This document shows positions 1 through 63,172 of a DNA stretch of 63,172 nt, one piece after another. How positions within the stretch are numbered: position 1 is the first letter of the stretch; every line of letters starts with the position of its first letter. The stretch comes from an uncultured Pelagibacteraceae bacterium (lineage in GTDB: Bacteria; Pseudomonadota; Alphaproteobacteria; Pelagibacterales; Pelagibacteraceae), in assembly GCA_902573755.1 (NCBI GenBank), contig CACGLD010000003.1, positions 1-63,172 on the forward strand. Direction: 5' to 3'. The notes under the pieces were generated by a model. It worked only from the letters and a program-made list of their open reading frames with translations, did no database searches and was not told the origin of the DNA. A program made the translations under genes and the position numbers.

Positions 1-2
1 AT

Positions 3-953
3 TCCAATGATGAAGGAATTCTATCAATTATGTATCACCGTTTTAATGAGAATAAGTACCCCTCAACCAATATTAAAATGGATATATTTAAGGAACATAT
101 AAATATTATTAAGAACTCAGATTTTAATTTTCATAATCCAAATAATTTTGATGAACAGTTTAATAAACCAAAACAAAAAAAAGAAATTCTTATAACTATC
201 GATGATGCTTTTGAGTCTTTTTATACTGAAGCATGGCCTTATCTAAAAGAAAATAAAATTCCATTTATTTTATTTGTTTCAACTGAACCAGTGGGAAAAA
301 GAGGTTACATGACTTGGGAGCAAATTAAAGAGGTTGAGGGGAATAAATTTGCAAATATAGGACATCATTCTCATACTCATGAATATCTCATAGATGTAAG
401 CAATGAAGAATTTATTTTAGATATTGAAACGGCTAATAAAATTTTTCTAAGGGAACTTGGTTATATCCCTAACCTATTCTCATATCCTTTTGGTGAATAC
501 TCTAAATTTATGAAAGACTATATATCTAAAAATTTTAAATATGCTTTTGGTCAGCATTCTGGCGTAATTGATTTAAATAAAGACAAATTTGAATTACCTA
601 GATTTCCAATTAATGAAAAATACGGCGAGTTAAAAAGATTTAAATCAATAGTAAATTATTTTCCACTTGAATATAAAAGAATACTTCCTGAAGAAAAACA
701 ATTATTCGTAAACACTAACCCTCCAAATTTTAAAGTTGAATTTTTCAAGGAGCAAAAAAATTTAACTAATATTAGTTGTTATTCTAACGAGGGAAACGTT
801 TGGGAAAAATCAAATACAAGCTTTGCTAATAACACTCTAACAATTAAATTTAGAGAACCATTCAAACCAAGAAGAGGTAGAATTAATTGTTCTTTGAATG
901 ATAATGGAAAATGGAGATGGTTTGGGGTTCAATTTCCTATAAAAGAAAACTAA
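3..953 (+). CDS. Polysaccharide deacetylase (NodB-like) family protein, 5' end cut off
   Basis: The reading frame is open from the first bases of the window, so the Met at 30 is internal (it is the MYHR motif common in this family) and the true start lies upstream. Counting from that Met, a NodB-type metal motif TIDDA is at about residues 56-60 (family usually TFDDG), the second motif HSHTH at about 112-116 and a SYPFGEYS segment at about 150, so the Asp-His-His metal ligands appear present. About 100 C-terminal residues lie beyond the core. Known family members deacetylate cell-wall or surface glycans; the substrate here cannot be told. It ends convergently on the Bax-like gene, sharing the bases CTAA. 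Confidence 0.8.
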   Translation, partial: SNDEGILSIMYHRFNENKYPSTNIKMDIFKEHINIIKNSDFNFHNPNNFDEQFNKPKQKKEILITIDDAFESFYTEAWPYLKENKIPFILFVSTEPVGKRGYMTWEQIKEVEGNKFANIGHHSHTHEYLIDVSNEEFILDIETANKIFLRELGYIPNLFSYPFGEYSKFMKDYISKNFKYAFGQHSGVIDLNKDKFELPRFPINEKYGELKRFKSIVNYFPLEYKRILPEEKQLFVNTNPPNFKVEFFKEQKNLTNISCYSNEGNVWEKSNTSFANNTLTIKFREPFKPRRGRINCSLNDNGKWRWFGVQFPIKEN

Positions 954-2014
954 ATTAAACTTTCTAGGTCTTTACTTGAAGGCAATAATCTCGCTTCATC
1001 AAAATCTTTTAGATTATTCTGTTCAATAATTTTTTGTAAAACCTCTATATATTGGTTTCCTGTTTCTGCATATTTATCTAAATGCTTAGACAAAATTAAA
1101 CTATCTAAAGGTTTATTTTGATTTCTAAGTTTTGTTCTCGCTTTTCTTAAATTTTTATACGTTGAGTGTGTATTTAAATTTCTTAAATATGCTCTTACAG
1201 ACAATTGCAGGCTATGAAACTTCATAACTTTATGATCTTTTCCCTCATCGGCATTTTTAGGTTTTAATCCCTCGCCAGACCAAGTCCATTGACCAAATAA
1301 AGCATTTCCCTTTAATGCAAACCTTGAAGTACCCCAACCGGTTTCTTTAGCAGCTTGAGCTATTGCTAACGAAACTGGTATTTCATCCATTCTTACTTTT
1401 AGAGTTGATAAATCATTTTTTCTTACACCATATTGTTTATATTTTTTTTCTAACCACTTTTTTTCAATATCAGTGTTGCTATTTTTATTTAAAATTGTGA
1501 ATAATCTTTTTCTATCAACTCTAATTTTATTGTTTTCCTTAACTATTAAAGGGAGAACAATTTTTATAAACATATCTTTTCTTTTTTTAGTGTTAGCTAT
1601 GTTTTTAATTTCATTCGGAAGAAGACCAATATCTATTGGTTTTACTAATTTTGTATCTCTTACATCTTTTAAATTATAGTTTACCTCTTTAAATAATGAG
1701 TCAATCTCGGATGTTGTATATCTTACTAGATTAATTTCAGAATTATTTTCTTCTAAAATATCATATAGTAAATCTCTCTCATCAGCCTCTGCTGTTAGAT
1801 CTTCCTCAATTAATTTATCTTTATTTAAAGTATTATTTAAAATGTTTTTTGAATTATTAGTAAATTCTTTATTATTAAAATTTTTATCAGCAAAATTAAT
1901 AAATATAGGAGTTACATAAAAGAATGAAATTACAATAAAAGAACTTAAAAAAAACCGTGAAATTATATTAAAGCTTTTATTTTTTAAAAAACCTGATTTT
2001 TTAAATTTTCTCAT
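950..2014 (-). CDS. Bax-like glucosaminidase, membrane anchored
   Basis: The protein has 354 residues. One hydrophobic segment at about 20-41 should anchor it in the inner membrane with the rest in the periplasm. A glucosaminidase (GH73-like) domain lies in the C-terminal half; the AIAQAAKETGWGTSRF segment around 218-232 contains the presumed catalytic Glu224, followed by GNALFGQWTW. This is the arrangement of the Bax family, predicted to hydrolyse the glycan strands of peptidoglycan. The linker of about 100 residues between the membrane segment and the domain is charged and low in complexity. It lies 6 bp downstream of nfu and is probably cotranscribed with it. The substrate is inferred from the family only. 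Confidence 0.82.
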   Translation of the reverse strand: MRKFKKSGFLKNKSFNIISRFFLSSFIVISFFYVTPIFINFADKNFNNKEFTNNSKNILNNTLNKDKLIEEDLTAEADERDLLYDILEENNSEINLVRYTTSEIDSLFKEVNYNLKDVRDTKLVKPIDIGLLPNEIKNIANTKKRKDMFIKIVLPLIVKENNKIRVDRKRLFTILNKNSNTDIEKKWLEKKYKQYGVRKNDLSTLKVRMDEIPVSLAIAQAAKETGWGTSRFALKGNALFGQWTWSGEGLKPKNADEGKDHKVMKFHSLQLSVRAYLRNLNTHSTYKNLRKARTKLRNQNKPLDSLILSKHLDKYAETGNQYIEVLQKIIEQNNLKDFDEARLLPSSKDLESLI

Positions 2015-2020
2015 AATTGA

Positions 2021-2563
2021 TTATTGTATAGCAACAACCTCTTTTACCTCTGGTAAATAATGACATAAAAGATTTTGAACACCTTGTTTTAAAGTCATTG
2101 TTGAACTAGGACAGCCTGAACAACTCCCTTGTAATTGTACCTTAACAATTCCGTCCTTAAACTCTTTAAATTTTATATCTCCACCATCTCTAGCAACAGC
2201 AGGTCTTATTTTTTCTTCTAAAATTTTTACAATTTTTGTTTCAATTTCACTTAAATCTAAATCCTCTTCTTTTATATTTTCATCAATTACAAACTCTTTA
2301 CCATCTGCGTAAAAATCATTTATTAGAGAAATTACGATATGTTTTATTTCGTCCCACTCAATGTTTTCGTTCTTATTTACTGAAATAAAATCTTGACCTA
2401 AAAAAATGCCCTCAACACCATTTATTGACAAAATATTTCTTACCAATTCATTTTTCATATCTTCTTTATTTGTAATTTCATAAGGACCACTGTTAGAAAC
2501 TTTCTTCCCAGGAAGAAATTTTAATGAATTAGGATTTGGTGTTACTTCTGTTTGAACGAACAT
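2021..2563 (-). CDS. nfuA: Nfu/NifU-like iron-sulfur cluster scaffold protein
   Basis: The protein has 180 residues with two domains: an N-terminal Nfu_N domain opening with TEVTPNPNSLKFLPG, and a C-terminal NifU domain with RDGGDIKF and the cluster-binding CxxC at Cys148 and Cys151 (GSCSGCPSS). Such proteins carry [4Fe-4S] clusters to apoproteins in the cytoplasm. The length and domain order are those of alphaproteobacterial and mitochondrial Nfu rather than E. coli NfuA, whose N-terminal domain is a degenerate A-type domain, so the symbol is a convenience. It lies 52 bp downstream of trpS in the same direction. Confidence 0.92.
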   Translation of the reverse strand: MFVQTEVTPNPNSLKFLPGKKVSNSGPYEITNKEDMKNELVRNILSINGVEGIFLGQDFISVNKNENIEWDEIKHIVISLINDFYADGKEFVIDENIKEEDLDLSEIETKIVKILEEKIRPAVARDGGDIKFKEFKDGIVKVQLQGSCSGCPSSTMTLKQGVQNLLCHYLPEVKEVVAIQ

Positions 2564-2615
2564 AAATTATATATAGTGAATATTTTAAAAATTAAAACTT
2601 GATAATAAATTTTTA

Positions 2616-3617
2616 TTAAAAACCTACTATTTCTTTAATTCTTTCAATCTTTTTGGATGCAATGAGATTAGCTTTTTCAACTCCATCTAGAAGAATTTTA
2701 TCTAAATAACTTTTATCTCCTAAAAGTTTTTTTATCTCATTAGAAATAGGTTCAATTTTATTCACAAGTTCTTCTGCTAATTGCTCTTTAAATTCTGAAA
2801 AGTTTTTACCTGCAAAATTTTTTACTGAGTTTTCCAATGTAGAATTAGTTAAGCCTGAATAAATTTCTAAAAGATTCCTTGCCTCTAATCTTTCATCAAG
2901 TTCCTTTGGGTCTTGTGGCATAGGCAAAGGATCAGTTTTTGCTTTTTTGATTTTGTTTATTATTTGATCTTTGTTATCTGTTAAATTTATTCGACTTAAA
3001 TCTGATAATTCTGATTTACTCATTTTTTTTGAACCATCTTTTAAACTCATTATTCTTGAAAACTCTTTTTGAATTAAAGGTTCGGGGACTTGAAGAAAAT
3101 TTTCTACTTCAAAATCATTATTAAATTTTTGAGCTATATCTCTACATAATTCTAAATGTTGCTTTTGATCATCACCTACTGGAACATGAGTAGCATCATA
3201 TAAAAGAATATCAGCTGCCATTAAAACCGGATAAGAGTACAATCCTATGCTGGCTTTCTCTTTGTCTTTACCGGCTTTCTCCTTAAATTGAGTCATTCTA
3301 TTCAACCAGCCCATTCTAGCAACACAGCTTAAAATCCATGCTCCTTCTGCATGAGCTGCCACTCTAGATTGATTAAAAATTATACTTTTTTTTGGATCTA
3401 TTCCACTTGCTATAAAAGTTGCAACAGTTTCTCGGATATTATTTTTTAATTCTTTGGGATCTTGCTTTACTGTAATAGCATGTAGATCAACAACACAAAA
3501 TATACATTTGTTATTTTTATCGTTATTTAGGTCTACAAAGTTTTTTATGGCACCTAAATAATTTCCAAGATGAAGATTACCTGTAGGCTGAACGCCAGAG
3601 AATATTTTTTTACTCAT
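2616..3617 (-). CDS. trpS: Tryptophanyl-tRNA synthetase
   Basis: A class I aminoacyl-tRNA synthetase of 333 residues, the usual bacterial length. The nucleotide-binding HIGH-type motif is [13 protein letters not shown] at 11-23 and the KMSKS loop is KKMSKS at 197-202. The [14 protein letters not shown] opening and the GDDQKQH motif around 148-154 are specific to TrpS. It charges tRNA-Trp in the cytoplasm. It begins 4 bp after murJ ends and is transcribed in the same direction. Confidence 0.98.
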
Positions 3618-3621
3618 AGAA

Positions 3622-5151
3622 TTAATACTTTAATTTAATATCATTCATTTGAAAAGCTTTGATGAAATAACACACAATTAAATAAAACAATAATCCTAAT
3701 ATAACAGATAAAATTAAATAAAAAGATTTAATTGATTGATTAAATGATAATTCGTTTTGGAAAAAATTTAACATAGAGTTAAAAAATAAACCCATCATAA
3801 TTGATGCAAAAATTATTTTAATAAATTTAATAAAAAATATTTGGTTAAAATAAAATAATTGTCGATTTTTTAAGTATACAAATAACAATATTGAATTAAA
3901 CCAAGATGAAAGAGATGTGGCTATTGGAATTATTATAAAACCAATTTCACTAAAATAATAAACACTAATAAAAATATTAAGTAATACTGATATTAAAGAA
4001 ATATAAAATGGAGTTTTGGTATCATGGTTTGCAAAGAAAAAACTTGAAAATACTTTTATCATTGCAAAAGCAGGAAGCCCTAATGCAAAATAATATAAAG
4101 CTAAGCTTGAGTTGTTCACTGAATTTTCATTGAAAGACCCGTATCCAAATAAAGCTGAAATAATTTGTTCTGATCCTATGATTAAAGCAATAGTTGCTGG
4201 AAGACTTAAAAATAAACTTAATTCAAGAGCTTTATTTTGTATAAGCAAAATCTTATTTTTTTTTCTAGATTGAATGTGTTTTGAAAGCTGTGGAAGTATT
4301 ACAACACCAATCGCAATACCAGCTATAGCTAGGTTAATTTGATAAATTCTATCAGCATAATATAAGTAAGAAACTGCACTTGCTTGAAATGATGCAATTA
4401 TTGTACCAATTAAAATATTAATTTGAGTGACACCTGATGAAAAAATACTTGGTAAAAGTTTTTTAAAAAAAAATTTAACTTTGCTACTTACTTTTAATTC
4501 AAAACTAAATTTAAGTGAGTAATATTTTGATACATATTTATATAAAAATATTAATTGTAAAAAACCAGCTAAAGAAACACCATAGGACAAATAATAAACT
4601 AATTGATCACCTAAAGATTTAGAAAAAAACAATAATAAAATTAAAACAATATTTAATATTATTGGGGCTGCAGCAGCAGCTGCAAATTTATTGTGTGAAT
4701 TTAAGATTGCAGAAAAAAATGAGGCTAAACAAATAAAAAATAAAAAAGGAAAAGTAATTCTTGTTAAATTAATTGCTAACTCCATTTTTTCTAAATCACC
4801 CACAAATCCTGGCGCAATAATAGAAACAAATGTTGGCATGAAAATTTCAATTATTATTGTTAAAAATAACAACCACAAAAAAAGGAGATTAAAAATATCG
4901 TTAGCAAATTTGTTTGATTGTTTTTTTCCCTTAGTAATTTCTGATGAATAACTTGGAACGAATGCTGCATTAAAAGTGCCTTCAGCAAACAATCTTCTAA
5001 AAGTATTTGGAATTCTAAATGCTACAAAAAAAGCATCAGCCAACATCCCCGTTCCAAGAAAAATTGCTATTAAAATATCTCTTAAATAACCCAGCAATCT
5101 ACTAATGATAGTATAAAAACCAAATGTGCCTGTTGACTTAAGTAAGTTCAT
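3622..5151 (-). CDS. murJ: Lipid II flippase MurJ (MviN)
   Basis: An integral membrane protein of 509 residues with about 13-14 hydrophobic segments, typical for MurJ. The N-terminus shows the family signature: [13 protein letters not shown], then [12 protein letters not shown] and [14 protein letters not shown]. It moves the peptidoglycan precursor lipid II across the inner membrane. Its start faces that of maeB with only 52 bp between them, so the two divergent promoters must sit in or next to that gap. A longer maeB reading frame that would overlap this gene was not accepted. Confidence 0.97.
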
Positions 5152-5203
5152 AAATCATATTAGTCTTAATTTTACCCCAATTGTACACTTATTGTTATCA
5201 GAA

Positions 5204-7489
5204 ATGAAAAAAACAAAAATCGATCATTATACAGATAAAGAAGCTTTAGATTTTCATAAAGACAAAAAACCTGGCAAGATTGAGATTATTTCTTCAAAAA
5301 ATATGACAACTAAGCGTGATCTCGCTTTAGCTTATTCTCCAGGAGTTGCTGCTCCTGTTAAAAAGATAAGTGAAAACCCAGAAGCAGCTTATGATTACAC
5401 AAGTAAAGGAAACCTTGTTGCTGTAATAAGTAATGGTTCTGCAATATTAGGGATGGGAAATTTAGGTGCTCTTGCATCAAAGCCTGTAATGGAAGGAAAG
5501 GCTGTATTATTTAAAAGATTTGCGGATATCGATTCAATAGATTTAGAGATTGATTGTAAAGATTCAGACGAAATCATAAATTCAATTAAAAATTTTGCAC
5601 CTAGCTTTGGTGGAATAAATTTAGAAGACATAGCAGCCCCAGATTGTTTTATAATAGAACAAAAACTAAAAGAAATTTTGGATATTCCTGTTTTTCATGA
5701 TGATCAACATGGAACAGCAATTATAACAACCGCAGCATTAATTAATGCTTTAGATATTTGTGGTAAATCAATAGAAAAAATTAAAGTTGTAGTAAATGGT
5801 GCAGGAGCTTCAGCACAAGCTTGTACCGAGTTATTTAAAAACTCAGGAGTAAAATCTGAAAATATAATAATGCTAGACAGAAAAGGTGTTATTTACGAAG
5901 GAAGAACTGAGGGAATTGATCAATGGAAATCGAGATACGTAGTTAAAACTAAACATAGGACTTTGGAAGACGCTGTTAAAGGTGCAGATGTTTTTTTAGG
6001 ATTATCTGCAAAAGGTGTTCTAAAAAAAGAAATGGTTAAATCTATGGCAAAAAAACCAATTATATTTGCTTGTGCTAATCCTGATCCAGAAATTACCCCA
6101 GAGGAAATTAATGAAGTTAGAAATGATGCAATTGTTGCAACAGGGAGATCAGATTATCCCAATCAAGTAAATAATTTAATCGGATTTCCTTACATTTTTC
6201 GAGGAGCTTTAGATGTTAGATCTAAAACTATAAATGAGGAAATGAAGGTTGCTGCAGCTAATGCAATAGCTAAGCTAGCAAGAGAAGATGTTCCTGATGA
6301 AGTTGTTGCAGCTATGGGTGGGGAAAGACCTCATTATGGAAAAGATTATATTATTCCATCTACATTTGATCCAAGATTAATTAGTGTTATACCAGCAGCT
6401 GTAGCAAAAGCAGCGATAGATAGTGGAGTAGCTAGAACAAATATAGATGATTTTGATGTTTATAAAGATCAACTAAAACAAAGACTAGACCCAACAGTAA
6501 CCATCATGCAGGGTATTAATTCATTTATTAAGAAAAATCAGAAAAAAATAGTTTTTGCAGATGGTGAAGATGAAAATACTTTGAAAGCCGCTATAGCATT
6601 TAAAAATTCAAAATTAGGTATTCCAATCTTGGTTGGTAAAGAAAGTAAAATTAAAGAACAGATTAAAAATATTGGTTACAGTGAGAATTTTGACATTGAG
6701 ATTGTTAATTCAAAAGATGAAGAAAAAAGAAAAAGATACGTAAAACATTTATTTCAAAAATTGCAAAGAGAACAAGGATTGTTAGAACGTGATTGTGACA
6801 GAATGATTAGAAATGACAGGGTTGTCTGGGCTACTAGTATGGTTGCCTGTGGTGATGCTGATGGTGCGGTAACAGGCAATACAAGACGATTTGGTGCTTC
6901 ATTTGAAAAAATTAAGCAAGTTGTTGATGTAAGAAAAGGTGAGATTATGTTTGGTTTAAACATGATCGTTCATAAAGGAAGAACTATTTTTGTTGGTGAT
7001 ACAAGTGTCCATGAATATCCAACTTCTGAACAAATGGCTGAAATAGCGATATCTACAGCAAGAGTAGTTAGACTTTTTGGATTTGATCCTAAAGTTGCTT
7101 TTGTATCCCACTCTACATTTGGACAACCTCTTACTAGTAGAACAAAACATATTCGAAACGCGGTTGAGATATTAAAAGAAAGAAAAGTAGACTTTGAATT
7201 TGATGGAGACATGCAGCCTGATGTAGCTCTCAATCCAGAGTATGAGGAACTTTATCCTTTTGCAAAGATAGTTGGTAAAGCAAATATTTTAATAATGCCT
7301 GGACAACATAGTGCAGCAATTTCATATAAACTGATGAAAACAATTGGAGACACAAAAGTTATTGGACCATTATTAATTGGACTTGGGCTTCCAATAGAAA
7401 TTGCACCTTTAAGATCATCAACTTCTGAAATACTTAACCTAGCATCAATTGCTGCTTATTCTTCCCAAGTGATTGATTACAAAAAATAA
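5204..7489 (+). CDS. maeB: NADP-dependent malic enzyme with C-terminal phosphotransacetylase-like domain
   Basis: I chose the ATG at 5204 (761 residues, MKKTKIDHYTDKEALDFH), which matches the normal N-terminus; the open frame reaches back to 5126 but would overlap murJ. The N-terminal half is a malic enzyme (AYSPGVAAPV, VFHDDQHGTAI, then an NAD(P)-binding fold with GAGASAQA). The C-terminal third is the phosphate acetyltransferase-like domain found in MaeB (MIVHKGRTIFVGDTSVHEYP). It decarboxylates malate to pyruvate in the cytoplasm; in this family the C-terminal domain acts in acetyl-CoA allosteric control. No clear ribosome binding site is visible. The stop codon abuts the stop of the convergent BON gene with no spacer. 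Confidence 0.96.
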   Translation: MKKTKIDHYTDKEALDFHKDKKPGKIEIISSKNMTTKRDLALAYSPGVAAPVKKISENPEAAYDYTSKGNLVAVISNGSAILGMGNLGALASKPVMEGKAVLFKRFADIDSIDLEIDCKDSDEIINSIKNFAPSFGGINLEDIAAPDCFIIEQKLKEILDIPVFHDDQHGTAIITTAALINALDICGKSIEKIKVVVNGAGASAQACTELFKNSGVKSENIIMLDRKGVIYEGRTEGIDQWKSRYVVKTKHRTLEDAVKGADVFLGLSAKGVLKKEMVKSMAKKPIIFACANPDPEITPEEINEVRNDAIVATGRSDYPNQVNNLIGFPYIFRGALDVRSKTINEEMKVAAANAIAKLAREDVPDEVVAAMGGERPHYGKDYIIPSTFDPRLISVIPAAVAKAAIDSGVARTNIDDFDVYKDQLKQRLDPTVTIMQGINSFIKKNQKKIVFADGEDENTLKAAIAFKNSKLGIPILVGKESKIKEQIKNIGYSENFDIEIVNSKDEEKRKRYVKHLFQKLQREQGLLERDCDRMIRNDRVVWATSMVACGDADGAVTGNTRRFGASFEKIKQVVDVRKGEIMFGLNMIVHKGRTIFVGDTSVHEYPTSEQMAEIAISTARVVRLFGFDPKVAFVSHSTFGQPLTSRTKHIRNAVEILKERKVDFEFDGDMQPDVALNPEYEELYPFAKIVGKANILIMPGQHSAAISYKLMKTIGDTKVIGPLLIGLGLPIEIAPLRSSTSEILNLASIAAYSSQVIDYKK

Positions 7490-8083
7490 CTATTCTCTTT
7501 GAATTCTTAAATCTTCAACAAGAATGATACTGGCAATTACGTCTTCGACATCAAGTATTTCTTTCGCTTCACTTATAACCAGATCCTTTTCTTCTGAAGT
7601 TAAAGCAATTCCATAAATATAAATTTTCTTCTTATAGGTATCAATTTGATAATTAGTTGCCTTAATATTTTTATTAACAATTATAGCTGTTCTAAGTTGA
7701 GAAGTAATTAAAACATCTTTTGCGGACTGTTTAAAATTAAATTCTTCTTTAATTTTGATATCATTCCTTACAGATCTAGCGCCTTTCGTTTCCCAGGCTA
7801 GTTTTGTTATTAATAGTTTTTCTTCTGGGCTATCTACTTTTCCAGTTATAAAAATTCGACCATCTAAAACTTTTGTTTTAACTGAAATAAGATATTTTTT
7901 ATCTTTAGCTAATATTTTAGCACTAATAGTTTTTTGCATTATAGAATCATCTATTTGAGTGCCCACTGTTCTAGGATCTAATGCAACAGAAACACCAGTT
8001 CCAAAAAGACCTTTAGAACCAACCCCAACACATCCAGTTAAAATAAAACTTATTAAAACAAAAATTAATATTTTATTTTTCAT
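7490..8083 (-). CDS. BON-domain outer-membrane lipoprotein (DolP/YraP-like)
   Basis: The protein has 197 residues with a lipoprotein signal peptide and lipobox LTGC (lipidated Cys18). Two BON-type repeats follow, at about 45-110 and 115-190, with the typical VKGxVDS-like pattern (ITGKVDSPEEK, then IYGIALTSEEK). In gammaproteobacteria the dual-BON lipoprotein DolP maintains outer-membrane integrity and maps close to rsmI and lpoA, as here. The gene overlaps the 3' end of rsmI by 11 bp and is probably translated in coupling with it. Function is inferred from family and context. Confidence 0.88.
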   Translation of the reverse strand: MKNKILIFVLISFILTGCVGVGSKGLFGTGVSVALDPRTVGTQIDDSIMQKTISAKILAKDKKYLISVKTKVLDGRIFITGKVDSPEEKLLITKLAWETKGARSVRNDIKIKEEFNFKQSAKDVLITSQLRTAIIVNKNIKATNYQIDTYKKKIYIYGIALTSEEKDLVISEAKEILDVEDVIASIILVEDLRIQRE

Positions 8084-8936
8084 TTTTTAGTTCTAAACAA
8101 TAATTGTATATTTCTTTTTTAGATACGTTAGTACTTTGTCTTAAAATATCTGTAATTTCTTTCGTAGACAATTTATTAATCATTTTTTTAATCATATTCA
8201 TATCTGATTCACTTAATTTTTGAGATAGATTTTTGTGTGTTTTTTTTTCAGAAACAACAACAGTTAACTCGCCTTTTGGTTCTTTTTCAAATAATTCCAA
8301 TTCATCAACATTTTTTCTAATAAATTCTTCGTATATTTTTGTAATTTCTCTACAAAAAACTATCTTTCTTCCTGCAAAATTCTTTTTTATTTCAGGTATG
8401 ATTTTATTAATTTTTTTTGGAGAAATAAAAAAAACTAAGGAATTTTCAAATTCTGAGAATTTTTTTAATTCATTAGATAATTGCTGTTTTTTATCTGGGA
8501 AAAAACCACAAAATAAAAATTTATCTGAAAAACCACTAATTGAAACAGCTGCGGCAACAGCCGAAGGTCCAGGAATGGGAAATATTTTAATCTCGTTATT
8601 AATACACTCATTAACTAAAATTGAACCAGGATCAGAAATACTAGGCGTACCAGCATCTGATATCAAAGAAATTATTTTTCCAGATTTTAGATATTCAATA
8701 ATTTTTACTACATTTTTTTTTTCATTAAATTTATGATTTGAAATTAACTTTGATTTTATTTGATATTTATCTAAAAGGTTTTTAGAAACACGAGTATCTT
8801 CACATAAAATATAATGAGACTGCCGTAAAACTTCAATTGCTCTTAAAGTTATATCTTTTAAATTTCCTAAAGGAGTTGATACCAAATAAAGGCCATTTTC
8901 GTATTCTTTTAATTTAAATTGTGGTTTTATGATCAT
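8073..8936 (-). CDS. rsmI: 16S rRNA (cytidine1402-2'-O)-methyltransferase RsmI
   Basis: A tetrapyrrole-methylase-fold protein of 287 residues. Signature segments are STPLGNLKDITLRAIEVL near 20, CEDTRVSKNLL, and ISDAGTPSISDPG around 92-104, all characteristic of RsmI (YraL). It methylates the 2'-hydroxyl of C1402 in the ribosomal decoding centre using S-adenosylmethionine. Divergent from the LpoA-like gene (34 bp between starts) and overlapping the BON lipoprotein; the same three-gene neighbourhood occurs in many proteobacteria. Confidence 0.96.
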   Translation of the reverse strand: MIIKPQFKLKEYENGLYLVSTPLGNLKDITLRAIEVLRQSHYILCEDTRVSKNLLDKYQIKSKLISNHKFNEKKNVVKIIEYLKSGKIISLISDAGTPSISDPGSILVNECINNEIKIFPIPGPSAVAAAVSISGFSDKFLFCGFFPDKKQQLSNELKKFSEFENSLVFFISPKKINKIIPEIKKNFAGRKIVFCREITKIYEEFIRKNVDELELFEKEPKGELTVVVSEKKTHKNLSQKLSESDMNMIKKMINKLSTKEITDILRQSTNVSKKEIYNYCLELKNEK

Positions 8937-8970
8937 AATTCAGCTTAAAAAATATTATATTAACATCAAA

Positions 8971-10125
8971 ATGATCAAATTAATTAAAATTATTTATTTT
9001 ATTATTTTAAGTTTTTACTTTCTGTTTTTTCCAAATGTTAATGCTCAAGAAAAAATCAAAATAGGATTATTGATACCTATGTCAGGAGAAAATAAGGAAA
9101 TTGGAGAGTCAATCATTAAAGCAGTTGGATTAGCGGTCAAAGATATTGATAATGATCTGATAGAAATCTATCCAAAAGATACGGCAACTAAAGCTAATCA
9201 AACTTTAAAATCAGCATTTGAATTAAGTGAGATGGGGATAAAAATTATTATAGGCCCTGTGTTCTATGAAAGTTTAACTTATTTAGATGAAATGAAGGAT
9301 TTAACTTTTTTATCATTAACAAATAAAACTTTGGATCTTCCAAAAAATGTAATCTCTGCTGGAATTAATTCTACATCACAATTTAATACAATAAAAAAAT
9401 TTTTAGAAACTAATCAAATACAAAGAACTATTTTTTTAACACCAATCCAAGATTATGAATTTGAAGTTAAAAGAGGAATGAAAAATTCAAAAATTAAGAT
9501 TTATAAAGATTTCGAATATAATATAGAGCCTACAAAACTAACAAAACAAATAGAAGAAATTACAAACTACAGAATAAGAAAGCAAAATTTAGAGGATGAA
9601 ATAAAAAGGATAAAAAATTCAAATGATCCAAATAAAGAAAAAAAAATAAAAAGACTTGAAAAAAGATACACTTTGGGTGGTTTAAATTTTGACGCTGTTG
9701 TAATTGCAGATTTTGATGAAAGTCTAAAAAGTGTATCTACATCACTTTTATATACTGACGTACTTCCAAAAAATAAATATTTTATAACTTTAAATCAATG
9801 GTTTGATGAAAGTTTATTAAACGAAACTGATATCCAACCTTTATATTATCCATCAATAAATAAAGAAAATTTTGATAGCTACAAAATAAAGTACTATAAC
9901 GCATTTAACGATGATCCCACTCATTTGTCTTTATTAAGTTATGACCTTGTTGGCTTGGTTTATTATTTATCACTAAACTCAAATACAGAAAATTTAAATA
10001 AAATTTTTAAGAAAAAAAATTCATTCAAAGGAAAAATAGGAGTCTTTGATATTCAAAATAATAAAATAAATCATAGACTTAATTTTTATAAAATTGAAGA
10101 TCAAAAACTTATAGAAATTTTCTAA
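8971..10125 (+). CDS. LpoA-like periplasmic-binding-fold protein (penicillin-binding protein activator family)
   Basis: I chose the ATG at 8971 (384 residues): it gives a proper signal peptide with cleavage after about residue 25 (PNVNA). A TTG/ATG-type extension upstream adds 14 unlikely residues. The mature part opens IKIGLLIPMSGENKEIGESI, the leucine-binding-protein fold seen in the C-terminal domain of LpoA and in branched-chain amino acid receptors. A Lys/Glu-rich insertion lies at about 195-230. Position next to rsmI argues for the LpoA group, which activates peptidoglycan synthases, but no lipobox is seen, so a solute-binding role is not excluded. Its 3' end overlaps convergent rdgB by 17 bp. 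Confidence 0.75.
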   Translation: MIKLIKIIYFIILSFYFLFFPNVNAQEKIKIGLLIPMSGENKEIGESIIKAVGLAVKDIDNDLIEIYPKDTATKANQTLKSAFELSEMGIKIIIGPVFYESLTYLDEMKDLTFLSLTNKTLDLPKNVISAGINSTSQFNTIKKFLETNQIQRTIFLTPIQDYEFEVKRGMKNSKIKIYKDFEYNIEPTKLTKQIEEITNYRIRKQNLEDEIKRIKNSNDPNKEKKIKRLEKRYTLGGLNFDAVVIADFDESLKSVSTSLLYTDVLPKNKYFITLNQWFDESLLNETDIQPLYYPSINKENFDSYKIKYYNAFNDDPTHLSLLSYDLVGLVYYLSLNSNTENLNKIFKKKNSFKGKIGVFDIQNNKINHRLNFYKIEDQKLIEIF

Positions 10126-10711
10126 TTTTTTTAAAAGCTTGATATCTATGATCCATTTTATACTTTTGAGATGGCTTCATTTCTCCAAAAGTTTTTCTTT
10201 TTCTTAAAGGAATAAAAATTGGATCATAACCAAATCCATTTTTTCCTTTTGCTTCATGTGAAATATGACCTTCAACTTTACCTATGACGCATGCAATTTT
10301 TTTATTTAAGAATGAAATAGAAAGTGCACAAATAAATCTTGCTTTTATTTTTTTGTTTTTCCAATTTTTGTCTTTTTTATTTAATTCTCTATAAACTCTT
10401 TTTATGGCTTTACTAAAGTCCCCATACTTTCCTCCCCACCTTGCAGAATAAATTCCAGGACTTTTATTTAAAAAATCTATTTCCAAACCAGAGTCGTCAG
10501 CTAAACACAACAATCCTGTCTTTTTTGAAAAATATTTAGATTTGATCAGTGAGTTTTCTTTAAAAGTCTTACCATTTTCAACTGGGCTTCTAAGATTAAA
10601 TGTAGATGTAGAATAAATTTTAATTTTTTTAGGCAATAAACTCTTGATTTCACGCAATTTACCTTTGTTATTAGTACCTATTAATAATTTATCAATTTTT
10701 TGTTTAGACAT
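10109..10711 (-). CDS. rdgB: XTP/dITP diphosphatase (non-canonical purine NTP pyrophosphatase)
   Basis: A Ham1/RdgB family protein of 200 residues. The substrate-binding motif TNNKGKLREI lies at 13-22, the catalytic ADDSGLEID segment at about 71-79, followed by PGIYSARWGG and GFGYDPIFIP. It hydrolyses dITP, dXTP and XTP to monophosphates in the cytoplasm, cleaning the nucleotide pool. It is divergent from grpE with 36 bp between the two starts; that gap carries an RpoH-like promoter pointing toward grpE. Confidence 0.96.
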   Translation of the reverse strand: MSKQKIDKLLIGTNNKGKLREIKSLLPKKIKIYSTSTFNLRSPVENGKTFKENSLIKSKYFSKKTGLLCLADDSGLEIDFLNKSPGIYSARWGGKYGDFSKAIKRVYRELNKKDKNWKNKKIKARFICALSISFLNKKIACVIGKVEGHISHEAKGKNGFGYDPIFIPLRKRKTFGEMKPSQKYKMDHRYQAFKKIRKFL

Positions 10712-10739
10712 CTAGAAATTACTAAAATCCTTACCATAT
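10712..10739 (+). promoter_or_regulatory. Candidate RpoH-type promoter of grpE
   Basis: CTAGAAA at 10712-10718 and CCATAT at 10734-10739. CTAG to ATAT spacing is 20 bases, the same as CTTG to ATAT in the dnaK promoter of this window. The -35 has one deviation from CTTG. Transcription would start at about 10745-10748, at or just before the grpE ATG, which would make the mRNA (almost) leaderless even though AGAGG precedes the ATG. Pattern-based only. Confidence 0.4.
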
Positions 10740-10747
10740 AAGAGGCT

Positions 10748-11401
10748 ATGGAAAAAGAGGAAAACCAAAATAGCACTTCTGTAGATCAAAACCAGGATAC
10801 AGTGAACCAAACTGAAAAATCTGAAGAAAATTTAACCGAAGAAAATAAGAAAGAAACAGACCAAGAACCCAAAGAAGAAATCAAAGAACCAACTCCTGAA
10901 GAAAAAATTGCAGAACTTGAAGATAAAGTGGCAAGAACTTTTGCTGAAATGGAAAATCAAAGAAGAAGATTTGAAAAAGAAAAAGAGGATGCTTTTGAGT
11001 ATGGTGGTTATAGTTTTGCTAAAGAAGCATTAAATTTGATTGATAACTTGGATCGGTCGAAACATGTTCTTGAAAGCGACGACAAGTTAAAAGAAACAGA
11101 AGCATTAAAGAAGACATTAGAACATTTAGACATTATTAAAAAAGATCTAATCTCAATATTCGAAAAAAATAACATTAAACCAATTGATAGCCTTAACAAA
11201 AAACTAGATCCAAACTTTCATCAAGCAATGATGGAAATAGAGGACGATACGAAAGAACCTGGAACAATAATCCAGGAAATTCAAAAAGGCTTTACTATAA
11301 AAGACAGATTACTTAGACCCTCATTAGTTGGGGTGTCAAAAAAAGTAACAATCAAAGAGGAAAAAACTGAAGAAAATAAGGAAAATTTGGAAAATAAATA
11401 A
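10748..11401 (+). CDS. grpE: Nucleotide exchange factor GrpE
   Basis: The protein has 217 residues. The first 55 or so are acidic and low in complexity (Glu/Asn/Lys-rich), then a long coiled coil (EKIAELEDKVARTFAEMEN), then the C-terminal beta domain ending in GFTIKDRLLRPSLVGVSK, the GrpE signature. It releases ADP from DnaK. Order grpE-dnaK-dnaJ on one strand; in many alphaproteobacteria grpE is elsewhere, so this is a compact chaperone unit. AGAGG lies just before the ATG. Confidence 0.97.
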   Translation: MEKEENQNSTSVDQNQDTVNQTEKSEENLTEENKKETDQEPKEEIKEPTPEEKIAELEDKVARTFAEMENQRRRFEKEKEDAFEYGGYSFAKEALNLIDNLDRSKHVLESDDKLKETEALKKTLEHLDIIKKDLISIFEKNNIKPIDSLNKKLDPNFHQAMMEIEDDTKEPGTIIQEIQKGFTIKDRLLRPSLVGVSKKVTIKEEKTEENKENLENK

Positions 11402-11413
11402 TTATGAGATCAA

Positions 11414-11441
11414 CTTGTAGTTTCACATTTAAACCCTATAT
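11414..11441 (+). promoter_or_regulatory. RpoH (sigma-32) promoter of dnaK
   Basis: CTTG at 11414-11417 and CCTATAT at 11435-11441, separated by exactly 17 bases. This matches the alphaproteobacterial heat-shock consensus CTTG-N17-CYTATnT in every fixed position. It sits in the 63-bp gap between grpE and dnaK, with the expected transcription start near 11448 and the dnaK ATG at 11465, leaving a short leader with a purine-rich GAAAGAGAGA. It would allow dnaKJ to be induced independently of grpE. Confidence 0.78.
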
Positions 11442-11464
11442 GACGAAAGAGAGACATTAATATT

Positions 11465-13390
11465 ATGAGTAAAATTATTGGAATAGACTTAGGAACAACA
11501 AACTCATGTGTTGCCATTATGGAAGGTACACAAGCTAAGGTTTTAGAAAATGCTGAGGGAGCAAGAACAACTCCATCAGTTGTAGCATTTACAGATGAAA
11601 ACGAAAAATTAATTGGACAACCAGCAAAAAGACAAGCTGTTACAAATCCAGAAAATACTATCTTTGCAGTTAAAAGATTAATTGGAAGAAATTTTGATGA
11701 CCCAACTGTAAAAAAAGATGTGGAAGCTGCGCCTTTCAAAATAGTTAATTCAGAAAAAGGCGATGCTTGGATTGAAGCTAAAGGTGAAAAATATTCGCCT
11801 TCTCAAATATCTGCATTCATTTTACAAAAAATGAAAGAAACAGCAGAAAAATATTTAGGTCAGGCTGTAACTAAAGCTGTGATTACAGTGCCCGCATACT
11901 TTAATGATGCACAAAGACAAGCAACGAAAGATGCTGGAAAAATTGCTGGGTTAGAAGTTTTAAGAATTATCAATGAACCAACGGCTGCGTCTCTAGCATA
12001 TGGTTTAGATAAAAAACAAAATAAAAAAATTGCTGTATATGATTTAGGTGGAGGAACATTTGATGTTTCTATCTTAGAATTAGGTGATGGCGTCTTTGAA
12101 GTTAAATCAACTAACGGTGATACTTTTTTAGGCGGTGAAGATTTTGATAATGCTATAGTTGATTACTTAATTTCTGAATTTAAAAAAGATAATGGAATTG
12201 ATCTTAAGTCAGATAAACTTGCTTTACAAAGATTAAAAGAGGCTGCCGAAAAAGCAAAAATAGAATTATCATCTGCAGAACAAACAGATATAAACTTACC
12301 TTTTATTACAGCAGATAAAACAGGTCCAAAACATATTAATTTAAAAATGACTAGAGCAAAACTTGAGGCTCTAGTTGAAGACTTAATTGCTAGAACTATG
12401 CCTCCATGTAAAACGGCTCTTAAAGATGCAGGAATTACTGCTAGTGAAATTGATGAAGTAGTTATGGTAGGTGGTATGACTAGAATGCCAAAAGTATTAG
12501 AAGAAGTTAAAAACTTTTTTGGGAAAGATCCTAACAAAAGTGTAAACCCTGATGAAGTAGTGGCTATGGGTGCTGCTATTCAAGCAGGAGTATTACAGGG
12601 TGATGTTAAAGATGTACTTCTATTAGATGTAACTCCACTATCACTTGGAATCGAAACACTTGGTGGAGTTTCTACAAAACTAATTGATAAAAACACAACA
12701 ATTCCAACTAAAAAAAGTCAGGTTTTTTCAACTGCTGAAGACAATCAGCCTGCAGTATCTATTAGAGTTCTACAGGGTGAAAGAGAAATGGCAGCTGACA
12801 ATAAAGCTTTAGGTAACTTTGAATTAGTGGGTATTGCGCCAGCACCAAGAGGAGTTCCTCAAATTGAAGTTACATTTGATATTGACGCTAATGGTATTGT
12901 TAATGTTTCTGCTAAAGATAAAGGAACTGGTAAAGAACAAAAAATTCAAATCCAAGCTTCAGGCGGACTAAGTGATGAAGAAATTGAAAAAATGGTTAAA
13001 GATGCAGAAGCTAATAAAGAAGCTGATAAAAAGAAAAGAGAGTCTGTTGACGTTAGAAACCAAGCAGATACTCTAATTCACTCTACTGAAAAGAATTTAA
13101 AAGAGCACGGATCAAAAATTTCTGATGCAGAGAAAAAAGCAATTGAAGATGCGTCATCTTCAGTTAAAGAGGCTTTAAAAGGTGAAGATATTGAAGATAT
13201 TAAGAAAAAAACTGAAGCTTTAGTTCAGGCTTCAATGAAACTTGGAGAAGCAATCTATAAATCACAACAAAGTGCAAAACCTGATTCTGGAAAAGATGAT
13301 GGTGGAGATGATGCAGGTAAAAAAGACGAGAATGTTGTTGATGCTGATTTCGAAGAAGTAAAAGACGAGAATAAAGAAAAAAGCGCTTAA
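11465..13390 (+). CDS. dnaK: Chaperone DnaK (Hsp70)
   Basis: The protein has 641 residues, the normal length. The ATPase domain shows [17 protein letters not shown] at 4-20, [13 protein letters not shown] near 193-205 and GGMTRMPKV near 338. It is followed by the substrate-binding domain ([13 protein letters not shown] near 393-405) and a helical lid that ends in an acidic Gly/Asp/Lys tail ([14 protein letters not shown], then [12 protein letters not shown]). It folds nascent and heat-damaged proteins with DnaJ and GrpE. An RpoH-type promoter lies directly upstream. Confidence 0.99.
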
Positions 13391-13419
13391 ACTGACATTT
13401 AATTGTCTGGGGTAATTTG

Positions 13420-14547
13420 ATGGCTAAAAGAGACTATTACGATGTCCTAGGCGTTAATAAAAGCGCGAGCCCTGAAGAATTAAAATCTGCATATAGAAAA
13501 TTAGCTGTTAAATATCATCCTGATAAAAATCCAGGAGATTCTAAAGCAGAAGAAAAATTCAAAGAAGCAAGCGAAGCTTACGGAATACTTTCAGATAAAG
13601 AGAAAAAGCAAAACTACGATAATTTTGGTCATGCTGCATTTGAAAACGGTGGAGGTAGACCAGGTGGTGGCTTTGGTGGATTTAGTGGAGCTGATTTCTC
13701 AGATATTTTTGAAGATTTCTTTGGTGATTTTGGGGGAGGTGGAAGATCAAGAAGTAGAAAATCAAATAATAGAGGTTCTGACCTAAGATACGATTTATCT
13801 ATTTCATTAGAAGAAGCTTACCATGGAAAAAAACAAGACATTAAATTTTCAACAACAGAGCAGTGTGGTACATGCAGAGGAAATGGATCTAAACCAGGCT
13901 ATTCTCCTGACAGGTGCTCATATTGTGGCGGTAATGGTAGAATAAGATCCAATCAAGGTTTTTTTACAGTACAACAAACTTGTCCTCAATGTAATGGAAA
14001 TGGTGAGGAAATAACTAACCCATGTAATGATTGTAATGGCCAAGGTAAAAAACAAGCATCAAAGAAAATTTCTGTAACCATTCCAAAAGGTGTTGATGAC
14101 GGGACTAGAATTAGGCTTGCAGGAAAAGGTGAAGCAGGAACAAGAGGCGGGGCAACAGGTGATCTTTATCTATTTATTAATGTAAATTCTCATAACTTGT
14201 TTAAAAGATCAGACGAAAATTTATTTTTTGAATTTCCACTTTCATTTGCAGACGCTGCTTTGGGAACAACCATTGAAATACCTACCATTGATGGAGGAAA
14301 AGCAAAAATAAAAATTCCTGATGGTACTCAAAATGGAAAACAATTCAGATTAAAGGGTAAAGGAATGCCATTTATGAGAAGGGGTGATTTTGGTGATTTA
14401 TATGTTCAGGTTAAGACAGAAGTGCCTGTTTACTTAAATAAAAAACAAAAAGAATTACTTGAACAATTTAGAGAAATAGAAAACGATAAGTCAAATCCAA
14501 GTATTAAAAAATTTTTTCAAAAAGCAAAAGATTTTTGGAAGAATTAA
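13420..14547 (+). CDS. dnaJ: Chaperone DnaJ (Hsp40)
   Basis: I take the ATG at 13420 (375 residues); the TTG one codon earlier is unlikely. Domains: J domain with the HPD motif at 33-35, Gly/Phe-rich linker at about 74-110, then the zinc domain with all four CxxCxGxG repeats ([32 protein letters not shown]), then the C-terminal substrate-binding domains. This is a complete type I DnaJ, the cochaperone that stimulates DnaK ATPase. It lies 29 bp after dnaK and should be cotranscribed. Confidence 0.99.
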
Positions 14548-14675
14548 CAATGATTAAAACTATTTTTAACTTCTGGAAGAATTGGAATTGTCACCTATTT
14601 ATCAAAAAAGTATTTAGTGAGGACTCATAAAAATTTTCTTTAAAGATTAAATTAACATTAACTTTAAGGAAAATT

Positions 14676-14879
14676 ATGAGTAAAAAATTATTATTTTATA
14701 AAGCTATTATTTGGCAAATTATCGGGTTAATTTGGATTTCATTGCTTTCGTACTTTTGGTTTGGTAGTTGGGGAAAATCAATTCTGTTTAGTATTGTAGT
14801 AATGATTATAAGTATCTTTATTTATGTTTTATATGAAGTAGTATGGAACAAAATCATAAAAAAATATGAAAAAAATTAA
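14676..14879 (+). CDS. DUF2061 small membrane protein
   Basis: A 67-residue protein with two hydrophobic helices, at about 12-32 and 36-55, of the DUF2061 type (FYKAIIWQIIGL opening, LYEVVWNKI ending). Probably sits in the inner membrane; function unknown. Preceded by a good ribosome binding site (AAGGAAA) and a 128-bp gap after dnaJ that holds no gene I can support. Its 3' end overlaps dapB by 14 bp, implying cotranscription. Confidence 0.82.
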   Translation: MSKKLLFYKAIIWQIIGLIWISLLSYFWFGSWGKSILFSIVVMIISIFIYVLYEVVWNKIIKKYEKN

Positions 14880-15642
14880 TTTAGGTATTTCTGGTTGCAT
14901 GGGTAGGATGGGCCAGCAATTAATTAAGTCTTCAAGGAAAAATAAAAACTTTAAACTGGTTACACTTACAGAAAATAGATTAATAAATAAAAAGTTTAAT
15001 GGAGTTAAACCTGAGTTAAATTCTGAAAAAGCCTTTAAAAAAACTGATGTAATTATTGATTTTACAGTACCAAATTGCACTCTAGAAATATTAAAAATAG
15101 CATCAAAACTGAGGAAAAAAGTAGTAATTGGTACGACTGGATTTACTAGAAGCCAAGAAAATCAAATTAAAAAATATTCAAAAAAAATATCTATTCTTAA
15201 AGCAGGTAACATGAGCTTAGGTGTAAACTTATTGATGTATTTAACCGAGATTGCTTCAAAATCATTAAACGATGAATACCTAAGTAAAATATTTGAGGTA
15301 CATCACAAACATAAAAAAGACTACCCATCTGGGACTGCGTTAATGCTTGGTAAAGGAATTGCCGATGGAAAAAATAAAAATTTATATAATTTAATTGGAA
15401 AAAAATTCTTAAATAAAAAATCTTTTCCTTATGGAAAAAAAATTAATTTTAACTCAATTAGAAAAGGTGAAATTATTGGTGAACACGAGGTGAAATTCTC
15501 GAGTGGAAAAGAAATAATTACATTAAACCATGAGGCTTTTGATAGAGCACTTTACTCCGATGGAGCTTTAACTGCCTCTAAATGGTTGATGAAAAAAAAA
15601 CCAGGCTTATATTCTATGAGAGACTTGCTTAACTTTTCATAA
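14866..15642 (+). CDS. dapB: 4-hydroxy-tetrahydrodipicolinate reductase
   Basis: The protein has 258 residues. The dinucleotide-binding loop GISGCMGRMGQQ is at 7-18, GTTGFT near 91-96, and the active-site segment HHKHKKDYPSGTALMLG carries the catalytic His pair, Lys and SGT. It reduces the DapA product in the lysine/meso-diaminopimelate pathway. The start overlaps the DUF2061 gene and its stop shares one base with the nth start (TAATG). Confidence 0.97.
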   Translation: MKKINLGISGCMGRMGQQLIKSSRKNKNFKLVTLTENRLINKKFNGVKPELNSEKAFKKTDVIIDFTVPNCTLEILKIASKLRKKVVIGTTGFTRSQENQIKKYSKKISILKAGNMSLGVNLLMYLTEIASKSLNDEYLSKIFEVHHKHKKDYPSGTALMLGKGIADGKNKNLYNLIGKKFLNKKSFPYGKKINFNSIRKGEIIGEHEVKFSSGKEIITLNHEAFDRALYSDGALTASKWLMKKKPGLYSMRDLLNFS

Positions 15643-16295
15643 TGAATGAAAAACAAAAAGCAAAAATCATAGTTAAAACTCTAAATAAAATTTACCCTAA
15701 AGCTCCTGTTCCTTTAAAAAGTAAAAATACTTTCACACTATTAATTTCTGTACTGCTTTCTGCACAATGTACTGATGTTAACGTTAATAATGTAACAAAA
15801 GATATATATCCTAAATACTACAGACCAGAACACTTTGTAAAATTAGGAAGAAAAAAAATTGAAAGATTAATTAAAAAAATAGGTATTTTTAGAGTTAAAG
15901 CAAAAAGTATTTATTTAATGTCAAAACAGGTATTAGAAAAACATAGTGGGAAAGTACCTAAAACTTTTGATGAACTCGAAAAACTGCCAGGCGTAGGCCA
16001 TAAAACGGCTAGCGTGGTTATGTCCCAAGGTTTTGGATATCCGGCTTTTGCAGTTGATACACATATTCATAGACTTGCACAAAGATGGGGCTTAACAAAT
16101 GGAAAAAATGTAGTGCAAACTGAAAAAGATTTAAAACGAATTTTTCCTAAAAAAACTTGGTCTAAACTCCATTTACAAATAATTTTTTATGGCAGAGAAT
16201 ATTGTAAAGCAAGAGATTGTTATGGTTTAACTTGTAAAATATGCACTACTTGCTACCCAAATAGAAAAAAACCTGTTATTACCAAAAAAGCTTAA
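15642..16295 (+). CDS. nth: Endonuclease III (DNA glycosylase/AP lyase)
   Basis: The protein has 217 residues. The helix-hairpin-helix is LPGVGHKTASVV, with catalytic Lys121, and Asp139 follows in VDTHIHRLAQRWG. It removes oxidised pyrimidines and cleaves abasic sites. At the C-terminus, where a [4Fe-4S] cluster is bound, cysteines lie at 188, 193, 198, 201 and 204; this is not the C-x6-C-x2-C-x5-C spacing of E. coli Nth. Position-coupled to dapB (one-base overlap) and to the downstream kinase (1 bp gap). Confidence 0.96.
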   Translation: MNEKQKAKIIVKTLNKIYPKAPVPLKSKNTFTLLISVLLSAQCTDVNVNNVTKDIYPKYYRPEHFVKLGRKKIERLIKKIGIFRVKAKSIYLMSKQVLEKHSGKVPKTFDELEKLPGVGHKTASVVMSQGFGYPAFAVDTHIHRLAQRWGLTNGKNVVQTEKDLKRIFPKKTWSKLHLQIIFYGREYCKARDCYGLTCKICTTCYPNRKKPVITKKA

Positions 16296-16296
16296 T

Positions 16297-17223
16297 ATGA
16301 AGATTTTAGGAATAGGAAATGCAATTGTAGATGTTCTTTGTAGAGTCGATGAAAAGTTCTTAGAACAAAATAGGCTTACAAAAAGTACAATGAAACTCAT
16401 TGACGAAGAAGAATTTAAAAAATTAATTTTAAATTTAAAAATAGAAGAAACAATTTCAGGAGGATCTGTTGCAAACTCTATAGTTGGTCTATCCCAACTT
16501 GGAAATGAAGTTGGTTTTATTGGAAAGGTAAATCATGATGATCTAGGTCAAAAATATGAAGATGGCTTGATAAAAGAAAATGTAAAATATTTATATTCAA
16601 AAAAAATTGAGCCTATTCCAACCGGAAGTTGTTTAATTTTAATTACACCTGACTCTGAAAGAACAATGTGCACTTTTCTAGGAACCGCAGGTAAAATAAA
16701 CGACAATGATATTGATGCTGAAATAGTTAAAAGTGCTGAAATAACATTCTTAGAAGGATATTTATGGGACGAAGGTGAACCAAAAAGAGCATTCGCGAAA
16801 GCCATAAGCAATTCAAATAAAGTAGCAATGTCATTATCTGATCTATTTTGTGTTGAAAGACATAAAAATCATTTCTTAGAATTAGTAAAACACAAGCTTG
16901 ATATTATATTTGCAAATGAGCAAGAAATTTTGTCTTTAATTGATAGCAAGTCTTTTGAAGAAGTAATTTCCTTTTCTAAAAATTTAAAGAAGAGCGTTAT
17001 AATTACAAGAGGTGCCAAGGGAGCAATCGCAATTAATGGAGAAGAAATAGTAGAATGTGCAGCAGAAAAAAATCTTAAGATTACTGACTTAACTGGTGCT
17101 GGTGACCTCTTTGCGGCTGGATATCTTCATGGATTAATAAATAAATTAAACGTACATGATTGTTTAAAGTATGGAACTAAACTATCATCTAAAATAATTC
17201 AAAAAATTGGAGCGAGGATTTAA
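16297..17223 (+). CDS. PfkB-family carbohydrate/nucleoside kinase (adenosine kinase-like)
   Basis: The protein has 308 residues. N-terminal ILGIGNAIVDVLCRVDE and SGGSVANSIVGLSQLG (substrate-binding Gly region), and the C-terminal DLTGAGDLFAAGYLHG with the catalytic Asp of the PfkB family. The pattern (GNAIVD, GGSVANS) is closest to the adenosine/ribokinase-like proteins found across alphaproteobacteria. ATP-dependent phosphorylation in the cytoplasm is secure; the substrate is not. It follows nth by 1 bp. Confidence 0.88.
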   Translation: MKILGIGNAIVDVLCRVDEKFLEQNRLTKSTMKLIDEEEFKKLILNLKIEETISGGSVANSIVGLSQLGNEVGFIGKVNHDDLGQKYEDGLIKENVKYLYSKKIEPIPTGSCLILITPDSERTMCTFLGTAGKINDNDIDAEIVKSAEITFLEGYLWDEGEPKRAFAKAISNSNKVAMSLSDLFCVERHKNHFLELVKHKLDIIFANEQEILSLIDSKSFEEVISFSKNLKKSVIITRGAKGAIAINGEEIVECAAEKNLKITDLTGAGDLFAAGYLHGLINKLNVHDCLKYGTKLSSKIIQKIGARI

Positions 17224-17229
17224 TTTTAT

Positions 17230-17835
17230 ATGAATGACGTTAAAATTTTAAATTTATTTCCTGAACCTATATTTAAATATAAATTTGACAATTTTAAAGA
17301 ATTCAATGCTGAATTATCAAAATATATTTATGATCTATATAAAAATGACTCAGATAAAAATATTTTAAAATCTAATCAAGGAGGATGGCATTCTCCAGAT
17401 TTTGAAATATCAAAAAAAGATACAGTACAAAATAAATTTGCATTATCGCTCCAAAAATACATTTTAAATGTGTGCCAAAACTTAGGTTGGAAAACTGAAA
17501 ATAAACAAATACGAATTGCAAGTATGTGGTCTATCATAAATAAAAAAGGTGATTTTAATATTACACATACTCACCCAAACTGCTTTTTAAGTGCAGCATA
17601 CTACGTGAAGGCACCCGAAAATTGTGGCAAATTTCAAGTTGAAAGTTTGAATCAAGCAAAAAAATATTCTTATCCGGAGGTTAAAAATAAAAATGAACTA
17701 AACACAAATATTTTTTCTTTAAATATACAAGAGGGTGATTTGCTAATTTTTCCAGGGTATTTGCCTCATAAAGTTTCTGAAAATAATTCTGATGAAGATA
17801 GAATTGTCATTAGTTTTAATGTGGATATTAGGTAA
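17230..17835 (+). CDS. Putative 2OG-Fe(II) oxygenase (TIGR02466-type)
   Basis: The protein has 201 residues, opening with ILNLFPEPIFKYKF, which is typical of the TIGR02466 family. Candidate iron ligands are in THTHPNCFLSAAYYVK (His-x-His/Asn region) and FPGYLPHKVSEN (distal His), with a downstream Arg (DRIVISFN) for 2-oxoglutarate. These proteins resemble prolyl-hydroxylase-type dioxygenases, but their substrates are unknown. Last gene in the plus-strand run that starts at grpE; 6 bp after the kinase. Confidence 0.75.
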   Translation: MNDVKILNLFPEPIFKYKFDNFKEFNAELSKYIYDLYKNDSDKNILKSNQGGWHSPDFEISKKDTVQNKFALSLQKYILNVCQNLGWKTENKQIRIASMWSIINKKGDFNITHTHPNCFLSAAYYVKAPENCGKFQVESLNQAKKYSYPEVKNKNELNTNIFSLNIQEGDLLIFPGYLPHKVSENNSDEDRIVISFNVDIR

Positions 17836-17858
17836 ATAAATTTAGAAATTGTTATAAA

Positions 17859-17987
17859 TCAAATACTAGGCTTTTTTATCCTTTTAAAACTTCCCTTGCC
17901 TCTTTTAGGTTTAACTATCTTTGGTTTATATTTTTTTGTGAATAAATCTTTAGCTATGAAATTTTTTTTATTTGATTTGATAACCAT
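17859..17987 (-). CDS. arfA: ArfA-like alternative ribosome-rescue factor, 42 residues
   Basis: A short gene of 42 codons, starting at an ATG (17987-17985) inside the last codons of the upstream regulator in another frame and ending at TGA (17861-17859). The protein is very basic. Its segment AKDLFTKKYKPKIVKPKRGK followed by GSFKR matches the ArfA pattern in which an (L/D)PLFRxR-like helix is followed by a KGKGSYxRK tail. ArfA recruits release factor RF2 to ribosomes stalled on non-stop mRNAs, backing up tmRNA. It is shorter than E. coli ArfA (72 residues) and lacks its hydrophobic C-terminal tail, and I see no strong hairpin near the 3' end. Call rests on motif similarity only. Confidence 0.68.
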   Translation of the reverse strand: MVIKSNKKNFIAKDLFTKKYKPKIVKPKRGKGSFKRIKKPSI

Positions 17988-18549
17988 CTTTTTCACTAAC
18001 TATAAATTTATTATCCTTAAAAGTGTCTAAAATTTTTTTTCTTAATCTATATATATGTGTCTCAACAGTATGGGTTTCTATATCAGACTGATAACTCCAT
18101 ACTTTTTCTTGCAGCTCATCAATACCAACTGGTTTTTCTGATTTAGATAAATAACTAATTGTATTTATTTCTTTTTCAGTCAATTTAATCTTGATATTAT
18201 TTTTTAGCATTTCTCTAGAATTTAAATCAATAGTATAGTTTTTTACTAAGACTTCAGACTGGCTGTTATATTGTAATTTTAAATATTCAATATTTATCTT
18301 TTCGATTAATTTAAAAATATTAATTGGTCTGTAATCTAAAACTAATTCATTAGGAATATCTGAATATTTTTTTTTAGATATAATTAAATAATTATGAATT
18401 TTTTTTGTTTTTTCATTTAGTGACTCTTCATTGTCTGCAACAATAATATTAAAATTTAAATCTAAACTAAGTTCTTCGAGAATTTGATATAATCCATTAA
18501 ACTTATATATTATTAAATTCTGATTACTCACAAAATGAGAATATGACAA
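17968..18549 (-). CDS. OmpR/PhoB-type winged-helix regulator with degenerate receiver domain
   Basis: Up to 193 residues. The C-terminal 95 or so form an OmpR/PhoB winged helix (LTEKEINTISYLS, then ETHTVETHIYRLRKKIL and SEKDGYQIK). The N-terminal part has only the outline of a receiver: no clear Asp triad, and RP where the conserved Lys-Pro is expected (DYRPINIFKLIEKI). It is therefore unlikely to be phosphorylated. The start is uncertain: TTG at 18549, GTG at 18531 or later; the TTG overlaps the 5' end of the divergent L,D-transpeptidase gene. Targets unknown; the transpeptidase is the obvious candidate. The arfA-like gene overlaps its 3' end. Confidence 0.8.
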   Translation of the reverse strand: MSYSHFVSNQNLIIYKFNGLYQILEELSLDLNFNIIVADNEESLNEKTKKIHNYLIISKKKYSDIPNELVLDYRPINIFKLIEKINIEYLKLQYNSQSEVLVKNYTIDLNSREMLKNNIKIKLTEKEINTISYLSKSEKPVGIDELQEKVWSYQSDIETHTVETHIYRLRKKILDTFKDNKFIVSEKDGYQIK

Positions 18550-19037
18550 TTTTTGTTAAAAATAAACATACTCTTCAAATAGATGAATTTAAATTTATCT
18601 GCTGTATTGGCAAAAAAGGTTCAACTATCAATAAAAAGGAAGGAGACAAAAAAACTCCAAAAGGAATTTTTGAAATTGGAAATTTATACTATCGAAAAGA
18701 TCGAATAGAAAAACCATTAACTTTATTAAAATGTATAGAAATTAAAAAAGAAATGGGTTGGTGTAATGATATTAATTTTTCAAAAAAATATAACAAACTT
18801 ATTAAAGTAAATAATAAAATAAGACACGAGAAATTAAAAAGAAATGATTATAAATATAATTTACTCATTCCAATTAAGTATAATTTTAAAAAACCTATAG
18901 TTGGCCTAGGAAGTTGTATTTTTATTCACCTAACTAGAGATTATAAACCGACAGCTGGATGTGTTGGCTTAAAAGAAAAAGATTTTTTAATTATGTTAAA
19001 ATTGATTAAAAAAAATTCAAAAATTAAAATCTTTTAA
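18543..19037 (+). CDS. YkuD-family L,D-transpeptidase catalytic domain protein
   Basis: The protein has 164 residues. The YkuD signature is complete: His129 in IFIHLTRDYKPTAGCVGL with catalytic Cys140, and an earlier TPKGIFEIGN. Members make 3-3 cross-links in peptidoglycan or attach lipoproteins, normally in the periplasm. No signal peptide or membrane helix is visible, so either export is unconventional, the true start is missed, or the enzyme acts in the cytoplasm. Divergent from the degenerate-receiver regulator with overlapping 5' ends. Its stop is interlocked with that of yggS on TTAA. Confidence 0.85.
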   Translation: MTIFVKNKHTLQIDEFKFICCIGKKGSTINKKEGDKKTPKGIFEIGNLYYRKDRIEKPLTLLKCIEIKKEMGWCNDINFSKKYNKLIKVNNKIRHEKLKRNDYKYNLLIPIKYNFKKPIVGLGSCIFIHLTRDYKPTAGCVGLKEKDFLIMLKLIKKNSKIKIF

Positions 19038-19693
19038 GATCTTTGCCCAAAAATACTAGACCCGATTCTAACATATGTTGAGAAATTTTTGGCTGCAATT
19101 AAATAATCTGAGGACATGCCCATACTCAATTCTGCTAGACCTAGTTCTTTATTTAATCTGTTCATTTCGATAAAGTAACCCTCGGGATCAGTATTTACAG
19201 GAGGAATACACATCAAACCAATTACTTTTAAACCAATTTCTTCACTAAATGAAACTAACTGGCCTACCTCATTTTTATTTATACCTGATTTCTGATTTTC
19301 ATCACCAATGTTAACTTGCAAAAAAATTTTTATTTTTTTATTTATTTTATTTTGTTCTTCAGCAATTTTTCTTGCAAGCTTTTCACTATCAACCGAATGA
19401 ATATAGTCAAATATTTGTACTGCAAATTTCACTTTATTTGTTTGTAGTTTTCCAACCATGTGTAATCTTATTTTCGAATTTATTTTTTTAATTTCTGTCC
19501 ATTTTTCTAATGCTTCCTGGACCTTGTTTTCTCCATAGTCGCTATGACCATACTCAATTAAAGGCAATATTTTATCAATCTTGAAAGTCTTGGAAACCGC
19601 AACAATTTTAGGATTATTGTTAATATTTAATTTATTAAGATGAATTTTAATATTATTCTTGATGTCTAATAAATTTTTAACTGTGCTGTGCAT
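19034..19693 (-). CDS. yggS: YggS/PROSC-type pyridoxal-phosphate homeostasis protein
   Basis: I use the ATG at 19693 (219 residues); the frame extends to 19759 but the added residues look non-coding and overlap the divergent gene. PLP lysine is Lys35 in VAVSKTF; other family segments are YGENKVQEALEKW, MGMSSDYLIAA and VRIGSSIFGQR. These single-domain PLP proteins buffer free pyridoxal phosphate and affect amino acid pools. The start codon is directly abutted by the ATG of the ThiE/TenI-like gene (CATATG). Confidence 0.93.
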   Translation of the reverse strand: MHSTVKNLLDIKNNIKIHLNKLNINNNPKIVAVSKTFKIDKILPLIEYGHSDYGENKVQEALEKWTEIKKINSKIRLHMVGKLQTNKVKFAVQIFDYIHSVDSEKLARKIAEEQNKINKKIKIFLQVNIGDENQKSGINKNEVGQLVSFSEEIGLKVIGLMCIPPVNTDPEGYFIEMNRLNKELGLAELSMGMSSDYLIAAKNFSTYVRIGSSIFGQRS

Positions 19694-20212
19694 ATGATCA
19701 ATAAATATTACTTTATAAATAAATTTGATACAAATATTATCGACAAACAATGTAAGCAAACTACTATTATTTATAGAAATTATAATTCAAAAAAAATAGA
19801 TCAAGATCTTATTCTGAAAATAAAAAAATACTGTAAAAAGAATAAAGTTAAATTTTATCTATCCAACCATATCAAGCTTGCAATACAATTAGACTTGGAT
19901 GGTGCGTATATTCCTTCTTTTAATAAATCTACAAAACACTTGGCTTTTTCGTTAAAAAAAAAATTTAATATAATTGGATCAGCTCACGATATTAAAGAAA
20001 TTAGAGCAAAAGAAACCCAAAATGTTAATACTATTTTCATATCATCTATATTCAAAAAAAATAAAAATTATTTAGGAATTAATAAATTTAAATTAATTTC
20101 TAAATTAACTAAAAAAAAAGTAGTTGCTTTAGGCGGGATTTCGAAAAACAATGAAAAAAAACTTAAATTATTAAATAATCCTGAATTTGCAGGTATTTCT
20201 TATTTTGAATAA
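19694..20212 (+). CDS. Degenerate thiamine-phosphate-synthase-fold protein (ThiE/TenI-like)
   Basis: I take the ATG at 19694 (172 residues); a GTG lies two codons earlier at 19688. The beta/alpha pattern follows ThiE/TenI: LSNHIKLAIQLDLDGAYIPS corresponds to the NDRxDLAxxxxADGVHLGQ region, IGSAHD to the GxSxH region, and VVALGGI to the phosphate-binding strand. Key ThiE positions are changed (SNH instead of xND, AYIPS instead of VHLGQ), so a canonical thiamine-phosphate synthase activity is doubtful. It is shorter than normal ThiE (about 210). A strong terminator follows directly. Confidence 0.62.
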   Translation: MINKYYFINKFDTNIIDKQCKQTTIIYRNYNSKKIDQDLILKIKKYCKKNKVKFYLSNHIKLAIQLDLDGAYIPSFNKSTKHLAFSLKKKFNIIGSAHDIKEIRAKETQNVNTIFISSIFKKNKNYLGINKFKLISKLTKKKVVALGGISKNNEKKLKLLNNPEFAGISYFE

Positions 20213-20245
20213 AAAAAAGGCCCCTAAAAAGGGGCCCTTTTATAA
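20210..20245. terminator. Bidirectional intrinsic terminator
   Basis: GGCCCC (20219-20224) pairs with GGGGCC (20231-20236) around a TAAAAA loop, with an A tract before and a T tract after. It stands between the convergent ends of the ThiE-like gene (+) and the porin (-), and can serve both. It is one of only two clear intrinsic terminators in the window. Confidence 0.9.
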
Positions 20246-20263
20246 TTTTCAATCTAAATTAAA

Positions 20264-21235
20264 TTAGAATGCGAAAGTAGCTGATAACGCCCATCTTTCA
20301 ACATCACCTTGTGATGCTGTATTTGCGTTACTGTTAGCTTTACCTGAAAACTCAAATTGAGATGCAGATAATGTTACACCACCAGTAGTGTATGAAACAT
20401 TAATTTTTTCTGCTTCTTCATCAATTGCTGCACTTTCAGTTTCGATAGTCTCAGTACCGTATGAGATAGATAAGTCATCAGATACAGTGTAAGCTATATT
20501 CCATGAAGAAATTTCTTCATCAGTTGATACTGATGCATCATCATGTACTGACTCAGTGTTTGAGTAGCTTAATGTGAAAGAACTATAAGCGTATGAAGCT
20601 TTCATAGTTGTATGCTCTTGCTCTGAACCAATTGATTCAGTTTGACCTACAGCATAGTCAAGAGATAAACCTTCAACTCCTGCATATCCTACATGCCAAG
20701 CTGTTGCACCTGGTCCACCAGCAGATCCTGGAGAGTAAGACGCTTTAATCGTCAAGTCATCCATGATTGATGGAAGAGTATACATCATGCTGTTGTTTCC
20801 AGCTTCTGAAGCTCTGATTGCAGTAAATCCTGAACCATTATCCCAAGCATCACCAGCAGCAGTAGTATCGATCGCTGATTGAGCAGAAGATCCACCCTCA
20901 CCAGAGAATACTAATGTACCCATAGAGTCTGAGCTAATTGTTAAAGAGTGACTGTCAAACGGAGAGTTTTCTTCTCTCGCTGTTTCACTTAAAGTTGTAT
21001 CGTCGTCTTGGTCAAGAACGAAAGATAATGATACATTCATACCATTGTCTAACTCACCAGAACCTGAGAAAGTTAACTGGTTACCCATTGTCCAAGATTT
21101 ACCAGCAGATGTCTTAGTTGTATTTTTAACACCTAGACTAGCTGAACCAGCTACTGACATTTCACCAGCAACTGCAGATGAAACTGCTAACGAACCCGCT
21201 AATGCAGTTAAACCTATTTTTTTAAATGTGTTCAT
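20264..21235 (-). CDS. Outer-membrane porin
   Basis: The protein has 323 residues. A clear signal peptide (cleavage after AVA, about residue 23) is followed by a Gly/Ser/Thr/Asp-rich beta-barrel pattern (EMSVAGSASLGVKNTT, MGNQLTFSGSGELDNG) and a C-terminal strand ending in Phe (WALSATFAF), the outer-membrane sorting signal. It has very few Cys and is acidic. Codons are richer in C and G than in neighbours and there is a strong AAGGAGT ribosome binding site, a long upstream region and a terminator, all pointing to high expression. Probably a general porin of the envelope; substrate unknown. Confidence 0.87.
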   Translation of the reverse strand: MNTFKKIGLTALAGSLAVSSAVAGEMSVAGSASLGVKNTTKTSAGKSWTMGNQLTFSGSGELDNGMNVSLSFVLDQDDDTTLSETAREENSPFDSHSLTISSDSMGTLVFSGEGGSSAQSAIDTTAAGDAWDNGSGFTAIRASEAGNNSMMYTLPSIMDDLTIKASYSPGSAGGPGATAWHVGYAGVEGLSLDYAVGQTESIGSEQEHTTMKASYAYSSFTLSYSNTESVHDDASVSTDEEISSWNIAYTVSDDLSISYGTETIETESAAIDEEAEKINVSYTTGGVTLSASQFEFSGKANSNANTASQGDVERWALSATFAF

Positions 21236-21348
21236 ATTAATTACTCCTTTAATATTTGTTAATTATTAATAATAAACATTGCCTAATTATCATCTTAAGA
21301 ACTGTATTTTCGCAATTTTGATTGATTTTATTAAAAAAAACATATTAT

Positions 21349-21364
21349 GTTACATTTATGCAAC
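21349..21364. promoter_or_regulatory. Operator-like near-palindrome upstream of the porin
   Basis: GTTGCATAAATGTAAC (minus-strand reading) has 7-bp arms with one mismatch around a 2-bp centre. It lies 114-129 bp upstream of the porin start, in the 195-bp divergent gap between the porin and the DUF3576 gene. Overlapping TTGCAT and TTGAAA could serve as -35 elements for the porin. No known consensus recognised. Confidence 0.3.
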
Positions 21365-21430
21365 ACTTTTTTTCAAGTATATCAATAATTTTATAAAAGT
21401 AAGAAAATTTTGATATATAAACTAACAGAA

Positions 21431-22018
21431 ATGAATAACGAAATAACTTTAGTTAAAACTTTAAAAAACATCTTCTTTTTTAGCATTATATGCCTTTTTT
21501 TAGCTGGTTGTAATGGAAAATTCCCAGGAGCTGATGCTAGAAAAGTTTCAGCTGATCCTAAAGAAAGGGTTAAAAAGAATTTAGAAGAAGGTCGAGGATT
21601 TACCTTAAATAAAACATTTAATGAATTGAAAGGTGGCAGTGGAACGTTTGATTTTGCCAGCTCTAATGAACTATGGAGGGCTTCGCTTGATGTAATTGAT
21701 TTTATACCACTAGCATCTGTTAATTATAGTGGAGGTATTATAATTACAGACTGGTATTCAGACGAAAATAACCCCGGCGAAAGTATAAAAATATCAATCA
21801 GATTTCTTACAAATGAAATTAGATCAGACGCACTAGAAATAAAAATTTTTAATAGAATATGCAGAGACAATCTAATTAATTGTAAAATTTCAAGTACAGA
21901 CAAAATATTAGTAAAAGAAATTAAAAAAGAAATTTTAAAAAAAGCAGCTATCTATGAAAAACAGAAAAAAGATAAAAACTTTAAGCCTTATAAAAATCAG
22001 GGCTTAGGTATCGAATAA
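21431..22018 (+). CDS. DUF3576 lipoprotein
   Basis: I take the ATG at 21431 (195 residues); an in-frame TTG at 21410 is less likely. The N-terminus is a lipoprotein signal with lipobox LAGC (Cys27). The body ([31 protein letters not shown]) is the alphaproteobacterial DUF3576 family, usually found just upstream of leuS, as here. Likely faces the periplasm from the outer or inner membrane; role unknown, but proximity to lptE suggests envelope work. Confidence 0.88.
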
Positions 22019-22046
22019 TAATTTAATAATTAAAATTTTAAATTTT

Positions 22047-24581
22047 GTGGAAAGATATAATTTCAAATTAATTGAAGATAAGTGGCAAGCATTTTGGGAA
22101 AAAAATCAGAATTTCTCAACCAAAATAGATAAAAATAAAAAAAAATTTTACTGTCTAGAAATGTTCCCATACCCATCAGGTAAAATACATATGGGACATG
22201 TAAGAAATTATACTATAGGAGACGTGCTCGCTAGATATAAAGGTCTTCAAGGATTTAACGTACTTCACCCCATGGGTTGGGATTCTTTTGGAATGCCTGC
22301 AGAAAATGCCGCAAAGCAAAATCAACTAGATCCTAAATTATGGACAGAAAAAAATATTGCGGCTATGAAAACGCAACTAAAAAAACTTGGGCTATCAATT
22401 GATTGGAATAGAGAAATTTCAACATGCTCTGAAGATTATTACAAACATCAACAAGCCTTTTTCCTAGAACTATTTAAGAAAAAATTGGTCTACAGAAAAG
22501 AAAACTATGTCAACTGGGACCCCGTTGATGAAACAGTGCTTGCTAATGAGCAGGTAATTAATGGAAAGGGATGGAGATCAGGAGCCATAGTAGAAAGAAA
22601 AAAATTAAGTCAGTGGTTTTTCAACATTTCTAAATTTTCCCAAGATTTGCTTGATGGACTAGATGGTTTAAAAAATTGGCCAAATAAAGTTAAAACAATG
22701 CAAAAAAATTGGATAGGAAAATCATTTGGCTGTGAGATAAATTTTGATATTGAAGGTGATCTTCCAATAAAAAATATCAAGTGCTTTACTACACGTCCAG
22801 ATACACTATTTGGATTTTCTTTCTTAGCTTTATCAATAGATCATGAGATTTCAAAATTTTATAAAAATGATAAAGAATTTCAAAAATTTAAAGATGAATG
22901 CTCCAAAACTGGAACAACAGAAGAGGCAATTGCAGTTGCAGATAAAATTGGTTTTAAAACAAATCTGCTTGCTTCAAATCCCTTGAATCCAAAAGAAAAA
23001 ATGCCCGTGTACTTTGCAAATTTTGTTTTGATGGATTATGGATTTGGAGCAGTTTTTGGATGTCCTGCACATGATCAAAGAGATTTTGATTTTGCCAAAA
23101 AATATAATCTTAAAATTAAAACTGTTGTCAGGCCACATGACAAAGATGAAAAATTTGAAGTGCTTGATGAAGCTTATGCGGGACCTGGTATTATAATTAA
23201 TTCTGATTTTTTAAATGGTCTTAATGCTCCAGAAGATGCAGTAATTGAAACTATAAAAATTATTGAAAATAAAAAATTAGGAAAAAAACAAATTAATTAT
23301 CGTTTAAAAGATTGGGGAGTTTCAAGGCAAAGATATTGGGGGTGCCCAATACCAATAGCCTATGATGAAAACAATAACGCTCACCCTATTCCAATAACAA
23401 TGCTACCAGTTAAACTACCACAAAATATAAATCTAGATGTTAAAGGAAATCCTTTAGACAAAGAAAATGAATGGAAAGAAATTATTATCGATGGAAAAAA
23501 AATGAGGAGAGAAACTGATACACTGGATACATTTGTATGCTCTTCTTGGTATTACTTAAGGTTTTGTTCTCCAAATCATTTGGATTATGGATTTAAAAAA
23601 GAAGAAATTGATTACTGGATGCCTGTTGATCAGTATATAGGTGGAGTTGAACACGCAATTTTACATTTACTTTATTCGAGATTTTTTATGCGAGCTCTTG
23701 CTTATGAAAGTAGTGACTTTAATATAAAAGAACCATTTGATGGACTTTTCACTCAAGGAATGGTTTGTCATGAAACTTACAAAGATCCCGACAATAACTG
23801 GGTAGCACCAGAAGAAATAGAAAATATTAATGGGAAAAAATATCTAAAAAAAGATAATACAAAAATAATTACTGTTGGTCCCTCAGAATCAATGTCAAAA
23901 TCAAAAAAAAATACAATTGATCCTGAAAATATTATTTTAAATTATGGAGCGGATGCTGCAAGGTTATTTATATTATCAGATAGTCCACCTGAGAAAGATA
24001 TTCAATGGTCAGAGGAGGGAATTATTTCATCATTTAAATTCATTCAAAAATTGTGGAACTTAAATTTGAAATTTTTAGATGAAATCAAAAAAAATCATGA
24101 AAAAGATTCAGATACAGAGTTGGAAAAATATACAAATAAATTTTTAAAAAAAATAACGGATAATCTAGAAAATTTCAGCTATAACAAAATAATTGCCAAT
24201 CTCCATGAAATATATTCTTTTTTAAATAAACAAATTAACCAAAAATATTCAAAAGATACATTAATAGATAATTACGAAAAAATATTAATTAGTATGATGC
24301 CCATAATACCTCATTTTTCAAATGAATGTCTGAGTTTAATAAAATCTGAAGATATTAAATGGCCAGAATATAATAAAAATTTTATTAAAGAAGAAACAGC
24401 AAATATTGTTGTGCAAATAAATGGTAAGAAAAGAGGTTTAATTCAAACTAAAATTGATTCAAATGAAAATGATATATTTGATATTATAAAGAATGATGAC
24501 AAAATATTTAAATATTTAGAAAAAAAAATAATTAAAAGAAAAATTTTTATTAAGAATAAATTAGTTAATATAATAATTTAA
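22047..24581 (+). CDS. leuS: Leucyl-tRNA synthetase
   Basis: A class I synthetase of 844 residues with a GTG start. HIGH motif as HMGH at 48-51 in [25 protein letters not shown] loop as MSKSKK at 616-621; the inserted editing domain ([16 protein letters not shown]) near 250 hydrolyses mischarged tRNA. Followed without any spacer by lptE, so the two are translationally close. Cytoplasmic, charges tRNA-Leu. Confidence 0.98.
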
Positions 24582-25037
24582 ATGAAAAAAAAATTTCTAC
24601 TTATTTTATTTATACTTGGATTAACACACTGTGGTTTTAATCCTATTTATAAAGATACCAATAAATCAAACTTCAAAATTAACATTGTAAGTATTGAGGG
24701 TGACAGGTTTGTAAATAATGTAGTTAAAAATGAACTAGACAGAATTTCTAAAAAAAACTCATTAAGAGAATTAAAAATTCAAGTAAATACATCGTTTAAT
24801 AAAATCGTTATATCCCGTGATACAAAAGGATCGCCATCAAACTACCAAGTAAAAGTTACGGTAAATTTTGTTGTTCAAGATGGTGAAGATAGTAAAGAAA
24901 TTTCATTTACCGAAAAACAAAATTTTGAAAATATATCAGACATTTTTGAACAAAAGAATTATGAGGAAACAATTAAAGAAAATTTTACAATTTCTATTGT
25001 AAGAAAATTTAATTTAAAATTACTAAATAATCTATGA
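24582..25037 (+). CDS. lptE: LPS-assembly lipoprotein LptE-like
   Basis: The protein has 151 residues with a lipoprotein signal and LTHC lipobox (Cys17), followed by GFNPIYKD, the pattern of LptE (RlpB) N-termini. The rest has the alternating strand/helix outline of the family (ISRDTKGSPSNYQVKVTVNF). LptE plugs the LptD barrel that inserts lipopolysaccharide into the outer membrane. The leuS-lptE-holA order is the conserved proteobacterial arrangement and supports the call. Starts immediately after the leuS stop and overlaps holA by 4 bp. Confidence 0.88.
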   Translation: MKKKFLLILFILGLTHCGFNPIYKDTNKSNFKINIVSIEGDRFVNNVVKNELDRISKKNSLRELKIQVNTSFNKIVISRDTKGSPSNYQVKVTVNFVVQDGEDSKEISFTEKQNFENISDIFEQKNYEETIKENFTISIVRKFNLKLLNNL

Positions 25038-26038
25038 TTTTAAAATCATATGAAATTCAAAAAATAAAACCCAGCAATAATAGCATAATTTTATTTTATG
25101 GTCAGAATCAGGGAGCAAAAGAAGAAGCCATCTCAACAATAATTAATAATAATGAAAATAGATCAGTAATAAAATATGAGGAAAAAGAATTTTTAGAAAA
25201 CTCTGAAACGACATTTGAGAACATTTTATCCAAATCCTTATTTGAAGATAAAAAAATAATAATTATAAATAGAGCATCTGATAAAATACTAAATTCAATA
25301 AACTATTTTCAAGAAAAAGATCTTTCAGATATATTAATTATAATAGATGCAAATAATTTAGAAAAAAAATCAAAATTGAGATCTTTCTTTGAAAAAGATA
25401 AGAATTGTATATGCGTAGCATTTTATCCCGATAACCAAGAATCTTTATCAAAAATAATTTATGTTTTCTTAAAAGAAAACAATCTTAAAATTTCACAGTC
25501 TAATTTGAATTTAATAATTAACAAGTGTAATGGAGATCGGGGTGTTTTAAAAAATGAACTTAATAAAATTTTATTTTTTACAAAAAATAATAAAAAGTTA
25601 ACGGAAGAAAATCTTTTTAAATTAATAAATTTGATTGAAAATTATAGTATTTCTGAACTAATTGATAATTGTTTAGCAAAAAATAAAAGCAAAACTCTTT
25701 TAATGCTTAATGAAAACATTTTTAATGTTGAAGATTGTATAATTATAACAAGAGTTTTTTTACAAAAAATAAAAAGGTTATTAAAATTAAATAAAGAGTT
25801 TAGTAAAAATAATAATATAGAAAAAACTATATTAGAGGCTAAACCAGCAATATTTTGGAAAGATAAAGAAATTGTTAAACAACAAATTAAAAATTGGAAC
25901 AGTGATGATATTTTTAATTTATTAAAAACGGTCAATCAAATAGAATTGGTAGTGAAAAAAAATAAGACTGATCCTATAAATATTATTAGGAACTTAATTA
26001 TAGAAATTATATCTGTACGTTCTAATAATACTGTTTAA
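25034..26038 (+). CDS. holA: DNA polymerase III, delta subunit
   Basis: The protein has 334 residues. It has the HolA outline: N-terminal IILFYGQNQGAKEEAIS (degenerate P-loop of the AAA-like fold), LFEDKKIIIINRASDK near 75-90, and NKCNGDRGVLKNELNKI around 165-180. The delta subunit opens the beta clamp during clamp loading. Very Lys/Asn/Ile-rich. Overlaps lptE by 4 bp and runs 17 bp into the end of convergent parB. Confidence 0.92.
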   Translation: MILKSYEIQKIKPSNNSIILFYGQNQGAKEEAISTIINNNENRSVIKYEEKEFLENSETTFENILSKSLFEDKKIIIINRASDKILNSINYFQEKDLSDILIIIDANNLEKKSKLRSFFEKDKNCICVAFYPDNQESLSKIIYVFLKENNLKISQSNLNLIINKCNGDRGVLKNELNKILFFTKNNKKLTEENLFKLINLIENYSISELIDNCLAKNKSKTLLMLNENIFNVEDCIIITRVFLQKIKRLLKLNKEFSKNNNIEKTILEAKPAIFWKDKEIVKQQIKNWNSDDIFNLLKTVNQIELVVKKNKTDPINIIRNLIIEIISVRSNNTV

Positions 26039-26864
26039 TTATCTCGATTATTTTATTTAATTGATCTAAGTCTTTATACTCAAAAGAAATTTTTCCCTTA
26101 TTTCTATTATTATTTTGTATATCTACATTTATACCAATTTTATTAGAAATTGAGAGTTCTAGTGCAATAATATTTGTATCCTTTGTTTTGTTTGATTTTA
26201 TTTTTTTATTTTTAAAAATTTTTACAAAGGTTTCGGCTTGTCTAACAGATAGTTTCTTTTCTAGAATTTTATTAGCTACAAAGCTTGCATTAGGAAGCCC
26301 AACTAAAATTTTAGCATGACCTGCGGTAATTTTTTGTGTCTCAATCAACTTTATTACATCCTCAGGCAATGTTAAAAGTCTCAATGAGTTGGTTATATGG
26401 CTTCTACTTTTGCCAATAAATTTTGACACCTTCTCTTGGTCATATGAGAAATCATCAATCAATCTTTTGTAACCTTGTGCTTCTTCCAGTGGATTTAGAT
26501 CATGTCTTTGAACATTTTCAACAATAGCGAATTCTAATGATTTCAAATCATCAGCCTCCGTTATTACTACAGGTACATTATGAAGACCTGCTTTTTGAGC
26601 CGCTAACCATCTTCTTTCACCAGCAATTATTTCAAACTTTGATCTATCATTATTTGAATTTCTAACAATTATAGGCTGTATCATTCCTCTTTCTTTAATC
26701 GAATTGGTTAGATCTTCTAAACTAGCTTCGTCAAATATTTTCCTTGGTTGATATTTATTTGGCACTAAATCACTAATTGATACTTGATTTTTTTCAGCCT
26801 CTACTTTTGTTTCTCCTATCAATGAAGATAATCCCCTGCCTAAACCTTTTTTAATTTTGTCCAT
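26022..26864 (-). CDS. parB: Chromosome partitioning protein ParB
   Basis: The protein has 280 residues. N-terminal GLGRGLSSLIGE, then the CTP-binding/parS-spreading domain with GERRW at 82-86, the arginine-rich box NVQRHDLNPLEEA, a helix-turn-helix (SKFIGKSRSHITNSLRLLTL) and a C-terminal dimerisation tail. ParB loads onto parS and forms the partition complex moved by ParA. A perfect parS lies 1.4 kb away inside rsmG. Starts 1 bp overlapping parA. Confidence 0.98.
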   Translation of the reverse strand: MDKIKKGLGRGLSSLIGETKVEAEKNQVSISDLVPNKYQPRKIFDEASLEDLTNSIKERGMIQPIIVRNSNNDRSKFEIIAGERRWLAAQKAGLHNVPVVITEADDLKSLEFAIVENVQRHDLNPLEEAQGYKRLIDDFSYDQEKVSKFIGKSRSHITNSLRLLTLPEDVIKLIETQKITAGHAKILVGLPNASFVANKILEKKLSVRQAETFVKIFKNKKIKSNKTKDTNIIALELSISNKIGINVDIQNNNRNKGKISFEYKDLDQLNKIIEIIKQYY

Positions 26865-27658
26865 TAAGCTGCGCTCCCTATTGTTGCTTCTTGACTGATA
26901 AACTCATCGGTAAAACTGAAATATGATTTACTACCCGGACAGGTCTTGTCATAAATCAAAACTGGCATACCATGGGAGGGTGCTTCTGACAGTCTGACAT
27001 TCCTTGGTATGACAGTTGAGTAAACTTTTTCACTAAAATAATCCCTAGCTTCTTTCTCAACTTGTGATGAAAGCTTATTTCTTTTGTCGTACATAGTTAA
27101 AAGTATACCTCTGATTTTCAAATCTGGATTTAAACTTACTTTTATCCTTTCGATTGTTTTCATTAGCTGTGTTAACCCTTCTAAAGCAAAAAATTCAGTC
27201 TGAAGTGGTACCAATAGAGAGTTCGAACTTACAAGTGCCATAACTGTCAACAAGCTTAACGAAGGTGGGCAATCGATCAAGACATAATCATATAATCTTC
27301 TAGAATCATTCAAATATGCGGTTAATTTAGTCTTTAGTATAAAAGCCCTATTGCTGTCATCAGCCGTCTCTACTTCTAAGCCAGATAAATCTACATTAGA
27401 TGTTATAATATCTAAATTTTCAAACTGTGTTTTTTTAATCACATCATTAATTTCTCTAGTTCCATTCAAAACTCCATAAATTGTATCACTTGAGTTATCC
27501 ATATTAGATAATCCTAGACCTGTGGTAGCATTACCTTGTGGATCTAAGTCAATAACTAAAATTTTTTTATCTATTTGAGATAAACCTGCTGCAAGATTTA
27601 TCACCGTAGTAGTTTTTCCAACCCCACCCTTTTGATTTATTACTGAAATAATTTGCAT
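26864..27658 (-). CDS. parA: Chromosome partitioning ATPase ParA
   Basis: The protein has 264 residues. The deviant Walker A KGGVGKTT is at 10-17, Walker A' DLDPQGNATTG follows at about 38-48, and DCPPSLSLLT near 125 is Walker B. Without a long N-terminal extension, it is the chromosomal ParA/Soj type. It drives segregation of ParB-parS complexes. The rsmG-parA-parB order is the classic origin-proximal cluster. Confidence 0.98.
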   Translation of the reverse strand: MQIISVINQKGGVGKTTTVINLAAGLSQIDKKILVIDLDPQGNATTGLGLSNMDNSSDTIYGVLNGTREINDVIKKTQFENLDIITSNVDLSGLEVETADDSNRAFILKTKLTAYLNDSRRLYDYVLIDCPPSLSLLTVMALVSSNSLLVPLQTEFFALEGLTQLMKTIERIKVSLNPDLKIRGILLTMYDKRNKLSSQVEKEARDYFSEKVYSTVIPRNVRLSEAPSHGMPVLIYDKTCPGSKSYFSFTDEFISQEATIGSAA

Positions 27659-28303
27659 TTAATTTTTTTTTTTGATTTTTTTAATATTTATTAAAAATGA
27701 GTCTTCACTTGTTAAACTTTTCTTTTCTATATACTCCAGCTCCCAATTTTTTTTGGAATTTTTAAAAATTTTTTTCCCACTCTTCCCCATAAAAAAAATT
27801 AAATTTTTATATTTTGAAAAATTTTCATATACTAATTCTAAAACTACTGGCATTGGTTTAAATGCTCTTGACATTATCGTTCCTGTTTCTAAATTTTTTA
27901 TTTCAAAAATATTTTTTTGAAAAACTTTTGTGTTTAAATTTAATTTTTTTGAAACTTCCTTTAAAAAATGGCTTTTATGATAGCTTTTTTCATAAAGGTG
28001 CACATTCATATTATTTTTCATATTTTTTAGTATAATTGCCACGATTATACCTGGCATACCCCCTCCTGAACCTATATCAGTGGTTGTATTGCTATTTAAG
28101 TCAACAAAATCAATAATTTGTGCTGAATCTATAATATGACGGTCAATTATAGCCTTTTTTGATGCTGTATTTTGGCTAATTATATTGATTTTCTTATTTT
28201 TTTCAAGAATCATAGATATATAGTTTTCAAAGTCCAAAAATGTTTCACGTGAAACATTTAAGTGATTGATTCTAGAATAAGAATTTAAAATTTCCTGATC
28301 CAT
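27659..28303 (-). CDS. rsmG: 16S rRNA (guanine527-N7)-methyltransferase RsmG (GidB)
   Basis: The protein has 214 residues. SAM-binding motif TTDIGSGGGMPGI at about 73-85, and the N-terminal NVSRETF typical of RsmG. The DNA that encodes NVSRET (residues 16-21) is itself a perfect parS site, so coding and partition functions share sequence. It methylates N7 of G527 in 16S rRNA. Very Lys/Asn-rich towards the C-terminus. Overlaps mnmG by 1 bp; abuts parA. Confidence 0.95.
   Translation of the reverse strand: MDQEILNSYSRINHLNVSRETFLDFENYISMILEKNKKINIISQNTASKKAIIDRHIIDSAQIIDFVDLNSNTTTDIGSGGGMPGIIVAIILKNMKNNMNVHLYEKSYHKSHFLKEVSKKLNLNTKVFQKNIFEIKNLETGTIMSRAFKPMPVVLELVYENFSKYKNLIFFMGKSGKKIFKNSKKNWELEYIEKKSLTSEDSFLINIKKIKKKN
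28241..28256. other. parS: parS centromere site
   Basis: TGTTTCACGTGAAACA, a perfect 16-bp palindrome identical to the bacterial parS consensus. It lies inside rsmG, 47 bp from its start codon, 1.4 kb from parB and about 7.2 kb from the predicted origin. I found no second perfect copy in the window. Confidence 0.95.
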
Positions 28304-30174
28304 TAAGCTATATGCTTAATAGACTTTCTTTTGACATGTGACAACAAAATATATACAGCGGAAGGAGTTATTCCGTCAATTCTTAGAGCTTGACCCATTG
28401 TTTTGGGCTTTATCTCTTTAAATTTTGCTTTCACCTCATTAGATAAACCAGATAGGCTGTCATAATTAATTTTGTCTGGAATAATTAGGTTTTCGTCCCT
28501 CTTAAATGCTAAAATATCTGCTTTTTGCTTCTTTAAATATCCTCTGTAATGAGAGTTAATTTCCACTTGTTCATCAATTTCTTTGCTAAAAAAAGGTATA
28601 TCGGACCATATTTCCCTGATTTTATTCATATTAACACCTTTTTGAGTTAAAACTTCGCTAGATGATCTCAATATTCCGTCTTTTGCTATTTTTATTCCAA
28701 ATTTTTCAGCTTTAGATGGTGAAATCTTTGATTCGTTCATTTTTATATTAATTTGGCTGATTTTCTCAAATTTACTTAAATATATAGCTTTTCTATGATC
28801 ACCAATTACACCAATATCTATTCCCTTGGCAGTTAATCTTTGATCAGCATTATCTGATCTCAAACTCAATCGATATTCTGCTCTTGATGTAAACATTCTG
28901 TATGGCTCAGCTACTCCCTTGGTAACTAAATCATCAATCATGACTCCGATATAAGCATCGGATCTATCAAGTATGAATGGTTCTAATTTTTTAACGGACA
29001 AAGCAGCATTTATTCCAGCTATTAGGCCTTGTGCAGCAGCTTCCTCATATCCTGTTGTTCCATTAATCTGACCGGCTAGATAAAGGTTGCTTATCTTCTT
29101 TGTTTCAAGGGTTAAGAATAGTTCACGTGGATCTACATAGTCATATTCTATTGCATATCCTGGTCTTAATATAGTAACATTATCTAAACCATTGATATTA
29201 TTACATATTTCTTGCTGAACCTCAGCTGGAAGTGATGTTGAGATACCATTTGGGTAAATTGTATGATCATTTAGACCCTCAGGTTCTAAAAATATCTGAT
29301 GACGAACTTTATCTGCAAATTTTACTATTTTATCTTCTATTGATGGACAATATCTTGGGCCTACTCCTTTTATACTACCCGAGTACATAGCACTCTTTGA
29401 TAAATTCTTTTCTATAATTTTGTGAACCTTCTCATTTGTATATGTCATTCTACATGACACTTGTTTATTTAAATTTTTTTTTGTTAAGAATGAAAAAAAA
29501 TAAGGATCGTCATCTGCGAATTGTTCCTCTAAGTTTTCAAAATTAATTGTCCTTGAATCTAACCTTGGTGGTGTTCCGGTTTTTAATCTTCCAATTTTAA
29601 AGTTATATTTTGCTAATTGTTCACTCAAACCTGTAGAAGGTTTTTCATCGTATCTTCCAGCAGGAGTTCTTTCATCGCCTATATGTATCAAACCATTCAA
29701 AAAAGTCCCTGTTGTGAGTATTATCTTGTTAGATAGAACTTTCTTACCTTCTTTAGTTTCAAATCCACTTATTGAATTTTTATCAAAAATAAACTTTATT
29801 ACAGGATCGGAAAAAACACTTAAATTACAATAGTTTAGCAATATTTCTTGCATATATTTACGATAAAGTGATCTATCTGATTGAGTTCGTGGTCCTCTGA
29901 CTGCTGGCCCTCTACTTCTATTTAACAATCTAAATTGTATGCCTGATTTGTCTGCTACATCTCCCATAACACCATCAAGGGCATCTATTTCTCTAACCAA
30001 ATGACCTTTACCCAAACCTCCTATTGCCGGGTTACAGGACATCTCTCCAATAGTCTCTATTTTATGAGTAAATAGGGCAGTGTTCACTCCAAGACGAGCT
30101 GATGCTGCTGCAGCTTCACATCCAGCATGGCCTCCTCCAATTACAACTACATCAAATGACAAATCATTTTTCAT
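28303..30174 (-). CDS. mnmG: tRNA uridine-5-carboxymethylaminomethyl modification enzyme MnmG (GidA)
   Basis: An FAD protein of 623 residues, normal length. The dinucleotide-binding [10 protein letters not shown] begins at residue 13; [20 protein letters not shown] and [10 protein letters not shown] are family signatures, and the C-terminal helical domain that binds MnmE/tRNA is present. With MnmE it installs cmnm5 at wobble U34. A hairpin-bearing 117-bp gap separates it from mnmE. Confidence 0.98.
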
Positions 30175-30211
30175 AACCCAAATCTATATGTGATTATATA
30201 ATTTACAAGAT

Positions 30212-30237
30212 AGGCTTAATTTTTTGTAAATTAGCCT
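30212..30237. repeat. Imperfect hairpin upstream of mnmG
   Basis: AGGCT (30212-30216) pairs with AGCCT (30233-30237) and AATTT with AAATT inside it, with one bulged T and a 5-base loop. It lies in the mnmE-mnmG gap; a second 8-bp inverted repeat (TTTATCAA/TTGATAAA) is next to it near 30239-30261. No U tract follows either stem in the direction of transcription, so neither is a standard terminator; a leader or processing element is possible. Confidence 0.35.
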
Positions 30238-30291
30238 TATTTATCAACGTTTTTTGATAAAAAAAGTGCAAAAAACCAGCAAAATAGAGTA

Positions 30292-31623
30292 TTACTTGCC
30301 GATACAAAAATCGTTGAAAATACTACCTAATATTTCCTCTACATCAACTTTTCCAACTATCATACCTAAATGTCTAGTAGCTAATCTTAAATCTTCTGCA
30401 GCTTTATCAAAATCTTCGATTTCTTTTTTTTGATTAAAGTTATTTAGATGATCCAAACACTGTTGCAGATGTTGTCTGTGTCTCTCTCTTGTAATTAAAA
30501 TATCATCACTTGTAATAAATTTATTTTTTAAATTATTTTTTATTTTTAAAATCAATTCTTCAATATTTTTATTTTCTTTTATTGAAATCAAAACATGATT
30601 TATTTTCTTAATTTCAGGATCAATATCTTTTTCTAAAAGGTCAGACTTATTTATAACTAAAATTGCATTTTCATGTAACAGATCCTTCAAAACATCAGTA
30701 AAATCAGGGCTTTTTGCGTCAATCACAACAAGTTTTAAATCTGCCTCTTCGGCTCTATTTAGAGATAATTTAATACCTTTTTTTTCTATCTCATTTTTAG
30801 AGTCTCTTATTCCGGCTGTATCTGAGATTATAACTGGATAACCATCTATATTTAGATGAGTCTCAATTACGTCTCTGGTTGTACCAGCAATTTCAGAAAC
30901 AATCGCTACATCTCTATTGGATAAATGATTTATTAAACTAGACTTACCAGCATTTGTTGGTCCAAGTATAGCAATTTTAAAACCTTCTCTAATTCTTTCT
31001 CCAACTTTTTGATCGTTTAATATTTTTTTAATTTTAGTTATTACTTCATCTGAACTATTTTTGATTTCATCTAAAATATTATCAGGCAGATCTTCCTCGG
31101 GAAAATCAATTTTCGCCTCAACATGTGATAAAATTTTTAAAAGTTTTTCTCTAAGAAAATTAAATTTATCAGATGATTTTCCATTCATGATTTTGATTGC
31201 TTGTTGCCTCTGAATTTCTGTTTCTGAAGAAATCAAATCAGCAATACTTTCTGCTTTAAGTAAATTTATTTTTCCATTTTGAAATGCTAGTTTTGTAAAT
31301 TCACCTGGCTCGGCTAATCTACAATTTTGTATATCTGAAAGAGAGGAGTGCAGGGCATCCACAACAGCTTTACTGCCATGGACTTGAATTTCAGCCATAT
31401 CCTCGCCTGTGTAGCTCTCAGGCCCAGGAAACCAAAGAATTAGTCCCTCATCAATCAGTTCAGAAGTGTTGATTTTGTTGATTTTTCTTAATGTTGCTAC
31501 TCTCGGCTTTGGTGGCTCTTTGCCAGTTAAAATTTTAATTGCTTTTGAGGCGTCTTGTCCTGAAAGTCTTATAACAGCCACTCCTGATATACCAGGACCA
31601 GTCGATAAAGCATAAATTGTCAT
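30292..31623 (-). CDS. mnmE: tRNA modification GTPase MnmE (TrmE)
   Basis: The protein has 443 residues. N-terminal TIYALSTGPGISGVAVIRLSG (folate-binding domain), the G domain with P-loop GPTNAGKSS at 221-229, DTAG at 268-271 and NKSD, and the invariant C-terminal CIGK with its modification-essential Cys. Partner of MnmG in wobble uridine modification. The G1 loop reads PTNAGKS rather than the usual PNAGKS, a small deviation. Lies 62 bp downstream of rho. Confidence 0.98.
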   Translation of the reverse strand: MTIYALSTGPGISGVAVIRLSGQDASKAIKILTGKEPPKPRVATLRKINKINTSELIDEGLILWFPGPESYTGEDMAEIQVHGSKAVVDALHSSLSDIQNCRLAEPGEFTKLAFQNGKINLLKAESIADLISSETEIQRQQAIKIMNGKSSDKFNFLREKLLKILSHVEAKIDFPEEDLPDNILDEIKNSSDEVITKIKKILNDQKVGERIREGFKIAILGPTNAGKSSLINHLSNRDVAIVSEIAGTTRDVIETHLNIDGYPVIISDTAGIRDSKNEIEKKGIKLSLNRAEEADLKLVVIDAKSPDFTDVLKDLLHENAILVINKSDLLEKDIDPEIKKINHVLISIKENKNIEELILKIKNNLKNKFITSDDILITRERHRQHLQQCLDHLNNFNQKKEIEDFDKAAEDLRLATRHLGMIVGKVDVEEILGSIFNDFCIGK

Positions 31624-31685
31624 TCAGAGATTATATCTTCAAATTTATGTCTCTGTAAAACTTAAAATTGTAATGAAAAATTCTT

Positions 31686-32954
31686 TTAAGCTGGTTTATT
31701 CATTGAGTTAAAAAACTCAGCGTTATTTTTTGTGTCTTTTAATTTTGAGTTAATAAACTCTATGGCATCCATGGTTCCCATTGGAGCAATTATTCTTCTA
31801 AGCACGTTCATTTTTTGTAGATCATTTTTATCAAATAATAATTCTTCTCTTCTTGTGCCCGATTTTGTTATATCAATCGCTGGGTATATTCTTTTATCTG
31901 CGATTTTTCTATCTAGTATTGTTTCGCTATTACCTGTTCCTTTAAATTCTTCAAAAATAACTTCATCCATTCTGCTTCCTGTATCAATTAAAGCTGTGGA
32001 GATAATTGTTAATGAACCACCTTCCTCAATGTTTCTTGCTGCACCGAAAAATCTTTTAGGTCTTTGTAGTGCATTTGCATCAACACCCCCTGTTAAAACT
32101 TTACCAGAGCTAGGTATTACTGCGTTATAAGCTCTTCCTAAACGTGTTATAGAATCTAACAAAATAATAACATCTTTTTTATGCTCAGTAAGCCTTTTTG
32201 CTTTTTCAATAACCATTTCGGCTACTGCTACGTGCCTTTGAGCTGGTTCATCAAAAGTGGAGCTAATTACTTCACCTTTTACTGTTCTTTGCATATCAGT
32301 TACCTCTTCTGGACGCTCATCGATCAGCAGCACCATAAGATAACATTCTGGATAATTTTTTGCTATTGAGTTTGCAATACTTTGCAAAATCATTGTCTTA
32401 CCAGCTTTAGGTGGAGAAATAATTATAGATCTTTGTCCCTTTCCGATTGGACTAACCAGATCAATAAGTCTTGGGGTTAAATCTTGTTTTTTTTCAACTT
32501 TTGTGGTTTCGACTTCCATCACCAGCTGCTTGTCTGGGTATAAGGGGGTTAAGTTATCAAATGCAATTTTATGTCTTGCTTTTTCTGGTTCTTCAAAATT
32601 TATCTTACTAACTTGTAATAACGCAAAATATCTTTCTCCTTCTTTAGGTGCTCTCACTGGACCTTCTACAGTATCTCCAGTTCTTAAACCAAATTTTCTA
32701 ATCTGACTTGGGCTTACATAAATATCATCTGGTCCTGGTAAATAATTTGACTCCATTGCTCTTAGAAAACCAAAGCCGTCTTGTAATAACTGCAATACAC
32801 CTACGCCAGTAATTTCCTCTTTTTCGGCAACTTTTTTAAGTATTGCAAAAAGTATTTCTTGTTTTCTTAATGTGCTGGCATTTTCTATACCAAGCTCTTC
32901 TGCTTGTGTAATAAGCTGTTCAGATGATTTTAGTTTTAGTTCTTGAATATTCAT
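31686..32954 (-). CDS. rho: Transcription termination factor Rho
   Basis: The protein has 422 residues. N-terminal helical and RNA-binding (CSD) domain with [22 protein letters not shown] broken across about 60-81, Walker A PPKAGKT at 181-187, Walker [17 protein letters not shown] hexameric RNA helicase that ends transcription at sites without hairpins; important here because only two intrinsic terminators are visible in 63 kb. A perfect inverted repeat sits just before its start. Confidence 0.99.
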
Positions 32955-32965
32955 GATTAATTTTT

Positions 32966-32981
32966 TGATAAGGACTTATCA
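32966..32981. promoter_or_regulatory. Inverted repeat in the rho leader
   Basis: TGATAAGGACTTATCA (plus reading) is a perfect 7-bp-arm inverted repeat ending 11 bp upstream of the rho start codon. As RNA it would form a 6-bp stem with a 4-base loop near the ribosome binding site. Could be an operator or a translational control element; Rho is autoregulated in other bacteria. Confidence 0.35.
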
Positions 32982-33020
32982 GATACCTTTAATATATATA
33001 CTGCTGTCGTTATTTCAACC

Positions 33021-33455
33021 CTAGATTGGCTTAAAAATTGCTAAAAATACAACAATAATCAAGATTACAGTGGGTATTTCATTAATAATTCTAAAGAATT
33101 TTGAAGATCTTGTGTTTGTAGAATTTTTTAGAGCAACAAGACATTTTCCTAAATAATCATTGTATGCTGATAACAATATCACCAAGACAATTTTTATTTG
33201 AAACCATAATTGAGAAAAAATGTCTATTCCATTGAGATAAATTAATACTAACCCAAAAACCCAAGTAAAAATCATTGCAGGTCGCATAATGTAAAAAAAT
33301 AATTTTTTTTCCATTACCTCAAATATGTCGGTTGCTTCTTTTTTCTCTTTATTTTCAACATGGTAAACAAAAATTCTAGGAAGATATAAAAGACCAGCCA
33401 TCCAAGAAACCAAAGCAATTAAATGTAAAGATTTAAATAATAAATAGGAATTCAT
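33021..33455 (-). CDS. hemJ: Protoporphyrinogen IX oxidase HemJ
   Basis: The protein has 144 residues with four hydrophobic helices. The opening KSLHLIALVSWMAGLLYLPR contains the conserved His of the HemJ (UPF0093) family, with YHVEN following. It is an inner-membrane, quinone-linked oxidase that converts protoporphyrinogen IX to protoporphyrin IX. The start is 3 bp after hemH, which performs the next step. Confidence 0.93.
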   Translation of the reverse strand: MNSYLLFKSLHLIALVSWMAGLLYLPRIFVYHVENKEKKEATDIFEVMEKKLFFYIMRPAMIFTWVFGLVLIYLNGIDIFSQLWFQIKIVLVILLSAYNDYLGKCLVALKNSTNTRSSKFFRIINEIPTVILIIVVFLAIFKPI

Positions 33456-33458
33456 ATA

Positions 33459-34454
33459 TCAGATATTTCTTTCGATTAACGAGTTTAGTAAAGTTATATG
33501 ATCACTATTATCATTTAAACATGGTACCATATCAAAATTTTCTCCTCCTGAATTTAAAAAACTTTCTTTGGCTTGAATTTGAATTTCCTCTAAAGTCTCC
33601 ACACAATCAGATGCAAAGCCTGGGCAAATTGTAAGAACTTTTTTGATACCCTCTTTGGGTAAATTTTCCAGAGTCTTGTCAGTATATGGTTGGAGCCATT
33701 CTTGTGGACCAAATCTTGACTGAAATGTAGTTCTAATTTCAGTTGAAGTAAATTTTTCTGAAATAAGTCTTGTCGTTTTATGACAATAACAATGATAAGG
33801 ATCACCTTTATCAAAATATTTTTTTGGTATCCCGTGGTAAGAGGCTATAATTAGGTCTGGTTTCCAATTAATTTCTTTTATTTTTTTGTTAATCGAATTA
33901 ACAAGCGCATCAATGTAGAGCGGGTCGGATTCGTAATGAGGAATTATTTTTAAAGAAGGTTGCCACCTCATTTTCATTAAAGTTCTGTATACTTCATCAC
34001 AAACTGTTGCTGTTGTAGCTGCTGCGTATTGAGGATAAAGCGGAAGTATCACCAAGTTTTCACAACCCATTTTATGTAATTTATGAATTTTGCTTTTAAT
34101 ACTCGGATTTCCATATCTCATTGCAAAATCTATAATAATATTTTCTTTTGATAGTGAGTTTGAAATTTTTTCACTTTGCTTTTTCGTATAATAAAGAAGT
34201 GGTGACATATTTTCATCCTTCATCCAGATTTCTTTATATGCTTTAGCAGTTTTAGAGGGTCTAAAATTTAAAATAAATAGATTTAAAATTATTTGCCAAA
34301 CTAACGGATTTACCTCGATAACTCTTCTATCAGAAAGAAATTCTTTTAAATATTTTCTTATATCAAGCCAATTAGTAGAATCGGGTGTACCTAAATTAAT
34401 TATAAGCACACCAGTATTACCGTGTTTTATTGATGGGTGATTTTTTTCGATCAT
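33459..34454 (-). CDS. hemH: Ferrochelatase
   Basis: The protein has 331 residues. GVLIINLGTPD near 15-25, IASYHGIPKKY with the metal-binding His, FQSRFGPQEWLQPYTDKTLE and a C-terminal GFASDCVETLEEI with the conserved Glu. It inserts ferrous iron into protoporphyrin IX at the inner face of the membrane. No C-terminal Cys cluster. Overlaps hemE by 4 bp, forming hemE-hemH-hemJ. Confidence 0.97.
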   Translation of the reverse strand: MIEKNHPSIKHGNTGVLIINLGTPDSTNWLDIRKYLKEFLSDRRVIEVNPLVWQIILNLFILNFRPSKTAKAYKEIWMKDENMSPLLYYTKKQSEKISNSLSKENIIIDFAMRYGNPSIKSKIHKLHKMGCENLVILPLYPQYAAATTATVCDEVYRTLMKMRWQPSLKIIPHYESDPLYIDALVNSINKKIKEINWKPDLIIASYHGIPKKYFDKGDPYHCYCHKTTRLISEKFTSTEIRTTFQSRFGPQEWLQPYTDKTLENLPKEGIKKVLTICPGFASDCVETLEEIQIQAKESFLNSGGENFDMVPCLNDNSDHITLLNSLIERNI

Positions 34455-35455
34455 TTAAAATCTTTTACAATTTTAATTAAGTTTTCAACCATTTCTGGAT
34501 TTGTTTCAGGCATAATACCATGACCAAGATTAAATATATATGGATGGTCCCGAAAAATTTCCAAGTATTTAGAAGTCTCTTTTTTTAATGTTTCTTTATC
34601 TGTTAATAAAATTTTAGGATCTAAACCTCCTTGTATGGGTATTTTTATATCCTTGAGTATATTTTTTGGATCAACATTATAATCGATGTTAACAGCATCA
34701 GGTTTAACAATGTCACAAAATTCTTTATAATTCTTTATTTCCCTAGGAAAACATATTACTGGTACATTTAAAGATTTTACATAATTTACCAAATTTAAAG
34801 TTGGGGCATAAACGTAATTTGGTAAATCTTTTTCCTCCAATAAACCAGCCCAACTATCAAAAATTTGAATTACATTTGCACCATTATCAATTTGATTCTT
34901 TATGTGAACCTTTAGAAATTTTTCAATAATTAATAAGATTCTGTTAATTAAAAATTCATCTTGAAAAAAATTTTTTTTTAGGTTTTTTTTAGGAGACTGT
35001 TGATTGATCATATAAACTAATAATGTCCAAGGAGCACCAACAAAACCAATGGTATTTTTATTGTTTAAACTGGTGTTAGAACTAACTTTTTTTATTGCTT
35101 TGTATACACGATGTATTTTTTCTACAAAATCGACTTCATCGATCTTAGCAATCTCATTCAAGTTTAATTCTCCTAATTTTGGTCCAAAGTTTTTCTCAAA
35201 TTCCACTTTTTGGCCTAATCCATATGGAATCATTAAGATATCTGAAAATATTATTGCAGCATCCAGATCAAATCTTTTCAATGGTTGTAGAGTTATTTCT
35301 GAAGATAAATCATCATTTAAACACAAATTAATAAAATTAGGATTTTCTTTTCTTATTTCTCTAAATTCTGGTAAATACCTACCTGCCTGTCTCATAATCC
35401 ATATAGGATTAAACGAAGTATCTTTATTAACTATTATTTTGTTTAAAGGTTTCAT
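34451..35455 (-). CDS. hemE: Uroporphyrinogen decarboxylase
   Basis: The protein has 334 residues. N-terminal PIWIMRQAGRYLPEFREIR holds the substrate-binding Arg motif; FVGAPWTLLVYM and C-terminal FNLGHGIMPETNPEMV are also family signatures. Decarboxylates uroporphyrinogen III to coproporphyrinogen III in the cytoplasm. Its start borders the predicted origin; in Caulobacter hemE flanks the origin in the same way and is transcribed away from it. Confidence 0.98.
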   Translation of the reverse strand: MKPLNKIIVNKDTSFNPIWIMRQAGRYLPEFREIRKENPNFINLCLNDDLSSEITLQPLKRFDLDAAIIFSDILMIPYGLGQKVEFEKNFGPKLGELNLNEIAKIDEVDFVEKIHRVYKAIKKVSSNTSLNNKNTIGFVGAPWTLLVYMINQQSPKKNLKKNFFQDEFLINRILLIIEKFLKVHIKNQIDNGANVIQIFDSWAGLLEEKDLPNYVYAPTLNLVNYVKSLNVPVICFPREIKNYKEFCDIVKPDAVNIDYNVDPKNILKDIKIPIQGGLDPKILLTDKETLKKETSKYLEIFRDHPYIFNLGHGIMPETNPEMVENLIKIVKDFK

Positions 35456-35493
35456 AAAAAAATATTATTAATTATTGTAGTTGTAATATATCT

Positions 35494-35608
35494 TGTGAAT
35501 AAAGGTGATTATTTTTTGTGAACATTATATTCACACTTTATCATCATTTTATGTGACTAAAATTGTTTAAAATGAAGCTTTTTTTGTCATATTAATTTTT
35601 GTGGATTG
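35494..35608. promoter_or_regulatory. Cluster of DnaA-box-like sites
   Basis: Against TTATnCACA / TGTGnATAA: TGTGAATAA at 35494-35502 is exact; ATATTCACA at 35527-35535 and TGTGACTAA at 35552-35560 have one mismatch; TGTGAACAT at 35517-35525 and TGTGGATTG at 35600-35608 have two. Four of the five share the TGTGA core. Confidence 0.6.
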
Positions 35609-35661
35609 TTTTAACCTATTTATTATTAATGTTAATAAATTGTAGTTTTTACCAGGTTAAT

Positions 35662-35676
35662 TTAAGAAATTTTTAA
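35662..35676. promoter_or_regulatory. CtrA-type box 1 (TTAA-N7-TTAA)
   Basis: TTAAGAAATTTTTAA is an exact match to the CtrA consensus. In such AT-rich DNA one copy could be chance; its place in the predicted origin, where CtrA represses initiation in Caulobacter, makes it worth recording. Confidence 0.4.
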
Positions 35677-35709
35677 ATTGTGTAATTTAATTAAAATAAT
35701 ACAAATTTG

Positions 35710-35724
35710 TTAACGATTTATTAA
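35710..35724. promoter_or_regulatory. CtrA-type box 2, overlapping the ppsR start
   Basis: TTAACGATTTATTAA is an exact TTAA-N7-TTAA match whose last A is the first base of the ppsR ATG. The left half TTAACGAT is close to the extended TTAACCAT form. Second exact copy within 63 bp of box 1. Confidence 0.42.
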
Positions 35725-36551
35725 TGAGTAATACATATCAAATATATTTAATTTCGGACTCAACGGGTGAAACCTTAGATAGAATTTTTTTAGCTCTTAA
35801 GGCTCAATTTCTAAATATAAAATATAAAGTTCATTCTTATTCTTTTACAAGAACAGAGAACCAAATTTTAAAAATTTTAAAAGATGCAGAAGAAAACACA
35901 AACGCAATAATTTTGTATACTATTGTCGATAATAATTTGGCTAAGTATTTAGCCAATGTAAGCGAAGATAAAAAAATTCCGTGTTTTGGTGTTCTTGGAA
36001 ATTTAATTTTAAATTTTTCAAAAATTCTCAATCAAAAAGCAACTCATGAACCAAGCGGCCAACATATATTAAACGAAGAATATTATGATAGAATAGAAGC
36101 AATTCAATTTACAATGAATCATGATGACGGGAATTTGATAAATGAAGTACACAAATCCGATATCATTCTTGTAGGTGTAAGCAGAACAAGCAAAACACCC
36201 ACATCAATTTATTTAGCCAACAAAGGATTTAAAACATCAAACATTCCTTTAGTAAATGAACATTCGTTACCAGAAATTCTTAAGAAAAATCCTAAAATGG
36301 CATGTGTAGTAGGATTAAGTACTGAACCAGAGAGATTGGCTGACTTAAGAAAGAATAGAATGAATTCTTTAAAAGAGACAGAGAACATACAATACACAGA
36401 CTTAGAAAACATCAAAAAAGAGGTTTTAGAAGCGAAAAAAACATTTCAAAAATATAAATGGCCCCTTATAGATGTAACAAGGAAGTCCGTTGAGGAAACG
36501 GCTGCTTCTATAATTAAAATCCACGAAATATATACAAACAATGCTAGATAA
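35724..36551 (+). CDS. ppsR: PEP synthase/pyruvate phosphate dikinase regulatory kinase-pyrophosphorylase (DUF299)
   Basis: The protein has 275 residues. Opening ISDSTGETLDR and the P-loop-like GVSRTSKTPTSIYLANKG near 150-167 define the DUF299 family. Members switch PEP synthase or PPDK off and on by ADP-dependent phosphorylation and Pi-dependent dephosphorylation of a Thr. The target enzyme is not in this window. First gene to the right of the origin, as in Caulobacter; no ribosome binding site is visible before the ATG. Overlaps maf by 11 bp. Confidence 0.96.
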   Translation: MSNTYQIYLISDSTGETLDRIFLALKAQFLNIKYKVHSYSFTRTENQILKILKDAEENTNAIILYTIVDNNLAKYLANVSEDKKIPCFGVLGNLILNFSKILNQKATHEPSGQHILNEEYYDRIEAIQFTMNHDDGNLINEVHKSDIILVGVSRTSKTPTSIYLANKGFKTSNIPLVNEHSLPEILKKNPKMACVVGLSTEPERLADLRKNRMNSLKETENIQYTDLENIKKEVLEAKKTFQKYKWPLIDVTRKSVEETAASIIKIHEIYTNNAR

Positions 36552-37125
36552 AATTATTCTTGCCTCAAAAAGCAAGGTTAGAAAAGAAATTCTAGATAAA
36601 AACAATATTAAAAGTTACGTTGTGCCATCAAATGTTGATGAGGATATTGTTAAAATAAGTTTGTTAAAAGAAAAAGCAAGCCCAGAAATTATATCAAAAA
36701 ATTTAGCAGAATTAAAAGCAAACAAAGTGAGCCTAAAGAAAACAAATGAAATAGTTTTAGGGGCTGATAGCGTAATAGATCTAAACGGCGAATTAATATC
36801 AAAGCCAGAAACTAGAGAAGAAGCCATGACAATATTAAAGAAGCTCAACGGTAAATCACACTTTTTAATCAGCTCTGTTTGTTTGTCAAAAAATGGATCA
36901 ATGATTTGGAATTATACTGATAAAGCTAAATTAACTATGAAAAATTTTTCCAATGAAGAATTAACAAGTTATTTGTCTAAAATATCAGATGAAGCACTCT
37001 ATGCGTATAATGTTTATCAAATAGAAGGTGAGGGAAAAAATTTATTTGCAAACATAAACGGTGATGAAGACACAATAATGGGTCTGCCTGTTAAAAAAAT
37101 AAAGGAATACATTAGATCATTATAA
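36541..37125 (+). CDS. maf: Maf-family nucleoside triphosphate pyrophosphatase
   Basis: The protein has 194 residues. N-terminal ILASKSKVRKEIL (substrate motif SxSPRRxxxL, here without the Pro), GADSVIDLNGELISKP near 69-84 with the catalytic Asp, and a C-terminal NIDGxxxxxMGLP-like NINGDEDTIMGLP. Hydrolyses modified or non-canonical NTPs. Between ppsR and aroE as in other alphaproteobacteria, overlapping both. Confidence 0.94.
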   Translation: MLDKIILASKSKVRKEILDKNNIKSYVVPSNVDEDIVKISLLKEKASPEIISKNLAELKANKVSLKKTNEIVLGADSVIDLNGELISKPETREEAMTILKKLNGKSHFLISSVCLSKNGSMIWNYTDKAKLTMKNFSNEELTSYLSKISDEALYAYNVYQIEGEGKNLFANINGDEDTIMGLPVKKIKEYIRSL

Positions 37126-37919
37126 TGAAAAAATATTTAGTCATTGGAAATCCCATTAGCCATTCGCTTTCTCCAAAACTTCAAAATTATTGGTTAAAGC
37201 AACATAATATTAATGCTATTTATGACAAATTAAAATTAGAAGAAAAAGAAATTGAAGGAATAATTCAAGACATAAGAAAACAAAAAATTGCTGGTTGTAA
37301 TGTTACCGTTCCATTTAAAAAGAAGGTAATTCCTTTCTTAGACAAATTAAGCATCCAAGCAGAACAAACTCAGTCAGTAAATACGATTATTTTTGAAAAG
37401 GGTAATTTGATCGGACATAATACAGATATTGTTGGTTTTGATAAAGCAATTAAATCTCTCAATTTTAACATGAAGGGTAAAAAAATATTAATTTTAGGTG
37501 CCGGTGGTGTGGTTCCATCAATAGTTTTTGCCCTAAAAAAAATGGATGTTTCTGAAATTACCATTAGCAACAGAACTAAACAAAAAGCAGAAAATTTAAA
37601 AATTTTATTTAAGAACTTAAATATTTTAGAATGGGGAAATTTATTAGACTTTGATGCTATCATAAATGCTACAAGTCTTGGTTTGAATAATGAAAAAATA
37701 AATTTAGATTTTTCGAAAGTTGGAAAAAACAAATTATTTTATGATGTAATTTATAATCCTGCCGAAACGAACTTTTTAAAGGAAGGAAAACAATTTGGAA
37801 ATACAAGCGAAAATGGAGCAAAAATGTTTGTTTATCAGGCTTTAGAAGCATTTAAATTATGGCATGGCGTTGAACCAGAAATTAATTTTGAAACCTTAAA
37901 ACTTTTAAAAAATGATTAG
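37125..37919 (+). CDS. aroE: Shikimate dehydrogenase
   Basis: The protein has 264 residues. GNPISHSLSPKLQN at 7-20 binds shikimate; NVTVPFKKKV contains the catalytic Lys; HNTDIVGF the conserved Asp; and GAGGVVPSIVFAL the NADP-binding loop. Fourth-to-last step of the route to chorismate. Overlaps maf by 1 bp and coaE by 8 bp. Confidence 0.96.
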   Translation: MKKYLVIGNPISHSLSPKLQNYWLKQHNINAIYDKLKLEEKEIEGIIQDIRKQKIAGCNVTVPFKKKVIPFLDKLSIQAEQTQSVNTIIFEKGNLIGHNTDIVGFDKAIKSLNFNMKGKKILILGAGGVVPSIVFALKKMDVSEITISNRTKQKAENLKILFKNLNILEWGNLLDFDAIINATSLGLNNEKINLDFSKVGKNKLFYDVIYNPAETNFLKEGKQFGNTSENGAKMFVYQALEAFKLWHGVEPEINFETLKLLKND

Positions 37920-38484
37920 AATTGGAATTTTAGGAAATATTGGTTCTGGGAAAAGTTATGTAGCAAAAAATCTAGGTTATCCAGTATTTGATGCGGATTA
38001 CGAAGTTACAATACTTTATAAAAAAAGCAGAAAAATATTTTTAAAATTAAAGAAAATACTACCCAATAACATAAAAACTTTTCCAATTGAAAAAAAGGAA
38101 ATGATTAAGGCTATATTACAAAAAAAAGGAAATTTAAAAAAAATAATCAAGATAGTCCATACTGAAATTAGAAAAAAAATGAATTTTTTTTTGAAAAAAC
38201 ATAAAAATAAAAAATTTGTAGTATTAGACATTCCTCTACTGTTAGAGAATAAGCTTAATAAAAAAGGAGATATCTTAATATTTGTAGACTCTAAAAAATC
38301 AGATGTCTTAAAAAAATTAAAGAAAAGAAAAAATTTTAATAAAAAGTTATTTAATAAATTCCAAAAACTTCAATTTTCACCAAAATATAAAATTAGAAAA
38401 TCAAATTTTATAATTAAAAATGATTTCACTAAAAAAACAATAGACACTAATATCAAAAATGTTCTAAAAAATATAAACAAATGA
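37912..38484 (+). CDS. coaE: Dephospho-CoA kinase
   Basis: The protein has 190 residues. P-loop GNIGSGKS at 8-15, the substrate DAD motif in PVFDADYEV, and VVLDIPLLLE with the lid-side Leu run. Last step of coenzyme A synthesis. Exceptionally rich in Lys (poly-Lys/Asn stretches), even by the standards of this window. Overlaps dnaQ by 4 bp; the aroE-coaE-dnaQ order is conserved in alphaproteobacteria. Confidence 0.95.
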   Translation: MIRIGILGNIGSGKSYVAKNLGYPVFDADYEVTILYKKSRKIFLKLKKILPNNIKTFPIEKKEMIKAILQKKGNLKKIIKIVHTEIRKKMNFFLKKHKNKKFVVLDIPLLLENKLNKKGDILIFVDSKKSDVLKKLKKRKNFNKKLFNKFQKLQFSPKYKIRKSNFIIKNDFTKKTIDTNIKNVLKNINK

Positions 38485-39146
38485 AAGAAGTAGTTTTAGA
38501 TACTGAGACCACGGGAATATCTGTAAAAGATGGTCATAGAATTGTTGAAATAGGATGTATAGAGCTTGAAAATTTAATACCCACTAAAAATAAATTTCAT
38601 TATTATCTAAATCCTGAGAGAAAAGTGTCCGAACAGGCTTTGAAAGTTCACGGATATACTGATAATTTTTTATCAAAACAAAAAAAGTTCGTAGATATTA
38701 GTAATGAATTTTTAGAATTTATAAAAGGTAAAAGACTTATAATTCATAATGCTGAGTTTGACCTTTCTCATTTGAATAATGAATTAAGTATTATTGGTAA
38801 AAGAAAAATTGAAAATGAGTTTAAGGATACGTTGGTTATAGCAAGAGATAAGTTCCCTGGATCCCAAGTAAGTTTAGATGCCCTGTGTAAAAGATATAGA
38901 ATAGATAATTCTAGAAGGGTTACTCACACGGCTTTAATTGACTGTGATCTGCTTGCCAGAGTTTATATTAATTTAATTGACCAAAAAGAACCTACGTTAA
39001 ATTTTCAAAATCTTGAGCAGGAAAATTTAAATAGTAAAAATACTAATTTGGACTATTTTAAAAAAATAGTTAAGCCCACCTCTGAAGAATTAAAAAAGCA
39101 TGAGGAATATCTCAAAAAAAATTTGAAAAACAATTATTTTAATTAA
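38481..39146 (+). CDS. dnaQ: DNA polymerase III epsilon subunit (3'-5' proofreading exonuclease)
   Basis: The protein has 221 residues. Exo motif I LDTETTG with Asp7 and Glu9, Exo II HNAEFDLSHL, Exo III HTALIDCDLLARVY (His and Asp). A short C-terminal tail is for binding the alpha subunit. Proofreads replication. Its 3' end overlaps convergent secB by 8 bp. Confidence 0.97.
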   Translation: MKEVVLDTETTGISVKDGHRIVEIGCIELENLIPTKNKFHYYLNPERKVSEQALKVHGYTDNFLSKQKKFVDISNEFLEFIKGKRLIIHNAEFDLSHLNNELSIIGKRKIENEFKDTLVIARDKFPGSQVSLDALCKRYRIDNSRRVTHTALIDCDLLARVYINLIDQKEPTLNFQNLEQENLNSKNTNLDYFKKIVKPTSEELKKHEEYLKKNLKNNYFN

Positions 39147-39567
39147 ATTTTAGATTATACAGCTTTTCAAAATCTACTTTTTTCTCAAACTTTACATTTT
39201 TATAACCAGAATTATGTAGAAGACTTAAAAAAGATTTTTCTAATTCAGGATAAACCTGGTTTTGAACATCACATAAAATAATTCTTTCTAATTCTTTTTT
39301 GTCTTTAACCTCTTCAATAAGCTGAATAATTGTTGCATAATTTATTTCAAAATAAGATTTTTTTTGACTATTTTCTTTGTCTTGAAATTTGAATTTTGTA
39401 TTTATTTCAATCATTTTATTTTTTAAGGGTATAGAACCAATATCTATATCAAGCTGATATTTAGAAATATTATCTCTTACAAACAGATATGTTTCTACAT
39501 CTGGTGTTTCGCTTGATAAATCTTTTATATACTGTCCTAAAACTTTATATTTTTCTGTCATTGTCAT
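39139..39567 (-). CDS. secB: Protein-export chaperone SecB
   Basis: The protein has 142 residues. The N-terminal YIKDLSSETPDVE and the central YFEINYATIIQLIEE correspond to the conserved SecB blocks, and its place between dnaQ and fxsA is the usual alphaproteobacterial one. It keeps secretory preproteins unfolded and hands them to SecA. Diverged in sequence; ends FEKLYNLKF. Translation start could be the second Met (39561). The 5' end overlaps fxsA by 23 bp. Confidence 0.88.
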   Translation of the reverse strand: MTMTEKYKVLGQYIKDLSSETPDVETYLFVRDNISKYQLDIDIGSIPLKNKMIEINTKFKFQDKENSQKKSYFEINYATIIQLIEEVKDKKELERIILCDVQNQVYPELEKSFLSLLHNSGYKNVKFEKKVDFEKLYNLKFN

Positions 39568-39970
39568 CTTCTATATCTTCAAATTCTCCTTCAATAAAAT
39601 TATTTTTTTCTTTTTTATTTTTTTTAATTTTACTAAAAAATGAATTAAAAATAAAAGCTCGGCTCATTGGAAATATAAGTAGAAATCCAAGTACATCAGT
39701 TACGAAACCAGGAATAATTAACAATAATGCAGCAAAAGCTATGGCAGCACCCGAAATCATCTCATAAGTTGGTGCTTCGTTTTTACTTAACTGAACAAAC
39801 CCTGATTTAAGTGTGTTTAAGCCCTCGTATTTTGCATAATAAATGCCAACTATTGCTGTCGTAAAAATTAATAAAATTGTTGTTAATGCACCTATTTGAG
39901 ACCCAATTTTAATTAATAGGTAAATTTCAATAATTGGCACAAGAATTATAGCTAATAATATTGAGTTCAT
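39545..39970 (-). CDS. fxsA: FxsA-family membrane protein
   Basis: The protein has 141 residues with about three or four hydrophobic segments. LVPIIEIYLLIKIGSQIGA and the conserved GAAIAFAALLLIIPGFVTD near 73-91 are the FxsA signature, followed by PMSRAF. Sits in the inner membrane; in E. coli it titrates the phage T7 PifA exclusion system, but its cell function is unknown. Overlaps secB and is likely cotranscribed with it. Confidence 0.92.
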   Translation of the reverse strand: MNSILLAIILVPIIEIYLLIKIGSQIGALTTILLIFTTAIVGIYYAKYEGLNTLKSGFVQLSKNEAPTYEMISGAAIAFAALLLIIPGFVTDVLGFLLIFPMSRAFIFNSFFSKIKKNKKEKNNFIEGEFEDIEDDNDRKI

Positions 39971-40028
39971 TTGTCCTTAATCTAAATTGCTGGTTGAAAT
40001 TAATCAACATAGTAATTACTATAAATCT

Positions 40029-40625
40029 ATGAATTATAGTTTTGAATACATCGATATTATTTTATTAGCGATGATAGCAGGGTTTATTTTTTTAAGGCTT
40101 AGAGGAATATTAGGAAAAAGAACTGGCTTTGAAGGAAAGGCCCCAGGACAATTCCAGGAGATATTGAAGAAAGTAGAAAAAGTTCAACCTAAAAAAGTTA
40201 ATGAAAATTTCGATACAAATGCACAAAATGAATTTTTAAAAGGTGCAAAAATTGCTTATGAGACAATCATTACGGATTTTAGTGATAACGATAACAAAAT
40301 TGTAGCTAGTAAACCACTTTTAAACAGAGAAATATTTGATCAATTTAATAAGGCTCTAAAGGAAAGAAGTGATAGAGGACATTATGCAGAGATTACATTT
40401 ATTGGTGTAAATTCCGCGAAAATAAAAGAGCATAAAAAAATTGGTAAAATATTAAATGTAACTGTAGATTTTATTGCAGAAATTATTACTTGTATTAAAG
40501 ACAAAGATAAAAAAATAATATCAGGAGACCCAGAGAAAATAAAAAAAATATATGATACATGGGTATTTTCAAGAGACACGTCCTCAGCTAACCCAAATTG
40601 GAAATTGGTAAATATATTAACTTAA
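40029..40625 (+). CDS. Tim44/TimA-like domain protein
   Basis: I take the ATG at 40029 (198 residues); an in-frame TTG at 39987 adds residues with no similarity. One N-terminal membrane helix at about 6-22 (IDIILLAMIAGFIFLRLR), then a soluble Tim44-like domain (GAKIAYETIITDFS, then AEITFIGVNSAKIKE). This is the bacterial relative of mitochondrial Tim44, usual in alphaproteobacteria near secB. Exact role unknown. Followed with no spacer by the Smr gene. Confidence 0.85.
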   Translation: MNYSFEYIDIILLAMIAGFIFLRLRGILGKRTGFEGKAPGQFQEILKKVEKVQPKKVNENFDTNAQNEFLKGAKIAYETIITDFSDNDNKIVASKPLLNREIFDQFNKALKERSDRGHYAEITFIGVNSAKIKEHKKIGKILNVTVDFIAEIITCIKDKDKKIISGDPEKIKKIYDTWVFSRDTSSANPNWKLVNILT

Positions 40626-41039
40626 TTGAACGATAATCTTACAGATAAAGATAGAAGAGACTGGAAAACTTTTTTAGAAAGTAATGATAAAGTTCCCAAT
40701 AAAGACATTAATAACAAAGAAAAAAAAATATTTAAATCTCAATCAATTGATTTACATGGTTGTACACTTCAAGAAGCGAATGCAATTGTAGAATCTTTAA
40801 TAAATAAAAGCTTTAAAGAAGGCACAAACAAACTTACTATAGTTACCGGAAAAGGTTTGCATTCAAAAAATGAGGCTGATCCATTTGTTTCTAAAGATTT
40901 AAGTATTTTAAAATACTCAGTGCCGGAGTTCATTAAAAATAATAACGAACTAATGAAAAAAATAACTGATATTAAAGAAGCAGATGTAAAAGATGGTGGT
41001 AGTGGTGCTTTTTATGTATATTTAAAAAAATTAAAGTAA
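40626..41039 (+). CDS. Smr-domain protein
   Basis: The protein has 137 residues; TTG start directly after the TAA of the Tim44-like gene. The Smr core reads SIDLHGCTLQEANAIVESL and IVTGKGLHSKN, followed by the C-terminal GGSGAFYVYLKK. Smr domains nick or process nucleic acid; small stand-alone versions such as SmrB act in ribosome rescue, but this one cannot be assigned further. In relatives an MltA transglycosylase often lies between these two genes; here it is absent. Confidence 0.85.
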   Translation: MNDNLTDKDRRDWKTFLESNDKVPNKDINNKEKKIFKSQSIDLHGCTLQEANAIVESLINKSFKEGTNKLTIVTGKGLHSKNEADPFVSKDLSILKYSVPEFIKNNNELMKKITDIKEADVKDGGSGAFYVYLKKLK

Positions 41040-41056
41040 ATTAAATTTTTTTTAAA

Positions 41057-41908
41057 ATGTTTATTTGGTTAGCATCATATCCGAAGAGCGGTAATACCTT
41101 AGTAAGGTCTATGCTGGCAGCTTATTTCTTTTCAAATGATGGTGTATATAATTTTGATTTAATTAAAAATATTAAACAATTTCCTGTAAATGCTTTGTTT
41201 GAAAAAATGGGAATTGATACTCAAAATGAAGAAGAAGTTTTAAGAAATTATATAAAGGTACAAGAGTCATTTAATAAAAAAGATAGTATTCAATTTTTAA
41301 AAACACATAGTTATTTATTTAATATTAATAATCATGCATTTACAGATTTAAACAATTCCCTTGGAGCCATTTATATCGTGAGAGATCCAAGAAATATTGT
41401 CAGTTCTCTTGCTAATCATATTGGTTCTTCATCTGAAAAATCAGCAGATATATTAATTAATTCATTTAAATTTGGAAATATATTTAGCGAACAAGTTGCC
41501 GAACAAACTAGACTTTATTTAGGAACGTGGAGTGGAAATTATAATAGCTGGAAATCTTTTGACAATAATGGGAGATATTTACTTATTAAATATGAAGATT
41601 TAATAAGTGACAGAGATTTTGTATTTAGAAAAATATTAAAATTTATATATAAACTTCAAGGAGCAAAATTTCATATCGATCAAAAAAAATTTCAAAATTC
41701 AATTGAAACAACTGGTTTTGATAAAATGAAGAGTTTAGAGAAAGCAAAAGGTTTTTTTGAAGCTAAAACTCATGAAAAAACTGGAAAAAAAATTCCATTT
41801 TTCAATCTTGGTCCAAAAAATGATTGGAAGAAAATGTTAGATGAAAAAATTAGAAAAAAAATTGAAGAAGCTTTTAAAAAAGAAATGGTTGAATTGGGAT
41901 ATCTATGA
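41057..41908 (+). CDS. Sulfotransferase-domain protein (copy 1)
   Basis: The protein has 283 residues. The PAPS-binding 5' loop YPKSGNT is at 8-14 and the 3'-phosphate motif RDPRN at 109-113, both complete, followed by a KYEDL segment and a C-terminal IPFFNLGPKNDWKK. Transfers sulfate from PAPS to an alcohol or amine, most likely on a surface glycan or lipid; the acceptor is unknown. Inserted between smr and hslU. A colinear paralogue lies at 53037-53888 with motifs at the same residues. Confidence 0.85.
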   Translation: MFIWLASYPKSGNTLVRSMLAAYFFSNDGVYNFDLIKNIKQFPVNALFEKMGIDTQNEEEVLRNYIKVQESFNKKDSIQFLKTHSYLFNINNHAFTDLNNSLGAIYIVRDPRNIVSSLANHIGSSSEKSADILINSFKFGNIFSEQVAEQTRLYLGTWSGNYNSWKSFDNNGRYLLIKYEDLISDRDFVFRKILKFIYKLQGAKFHIDQKKFQNSIETTGFDKMKSLEKAKGFFEAKTHEKTGKKIPFFNLGPKNDWKKMLDEKIRKKIEEAFKKEMVELGYL

Positions 41909-41919
41909 TGCTCTAATTA

Positions 41920-43293
41920 TCAAAGAATAAATTTAGATAAGTCAGTATCTTTTACTAGGTTATCCAAATTTTTATTAATATACTCCTTATTGATTATAAT
42001 TTTTTCACCAGCACGGTCTGTTGCTGTAAAACTTATCTCATCTAAAATTTTTTCTATTATTGTATGTAATCTTCTTGCACCTATATTTTCAACTGTTGCA
42101 TTTACTTCAGACGCAATATTTGCAATTGCATCAATACCATCATCTGAAAATTCTAAATCTACATTTTCTGTTTTTAAAAGGGCCACATATTGTTTAATTA
42201 AACTAAAATCAGGTTCTCTTAATATTCTCTTAAAATCATCACTAGTTAGCGCTTCTAGCTCAACTCTAATTGGCAATCTTCCTTGTAACTCTGGAAGTAA
42301 ATCAGATGGTTTTGCTAACTGAAATGCTCCTGAAGCAATAAATAGAATATGATCTGTTTTTATTGGACCATGTTTTGTGTTTACTGTGGTTCCTTCAATT
42401 AGTGGTAATAAGTCTCTTTGAACACCTTCTCTTGAAACATCTCCTCCAACTCTATCTGTTCTTGCAGAAATTTTATCAATCTCATCCAAAAAAACTATTC
42501 CATTATTTTCAGTTGAAAGTTTTGCTGCTTTAATAATTTTATCTTGTTCAATTAATTTATCAGACTCATCATTAATTAAAATTTCATGAGATTCTTTTAC
42601 GGACATCTTTTTTTTCTTTTCTTTATTTCCCATAGATTTACCAATCATTTCACCGATGTTAATCATGCCTACATTAGCACCTGGCATACCTGGAATTTCG
42701 AAAGAAGCACCGCCTGAACCAGTATCGCTTACAGATATTTCAATTTCATTTTCATCTAAGTCACCATTTCTTAATCTTTTTCTAAAACTTTCTCTTGTGG
42801 CTAAACTTGCTTTTTTTCCAACTAAAGCATCTAAAACTTTTTCTTCTGCTGCCTTTTGAGCTTGAGCAAAGACTTCTTTTCTTTTTTTTACTTTTTCCAT
42901 TGAAATAGCAATTTCAATCAAATCTCTTACAATTTGTTCCACATCTCTTCCAACGTAACCAACTTCTGTGAACCTTGTAGCCTCAACTTTTACGAAAGGA
43001 GCTTCCGCAAGCTTTGATAGTCTTCTTGAAATTTCTGTTTTACCTACTCCTGTAGGTCCAATCATTAGAATATTTTTTGGCAGAACCTCATTTTTCATTT
43101 CACCTTTAAGAGCCTGACGTCTCCATCTATTCCTAAGAGCAACAGCAACAGCTCTTTTTGCTTTGTTTTGTCCAACAACAAATCTATCTAATTCAGAAAC
43201 AATCTCTCTTGGAGATAAAGAGCTTACTAAAGAAACATCTTCTTTTTGATTTTTATCTTTTGGGTGTAGTTGTGTTACGTTTGAATTGTCCAT
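41920..43293 (-). CDS. hslU: ATP-dependent protease ATPase subunit HslU (ClpY)
   Basis: The protein has 457 residues. Walker A GPTGVGKT at 79-86, Walker [10 protein letters not shown], and the C-terminal tail of HslU that docks into HslV (ending DTDLSKFIL). Inserted I domain between about 110 and 245 contains Gly/Met-rich sequence. Unfolds substrates for HslV. Overlaps hslV by 1 bp and shares its promoter. Confidence 0.98.
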
Positions 43294-43808
43294 TATATTT
43301 TTTCAATTTTAACATTATCATTCGTGAAAACACATATATCAGCAGCAACTTTGATTGCTTTTTTAGCAACCTCTTCAGCAGACATGTTGCCTTCCATTAA
43401 AACTTTTCCTGCAGCTAATGCATAATTTCCCCCAGAACCAATTCCAATTACATCTCCTTCAGGCTCAAGAACATCACCTGTTCCTGAAATAATATAGCTA
43501 TTGTTTTTATCTCCCACAGCCATAAGCGCCTCTAGTCTTCTCAAATATTTATCTGTTCGCCAATCTTTTGCTAATTCAACAGCTGCTCTTGATAAGTTAC
43601 CTGCATGTTTTTCTAATTTTCCTTCTAATCTTTCAAATAGAGTTAGTGCATCTGCAGTCGATCCCGCAAATCCAGCAACCACATCTCTTTTTTCAATTTT
43701 TCTGACTTTTGAAGCCGTACTTTTAACAACAGTGTTTCCCATACTTACTTGTCCATCACCAGCAACTACTACTTCATTATTTTTTCTTACTAGCACAATT
43801 GTTGTCAT
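43293..43808 (-). CDS. hslV: ATP-dependent protease peptidase subunit HslV (ClpQ)
   Basis: The protein has 171 residues. Met-1 is followed by Thr2, the N-terminal nucleophile of HslV, then [33 protein letters not shown] and [15 protein letters not shown] are family blocks. Threonine peptidase of the bacterial proteasome-like HslUV complex. A CTTG-type promoter precedes it so closely that the mRNA may be leaderless. Confidence 0.98.
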
Positions 43809-43815
43809 ACCTAAT

Positions 43816-43843
43816 AAATGGTAATTATTTTTGATACTTCAAG
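43816..43843 (-). promoter_or_regulatory. Candidate RpoH-type promoter of hslVU
   Basis: On the minus strand CTTGAAG (43843-43837) and CCATTT (43821-43816). CTTG to ATTT spacing is 20 bases, identical to CTTG-ATAT in the dnaK promoter. A start 5-8 bases after the -10 falls at 43808-43811, on or next to the hslV ATG (43808). Confidence 0.48.
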
Positions 43844-43857
43844 TGTTCAGACTGATA

Positions 43858-43886
43858 TTGATATAGTGGGATTATGTATGTATACC
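43858..43886 (+). promoter_or_regulatory. Candidate sigma-70 promoter of the his operon
   Basis: TTGATA (43858-43863) and TATACC (43881-43886) with a 17-base spacer. Start expected near 43893 against the hisB ATG at 43898, so the leader would be very short. No attenuator or leader peptide rich in His is visible. Confidence 0.38.
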
Positions 43887-43897
43887 ATTGAAATTAT

Positions 43898-44488
43898 ATG
43901 GCTAGAAAAGGAAAAATATCTCGAAAGACAAAAGAAACCAGTATTAATGTTGAAGTCAATATTGATGGTAAAGGAAAGTACCAAATTGACACTGGCATAG
44001 GTTTTTTAGATCACATGCTTGAGCAATTATCAAAGCATTCTTTAATTGATTTAAAAGTTAAAGCAAAAGGGGATACTCATATCGATCTTCACCACACAAC
44101 AGAAGATACAGGTATCGCAATTGGTGAAGCTTTAAAAAAAGCAGCTAAAAAATTTGTAGGCATAAAAAGATATGCTCATACAGTTATTCCAATGGACGAA
44201 ACATTAACTAGAGTTGCAATTGATGTTTCAAATAGACCTTATTTAATTTGGAAAGTAAAATTAAAAGTTGAGAAACTTGGAGAAATGGATACGGAACTTT
44301 TTAAAGAATGGTTCCAAGCATTTTCTCAATCAGCTGGTATTACATTACATGTTGAAAATATTTATGGAGATAATAGCCATCACATAATTGAGTCTTGTTA
44401 TAAAGCATTAGCAAGATCATTAAGAGCTGCATTGGAGATGGATCCAAGAAATAAGAAGAGCATCCCATCTACTAAAGGCTCATTATAA
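43898..44488 (+). CDS. hisB: Imidazoleglycerol-phosphate dehydratase
   Basis: The protein has 196 residues, a stand-alone HisB dehydratase without the phosphatase domain of E. coli. Signature [35 protein letters not shown] and the second metal site [15 protein letters not shown]. Manganese enzyme that dehydrates IGP in histidine synthesis. Opens the operon hisB-hisH-FkbM-hisA-hisF-hisE, 5 bp before hisH. Confidence 0.98.
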
Positions 44489-44493
44489 GTTTA

Positions 44494-45120
44494 ATGAACG
44501 TCACAATTGTTGATTATAATTCGGGTAATATAAGCTCGGTAATAAACTCCTTTAAAGAAGTTGCTAAAGACAAAGTAAATATCGAAGTAACTTCAGATTT
44601 AAATAAGATTAAATCCTCAGATAAAGTTGTTTTACCAGGGCAGGGTTCGTTTAAGAGTTGTGTTCATGCACTTAAAAAAATTGACGGCTTAGTAGATACA
44701 TTGCATGAATTTGCAATAAACAACAAAAAACCACTACTTGGAATTTGTGTTGGATTACAAATGTTTGCAGACGTCGGTTTCGAAGAAACAGAAACCAAGG
44801 GTCTTGCTTGGATTTCAGGAAAAGTATCAAGAATAGATAATCAAAATGGAAAATATAAACTTCCTCATATTGGCTGGAATCAAATTAATATTGTTAAAGA
44901 CAGTAAAATTTTTAAAGATATAGAAAACTATTCTCACATGTATTTTGTGCACAGTTATGAATTTGTTCCAGAAGATAAAAGTGTTATTTCAGCAACAACA
45001 GATTATTCATCAAATATTGTTTGTTCTGTTGAAAAAGAAAATATTTTTGGAACTCAATTTCATCCTGAGAAGAGTGATAAAATTGGATTAAAAATAATTG
45101 ATAATTTTTTAAATATTTAA
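44494..45120 (+). CDS. hisH: Imidazole glycerol phosphate synthase, glutamine amidotransferase subunit
   Basis: The protein has 208 residues. Class I amidotransferase: nucleophile Cys85 in LLGICVGLQM, and His190/Glu192 in GTQFHPEKS. It releases ammonia from glutamine and channels it to HisF. In most proteobacteria hisA follows directly, but here an FkbM methyltransferase gene begins 1 bp downstream. Confidence 0.97.
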   Translation: MNVTIVDYNSGNISSVINSFKEVAKDKVNIEVTSDLNKIKSSDKVVLPGQGSFKSCVHALKKIDGLVDTLHEFAINNKKPLLGICVGLQMFADVGFEETETKGLAWISGKVSRIDNQNGKYKLPHIGWNQINIVKDSKIFKDIENYSHMYFVHSYEFVPEDKSVISATTDYSSNIVCSVEKENIFGTQFHPEKSDKIGLKIIDNFLNI

Positions 45121-45121
45121 A

Positions 45122-45976
45122 ATGAAAAATATAGATTTATCAACCTTTAGTGGAAAAAATGTGAATTTAATTTTAGATAAAGCAGACGAACTATTCAATC
45201 AAGATTTAGAGAGTAAAATTCACGCACATAAAATTTATTCACTTTTACTTGATCAAATACCAAAAATTTATGAGAATACAAGCGAGAATGGTTTTAGAGG
45301 GCTTCTCAGAAAAAAGATTTGGGATTGCGAAAATTTTTTTTTCTGGAACGAAAGGTATTCGTCTCAAGCTGGTCAAGATAAAATTATAAAAGATATTTTT
45401 TTTAATAATAAAAGGAACGGATTTTTTGTTGAAATCGGAGCCTATGACGGAATTGATGGAAGTAATTGTTACCATTTTGAAAGGTATTTAAATTGGGATG
45501 GAATTGCAATTGAACCATCAAATAGTCAATTTGAAAAATTACAAAAAAATAGAAGATGTAAGTTGATGAATTATGCTGTCAGTGAGGAGTCCAAGGAAGT
45601 TGAATTTATCGATGTTATAGAGGGCCTCACTCAAATGAGTGGAATAAATAACAGTTTTTTTGAGAGAAATAAGAATATAATTTTAAATAATCGTGAAAGC
45701 AAAACAAGATCAATCAATATAAAAACGATTACCTTCGATCAGGTTGTACCCAAAAATACCAAAATAGATTATCTCTCAATCGATATAGAAGGAGGAGAGA
45801 TGGCATTAGTAAATTCAATAAATTATAATGATTATGATATTAAGGTTATTACAGTAGAAAATAATGTTCCAGAAACACAAAATTTTAAAAATTTTTTCGA
45901 AAGTAAAAATTTTTTATATTTTGATAGGGTTGGACAAGACGAAATCTTTTATAATAGTAAATTTTTTAAACTCTAA
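45122..45976 (+). CDS. FkbM-family methyltransferase, within the his operon
   Basis: The protein has 284 residues. The SAM-binding segment FFVEIGAYDGIDGSN lies near 100-114, IAIEPSNSQFEKLQ near 131, and YLSIDIEGGEMALVNSI near 220-236; these are FkbM-type hallmarks. N-terminal 90 residues are extra and helical. Such enzymes O-methylate sugars or small molecules, often in surface glycans. It lies 1 bp after hisH and 3 bp before hisA, so it is translated with the his genes although no role in histidine synthesis is known. Signs point to an insertion. Confidence 0.85.
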   Translation: MKNIDLSTFSGKNVNLILDKADELFNQDLESKIHAHKIYSLLLDQIPKIYENTSENGFRGLLRKKIWDCENFFFWNERYSSQAGQDKIIKDIFFNNKRNGFFVEIGAYDGIDGSNCYHFERYLNWDGIAIEPSNSQFEKLQKNRRCKLMNYAVSEESKEVEFIDVIEGLTQMSGINNSFFERNKNIILNNRESKTRSINIKTITFDQVVPKNTKIDYLSIDIEGGEMALVNSINYNDYDIKVITVENNVPETQNFKNFFESKNFLYFDRVGQDEIFYNSKFFKL

Positions 45977-45979
45977 TAT

Positions 45980-46705
45980 ATGAAAATATTTCCAGCAATA
46001 GATATTAAAGATCAAAAATGTGTAAGGTTAGTTAAAGGAGACTTTGATAACAAAACTGAATATGAAATATCTCCTGTTGAACAAGCTGGAAGTTATAAAG
46101 ATCATGGTTTTAAAAACTTACATATAGTTGATTTAGACGGTGCTTTAACCGGAGAAACAGTTAATTTGGATATTATTGAACAAATAGTTACTAAATTTGA
46201 TCTTAAGATTGAGATTGGTGGAGGAGTAAGAAACTTTGAAAGTATTCAGAAATATACCGATGTTGGTGTTGAAAAAGTTATTTTAGGAAGTGCTGCTATA
46301 AAAGATAAAAATTTTTTAAAAGAAGCATGTGAGAAATTTCCAAATAAAATTGCTCTAGGTTTAGATGCTAAAGATGGATATTTATCGGTTTCAGGTTGGA
46401 AGGAAAATTCTAATCAATTAACTCTAGATTATTTAAAAGAAGTAAATGACTATGGTGCAAGTAGATTGATTTACACTGATATCAATAGAGATGGTATGAA
46501 GCAAAGTCCCAATTTCGAAGAGACAGCAAAGGTTGCAGATACTTCTAATTGCCCAGTAATCATATCTGGTGGAGTTTCTTCAATAGATGACATTAAAAGG
46601 GCTAAAGAGTTAAAAAATAAAAATATTGAGGGCATTATAGTTGGAAAAGCTATCTATGATGGTGATATCAATTTAGATGAATTAGCTAAGGAAGTAGATG
46701 CTTAA
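45980..46705 (+). CDS. hisA: Phosphoribosylformimino-5-aminoimidazole carboxamide ribotide isomerase
   Basis: The protein has 241 residues, a beta/alpha barrel with the internal half-barrel duplication of HisA/His[20 protein letters not shown] carries the catalytic Asp; [13 protein letters not shown] and the second-half [13 protein letters not shown] are the phosphate-binding repeats. Overlaps hisF by 8 bp. Confidence 0.97.
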
Positions 46706-47453
46706 AAGTAGAATAATACCTTGTCTAGATGTTAAAAATGGACGTGTAGTTAAGGGTATTAATTTTGTTGATTTAAAAGACGCTGGTGATCCTGTCGAAC
46801 AAGCAAAAATTTATTCTGATGGTGGAGCGGATGAAATTTGTTTTTTAGATATTACAGCTTCAAATGAAAATAGAGATACTATTTATGATGTCGTAGAGAA
46901 AACCTCGAAGAAGTGCTTCGTTCCTCTTACAGTTGGAGGCGGTGTTAGAAGTGTTGAGGATATTAATAAACTACTGAACTGTGGCGCAGACAAAGTATCA
47001 ATCAATACTGCTGCAGTTCAAAATCCAGAAGTAGTAGTAGAAAGTTCTAAAAAATTTGGGTCCCAATGCATTGTGGTAGCGATTGATGCTAAAAAAAGTG
47101 GAGATAAATGGGAAACTTTCACTCATGGAGGAAGAAATAATACAGGGATTGATGCAATAGAATTTGCGAAAAAAATGGAAGATAGCGGGGCAGGAGAGTT
47201 ACTAGTTACTTCTATGGATCGAGATGGTACTCAAGTTGGTTATGATATTGAGCTTATGTCTAAGATATCTTCTATAGTAAATATTCCAGTAATTGCATCT
47301 GGTGGAGTTGGAAACCTAGATCATTTGGTAGATGGAATTAAATTAGGAAATGCCAGCGCCGTATTAGCCGCATCAATATTTCACTACGGCAAACATTCAG
47401 TAAAAGAAGCTAAGGAATATTTGGATTCAAAAGGAATTCCTGTTAGAATTTAA
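46698..47453 (+). CDS. hisF: Imidazole glycerol phosphate synthase, cyclase subunit
   Basis: The protein has 251 residues. [19 protein letters not shown] with the catalytic Asp (DVKNGR), the repeated TVGGGVRS and ASGGVGN phosphate loops, and [13 protein letters not shown] with the second Asp. Partner of HisH; makes IGP and AICAR. Barrel is colinear with HisA. Confidence 0.98.
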
Positions 47454-47454
47454 T

Positions 47455-47727
47455 ATGCTTAATACATTAGAAAACTTAATTAAACTTGCGAGAGAGAGAA
47501 AATTTTCACCTGTTGAAGGTTCTTATACTAATAAGTTACTTACAGATAAATCATTAAGTAAGGCAAAAGTTTTAGAAGAAGTTAATGAATTGATTGAGGC
47601 AGTAGAGGAGAATTCTAATAAAATTCACGAAGCCGCAGATGTATTTTACCATTTGTTAATGTATCTTGAGGCAAATGAAATAAAAATTGAAGAGGTAATG
47701 TCAGAGCTAGAAAAAAGAAAAAAATGA
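47455..47727 (+). CDS. hisE: Phosphoribosyl-ATP pyrophosphatase
   Basis: A stand-alone HisE of 90 residues. The metal-binding EEVNELIEAVEE and HEAADVFYHLLMYLE helices are complete, with the DVxYH motif as DVFYH. Hydrolyses PR-ATP to PR-AMP. No HisI domain is attached and hisI is not in this window. Overlaps the HIT gene by 4 bp. Confidence 0.95.
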   Translation: MLNTLENLIKLARERKFSPVEGSYTNKLLTDKSLSKAKVLEEVNELIEAVEENSNKIHEAADVFYHLLMYLEANEIKIEEVMSELEKRKK

Positions 47728-48089
47728 GTTACGACAATAACAATATCTTTGCAAAAATTTTACGTGGTCAGATACCTTGTGATAAAATTTATGAAGATGA
47801 TTTTGTTTTGTCATTTCACGACATTAATCCACAAAAAAAAATTCATGCTTTAGTTATTCCCAAAGGGAAATATATTGATTTAGATGATTTTAGTGTCAAC
47901 GCCTCTTCAGAGGAGATAGTTGGATTGTTAAAAGGTATTAATATAGTTGCTAAAAAGCTTGGTATTTCAACAGAAGTAGGTCAGGGCTATAGAGCTTTAG
48001 CAAACATCAGTGATCATGGTGGACAAGAAGTACCACATTTACATTTTCATCTGTTTGGAGGTGAAAGAGTAGGAAAAATGGTTGAGTGA
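47724..48089 (+). CDS. HIT-family nucleotide hydrolase (HinT-like)
   Basis: The protein has 121 residues. The histidine triad HLHFHL is at 105-110, middle His107 being the presumed nucleophile, and IFAKILRGQIPCDKIYEDD opens the protein as in HinT. Hydrolyses adenosine 5'-phosphoramidates. Often linked to hisE in alphaproteobacteria. Overlaps hisE and the GNAT gene by 4 bp each. Confidence 0.95.
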   Translation: MSYDNNNIFAKILRGQIPCDKIYEDDFVLSFHDINPQKKIHALVIPKGKYIDLDDFSVNASSEEIVGLLKGINIVAKKLGISTEVGQGYRALANISDHGGQEVPHLHFHLFGGERVGKMVE

Positions 48090-48589
48090 CCGAGGAAGTT
48101 AAAAGAAATTATTTAGAAATAAACTCACTTCAAGATCTTAAAGAAGGAAATAAGCCCTCAGAAGATTATTCTTTAAGTTTAATTGATCCAATAAATTTTC
48201 AATTAAATAAATTTTTCTATAAAAATATTGGTAAAAATCATAATTGGGTAGACAGACTTACATGGTCAGAAGAAAAATGGATTAATTATGTATCTAATGA
48301 AAGTGTTAGATCATATGTATTTAAATTTAATGATGATTTAGTTGGTTTTTTTGAATTAATTTTTCACCCAGAAAAAAATGAGACCGAAATTGCTTATTTT
48401 GGAATATTGGAAGAATATCAAAATAAAAAATTAGGTTCCTATTTATTATCCGAGGCAATAAAAAAATCTTTTGAAAATAAAGTTAATCGTGTTTGGGTTC
48501 ATACATGTTCATTAGATCATAAAAATGCATTGAGAAATTATATTTCAAGAGGAATGAAAATATTTAAGACTGAAATTTTGAATATTTAA
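48086..48589 (+). CDS. GNAT-family N-acetyltransferase
   Basis: The protein has 167 residues, GTG start overlapping the HIT stop (GTGA). EIAYFGILEEYQNKKLGSYL is the acetyl-CoA-binding beta4/alpha3 region (Q/R-x-x-G-x-G/A motif as QNKKLGS) and RVWVHTCSLDHKNALRNY the end of the fold. Substrate unknown. The stop interlocks with that of lolA on TTAA. Confidence 0.82.
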   Translation: MTEEVKRNYLEINSLQDLKEGNKPSEDYSLSLIDPINFQLNKFFYKNIGKNHNWVDRLTWSEEKWINYVSNESVRSYVFKFNDDLVGFFELIFHPEKNETEIAYFGILEEYQNKKLGSYLLSEAIKKSFENKVNRVWVHTCSLDHKNALRNYISRGMKIFKTEILNI

Positions 48590-49134
48590 TTCTGAATAGG
48601 GATTTTAAAAAGATTTTTTGAAAGCACCCTATTTTTTCTTATTGAGCTAAGAAAAGTAATATTAAAATTTTGATAAATGTCAGTATTTTGCCAACCGACT
48701 AAATCATAAGTTTGTTTATCAAAAAAAATATTAACTTCGTTATCTCTCTCTATAATTGTAAAATTAACTAGATTATTATCAACTATTCTTTCCTTAAGAT
48801 CATAGATTTTTTTTATTAGAAAATTTTTGTCTAAAATTAAATTTAAAGCAGTTTTTTCTAGCGGATATCTATAATAACTTGTCCTTGTTTTAATTACTAA
48901 AGATTTTCCATTTGAAACTAAAACTTTATTATTGCTTCGTGCGTACTCACAAAAAATCTTTTTGGGATATTCAATTGTACAATTTCCATTTTCAATTTTT
49001 CCATTTACATTTTGTTCAAATTTGAAATCTAAATTGTTAGTATTTTTTAAATTATCAATTATTTTATCTTTAATCTCTGCATTCGAAAATGATGTTAAAA
49101 TAGTTAAGAAAAATATTAATGAAAATCGGAACAT
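48586..49134 (-). CDS. lolA: Outer-membrane lipoprotein carrier LolA-like
   Basis: The protein has 182 residues with a signal peptide (cleavage after about residue 19, FSNA). FKFEQNVNGKIENGNCTIEYPKK breaks into the LolA strand pattern, and NKVLVSNGKSLVI and YYRYPLEKTALNLIL are recognisable counterparts of the core. Carries lipoproteins through the periplasm to LolB. Diverged; adjacency to ftsK (one-base overlap) is conserved in alphaproteobacteria and supports the call. Confidence 0.85.
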   Translation of the reverse strand: MFRFSLIFFLTILTSFSNAEIKDKIIDNLKNTNNLDFKFEQNVNGKIENGNCTIEYPKKIFCEYARSNNKVLVSNGKSLVIKTRTSYYRYPLEKTALNLILDKNFLIKKIYDLKERIVDNNLVNFTIIERDNEVNIFFDKQTYDLVGWQNTDIYQNFNITFLSSIRKNRVLSKNLFKIPIQN

Positions 49135-51218
49135 TAAAGCACGTCTCTTTTACCTACATGATTTGCTTTACTAACGACTCCATCTGCTTCCATCATGTCA
49201 ATAATTCTTGCTGCTCTGTTGTATCCAATCTGTAGTTTTCTTTGTAAAAATGAAGTAGACGCCTTACCTTCAGATCTAATTATATCTAAAGCTTGTTCGT
49301 AAAGTTCATCTTTCTCACCTTGACTTTGGCTATCGCCAATTTCTTTTTCATCAGCAAAATTTAAAATTTCGTCAACGTAATCTGGTTCTGCTTGAGATCT
49401 TAAAGAATTATTTATTTTTTCAATTTCACCATCAGATACAAACGGTGCATGAATTCTAACTATACGATTTGCTGAGGACATGTATAACATATCTCCTTTT
49501 CCTAACAATTGTTCAGCTCCTTGTTCACCAAGAATTGTCCTACTGTCTATTTTGGAGGTTACTTGGAAAGATATTCTTGTAGGAAAATTAGCTTTTATTG
49601 TACCCGTAATAACATCTACGCTAGGTCTTTGGGTAGCCATTATAATATGAATTCCTGCTGCTCGTGCCATTTGTGATAGTTTTTGAATATAATTTTCAAT
49701 TTCTTTACCAGCAACTAACATTAAGTCAGACATTTCATCAACAACGACTACAATATAAGGCATTGGTAATTTATGTTTCGCATTGTAACCATCAATATTT
49801 CTAACGCCTTCTTTTGTCATTAATCTATACCTACTTTCCATTTCTTTAACTACCCAGCCCAGTACAGAAGCTGCTTTTTTTGCTTCTGTTATCACTGGGC
49901 ACAGTAAATGTGGAATTCCTTCATACGTAGACAGCTCCAACATTTTTGGATCAATTAAAATAAATTTACATTTATCGGGCGTGTGTCTGTAAAGTAGTGA
50001 CAAAATAATTGTATTTATACATACTGATTTACCAGATCCAGTAGTTCCAGCTATAAGTAAATGTGGCATAGATGATAAATCACCAACTATTGGATTACCT
50101 GATATACTTTTGCCAAGTGCGATTGGTAGTTTAATATCTCTTTTTTTAAAATCACTATTGTTTAAAATTTCACTTAAATAAACATTTTCTCTAGAATTAT
50201 TTGGTAGCTCAATACCAATAGTATTGCTTCCAGGAATTGTAGATATTCTTGCAGACTCCGAGCTTGTGTTTCTTGCAATATCATCTGATAAATTAATAAT
50301 TTTTGAAACTTTTACTCCAGCAGCAGGTTCAAATTCGTTTAATGTTACAACAGGACCATGACTTACTTTTTTAATTTTACCATTAACCCCAAAATCTAAT
50401 AAGATTTTTTCTAAAAATTCAGGATCATTATTTTCATTTTTTTCAGATCCCTCTCTTTCTTTTTTAGAAGGTGTTTTTAATAAATCTATACTTGGGAGTT
50501 TAAATTTAATTTTGCTATCTTTTTTATTTTCAGCTTTTATAAAAGGTAAATCCTCTTGTATAAGATTTTTAATTTCATCTTGTGGTATATATTCACTTAT
50601 TATTTCACTTTTGTTTGTATAATTTTTTTCTTCTTTCTTTTTAAATAAATTTAAGAATTTTAAAATTAATTTATAAAATTTTACTGGATTAAAATTTATA
50701 CTTTTCAAGAATAAGAATAAAATTAAAATAATTAAAAAATAGTAAGCTAATTTACTGTTTATGAGTAAAATTTGGTTTAAGTAAGTCTGGTTGAGAAAAT
50801 CGCCAATAAAACCACCATTTCCATTTATATAAAATGTAAATGCATTGGAATAAAAATGAGTTAAAAAAAGTGATCCAAAAATACAATAAAGTACAGTAAA
50901 GAAAGTATTTTCTATAATTAAAATAAATTCTTTACTTCTCAATAGATTAATACCAGTAATTATAAATGTTAAAGAAATCAGATAAGCAATCAATCCAACT
51001 GATTGAAAAAACAAGTCAGAAACAAAACTACCCTTAAAACCAAAAAAATTTTTTATTTCGGTATTATCTGGAAAAATAAAGTTCGGATCTTCAGGTGAGT
51101 AAGTAAGTAGTGCTACAAATAAAGCTAAACCTAAAAGCAGGAGTAGCAATCCAGCAATCTCAGCTAACCGCCTACTTGTAAAATCAATGAATAAATTAGC
51201 TGTTTTTTTAATATCCAT
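49134..51218 (-). CDS. ftsK: DNA translocase FtsK
   Basis: The protein has 694 residues. Four N-terminal membrane helices (about 20-40, 70-92, 100-122, 155-172), a short linker (about 190-265), then the motor with Walker A GTTGSGKS at 391-398 and Walker B VVVVDEMSDLM (Asp/Glu 494-495). C-terminal gamma winged helix (LQRKLQIGYNRAARIIDMM) reads KOPS. Couples septum formation to chromosome dimer resolution. The linker is short, as in streamlined genomes. Confidence 0.98.
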   Translation of the reverse strand: MDIKKTANLFIDFTSRRLAEIAGLLLLLLGLALFVALLTYSPEDPNFIFPDNTEIKNFFGFKGSFVSDLFFQSVGLIAYLISLTFIITGINLLRSKEFILIIENTFFTVLYCIFGSLFLTHFYSNAFTFYINGNGGFIGDFLNQTYLNQILLINSKLAYYFLIILILFLFLKSINFNPVKFYKLILKFLNLFKKKEEKNYTNKSEIISEYIPQDEIKNLIQEDLPFIKAENKKDSKIKFKLPSIDLLKTPSKKEREGSEKNENNDPEFLEKILLDFGVNGKIKKVSHGPVVTLNEFEPAAGVKVSKIINLSDDIARNTSSESARISTIPGSNTIGIELPNNSRENVYLSEILNNSDFKKRDIKLPIALGKSISGNPIVGDLSSMPHLLIAGTTGSGKSVCINTIILSLLYRHTPDKCKFILIDPKMLELSTYEGIPHLLCPVITEAKKAASVLGWVVKEMESRYRLMTKEGVRNIDGYNAKHKLPMPYIVVVVDEMSDLMLVAGKEIENYIQKLSQMARAAGIHIIMATQRPSVDVITGTIKANFPTRISFQVTSKIDSRTILGEQGAEQLLGKGDMLYMSSANRIVRIHAPFVSDGEIEKINNSLRSQAEPDYVDEILNFADEKEIGDSQSQGEKDELYEQALDIIRSEGKASTSFLQRKLQIGYNRAARIIDMMEADGVVSKANHVGKRDVL

Positions 51219-51280
51219 ATATATGAATCAATTATACCACTTTGTATCATCTAATTTTTGTTGTTAAAATTAAAAATAAT

Positions 51281-52354
51281 ATGAGAGTTTGTATTCTTGG
51301 CAATGGTTTATCGAGCTTAACTTTAGCAAAATCTTTAGTTAATCAAAAAATTTATGTAGATGTTTTATATCCTAAAAAAAAATCTTTAGTAAATAAAACT
51401 CGTACAATCGGTATTTCCAAAAGCAATGTAGAATTTTATAATGAAAAAATAATTAATATTGAAAAAATCATTTATAAATTAAACAAAATAGAAATATACA
51501 GCGATAATTTAGAAAAACAAAAGTTAATTAATTTTGGAAACAATAAAGATCATTTATTTTCAATTGTCAAAAATCATAAACTTCAAGAAATTTTAGAAAA
51601 AAATTTATTTTTAAGTAAGTATTTTAGAAAAATTAATCATAAAAAAAAATTAAATTATATCAAGGATTATGATTTAGTTTTTAATACTGATTACAATAAC
51701 TCAATTACAAAAAAATATTTTAATAAAAAAATTGAAAAGAAGTACAATAGTGTTGCTTATACTACAATTTTAGAACATGAAAGGATTTCTAACAATGTTG
51801 CTGTACAAATATTTACAAAAAATGGTCCTTTAGCTTTTTTGCCTATTTCAGATTATGAAACATCAATCGTTTATTCTATTGAAGATCATTTGAAAAATGA
51901 GAAAGAAGTAAATAATTTGATTAATACTTATAATTATAAATACACTTTAAAAAAAATAAATAAAATTAATTCTTTTGAGCTACATGGACTAAGTTTGAGA
52001 TCGTATTTTCATAAAAATATTTTGGCATTTGGAGATTTGCTTCACAGAATTCATCCTCTTGCAGGACAGGGATTTAATATGACAATAAGGGATATAAAAA
52101 TCTTAAATGATATTATTCAAAAAAAAATTGAAATTGGTTTACCTTTAGACTCAACACTAAACACAGAATTTGAAAATAATCAAAAACATAAAAATTATAT
52201 ATTTTCTACAGGCATTGATTTAATTCATGAATTTTTTAATTTTGAGAGAAAGACTAAAAATGATTTTTTGAGTAAATCAATTAAATATTTTAATAAAACT
52301 CCAAGTATTAATAAAATTTTTACAAAAATTGCTGATAAAGGTCTTTTATTTTAA
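51281..52354 (+). CDS. UbiH/UbiF/Coq6-type FAD monooxygenase
   Basis: ATG at 51281 chosen (357 residues); longer frame from 51242 rejected. N-terminal FAD-binding VCILGNGLSSLTLAKSL, and the C-terminal GDLLHRIHPLAGQGFNM, which is the second FAD motif of the UbiH group. Hydroxylates the ubiquinone ring. Which position it acts on cannot be told; alphaproteobacteria often use a single broad-range member. Very Lys/Asn-rich. Confidence 0.87.
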   Translation: MRVCILGNGLSSLTLAKSLVNQKIYVDVLYPKKKSLVNKTRTIGISKSNVEFYNEKIINIEKIIYKLNKIEIYSDNLEKQKLINFGNNKDHLFSIVKNHKLQEILEKNLFLSKYFRKINHKKKLNYIKDYDLVFNTDYNNSITKKYFNKKIEKKYNSVAYTTILEHERISNNVAVQIFTKNGPLAFLPISDYETSIVYSIEDHLKNEKEVNNLINTYNYKYTLKKINKINSFELHGLSLRSYFHKNILAFGDLLHRIHPLAGQGFNMTIRDIKILNDIIQKKIEIGLPLDSTLNTEFENNQKHKNYIFSTGIDLIHEFFNFERKTKNDFLSKSIKYFNKTPSINKIFTKIADKGLLF

Positions 52355-52361
52355 TTAGTCT

Positions 52362-53000
52362 TTATTGAAGTGTGGTATTTTCGTAATTATCAAAAATGTA
52401 AGTTTTAAGAATTTCTGCAATTTTATTTTTTCTAATATCTAAGCTTTTAGCTTCAAGTAAGATTTGTTTTTCTTCAAGTGAAAATGGTGATGCCATAGCT
52501 AAAGCATTAATAGTCTCATCCAAACTTTGTTTCTCTAACGCTTTCCAATTTATAATAAAACCTCTTTTTTCAAATAAAGACTTTAGATCTTTGAAAATTA
52601 GTTCAAGATCAGAAAAATTTAGTTTTTCTTTTTCATTACTTAAATCATTTGCAAAAGCTTTATATTCGACCTCTACACTTCTATATTTTTTATCTGTATT
52701 TACTTCATTTATAATTTTAAATCTGATTTTTCCTTTTAATTCAATTAGATAACGACCATCTTCAGTTTCTTTAAAACTCATTATTTTTCCTAGACATCCA
52801 ACATCATGTAATTTTGGTATTCCATTTTTGTCTCTAGAATTTTTCGGCTGGATCATTCCTATTAATTTATTTGATTTCATACTATCATTAACCATATCAA
52901 GGTATCTTGGTTCAAAAATATTTAATGGCACTGTAGTATTAGGGAAAATAATAAAGTTACTGAGTGGAAACACTGGAATTATTTTTGGAAAATTGTTCAT
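52362..53000 (-). CDS. Lon N-terminal (PUA-like) domain protein
   Basis: The protein has 212 residues. IPVFPLSNFIIFPNTTVPLNIFEPRYLDMV is split across about 8-37 and is the Lon substrate-binding domain opening. No ATPase or protease domain follows. Stand-alone forms of this domain are widespread in proteobacteria; function unknown. Convergent with the UbiH-like gene (7 bp between). Confidence 0.87.
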   Translation of the reverse strand: MNNFPKIIPVFPLSNFIIFPNTTVPLNIFEPRYLDMVNDSMKSNKLIGMIQPKNSRDKNGIPKLHDVGCLGKIMSFKETEDGRYLIELKGKIRFKIINEVNTDKKYRSVEVEYKAFANDLSNEKEKLNFSDLELIFKDLKSLFEKRGFIINWKALEKQSLDETINALAMASPFSLEEKQILLEAKSLDIRKNKIAEILKTYIFDNYENTTLQ

Positions 53001-53036
53001 TTTTTATTTTATAATATATTATTAAAAAAAATTTAA

Positions 53037-53888
53037 ATGATATTTTGGATAGCCTCATATCCCAAAAGCGGGAACACATGGTTAAGAGCATTGTTGTCAT
53101 CATATTTTTATTCAGAAGAGGGCATTTTCAATCAAAATTTACTTAAAAATATCGATCAATTTCCTGAAAAAAGACATTTTAGCGATTTTAATTATGATCC
53201 TAAAATAGTAACTGATACATCTAAATTTTGGATTAAAGCTCAGGAAAAAATAAATTTAAACAATGAGTTAAATTTTCTCAAAACCCATAATATTTTAGGG
53301 TCAATCAATAACAGTAATTTTACAAATAAAAAAAACACATTTGGCGCCATTTATATTGTGCGGGATCCAAGAAATGTATTAACCTCTTTACAAAATCATT
53401 ATGAATTATCTAAAGATGAAGCTTTGAAATTTATGCTAAGTGAAAAAAAATACATTCACGATTATCAAACAAAAAATGATTTTAGTGATTTTCAATTTAT
53501 AAGTTCTTGGGAGAAAAATTATCAGTCTTGGATAAATCAAAAAATTTTACCAGTAAAATTAATTAGATATGAGGATTTAAATGTTAATACCTTGGATGTT
53601 TTAAAAGAAATAATTGAGTTTATTCAAAATACTATTAAAGAAAAAGAAGACTTTAATTTTTTAAAAGCTCAAAATGCTGTTAAATCTACTAATTTCGAAA
53701 ATATGAAAAATATGGAAAAAAAAAGTGGTTTTTTAGAGTCTGTTTTGTCAAAAAATGACACCAAAAAAATTCCTTTTTTTCATTTAGGACCAAAAAATGA
53801 TTGGAAAAGCATATTTGATAAAAGCTACCAAAATAAATTAAATTCAATTTTTGAAAATAACTTAAAAGAATTAAATTATTTAAAATAA
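53037..53888 (+). CDS. Sulfotransferase-domain protein (copy 2)
   Basis: The protein has 283 residues, paralogous to 41057-41908. YPKSGNT at 8-14 and RDPRN at 109-113 fall on exactly the same residues; the LKTHN, LIRYEDL and IPFFHLGPKNDWK blocks are also shared. PAPS-dependent sulfation of an unknown acceptor. The sequences differ enough that the duplication is not recent. Preceded by 36 bp that also contain the start of the Lon-N gene. Confidence 0.84.
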   Translation: MIFWIASYPKSGNTWLRALLSSYFYSEEGIFNQNLLKNIDQFPEKRHFSDFNYDPKIVTDTSKFWIKAQEKINLNNELNFLKTHNILGSINNSNFTNKKNTFGAIYIVRDPRNVLTSLQNHYELSKDEALKFMLSEKKYIHDYQTKNDFSDFQFISSWEKNYQSWINQKILPVKLIRYEDLNVNTLDVLKEIIEFIQNTIKEKEDFNFLKAQNAVKSTNFENMKNMEKKSGFLESVLSKNDTKKIPFFHLGPKNDWKSIFDKSYQNKLNSIFENNLKELNYLK

Positions 53889-53905
53889 AAATTTCCTCTT
53901 ATTGC

Positions 53906-53934
53906 TTGCATTTATAAAAACCGCTAACTATAAT
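53906..53934 (+). promoter_or_regulatory. Sigma-70 promoter of tRNA-Gly
   Basis: TTGCAT (53906-53911), a 17-base spacer, and a perfect TATAAT (53929-53934). Start expected near 53941, 7 bp before the tRNA. The strongest promoter I can see in the window. Confidence 0.85.
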
Positions 53935-53947
53935 GTTTTTAAAACAA

Positions 53948-54022
53948 GCGGGCATAGCTCAGTGGTAGAGCGTCTCGTTGCCAACGAGAAGGTCGAGGGT
54001 TCGACCCCCTTTGCCCGCTCCA
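53948..54022 (+). tRNA. tRNA-Gly (anticodon GCC)
   Basis: Complete cloverleaf: acceptor GCGGGCA (53948-53954) with TGCCCGC (54012-54018), D arm GCTC...GAGC, anticodon stem TCTCG/CGAGA with loop TTGCCAA and GCC at 53980-53982, and T arm GAGGGTTCGACCCCC. The CCA end is encoded at 54020-54022. The downstream carbinolamine dehydratase gene starts 9 bp later. Confidence 0.98.
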
Positions 54023-54031
54023 AAAAAAATT

Positions 54032-54376
54032 ATGAGTGATTTAGCAAATAAAAAGTGCGTACCATGTGAAGGAAATATTCCTCCTTTTAATGCTGAAGAA
54101 ATACATAAATATTTAAAAAAAGTTGATGGTTGGGACGTTCTAGAGGATAAAATTGATGGTTTTCATTTAATTAAAAGTTTTAAATTTGATAATTTTTTAA
54201 AAAGTCAAGAATTTGTAAATAAAGTAGGAGAAATAGCTGAGTCTGAAGGCCATCACCCTGATTTATGGTTTGGATGGGGTTATGCAAGAATTAAAATATT
54301 TACACATGCAATTAAAGGTCTAGCAGAGAGCGATTTTATCCTTGCTGCAAAAATTGATCAAATATCTAATGCCTAA
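54032..54376 (+). CDS. phhB: Pterin-4a-carbinolamine dehydratase
   Basis: ATG at 54032 (114 residues); frames that extend upstream only read the tRNA. Active-site signature GHHPDLWFGWGY with His74/His75 and the second His92 (FTHAIKGLAESD). Recycles the pterin cofactor after aromatic amino acid hydroxylation; no hydroxylase gene is in the window, and such proteins are often kept for other pterin-related or transcriptional roles. Only 9 bp separate it from the CCA of tRNA-Gly and no Shine-Dalgarno sequence is visible. Overlaps purH by 11 bp at the 3' end. Confidence 0.92.
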   Translation: MSDLANKKCVPCEGNIPPFNAEEIHKYLKKVDGWDVLEDKIDGFHLIKSFKFDNFLKSQEFVNKVGEIAESEGHHPDLWFGWGYARIKIFTHAIKGLAESDFILAAKIDQISNA

Positions 54377-55904
54377 AGTGTCTTGTCTTTGAAAAAAGAA
54401 GCACAGTACCAGTTTCATTTGCAAAATTAATTATCTCTTTATCTCTTATTGACCCGTAGGGCTGAACTACTGCTCTAACACCGGATTGAACTAATTTTTC
54501 AATACCATCTACAAAAGGAAAGAATGCATCTGAGGCAGCAACTAAATTATCATTCTGAAGATTAAATTTTTTCATTTTATTTATTGCTATTTGACAACTA
54601 TCCAATCTGCTTGGTTGACCAGAACCAATACCAACAGTGGTTTCGTTTGATGCTAATACTATTGCGTTTGATTTAACATATCTGCACACATTGAAAGCAA
54701 AAATAAGATCTTTGAGTTGTTTTGATGTTGGTTTTCTTTTAGAAACGATTTTAAAATTTTTAGTTGAAAATAAATTCAAGTCTTCTGATTGTATCATTAT
54801 ATTTTGGTTGAATGACACAAATTTAAGAAGTTCTTCTGATGAGTAATTTGTTCCATCAATTAGTCTTAAGTTTTTTTTAGCTTTTAATATTTTGATAGCA
54901 CTACTTTCAAATCCATTGGCGATAATTACTTCTAAAAATAATTTATTTAATTCTAAAGCTAAATTTTTAGTAATTTTAAAATTGCAAGAAACTATTCCAC
55001 CAAATGCACTTATAGGATCACAAGAAAGAGCAGATTTATAACTCTCTAAATGATCATTTTTAGTAGAAACTCCACATGGATTTGCATGTTTAACTATGAC
55101 TGTTCCTTTACCCTTTGGTAAAGATCTTGAGATTGTTAGAGCACTAAATATATCATTATAATTATTGTAACTTAGTTGTTTTCCATGAATTTGTTTTAAA
55201 TTTGTATTCGAACTATTTGAATAGATTGCACTTTGTTGATGAGGATTTTCTCCATATCTAAGTTGCTCGATTAGATTTCCATGAAAAATTTTTTTATCTG
55301 GAAAAATAGTATTTGTTTTTTTATTAAAATAATTTGAAATAACAGAGTCATAATAAGCTGTTTCAGTGAAAGCTATCCTTGATAACTTTTCTCTAAAACT
55401 CAAGGAAGTGGATCCTTTGAATTTTTTTAATTCTTCAATTAATTCCAAATACTGATCTGAGGAAGTTATTACAGTCACATCATTATAGTTTTTGGCTGCA
55501 GACCTAACCATTGTGGGACCGCCTACATCAATATTTTCTATAATTTTTTTATGATTTTTTGTTTTTTTAAGAGTGTTCTCAAATGGATAAAAATTAACAA
55601 CGACTAAATCAATATTCTCAAAACCATTATTTTTTAGATCTTTTAAGTGAGATTTTTTCTCTCTTTTATTTAAGATCCCTGCATGGATTTTTGGATGAAG
55701 AGTTTTTACTCTACCCTCTAAAATTTCAGGTGAATTGGTAAAATCAGAAACCTCTAAACATTTAAATTTTAATCTATTAATTTCTTTATATGTACCACCA
55801 GAGCTAATTATTTTAACTTTATTTTTTTTTAAAATATTTAATAACGGTTTTAAGTTACTTTTATCAGATACAGAAATAAGAGCTGTTTTGATTTTTTTCT
55901 TCAT
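54366..55904 (-). CDS. purH: Bifunctional AICAR formyltransferase/IMP cyclohydrolase
   Basis: The protein has 512 residues. N-terminal cyclohydrolase (MGS-like) domain with ALISVSDKSNL and SSGGTYKEI, then the formyltransferase with RYGENPHQ and KHANPCGVS. Last two steps of purine synthesis. Overlaps the heparinase-like gene by 1 bp; in alphaproteobacteria these two genes are usual neighbours. Confidence 0.97.
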   Translation of the reverse strand: MKKKIKTALISVSDKSNLKPLLNILKKNKVKIISSGGTYKEINRLKFKCLEVSDFTNSPEILEGRVKTLHPKIHAGILNKREKKSHLKDLKNNGFENIDLVVVNFYPFENTLKKTKNHKKIIENIDVGGPTMVRSAAKNYNDVTVITSSDQYLELIEELKKFKGSTSLSFREKLSRIAFTETAYYDSVISNYFNKKTNTIFPDKKIFHGNLIEQLRYGENPHQQSAIYSNSSNTNLKQIHGKQLSYNNYNDIFSALTISRSLPKGKGTVIVKHANPCGVSTKNDHLESYKSALSCDPISAFGGIVSCNFKITKNLALELNKLFLEVIIANGFESSAIKILKAKKNLRLIDGTNYSSEELLKFVSFNQNIMIQSEDLNLFSTKNFKIVSKRKPTSKQLKDLIFAFNVCRYVKSNAIVLASNETTVGIGSGQPSRLDSCQIAINKMKKFNLQNDNLVAASDAFFPFVDGIEKLVQSGVRAVVQPYGSIRDKEIINFANETGTVLLFSKTRHFRH

Positions 55905-57529
55905 TATAATTTATTGATCTCCCACTTTATTATTTGCTCTTTTTCATTATTTATTCCTGAGATAAAAATATTTTGGTTTTCTTTATATGAATTTTTATTA
56001 CCGAAATATAAACCATTATCAATATTTATATCAAAGTTATCACAACTAAACTTCCAACCTTCCTCATCTAATTCGATTAGTATAGATTTGTTATCTTGAG
56101 TTTTCATCACTTTTGAGCTTGGATCGAGATGAAATCTAATATCAAATTTAATTTCCTTATTAGGTGTTTTTCTAAATAACTTATCATAACCAATAAATTT
56201 CATTTGCTCTGGATAAAACTCAATCTCTCTCTCATAATTTATTCCAAACTTAATTAAATATCCATCATGTGTACCTGATATTTTCCAATAATTATTTTCA
56301 AAAACTACATTTTTTTTTGATACTTTCAGCCCTCTATCAATGACTAAACCTTTTTGATGCTTAGTAAAATTACAAGAAGAATAATCCTCAATTGTTAAAG
56401 CACAATGAAGAGAAGTGCTTTTTGATAATCTATTAAATTTATTATTTCTATCCGAGTAATAGCCAGCATTTGAAATTAATTTTTTTTCATTTGAAAATAT
56501 TTCAAAAGATAAGGCACCTGCTTGATAGTCTTTGGAAAAAGTCTTGTTAGGACTAGAACCTATATCAGCAGCAAGAATTATTTTTTTATTTTTAAGAATT
56601 GCATAACCACCAAGTTCATTAATTTGGTTTTTGAAAGTATAACCAAATCTTTTTAAATATTGATCAAATTCTTGATTTTCAGAAGAAAAATTACCGTTAA
56701 AAAAAATATCTTGCTTTATATTTTGCCAAATGAAAGCATAACTTGATCCTAAATAATAAATGGTCTCATCAATATATTCAGGAATTAAACTCTGAGATTC
56801 TTTAAACCACTCTCTAATAATTATAAAGTATTTTAAATAAAATATAAGTTGTCGAACATTTCTTGATTTTGTAAAGCCTTGATTGTCAATTGCGGATTTA
56901 ATGATATTTTTTAATAAATTCAATCCATTTACAAGATATTGTTTTTCATTTTTATAAGCTAATCCAGTTAAAATGATTGCGGCGCAACCAATCATCTTAT
57001 TTTCTACTTCTTTTGAGTTTTTGATCTCATTTAACAAATGATTAGTTTGTTTTTGAACCATATGGTCAAAAGTAGATCTGTAATCTTGATCACTATCTTC
57101 ATAAGTGAGTTGATGATTTGATAACCATGAAATAATTCTTTTTGCTGTCAAATCAAACTCCCAGCTTTCTTTTTGAAATTTATCGTTATTTGAAATCCAA
57201 TTTTTAATAACTGTTTGTGTAGTTTTTTTTGAAGATTTTAAATCTAAGCTGAAAAACCAAAAAAAATTATTTAATTTTTCATAATCTTTAGGACTCAAAT
57301 TGTTTTGCCAAATTGACTCAATAGCAAAATCTTCAATTTTATATTTTTTATTTTGGTATTTTATTATAGATGAAAGTAAATGGGGACTAGGCTTGTATTC
57401 AAAACTATTTTCAAAAGTTTTTGATATTTTTTTTTCATATAAATTTGAATTTTGATAAATTGAGATAAAACTTTTTTTTATATTAAAATAAAATTGACCT
57501 AAAATGCCTAAGGAATTTGTATTAATCAT
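55904..57529 (-). CDS. Heparinase II/III-like protein
   Basis: The protein has 541 residues. The N-terminal half is all-alpha (toroid-like, NFFWFFSLDLKS, ISWLSNHQLTYE), the second half all-beta (GALSFEIFSNEKKLISNAGY, TSLHCALTIEDYSSCNF), matching the heparinase II/III organisation in this conserved position between purH and rpe. Predicted polysaccharide lyase, but no signal peptide is seen, so a role in the cytoplasm or a missed export route must be considered. Substrate unknown. Confidence 0.78.
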   Translation of the reverse strand: MINTNSLGILGQFYFNIKKSFISIYQNSNLYEKKISKTFENSFEYKPSPHLLSSIIKYQNKKYKIEDFAIESIWQNNLSPKDYEKLNNFFWFFSLDLKSSKKTTQTVIKNWISNNDKFQKESWEFDLTAKRIISWLSNHQLTYEDSDQDYRSTFDHMVQKQTNHLLNEIKNSKEVENKMIGCAAIILTGLAYKNEKQYLVNGLNLLKNIIKSAIDNQGFTKSRNVRQLIFYLKYFIIIREWFKESQSLIPEYIDETIYYLGSSYAFIWQNIKQDIFFNGNFSSENQEFDQYLKRFGYTFKNQINELGGYAILKNKKIILAADIGSSPNKTFSKDYQAGALSFEIFSNEKKLISNAGYYSDRNNKFNRLSKSTSLHCALTIEDYSSCNFTKHQKGLVIDRGLKVSKKNVVFENNYWKISGTHDGYLIKFGINYEREIEFYPEQMKFIGYDKLFRKTPNKEIKFDIRFHLDPSSKVMKTQDNKSILIELDEEGWKFSCDNFDINIDNGLYFGNKNSYKENQNIFISGINNEKEQIIKWEINKL

Positions 57530-57533
57530 TAAC

Positions 57534-58193
57534 TTATTTTAATTTTAATAAATTAATATTTTTCTTTATATCTCCATCATTACTTTTGAACACTGTAGTA
57601 CCAGAAACAAGAATGTTAGCACCGGCATCAATTGCACTTTTGCAGTTGTCAAAATTGACTCCACCATCAATTTCTATGTCAAAATCTAAATTTTTTTGCT
57701 CTTTTATTTTTTTTAATTCTTTAATTTTATCTAAAACTTCTGGCATAAATTTTTGCCCCCCAAATCCAGGATTTACACTCATAATTAAGACTAAATCTAT
57801 TTGATCTAATAAATCTATTATTAAATCAATTTTAGTTTCGGGATTAAGCGAAACCCCAACATTTTTATTTTTTTCTTTAATTTTTTTAATTGAATTTTCT
57901 AAATTATCAGTTGCTTCAGGATGAATAGTAATAATATCTGCTCCCGCATCAGCGTAAGCATCTATATATTTATGAACAGGTGATATCATCAAATGAACGT
58001 CAAATTTTAATGAACAATGTTTTCGAAGAGCTTTAATTACAGGTGGCCCTATTGTTAGGTTTGGTACAAAATGACCATCCATTACATCCACATGAATCAT
58101 ATCAGCTCCACCTTCTTCAAGTCTTTTAATTTCTGAACCTAATTGACTAAAGTCAGCTGATAAAATTGATGGTGAAACTTGTATATTTTTCAT
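57534..58193 (-). CDS. rpe: Ribulose-phosphate 3-epimerase
   Basis: The protein has 219 residues, a TIM barrel. SPSILSADFSQLGSEI near 8, HVDVMDGHFVPNLTIGPPVI (His/Asp metal ligands), VHLMISP, SVNPGFGGQKFMP and DGGVNFDN are family signatures. Interconverts ribulose 5-phosphate and xylulose 5-phosphate. 4 bp upstream of the heparinase-like gene. Confidence 0.98.
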   Translation of the reverse strand: MKNIQVSPSILSADFSQLGSEIKRLEEGGADMIHVDVMDGHFVPNLTIGPPVIKALRKHCSLKFDVHLMISPVHKYIDAYADAGADIITIHPEATDNLENSIKKIKEKNKNVGVSLNPETKIDLIIDLLDQIDLVLIMSVNPGFGGQKFMPEVLDKIKELKKIKEQKNLDFDIEIDGGVNFDNCKSAIDAGANILVSGTTVFKSNDGDIKKNINLLKLK

Positions 58194-58227
58194 TGATTGT
58201 TAGTTTAACTAGTATCAATTTTAAAAA

Positions 58228-58578
58228 TTAAAATGAATTAAAAAATTGATAAATTTGTCTAGAAATTTCACTCTCTAAAGGAAATGACAACATTCCCATC
58301 ACCGAATAGCCTAAGATCCAAGGCATTAGATAAAATCTAATCATGTAGAAAAACCAAGCAACATACAAGGGTACCAATGGCCCAATGATAAATGAGGGTG
58401 TGATTGGTTTAAATAATTTAATTAAAGGGTTTGTATATTTCACAAATACTTTCATGAAAAAGAATTGCGAGTCTTCTCTTTGAAAAATATTCATCGCTAC
58501 TCTTCCAATAAGGGTCCACATGATGATCCCAAGCAAATAATCAATAAAATATATTAAAGGATGAAAATTTGCCGACAT
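58228..58578 (-). CDS. YggT-like membrane protein
   Basis: The protein has 116 residues with two or three hydrophobic segments (about 8-26, 65-80, 82-100). KVFVKYTNPLIKLFKPITP resembles the YggT core (TxPLLxPIRRxxP), suggesting the YggT family, but the N-terminal half has an additional stretch. Inner membrane; function unknown. 34 bp upstream of rpe. Confidence 0.55.
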   Translation of the reverse strand: MSANFHPLIYFIDYLLGIIMWTLIGRVAMNIFQREDSQFFFMKVFVKYTNPLIKLFKPITPSFIIGPLVPLYVAWFFYMIRFYLMPWILGYSVMGMLSFPLESEISRQIYQFFNSF

Positions 58579-58606
58579 TCAAAATTTATATTGGAAAACG
58601 TATTGA

Positions 58607-58640
58607 AATAAAAGGGGCGAAATTAATCGCCCCTTTAAAA
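58607..58640 (-). terminator. Intrinsic terminator after the SSS symporter
   Basis: A perfect 10-bp stem AAAGGGGCGA (58611-58620) / TCGCCCCTTT (58627-58636) with an AATTAA loop, followed on the minus strand by TTTTATTTC. Ends transcription of the symporter operon before it reaches the YggT-like gene. Confidence 0.88.
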
Positions 58641-58646
58641 GATTAT

Positions 58647-60458
58647 TTAGTGTGATTTACCAAGGATTGTTTTACCACTCGGTACACGTACGTCATCAAC
58701 CATTTTTTGAGTAGCTTTATCTGGTTCTGCAGTCATTAAACTAACTACCACCATCAAAACTAAACTAACAGCTGATCCGAAGATACCAAATGTTAACTGT
58801 GTAATTCCTAGGAATCCACTTCCACCAGTTCGTACCCAAATTAAGTACCATGCACCGGCGATTAGACCACCTAGCATACCAGCAACTGCACCTTGTCTAT
58901 TAGCTCTCTTCCACCATACACCAAGTACAAGTGGGAAGAACAATCCAGACATCGCAAAATCAAATGCCCAGATAACCGAACCTAAGATTCCTTGAATCTC
59001 CATTGCTGCAATAGTTGCTCCAGCAAAACCAATTACTACAAGTAATACCCTTGCAACAAGTAGTCTTTTTGCAGTTTCCGCTTTTGGATCAATGATCTTA
59101 TAGTAAACATCATGTGATATAGCGTTTGCAATCGCTAGAATCAAACCATCGGCAGTAGACATGGCAGCCGCCATACCTCCTGCAGCAACTAGACCTGAAA
59201 TTACATATGGTAATCCAGCTATCTCTGGTGTTGCTAATACAACGGCTTTACCACCCATGAAGAACTCATTTAATTCAAGAGTTCCATTTCCGTTAAAGTC
59301 GCTGATAAACATTAGGTTTGCTTGGTTCCAGTTTTGGTACCAATCTATCGCTTCCACTTCTGCAAATGTCTTACCGATAATACCAGTTGGTAAATTCGGG
59401 TCGATCAATGATAACTTAGATAATGTAGCTAACATTGGAGCAGAAGAATAAAGTAGGAAGATAAAGAACAATGACCAACCTACTGATTTTCTAGCTGCTT
59501 TTACACTTGGAGTAGTAAAGTATCTCATCATCACGTGCGGTAATGAAGCTGTTCCCATCATCATCGCTAATGCTAATGAAATAAATGCCCAAGGTGTAGC
59601 GTTCACTGCAGAGTGAGCTTTAGTTATTCCTGCTAAGCCTTTAGGTACTGATTTTAGATCAGCAGCCGCGTTTTTAACAAAACCGAACTGTTGTTCTAAT
59701 TCACCAATTCTAGCTACCTCGTCAGCTAACATAAAGTGAGGGAAGAAACCCGCACCCATTTTGTTACTGATCCAGAATACTGGAAGTAGGTAAGCTATAA
59801 TAAGTACGATATATTGTGCAACCTGTGTCCAAGTTACCCCTCTCATACCACCTAACATTGAACATAATAAAATACTTATTAGTCCAACATAAACTGCGTA
59901 TTGGAATGGGATATCAAGTGCAACAGATGCAATAGTACCCGTAGCGTTAATTTGTGCAGTCACATAAGTAAATGAAGCAACAGTTAAAACTACCACTGCG
60001 CTAAATCTAGCTAAATTACCACCGTATCTAGTACCTATAAAATCTGGAACTGTATAACAGCCAAATTTTCTTAAGTATGGTGCTAATAAAGATGCAACAA
60101 GCACGTAACCACCAGTCCAACCAACAAGTAGAGCCATATAGCCGTAACCTTTAAAGTAGATACCACCCGCCATCGCAACGAATGAAGCACCAGACATCCA
60201 GTCTGCTGCAGTCGCCATTCCGTTGAAGACTGTTGGTACTTGCCTACCAGCTACGTAATATGCATCTGCTTGGGCTGTTCTTGATAGCCAACCGATTAAT
60301 GCATAGATGAATACAGTAAATGCAACGAAAGCGATACCAATCGCTTTTGCAGTCATACCCATCTGTTCAGCAATTGCCATGATGATTATGAAACCTATAA
60401 ATCCTCCAGTATAGATTCCATAAACCTTAGGCAAATTATCTATGAAATTACCTTTCAT
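58647..60458 (-). CDS. Sodium:solute symporter (SSS family, VC_2705/ActP-like), acetate or related carboxylate
   Basis: The protein has 603 residues with about 13 membrane helices. YYVAGRQVPTVFNGMATAAD and DFIGTRYGG are SSS-family (ActP-like) signatures; a long loop near 375-410 contains DFNGNGTLELNE (387-398), a complete EF-hand-type calcium loop. The 1-bp overlap with DUF4212 and proximity of acs point to uptake of acetate or another short carboxylate. Codons are G/C-richer than in neighbours and a terminator follows, as expected for a highly expressed transporter. Confidence 0.9.
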   Translation of the reverse strand: MKGNFIDNLPKVYGIYTGGFIGFIIIMAIAEQMGMTAKAIGIAFVAFTVFIYALIGWLSRTAQADAYYVAGRQVPTVFNGMATAADWMSGASFVAMAGGIYFKGYGYMALLVGWTGGYVLVASLLAPYLRKFGCYTVPDFIGTRYGGNLARFSAVVVLTVASFTYVTAQINATGTIASVALDIPFQYAVYVGLISILLCSMLGGMRGVTWTQVAQYIVLIIAYLLPVFWISNKMGAGFFPHFMLADEVARIGELEQQFGFVKNAAADLKSVPKGLAGITKAHSAVNATPWAFISLALAMMMGTASLPHVMMRYFTTPSVKAARKSVGWSLFFIFLLYSSAPMLATLSKLSLIDPNLPTGIIGKTFAEVEAIDWYQNWNQANLMFISDFNGNGTLELNEFFMGGKAVVLATPEIAGLPYVISGLVAAGGMAAAMSTADGLILAIANAISHDVYYKIIDPKAETAKRLLVARVLLVVIGFAGATIAAMEIQGILGSVIWAFDFAMSGLFFPLVLGVWWKRANRQGAVAGMLGGLIAGAWYLIWVRTGGSGFLGITQLTFGIFGSAVSLVLMVVVSLMTAEPDKATQKMVDDVRVPSGKTILGKSH

Positions 60459-60718
60459 TATTCGTCCTCTCTTTCGCTAAAGCCGAACTCTTCATCGATT
60501 TTTTCTTGTCTATTCGCAAACCAGAAAATTAGGATTACGAAAGCACCAAGAGATCCCTGACATGTAAACCAATATGTCCACGGATAACCGAAAGGTCCTG
60601 TGACCTCGTTCATTTCAGCTCCAAAGAGAAAGATGCCAATTGAGAAAACAAACCAGATTGCTAATGTTATAAATAACAATCCTCTGGTTTTTTCCCAGTG
60701 TTTTTGTTGATTTGACAT
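60458..60718 (-). CDS. DUF4212 symporter small subunit
   Basis: The protein has 86 residues with two helices at about 12-32 and 45-66 (GLLFITLAIWFVFSIGIFLF, GSLGAFVILIFWFAN), conserved GPFGYPWTYWFTCQGS between. This is the small partner that accompanies VC_2705-type SSS symporters. Good ribosome binding site GAGAGGT. First gene of the uptake operon. Confidence 0.93.
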   Translation of the reverse strand: MSNQQKHWEKTRGLLFITLAIWFVFSIGIFLFGAEMNEVTGPFGYPWTYWFTCQGSLGAFVILIFWFANRQEKIDEEFGFSEREDE

Positions 60719-60853
60719 TTATACCTCTCTATTTAGTTATAACTGGGTAAAACCATAACCATTATGAGAGCTTTGAAAACCCTAAAAATTGATCATATTA
60801 GGTACTTATTTACTTACTTTTTTAAGATATAATTGGCGCACTTACAAATTAAC
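60719..60853. promoter_or_regulatory. Divergent intergenic region, DUF4212 / hypothetical
   Basis: 135 bp holding promoters for both directions. To the right, TATAAT at 60828-60833 has a weak -35 and would start near 60840, before the ATG at 60854. To the left, a perfect palindrome AGTTATAACT (60735-60744) lies 17 bp before the DUF4212 start, a possible operator. No RNA gene seen. Confidence 0.4.
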
Positions 60854-61473
60854 ATGCGAAAATACAAATTAACTTGGAGAGATATAAAACTTGAGGATTT
60901 CAAAACATATTTATTCGCTATGTTTAAGGCGTTTATTCCAAAGAAAAAAATAAAAACTTTAGATGAATTAGAGCAGTTTATTCAAACTAAATCTGCATGG
61001 GCCACTCAAGTTACTTTATATAATTATTTAAAAACTAGAATGGGAACAAGATACGTTCTTCATTTTGATAACGATGAATTTATGTCATCAGTAAATCTTG
61101 CTAAATGGAATATTTATTCAGTTGCATTGCAAGATTTAACTTTTTTTACTTTTTCATATTTAAAAGTTAATTTTAATTATCAGGATATTCATAAAGCAAA
61201 CGAAATTTTTAATAAAATTTTAGATGATGAAATTTCTAATAAGATGCCATTAGATATTATTGATGAAGCAAGAAAAAGTTTTGATGAAAGATTAAAGAAA
61301 ATAAATTGGGATGGTTATTATCAAGACTTACCTTTCAATCCTAGTGCGCTCTCATTATATAAATGGGCTCCGATTGCAGATGAATTAAAAACTTTAGATC
61401 GTAAGATTGTTTTAAATTCGATGATTTTAAAATGGGATGTTGTTAAACAAGAGTTTAAAGATTTAATTCAGTT

Positions 61474-61477
<4 letters not shown>
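60854..61477 (+). CDS. Conserved-looking protein of unknown function
   Basis: ATG at 60854 chosen (207 residues), since TATAAT overlaps the in-frame TTG at 60833. Not recognised. Soluble, largely helical, rich in aromatic residues ([54 protein letters not shown]), no signal peptide, membrane helix or Cys cluster. Stands between the carboxylate uptake operon and acs, convergent with acs and sharing its stop on TTAA, so a link to acetate metabolism is possible but unsupported. Confidence 0.75.

Positions 61478-63172
<1,695 letters not shown>

Follow-up and report, generated by a model that had tools for sequence, protein, structure and literature searches.

The gap between hemE and ppsR described here is very probably the chromosomal replication origin (oriC) of a SAR11-type bacterium, of the alphaproteobacterial hemE/COG1806 type. 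SAR11 is a very abundant marine lineage, and its cells are among the most abundant types in the ocean. The gap lies within the window, by which we mean the whole stretch of 63,172 nucleotides that was analyzed, and the genome to which the window belongs is represented by an assembly of 62 contigs that is 68.6% complete (G000). The location of the gap, its conservation, the layout of its DnaA boxes and DnaA-trios, and the switch in strand asymmetry around it are direct observations. A sequence-only reading had put the gap forward as a probable chromosomal origin, and both the conservation of the boxes in relatives and the pooled asymmetry switch support that proposal. As described in PMC1914354, an origin between hemE and a COG1806 gene was identified experimentally in Caulobacter and predicted in Rickettsia, so the location of the gap is expected. 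The SAR11 gap is a known, textbook kind of element; here it is mapped to the base.

The gap is exactly 268 bp long, and it and its flanking genes are as follows:

34451..35455, minus strand: hemE, uroporphyrinogen decarboxylase, left flank (TIGR01464 above its cut-off)
35456..35723, no strand: candidate oriC, the whole hemE-ppsR gap (constant length and conservation in relatives)
35724..36551, plus strand: ppsR/COG1806-type kinase-pyrophosphorylase, right flank (PF03618 and NF003742 above their cut-offs)

The AT content of the gap (83%) is higher than that of any 2-kb window across the 63 kb (62%–79%). If spurious overlapping ORFs are ignored, all genes are on the minus strand from 26022 to 35455 (9.4 kb) and on the plus strand from 35724 to 39146 (3.4 kb). 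The sequence-only reading had described an AT-rich 268-bp gap between these genes and a polarity diverging from it (about 9 kb minus on the left, 3.4 kb plus on the right), and coordinates and composition bear out both statements. Its assignment of the two genes as those that flank the Caulobacter and Rickettsia origins (PMC1914354) also holds, with both recognized by family models. The product of ppsR scores below the cut-off of the narrower PpsR model NF049928, and its best named matches are from uncultured Pelagibacteraceae, with 97% identity at most. The likeness to Caulobacter crescentus Cori and the Rickettsia origins, as these are presented in PMC1914354, comprises the hemE and COG1806 (PpsR/DUF299) flanks, the AT-rich gap, and the presence of several DnaA boxes. 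Three longer “gaps” appear in the window when genes are called from ATG only, and these hold ORFs of 137–193 amino acids with GTG or TTG starts. Once they are set aside, the hemE-ppsR gap is the longest in the window, and there is no further gap >200 bp when such ORFs count as genes. Elsewhere in the window, two ORFs of 283 amino acids each (41057–41908 and 53037–53888) have closely similar starts (ASYPKSGNT) and are likely paralogs, sulfotransferase-like by eye.

The parABS system is found near the origin in Caulobacter, and the window contains the following components of it:

26022..26864, minus strand: parB (ParB_N, HTH_ParB, and ParB_C above cut-off)
26864..27658, minus strand: parA (Pfam AAA_31 and related; the name follows from the family and the neighboring parB)
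28242..28255, no strand: parS, GTTTCACGTGAAAC, inside the gidB reading frame (the assembly's only perfect copy)

These lie 7.2–9.4 kb from the gap, in agreement with the earlier placement of parABS 7–9 kb away. Ten of 11 genomes have exactly one perfect parS, 7.2–19.5 kb from the gap or the ppsR start (7.2–9.9 kb in the same genus, 16.7–19.5 kb in three other genera). The exception, G011, carries just a copy with one mismatch, 9.5 kb away. G015 has a second copy, with one mismatch, beside the perfect one. At two mismatches, the counts are about those of a reversed-pattern control.

Of 297 genomes searched, 228 had a ppsR match. The gap was examined in 60 genomes of the order: the top 30 matches, among them the window's own genome, and another 30 selected for completeness and a spread of genera. 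A gap of 261–286 bp with hemE and ppsR as flanks is found in 58 of the 60, and its length stays nearly constant across genomes in which PpsR identity falls to 51%. Gaps with <80% identity to one another among the 60 form a non-redundant set of 26; for one of these rows (L059), the 320 bp upstream of ppsR were used because hemE is not adjacent. A second set, of close sequences, combined the window with 80 named loci. Both genes were obtained from 80 of these 81; the exception, L269, has just 244 bases before ppsR. The named loci are the best 80 of 577, and some are probably shared with the other genomes compared. In the resulting set of 80 sequences, mean column conservation over the whole gap is 0.923, compared with 0.75 for ppsR (80 sequences) and 0.81 for hemE (76 sequences) at third codon positions. 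The box columns are likewise better conserved than third codon positions (box 1, 0.999; boxes 2, 3, 5, and 6, 0.96–0.99; box 4, 0.92). Neither ppsR nor hemE was found in four drafts that are 92%–96% complete (G072, G082, G123, and G139), from which the origin region is perhaps missing.

The evidence for the DnaA boxes comes from comparison rather than from this one sequence. Window-wide, TTWTNCACA was found five times (11.6 expected) and TTATCCACA with no more than one mismatch 18 times (20.5 expected). Neither count is above chance, and so single-sequence counts were not used as proof. The gap is nevertheless the window's densest 280-bp stretch and the only one with three sites above the matrix threshold, by a margin of one site and with a matrix whose training gaps include the window's own. 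Thus, the earlier claim of DnaA-box-like sites in the gap does not stand on the single sequence, whereas it is strong by comparison among relatives: TTATNNACA occurs 71 times in the 26 non-redundant gaps, as opposed to 8.6 ± 2.9 times in dinucleotide shuffles, and is present in 25 of the 26 (maximum of 200 shuffles, 22). A prior-free 7-mer enrichment on the same gaps ranks the DnaA-box core top. Among gaps outside the matrix training, that of G020 has five sites and that of G011 four, compared with no more than three in other 280-bp stretches of these genomes (400 kb sampled of each). The gap of G005 (L034) has one site above threshold, and another sampled G005 stretch has three; the L052 gap has two weak sites and no TTATNNACA. 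In the window's genus, sites recur, counted from the hemE side, at about 38–43 (minus), 61–64 (plus), 72–89 (plus), 169–192 (minus), and 250–270 (plus), and extra sites at about 125–141 and 160–171 (plus) occur mainly in other genera. The comparison with relatives that the sequence-only reading had called for was run, and the boxes proved to be enriched and kept at recurring places across the order.

Read from hemE, the order of parts is an AT-rich edge, trios, a spacer, box 1, boxes 2–4, a variable middle, box 5, and box 6. The individual features (conservation is from the 80 close sequences) are:

35456..35474, no strand: AT-rich edge beside hemE, putatively belonging to the unwinding element and lying past the trios (from sequence, with function suggested by the trio layout)
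35475..35489, plus strand: DnaA-trio-like array (period-3 pattern; 0.978 conserved)
35490..35493, no strand: 4-nt spacer from trios to box 1 (the trio-side base, −4, is G in 81% of the 26 gaps and A in the window)
35494..35502, minus strand: DnaA box 1, TTATTCACA, trio-proximal (0.999 conserved)
35516..35524, plus strand: box 2 of the tandem array, TTGTGAACA, majority TTATAAACA (0.982 conserved; in the window, short of the matrix threshold)
35527..35535, plus strand: box 3 of the tandem array, ATATTCACA (0.962 conserved; in the window, short of the matrix threshold)
35538..35546, plus strand: box 4, a weak member of the tandem array, TTATCATCA, majority TTACCAACA (0.919 conserved; below threshold in the window)
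35552..35560, minus strand: DnaA-box-like site, TTAGTCACA (above threshold; poorly conserved, with 35549–35560 only 0.751)
35600..35608, minus strand: conserved box-like site, CAATCCACA (two mismatches to TTATCCACA)
35630..35638, minus strand: DnaA box 5, TTATTAACA (above threshold; 0.987 conserved)
35707..35715, plus strand: box 6 beside ppsR, TTGTTAACG, majority TTATTAACA (0.964 conserved; below threshold in the window)

On the plus strand, boxes 2–4 form a tandem series that in the window repeats every 11 bp. The window's copy of the element is weak: one of the three sites above threshold is poorly conserved, and boxes 2, 4, and 6 deviate from the majority. Box 1 itself is above threshold in 11 of the 26 non-redundant gaps, the remainder being weaker variants. 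The stretch TTGTGGATT at 35599–35607 is 0.986 conserved (80 sequences). A further block, AATTGTTTAAAATGAAGCTTTTTTT (35561–35585), is 0.954 conserved in the 80 close relatives; it is no DnaA box, and the distant gaps compared show no evident counterpart.

The trio array has the clade plurality 5'-TAG TAG TAG TAN TAG-3' (read as 3'-GAT-5'). Its period of three extends from −19 to −5 of box 1 in the 26 non-redundant gaps, with T at −19, −16, −13, −10, and −7 in 88%–100% of them, and A next in 50%–77%. TAG occurs 45 times in the array (10.5 ± 3.1 in shuffles), and the mean longest TA[GT] run is 2.50 (1.08 ± 0.10 in shuffles), so the periodicity is above chance for the clade; a strict run of at least three upstream of box 1 is found in 12 of the 26. 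The window's own array is degenerate (TTG TAG TTG TAA TAT), with the central A in three of five units, not three of them consecutive, and T in the other two. The published search for the basal unwinding system (BUS) takes a DnaA box, at least three consecutive NAN trios, and a spacer of 0–16 nt (PMC8287927). A search of this type gives a mean score of 6.29, as opposed to 3.18 ± 0.68 in shuffles, with per-gap p values from 0.02 to 0.51; in the window, its best match is at box 3 (p 0.12). Because this generic search often selects other boxes, a trio test anchored at box 1 was added, and it should be noted that this test was devised after the alignment had been seen.

The BUS, which consists of a DnaA box, a spacer, and DnaA-trios, was described in Bacillus subtilis and has been predicted for 1755 out of 2070 origins (PMC8287927), and reversal of the box is described as inactivating the origin (PMC6669920). 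The SAR11 layout resembles it in having a conserved box beside a period-3 array of the 3'-GAT-5' type at a spacing of 4 nt, with the trio strand being the 5' tail from the box, as in PMC8287927. It differs from the B. subtilis BUS in that the other side of box 1 carries a tandem array pointing the opposite way, and in that the window's clade has T for the central A in two of five units.

A rival reading is that the gap is only the divergent promoter region of hemE and ppsR, with conserved sites that serve transcription (e.g., through DnaA or another regulator). In its favor, the gap is AT-rich throughout and is situated between divergent genes, whose promoters it must contain. Genomes in which a neighbor has changed provide a test of this reading. 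In G001 and G007 (L136 and L137), the gene across the gap from ppsR is rho rather than hemE (its product is 81.7% identical to the window's Rho), and the sole hemE-family match is far away and below the family cut-off, which suggests that hemE was lost or replaced; the stretch before ppsR nevertheless keeps trio-like and box-1 motifs. In a second family of the order, ppsR was found in none of the four genomes searched (G002, G004, G006, and G008) and hemE in three. In all three of the latter (G002, G004, and G006), a gap separates hemE from maf and aroE, and each of these gaps has an array of the T[A/T]G type together with CC and TGTG. Their matrix boxes differ (five in L200 of G006, two in L199 of G004, and one in L201 of G002, which may lie inside the start of hemE). 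The element is therefore kept beside ppsR without an adjacent hemE in two genomes and beside hemE without ppsR in three; it tracks neither gene and is not merely a promoter. The gap also sits at the strand-asymmetry switch described below and is far longer than the window's median positive gap (52 bp, ATG-only gene call). We thus consider a role in transcription alone very unlikely, and prefer the origin reading. In one other locus (L135, G158:C1:358209–359194), hemE is in two pieces with in-frame stops, which is either a broken gene or a sequencing error.

Given that the window's own assembly is in many contigs, complete relatives were used to evaluate strand asymmetry. Raw GC skew, sampled in three complete genomes as 20 stretches of 20 kb per genome, gives a broad cumulative curve with minima 59–185 kb off the gap. 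Raw skew is dominated by gene orientation and was therefore replaced by an orientation-free measure, the third-codon G/C asymmetry of plus-strand genes minus that of minus-strand genes. Pooled over seven genomes, this is negative in all seven hemE-side distance bins and positive in all seven ppsR-side bins, although half of the 14 bins are, clearly or nearly, <2 standard errors from zero (e.g., −0.012 ± 0.024 for −65 to −40 kb), bins >100 kb from the gap rest on three to five genomes, and the genes, being mostly orthologous from genome to genome, are not independent. G015 disagrees, with the wrong sign in four of four left bins and two of four right bins. The skew check suggested by the sequence-only reading thus comes out, in substitute form on seven complete relatives, as a pooled sign change at the gap within ~20 kb, with G015 as the dissenting genome. 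A third-codon measure based on T versus A behaved inconsistently and was set aside.

When a two-arm model is fitted at positions within ±300 kb, the best origin is at +10 kb (95% bootstrap interval, −20 to +15 kb), a position that beats the gap itself by 11.6 log units (binomial, overdispersion ignored); the resolution of the asymmetry is only about ±20 kb. For genomes fitted singly, the best positions are −10 kb in G020 and −36 kb in G011. In G005, the best fit is at 510 kb, where the leading and lagging values are swapped; read as the terminus, this implies an origin ~15 kb from the gap. Asymmetry by itself, given the pooled fit at +10 kb, leaves room for an origin at some other site within ~20 kb of the gap, and G005 does have a cluster of three sites 12 kb away. 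Such a site is highly improbable to us on the other evidence: no other 280-bp stretch of the window holds three matrix boxes, no second gap of >200 bp is available there, and it is the hemE-ppsR gap that is conserved across the order.

A more distant candidate is dnaA, which lies 62–65 kb from the gap on the hemE side in all seven same-genus complete genomes. An origin there would agree with this constant distance, with the sampled raw skew minimum of G011, which adjoins dnaA, and with the misfit between the gap and the local asymmetry of G015. However, the pooled segment between gap and dnaA has, weakly, the sign expected for forks leaving from the gap, and the gap is preferred over dnaA in 288 of the 300 bootstraps of the pooled data and in all three genomes fitted singly (by just 2.3 log units in G011). 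Moreover, the gap upstream of dnaA contains no matrix boxes in any of the eight genomes tested. We find an origin at dnaA scarcely credible, and retain the hemE-ppsR gap. The contig of G009 starts close to dnaA (G009:C1:1120–1326), about as if it had been rotated to dnaA, and has ppsR at 1,090,306.

If the gap is the origin, DnaA would bind box 1 and the tandem boxes 2–4, and also boxes 5 and 6 to the right. A DnaA filament might then grow from box 1 over the trio strand toward hemE, after which the AT-rich edge would melt and the helicase load, by analogy with the systems treated in PMC8287927, PMC10721633, and PMC6669920. Boxes 5 and 6 could act as distal sites by looping, in the way put forward for the distal box of B. 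subtilis (PMC6669920). Two forks would depart in opposite directions, and parABS, 7–9 kb away, would then separate the new origins.

Regulation may differ from that in Caulobacter. Cori has five CtrA sites (PMC1914354), whereas the window's gap has one TTAA-N7-TTAA (35662–35676). Over the 26 gaps, this motif occurs 12 times (6.9 ± 2.4 expected), in 10 gaps, and is not clearly enriched. GANTC is nearly absent, with one occurrence in 26 gaps (3.9 ± 1.8 expected). The window's gap has no exact match to an IHF consensus. The near lack of GANTC and the unclear CtrA signal are hints, neither decisive, of a control unlike that of Caulobacter. A bolder reading, which we offer tentatively and consider possible but rather unlikely, is that of a self-standing minimal origin of ~270 bp that keeps its DnaA-box/trio core when either classical neighbor is lost, has shed the CtrA control known from Caulobacter along with GANTC methylation sites, and is governed at initiation by DnaA only.

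Coverage in SAR11 is reported to form a V-shaped gradient indicative of a single origin, and coverage between origin and terminus has been used to estimate its replication at sea (PMC9589681); GANTC methylation is reported to be lower near ori (PMC9516812). The place of the origin is not given in the available parts of these two papers. In one recent study, SAR11 whole-genome alignments start at DnaA (PMC12421898), and one growth tool is described as putting dnaA fragments at the origin (PMC7852909). We found no statement of a base-level SAR11 origin in the portions of the open-license literature available to us, and DoriC may already predict one for a cultured strain. An origin defined to the base, 62–65 kb from dnaA, would be a better anchor for replication estimates in SAR11, and short DNA scaffolds would make initiation testable in a streamlined lineage. 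It would also mean that a BUS-like core is carried across an order while the neighboring genes change.
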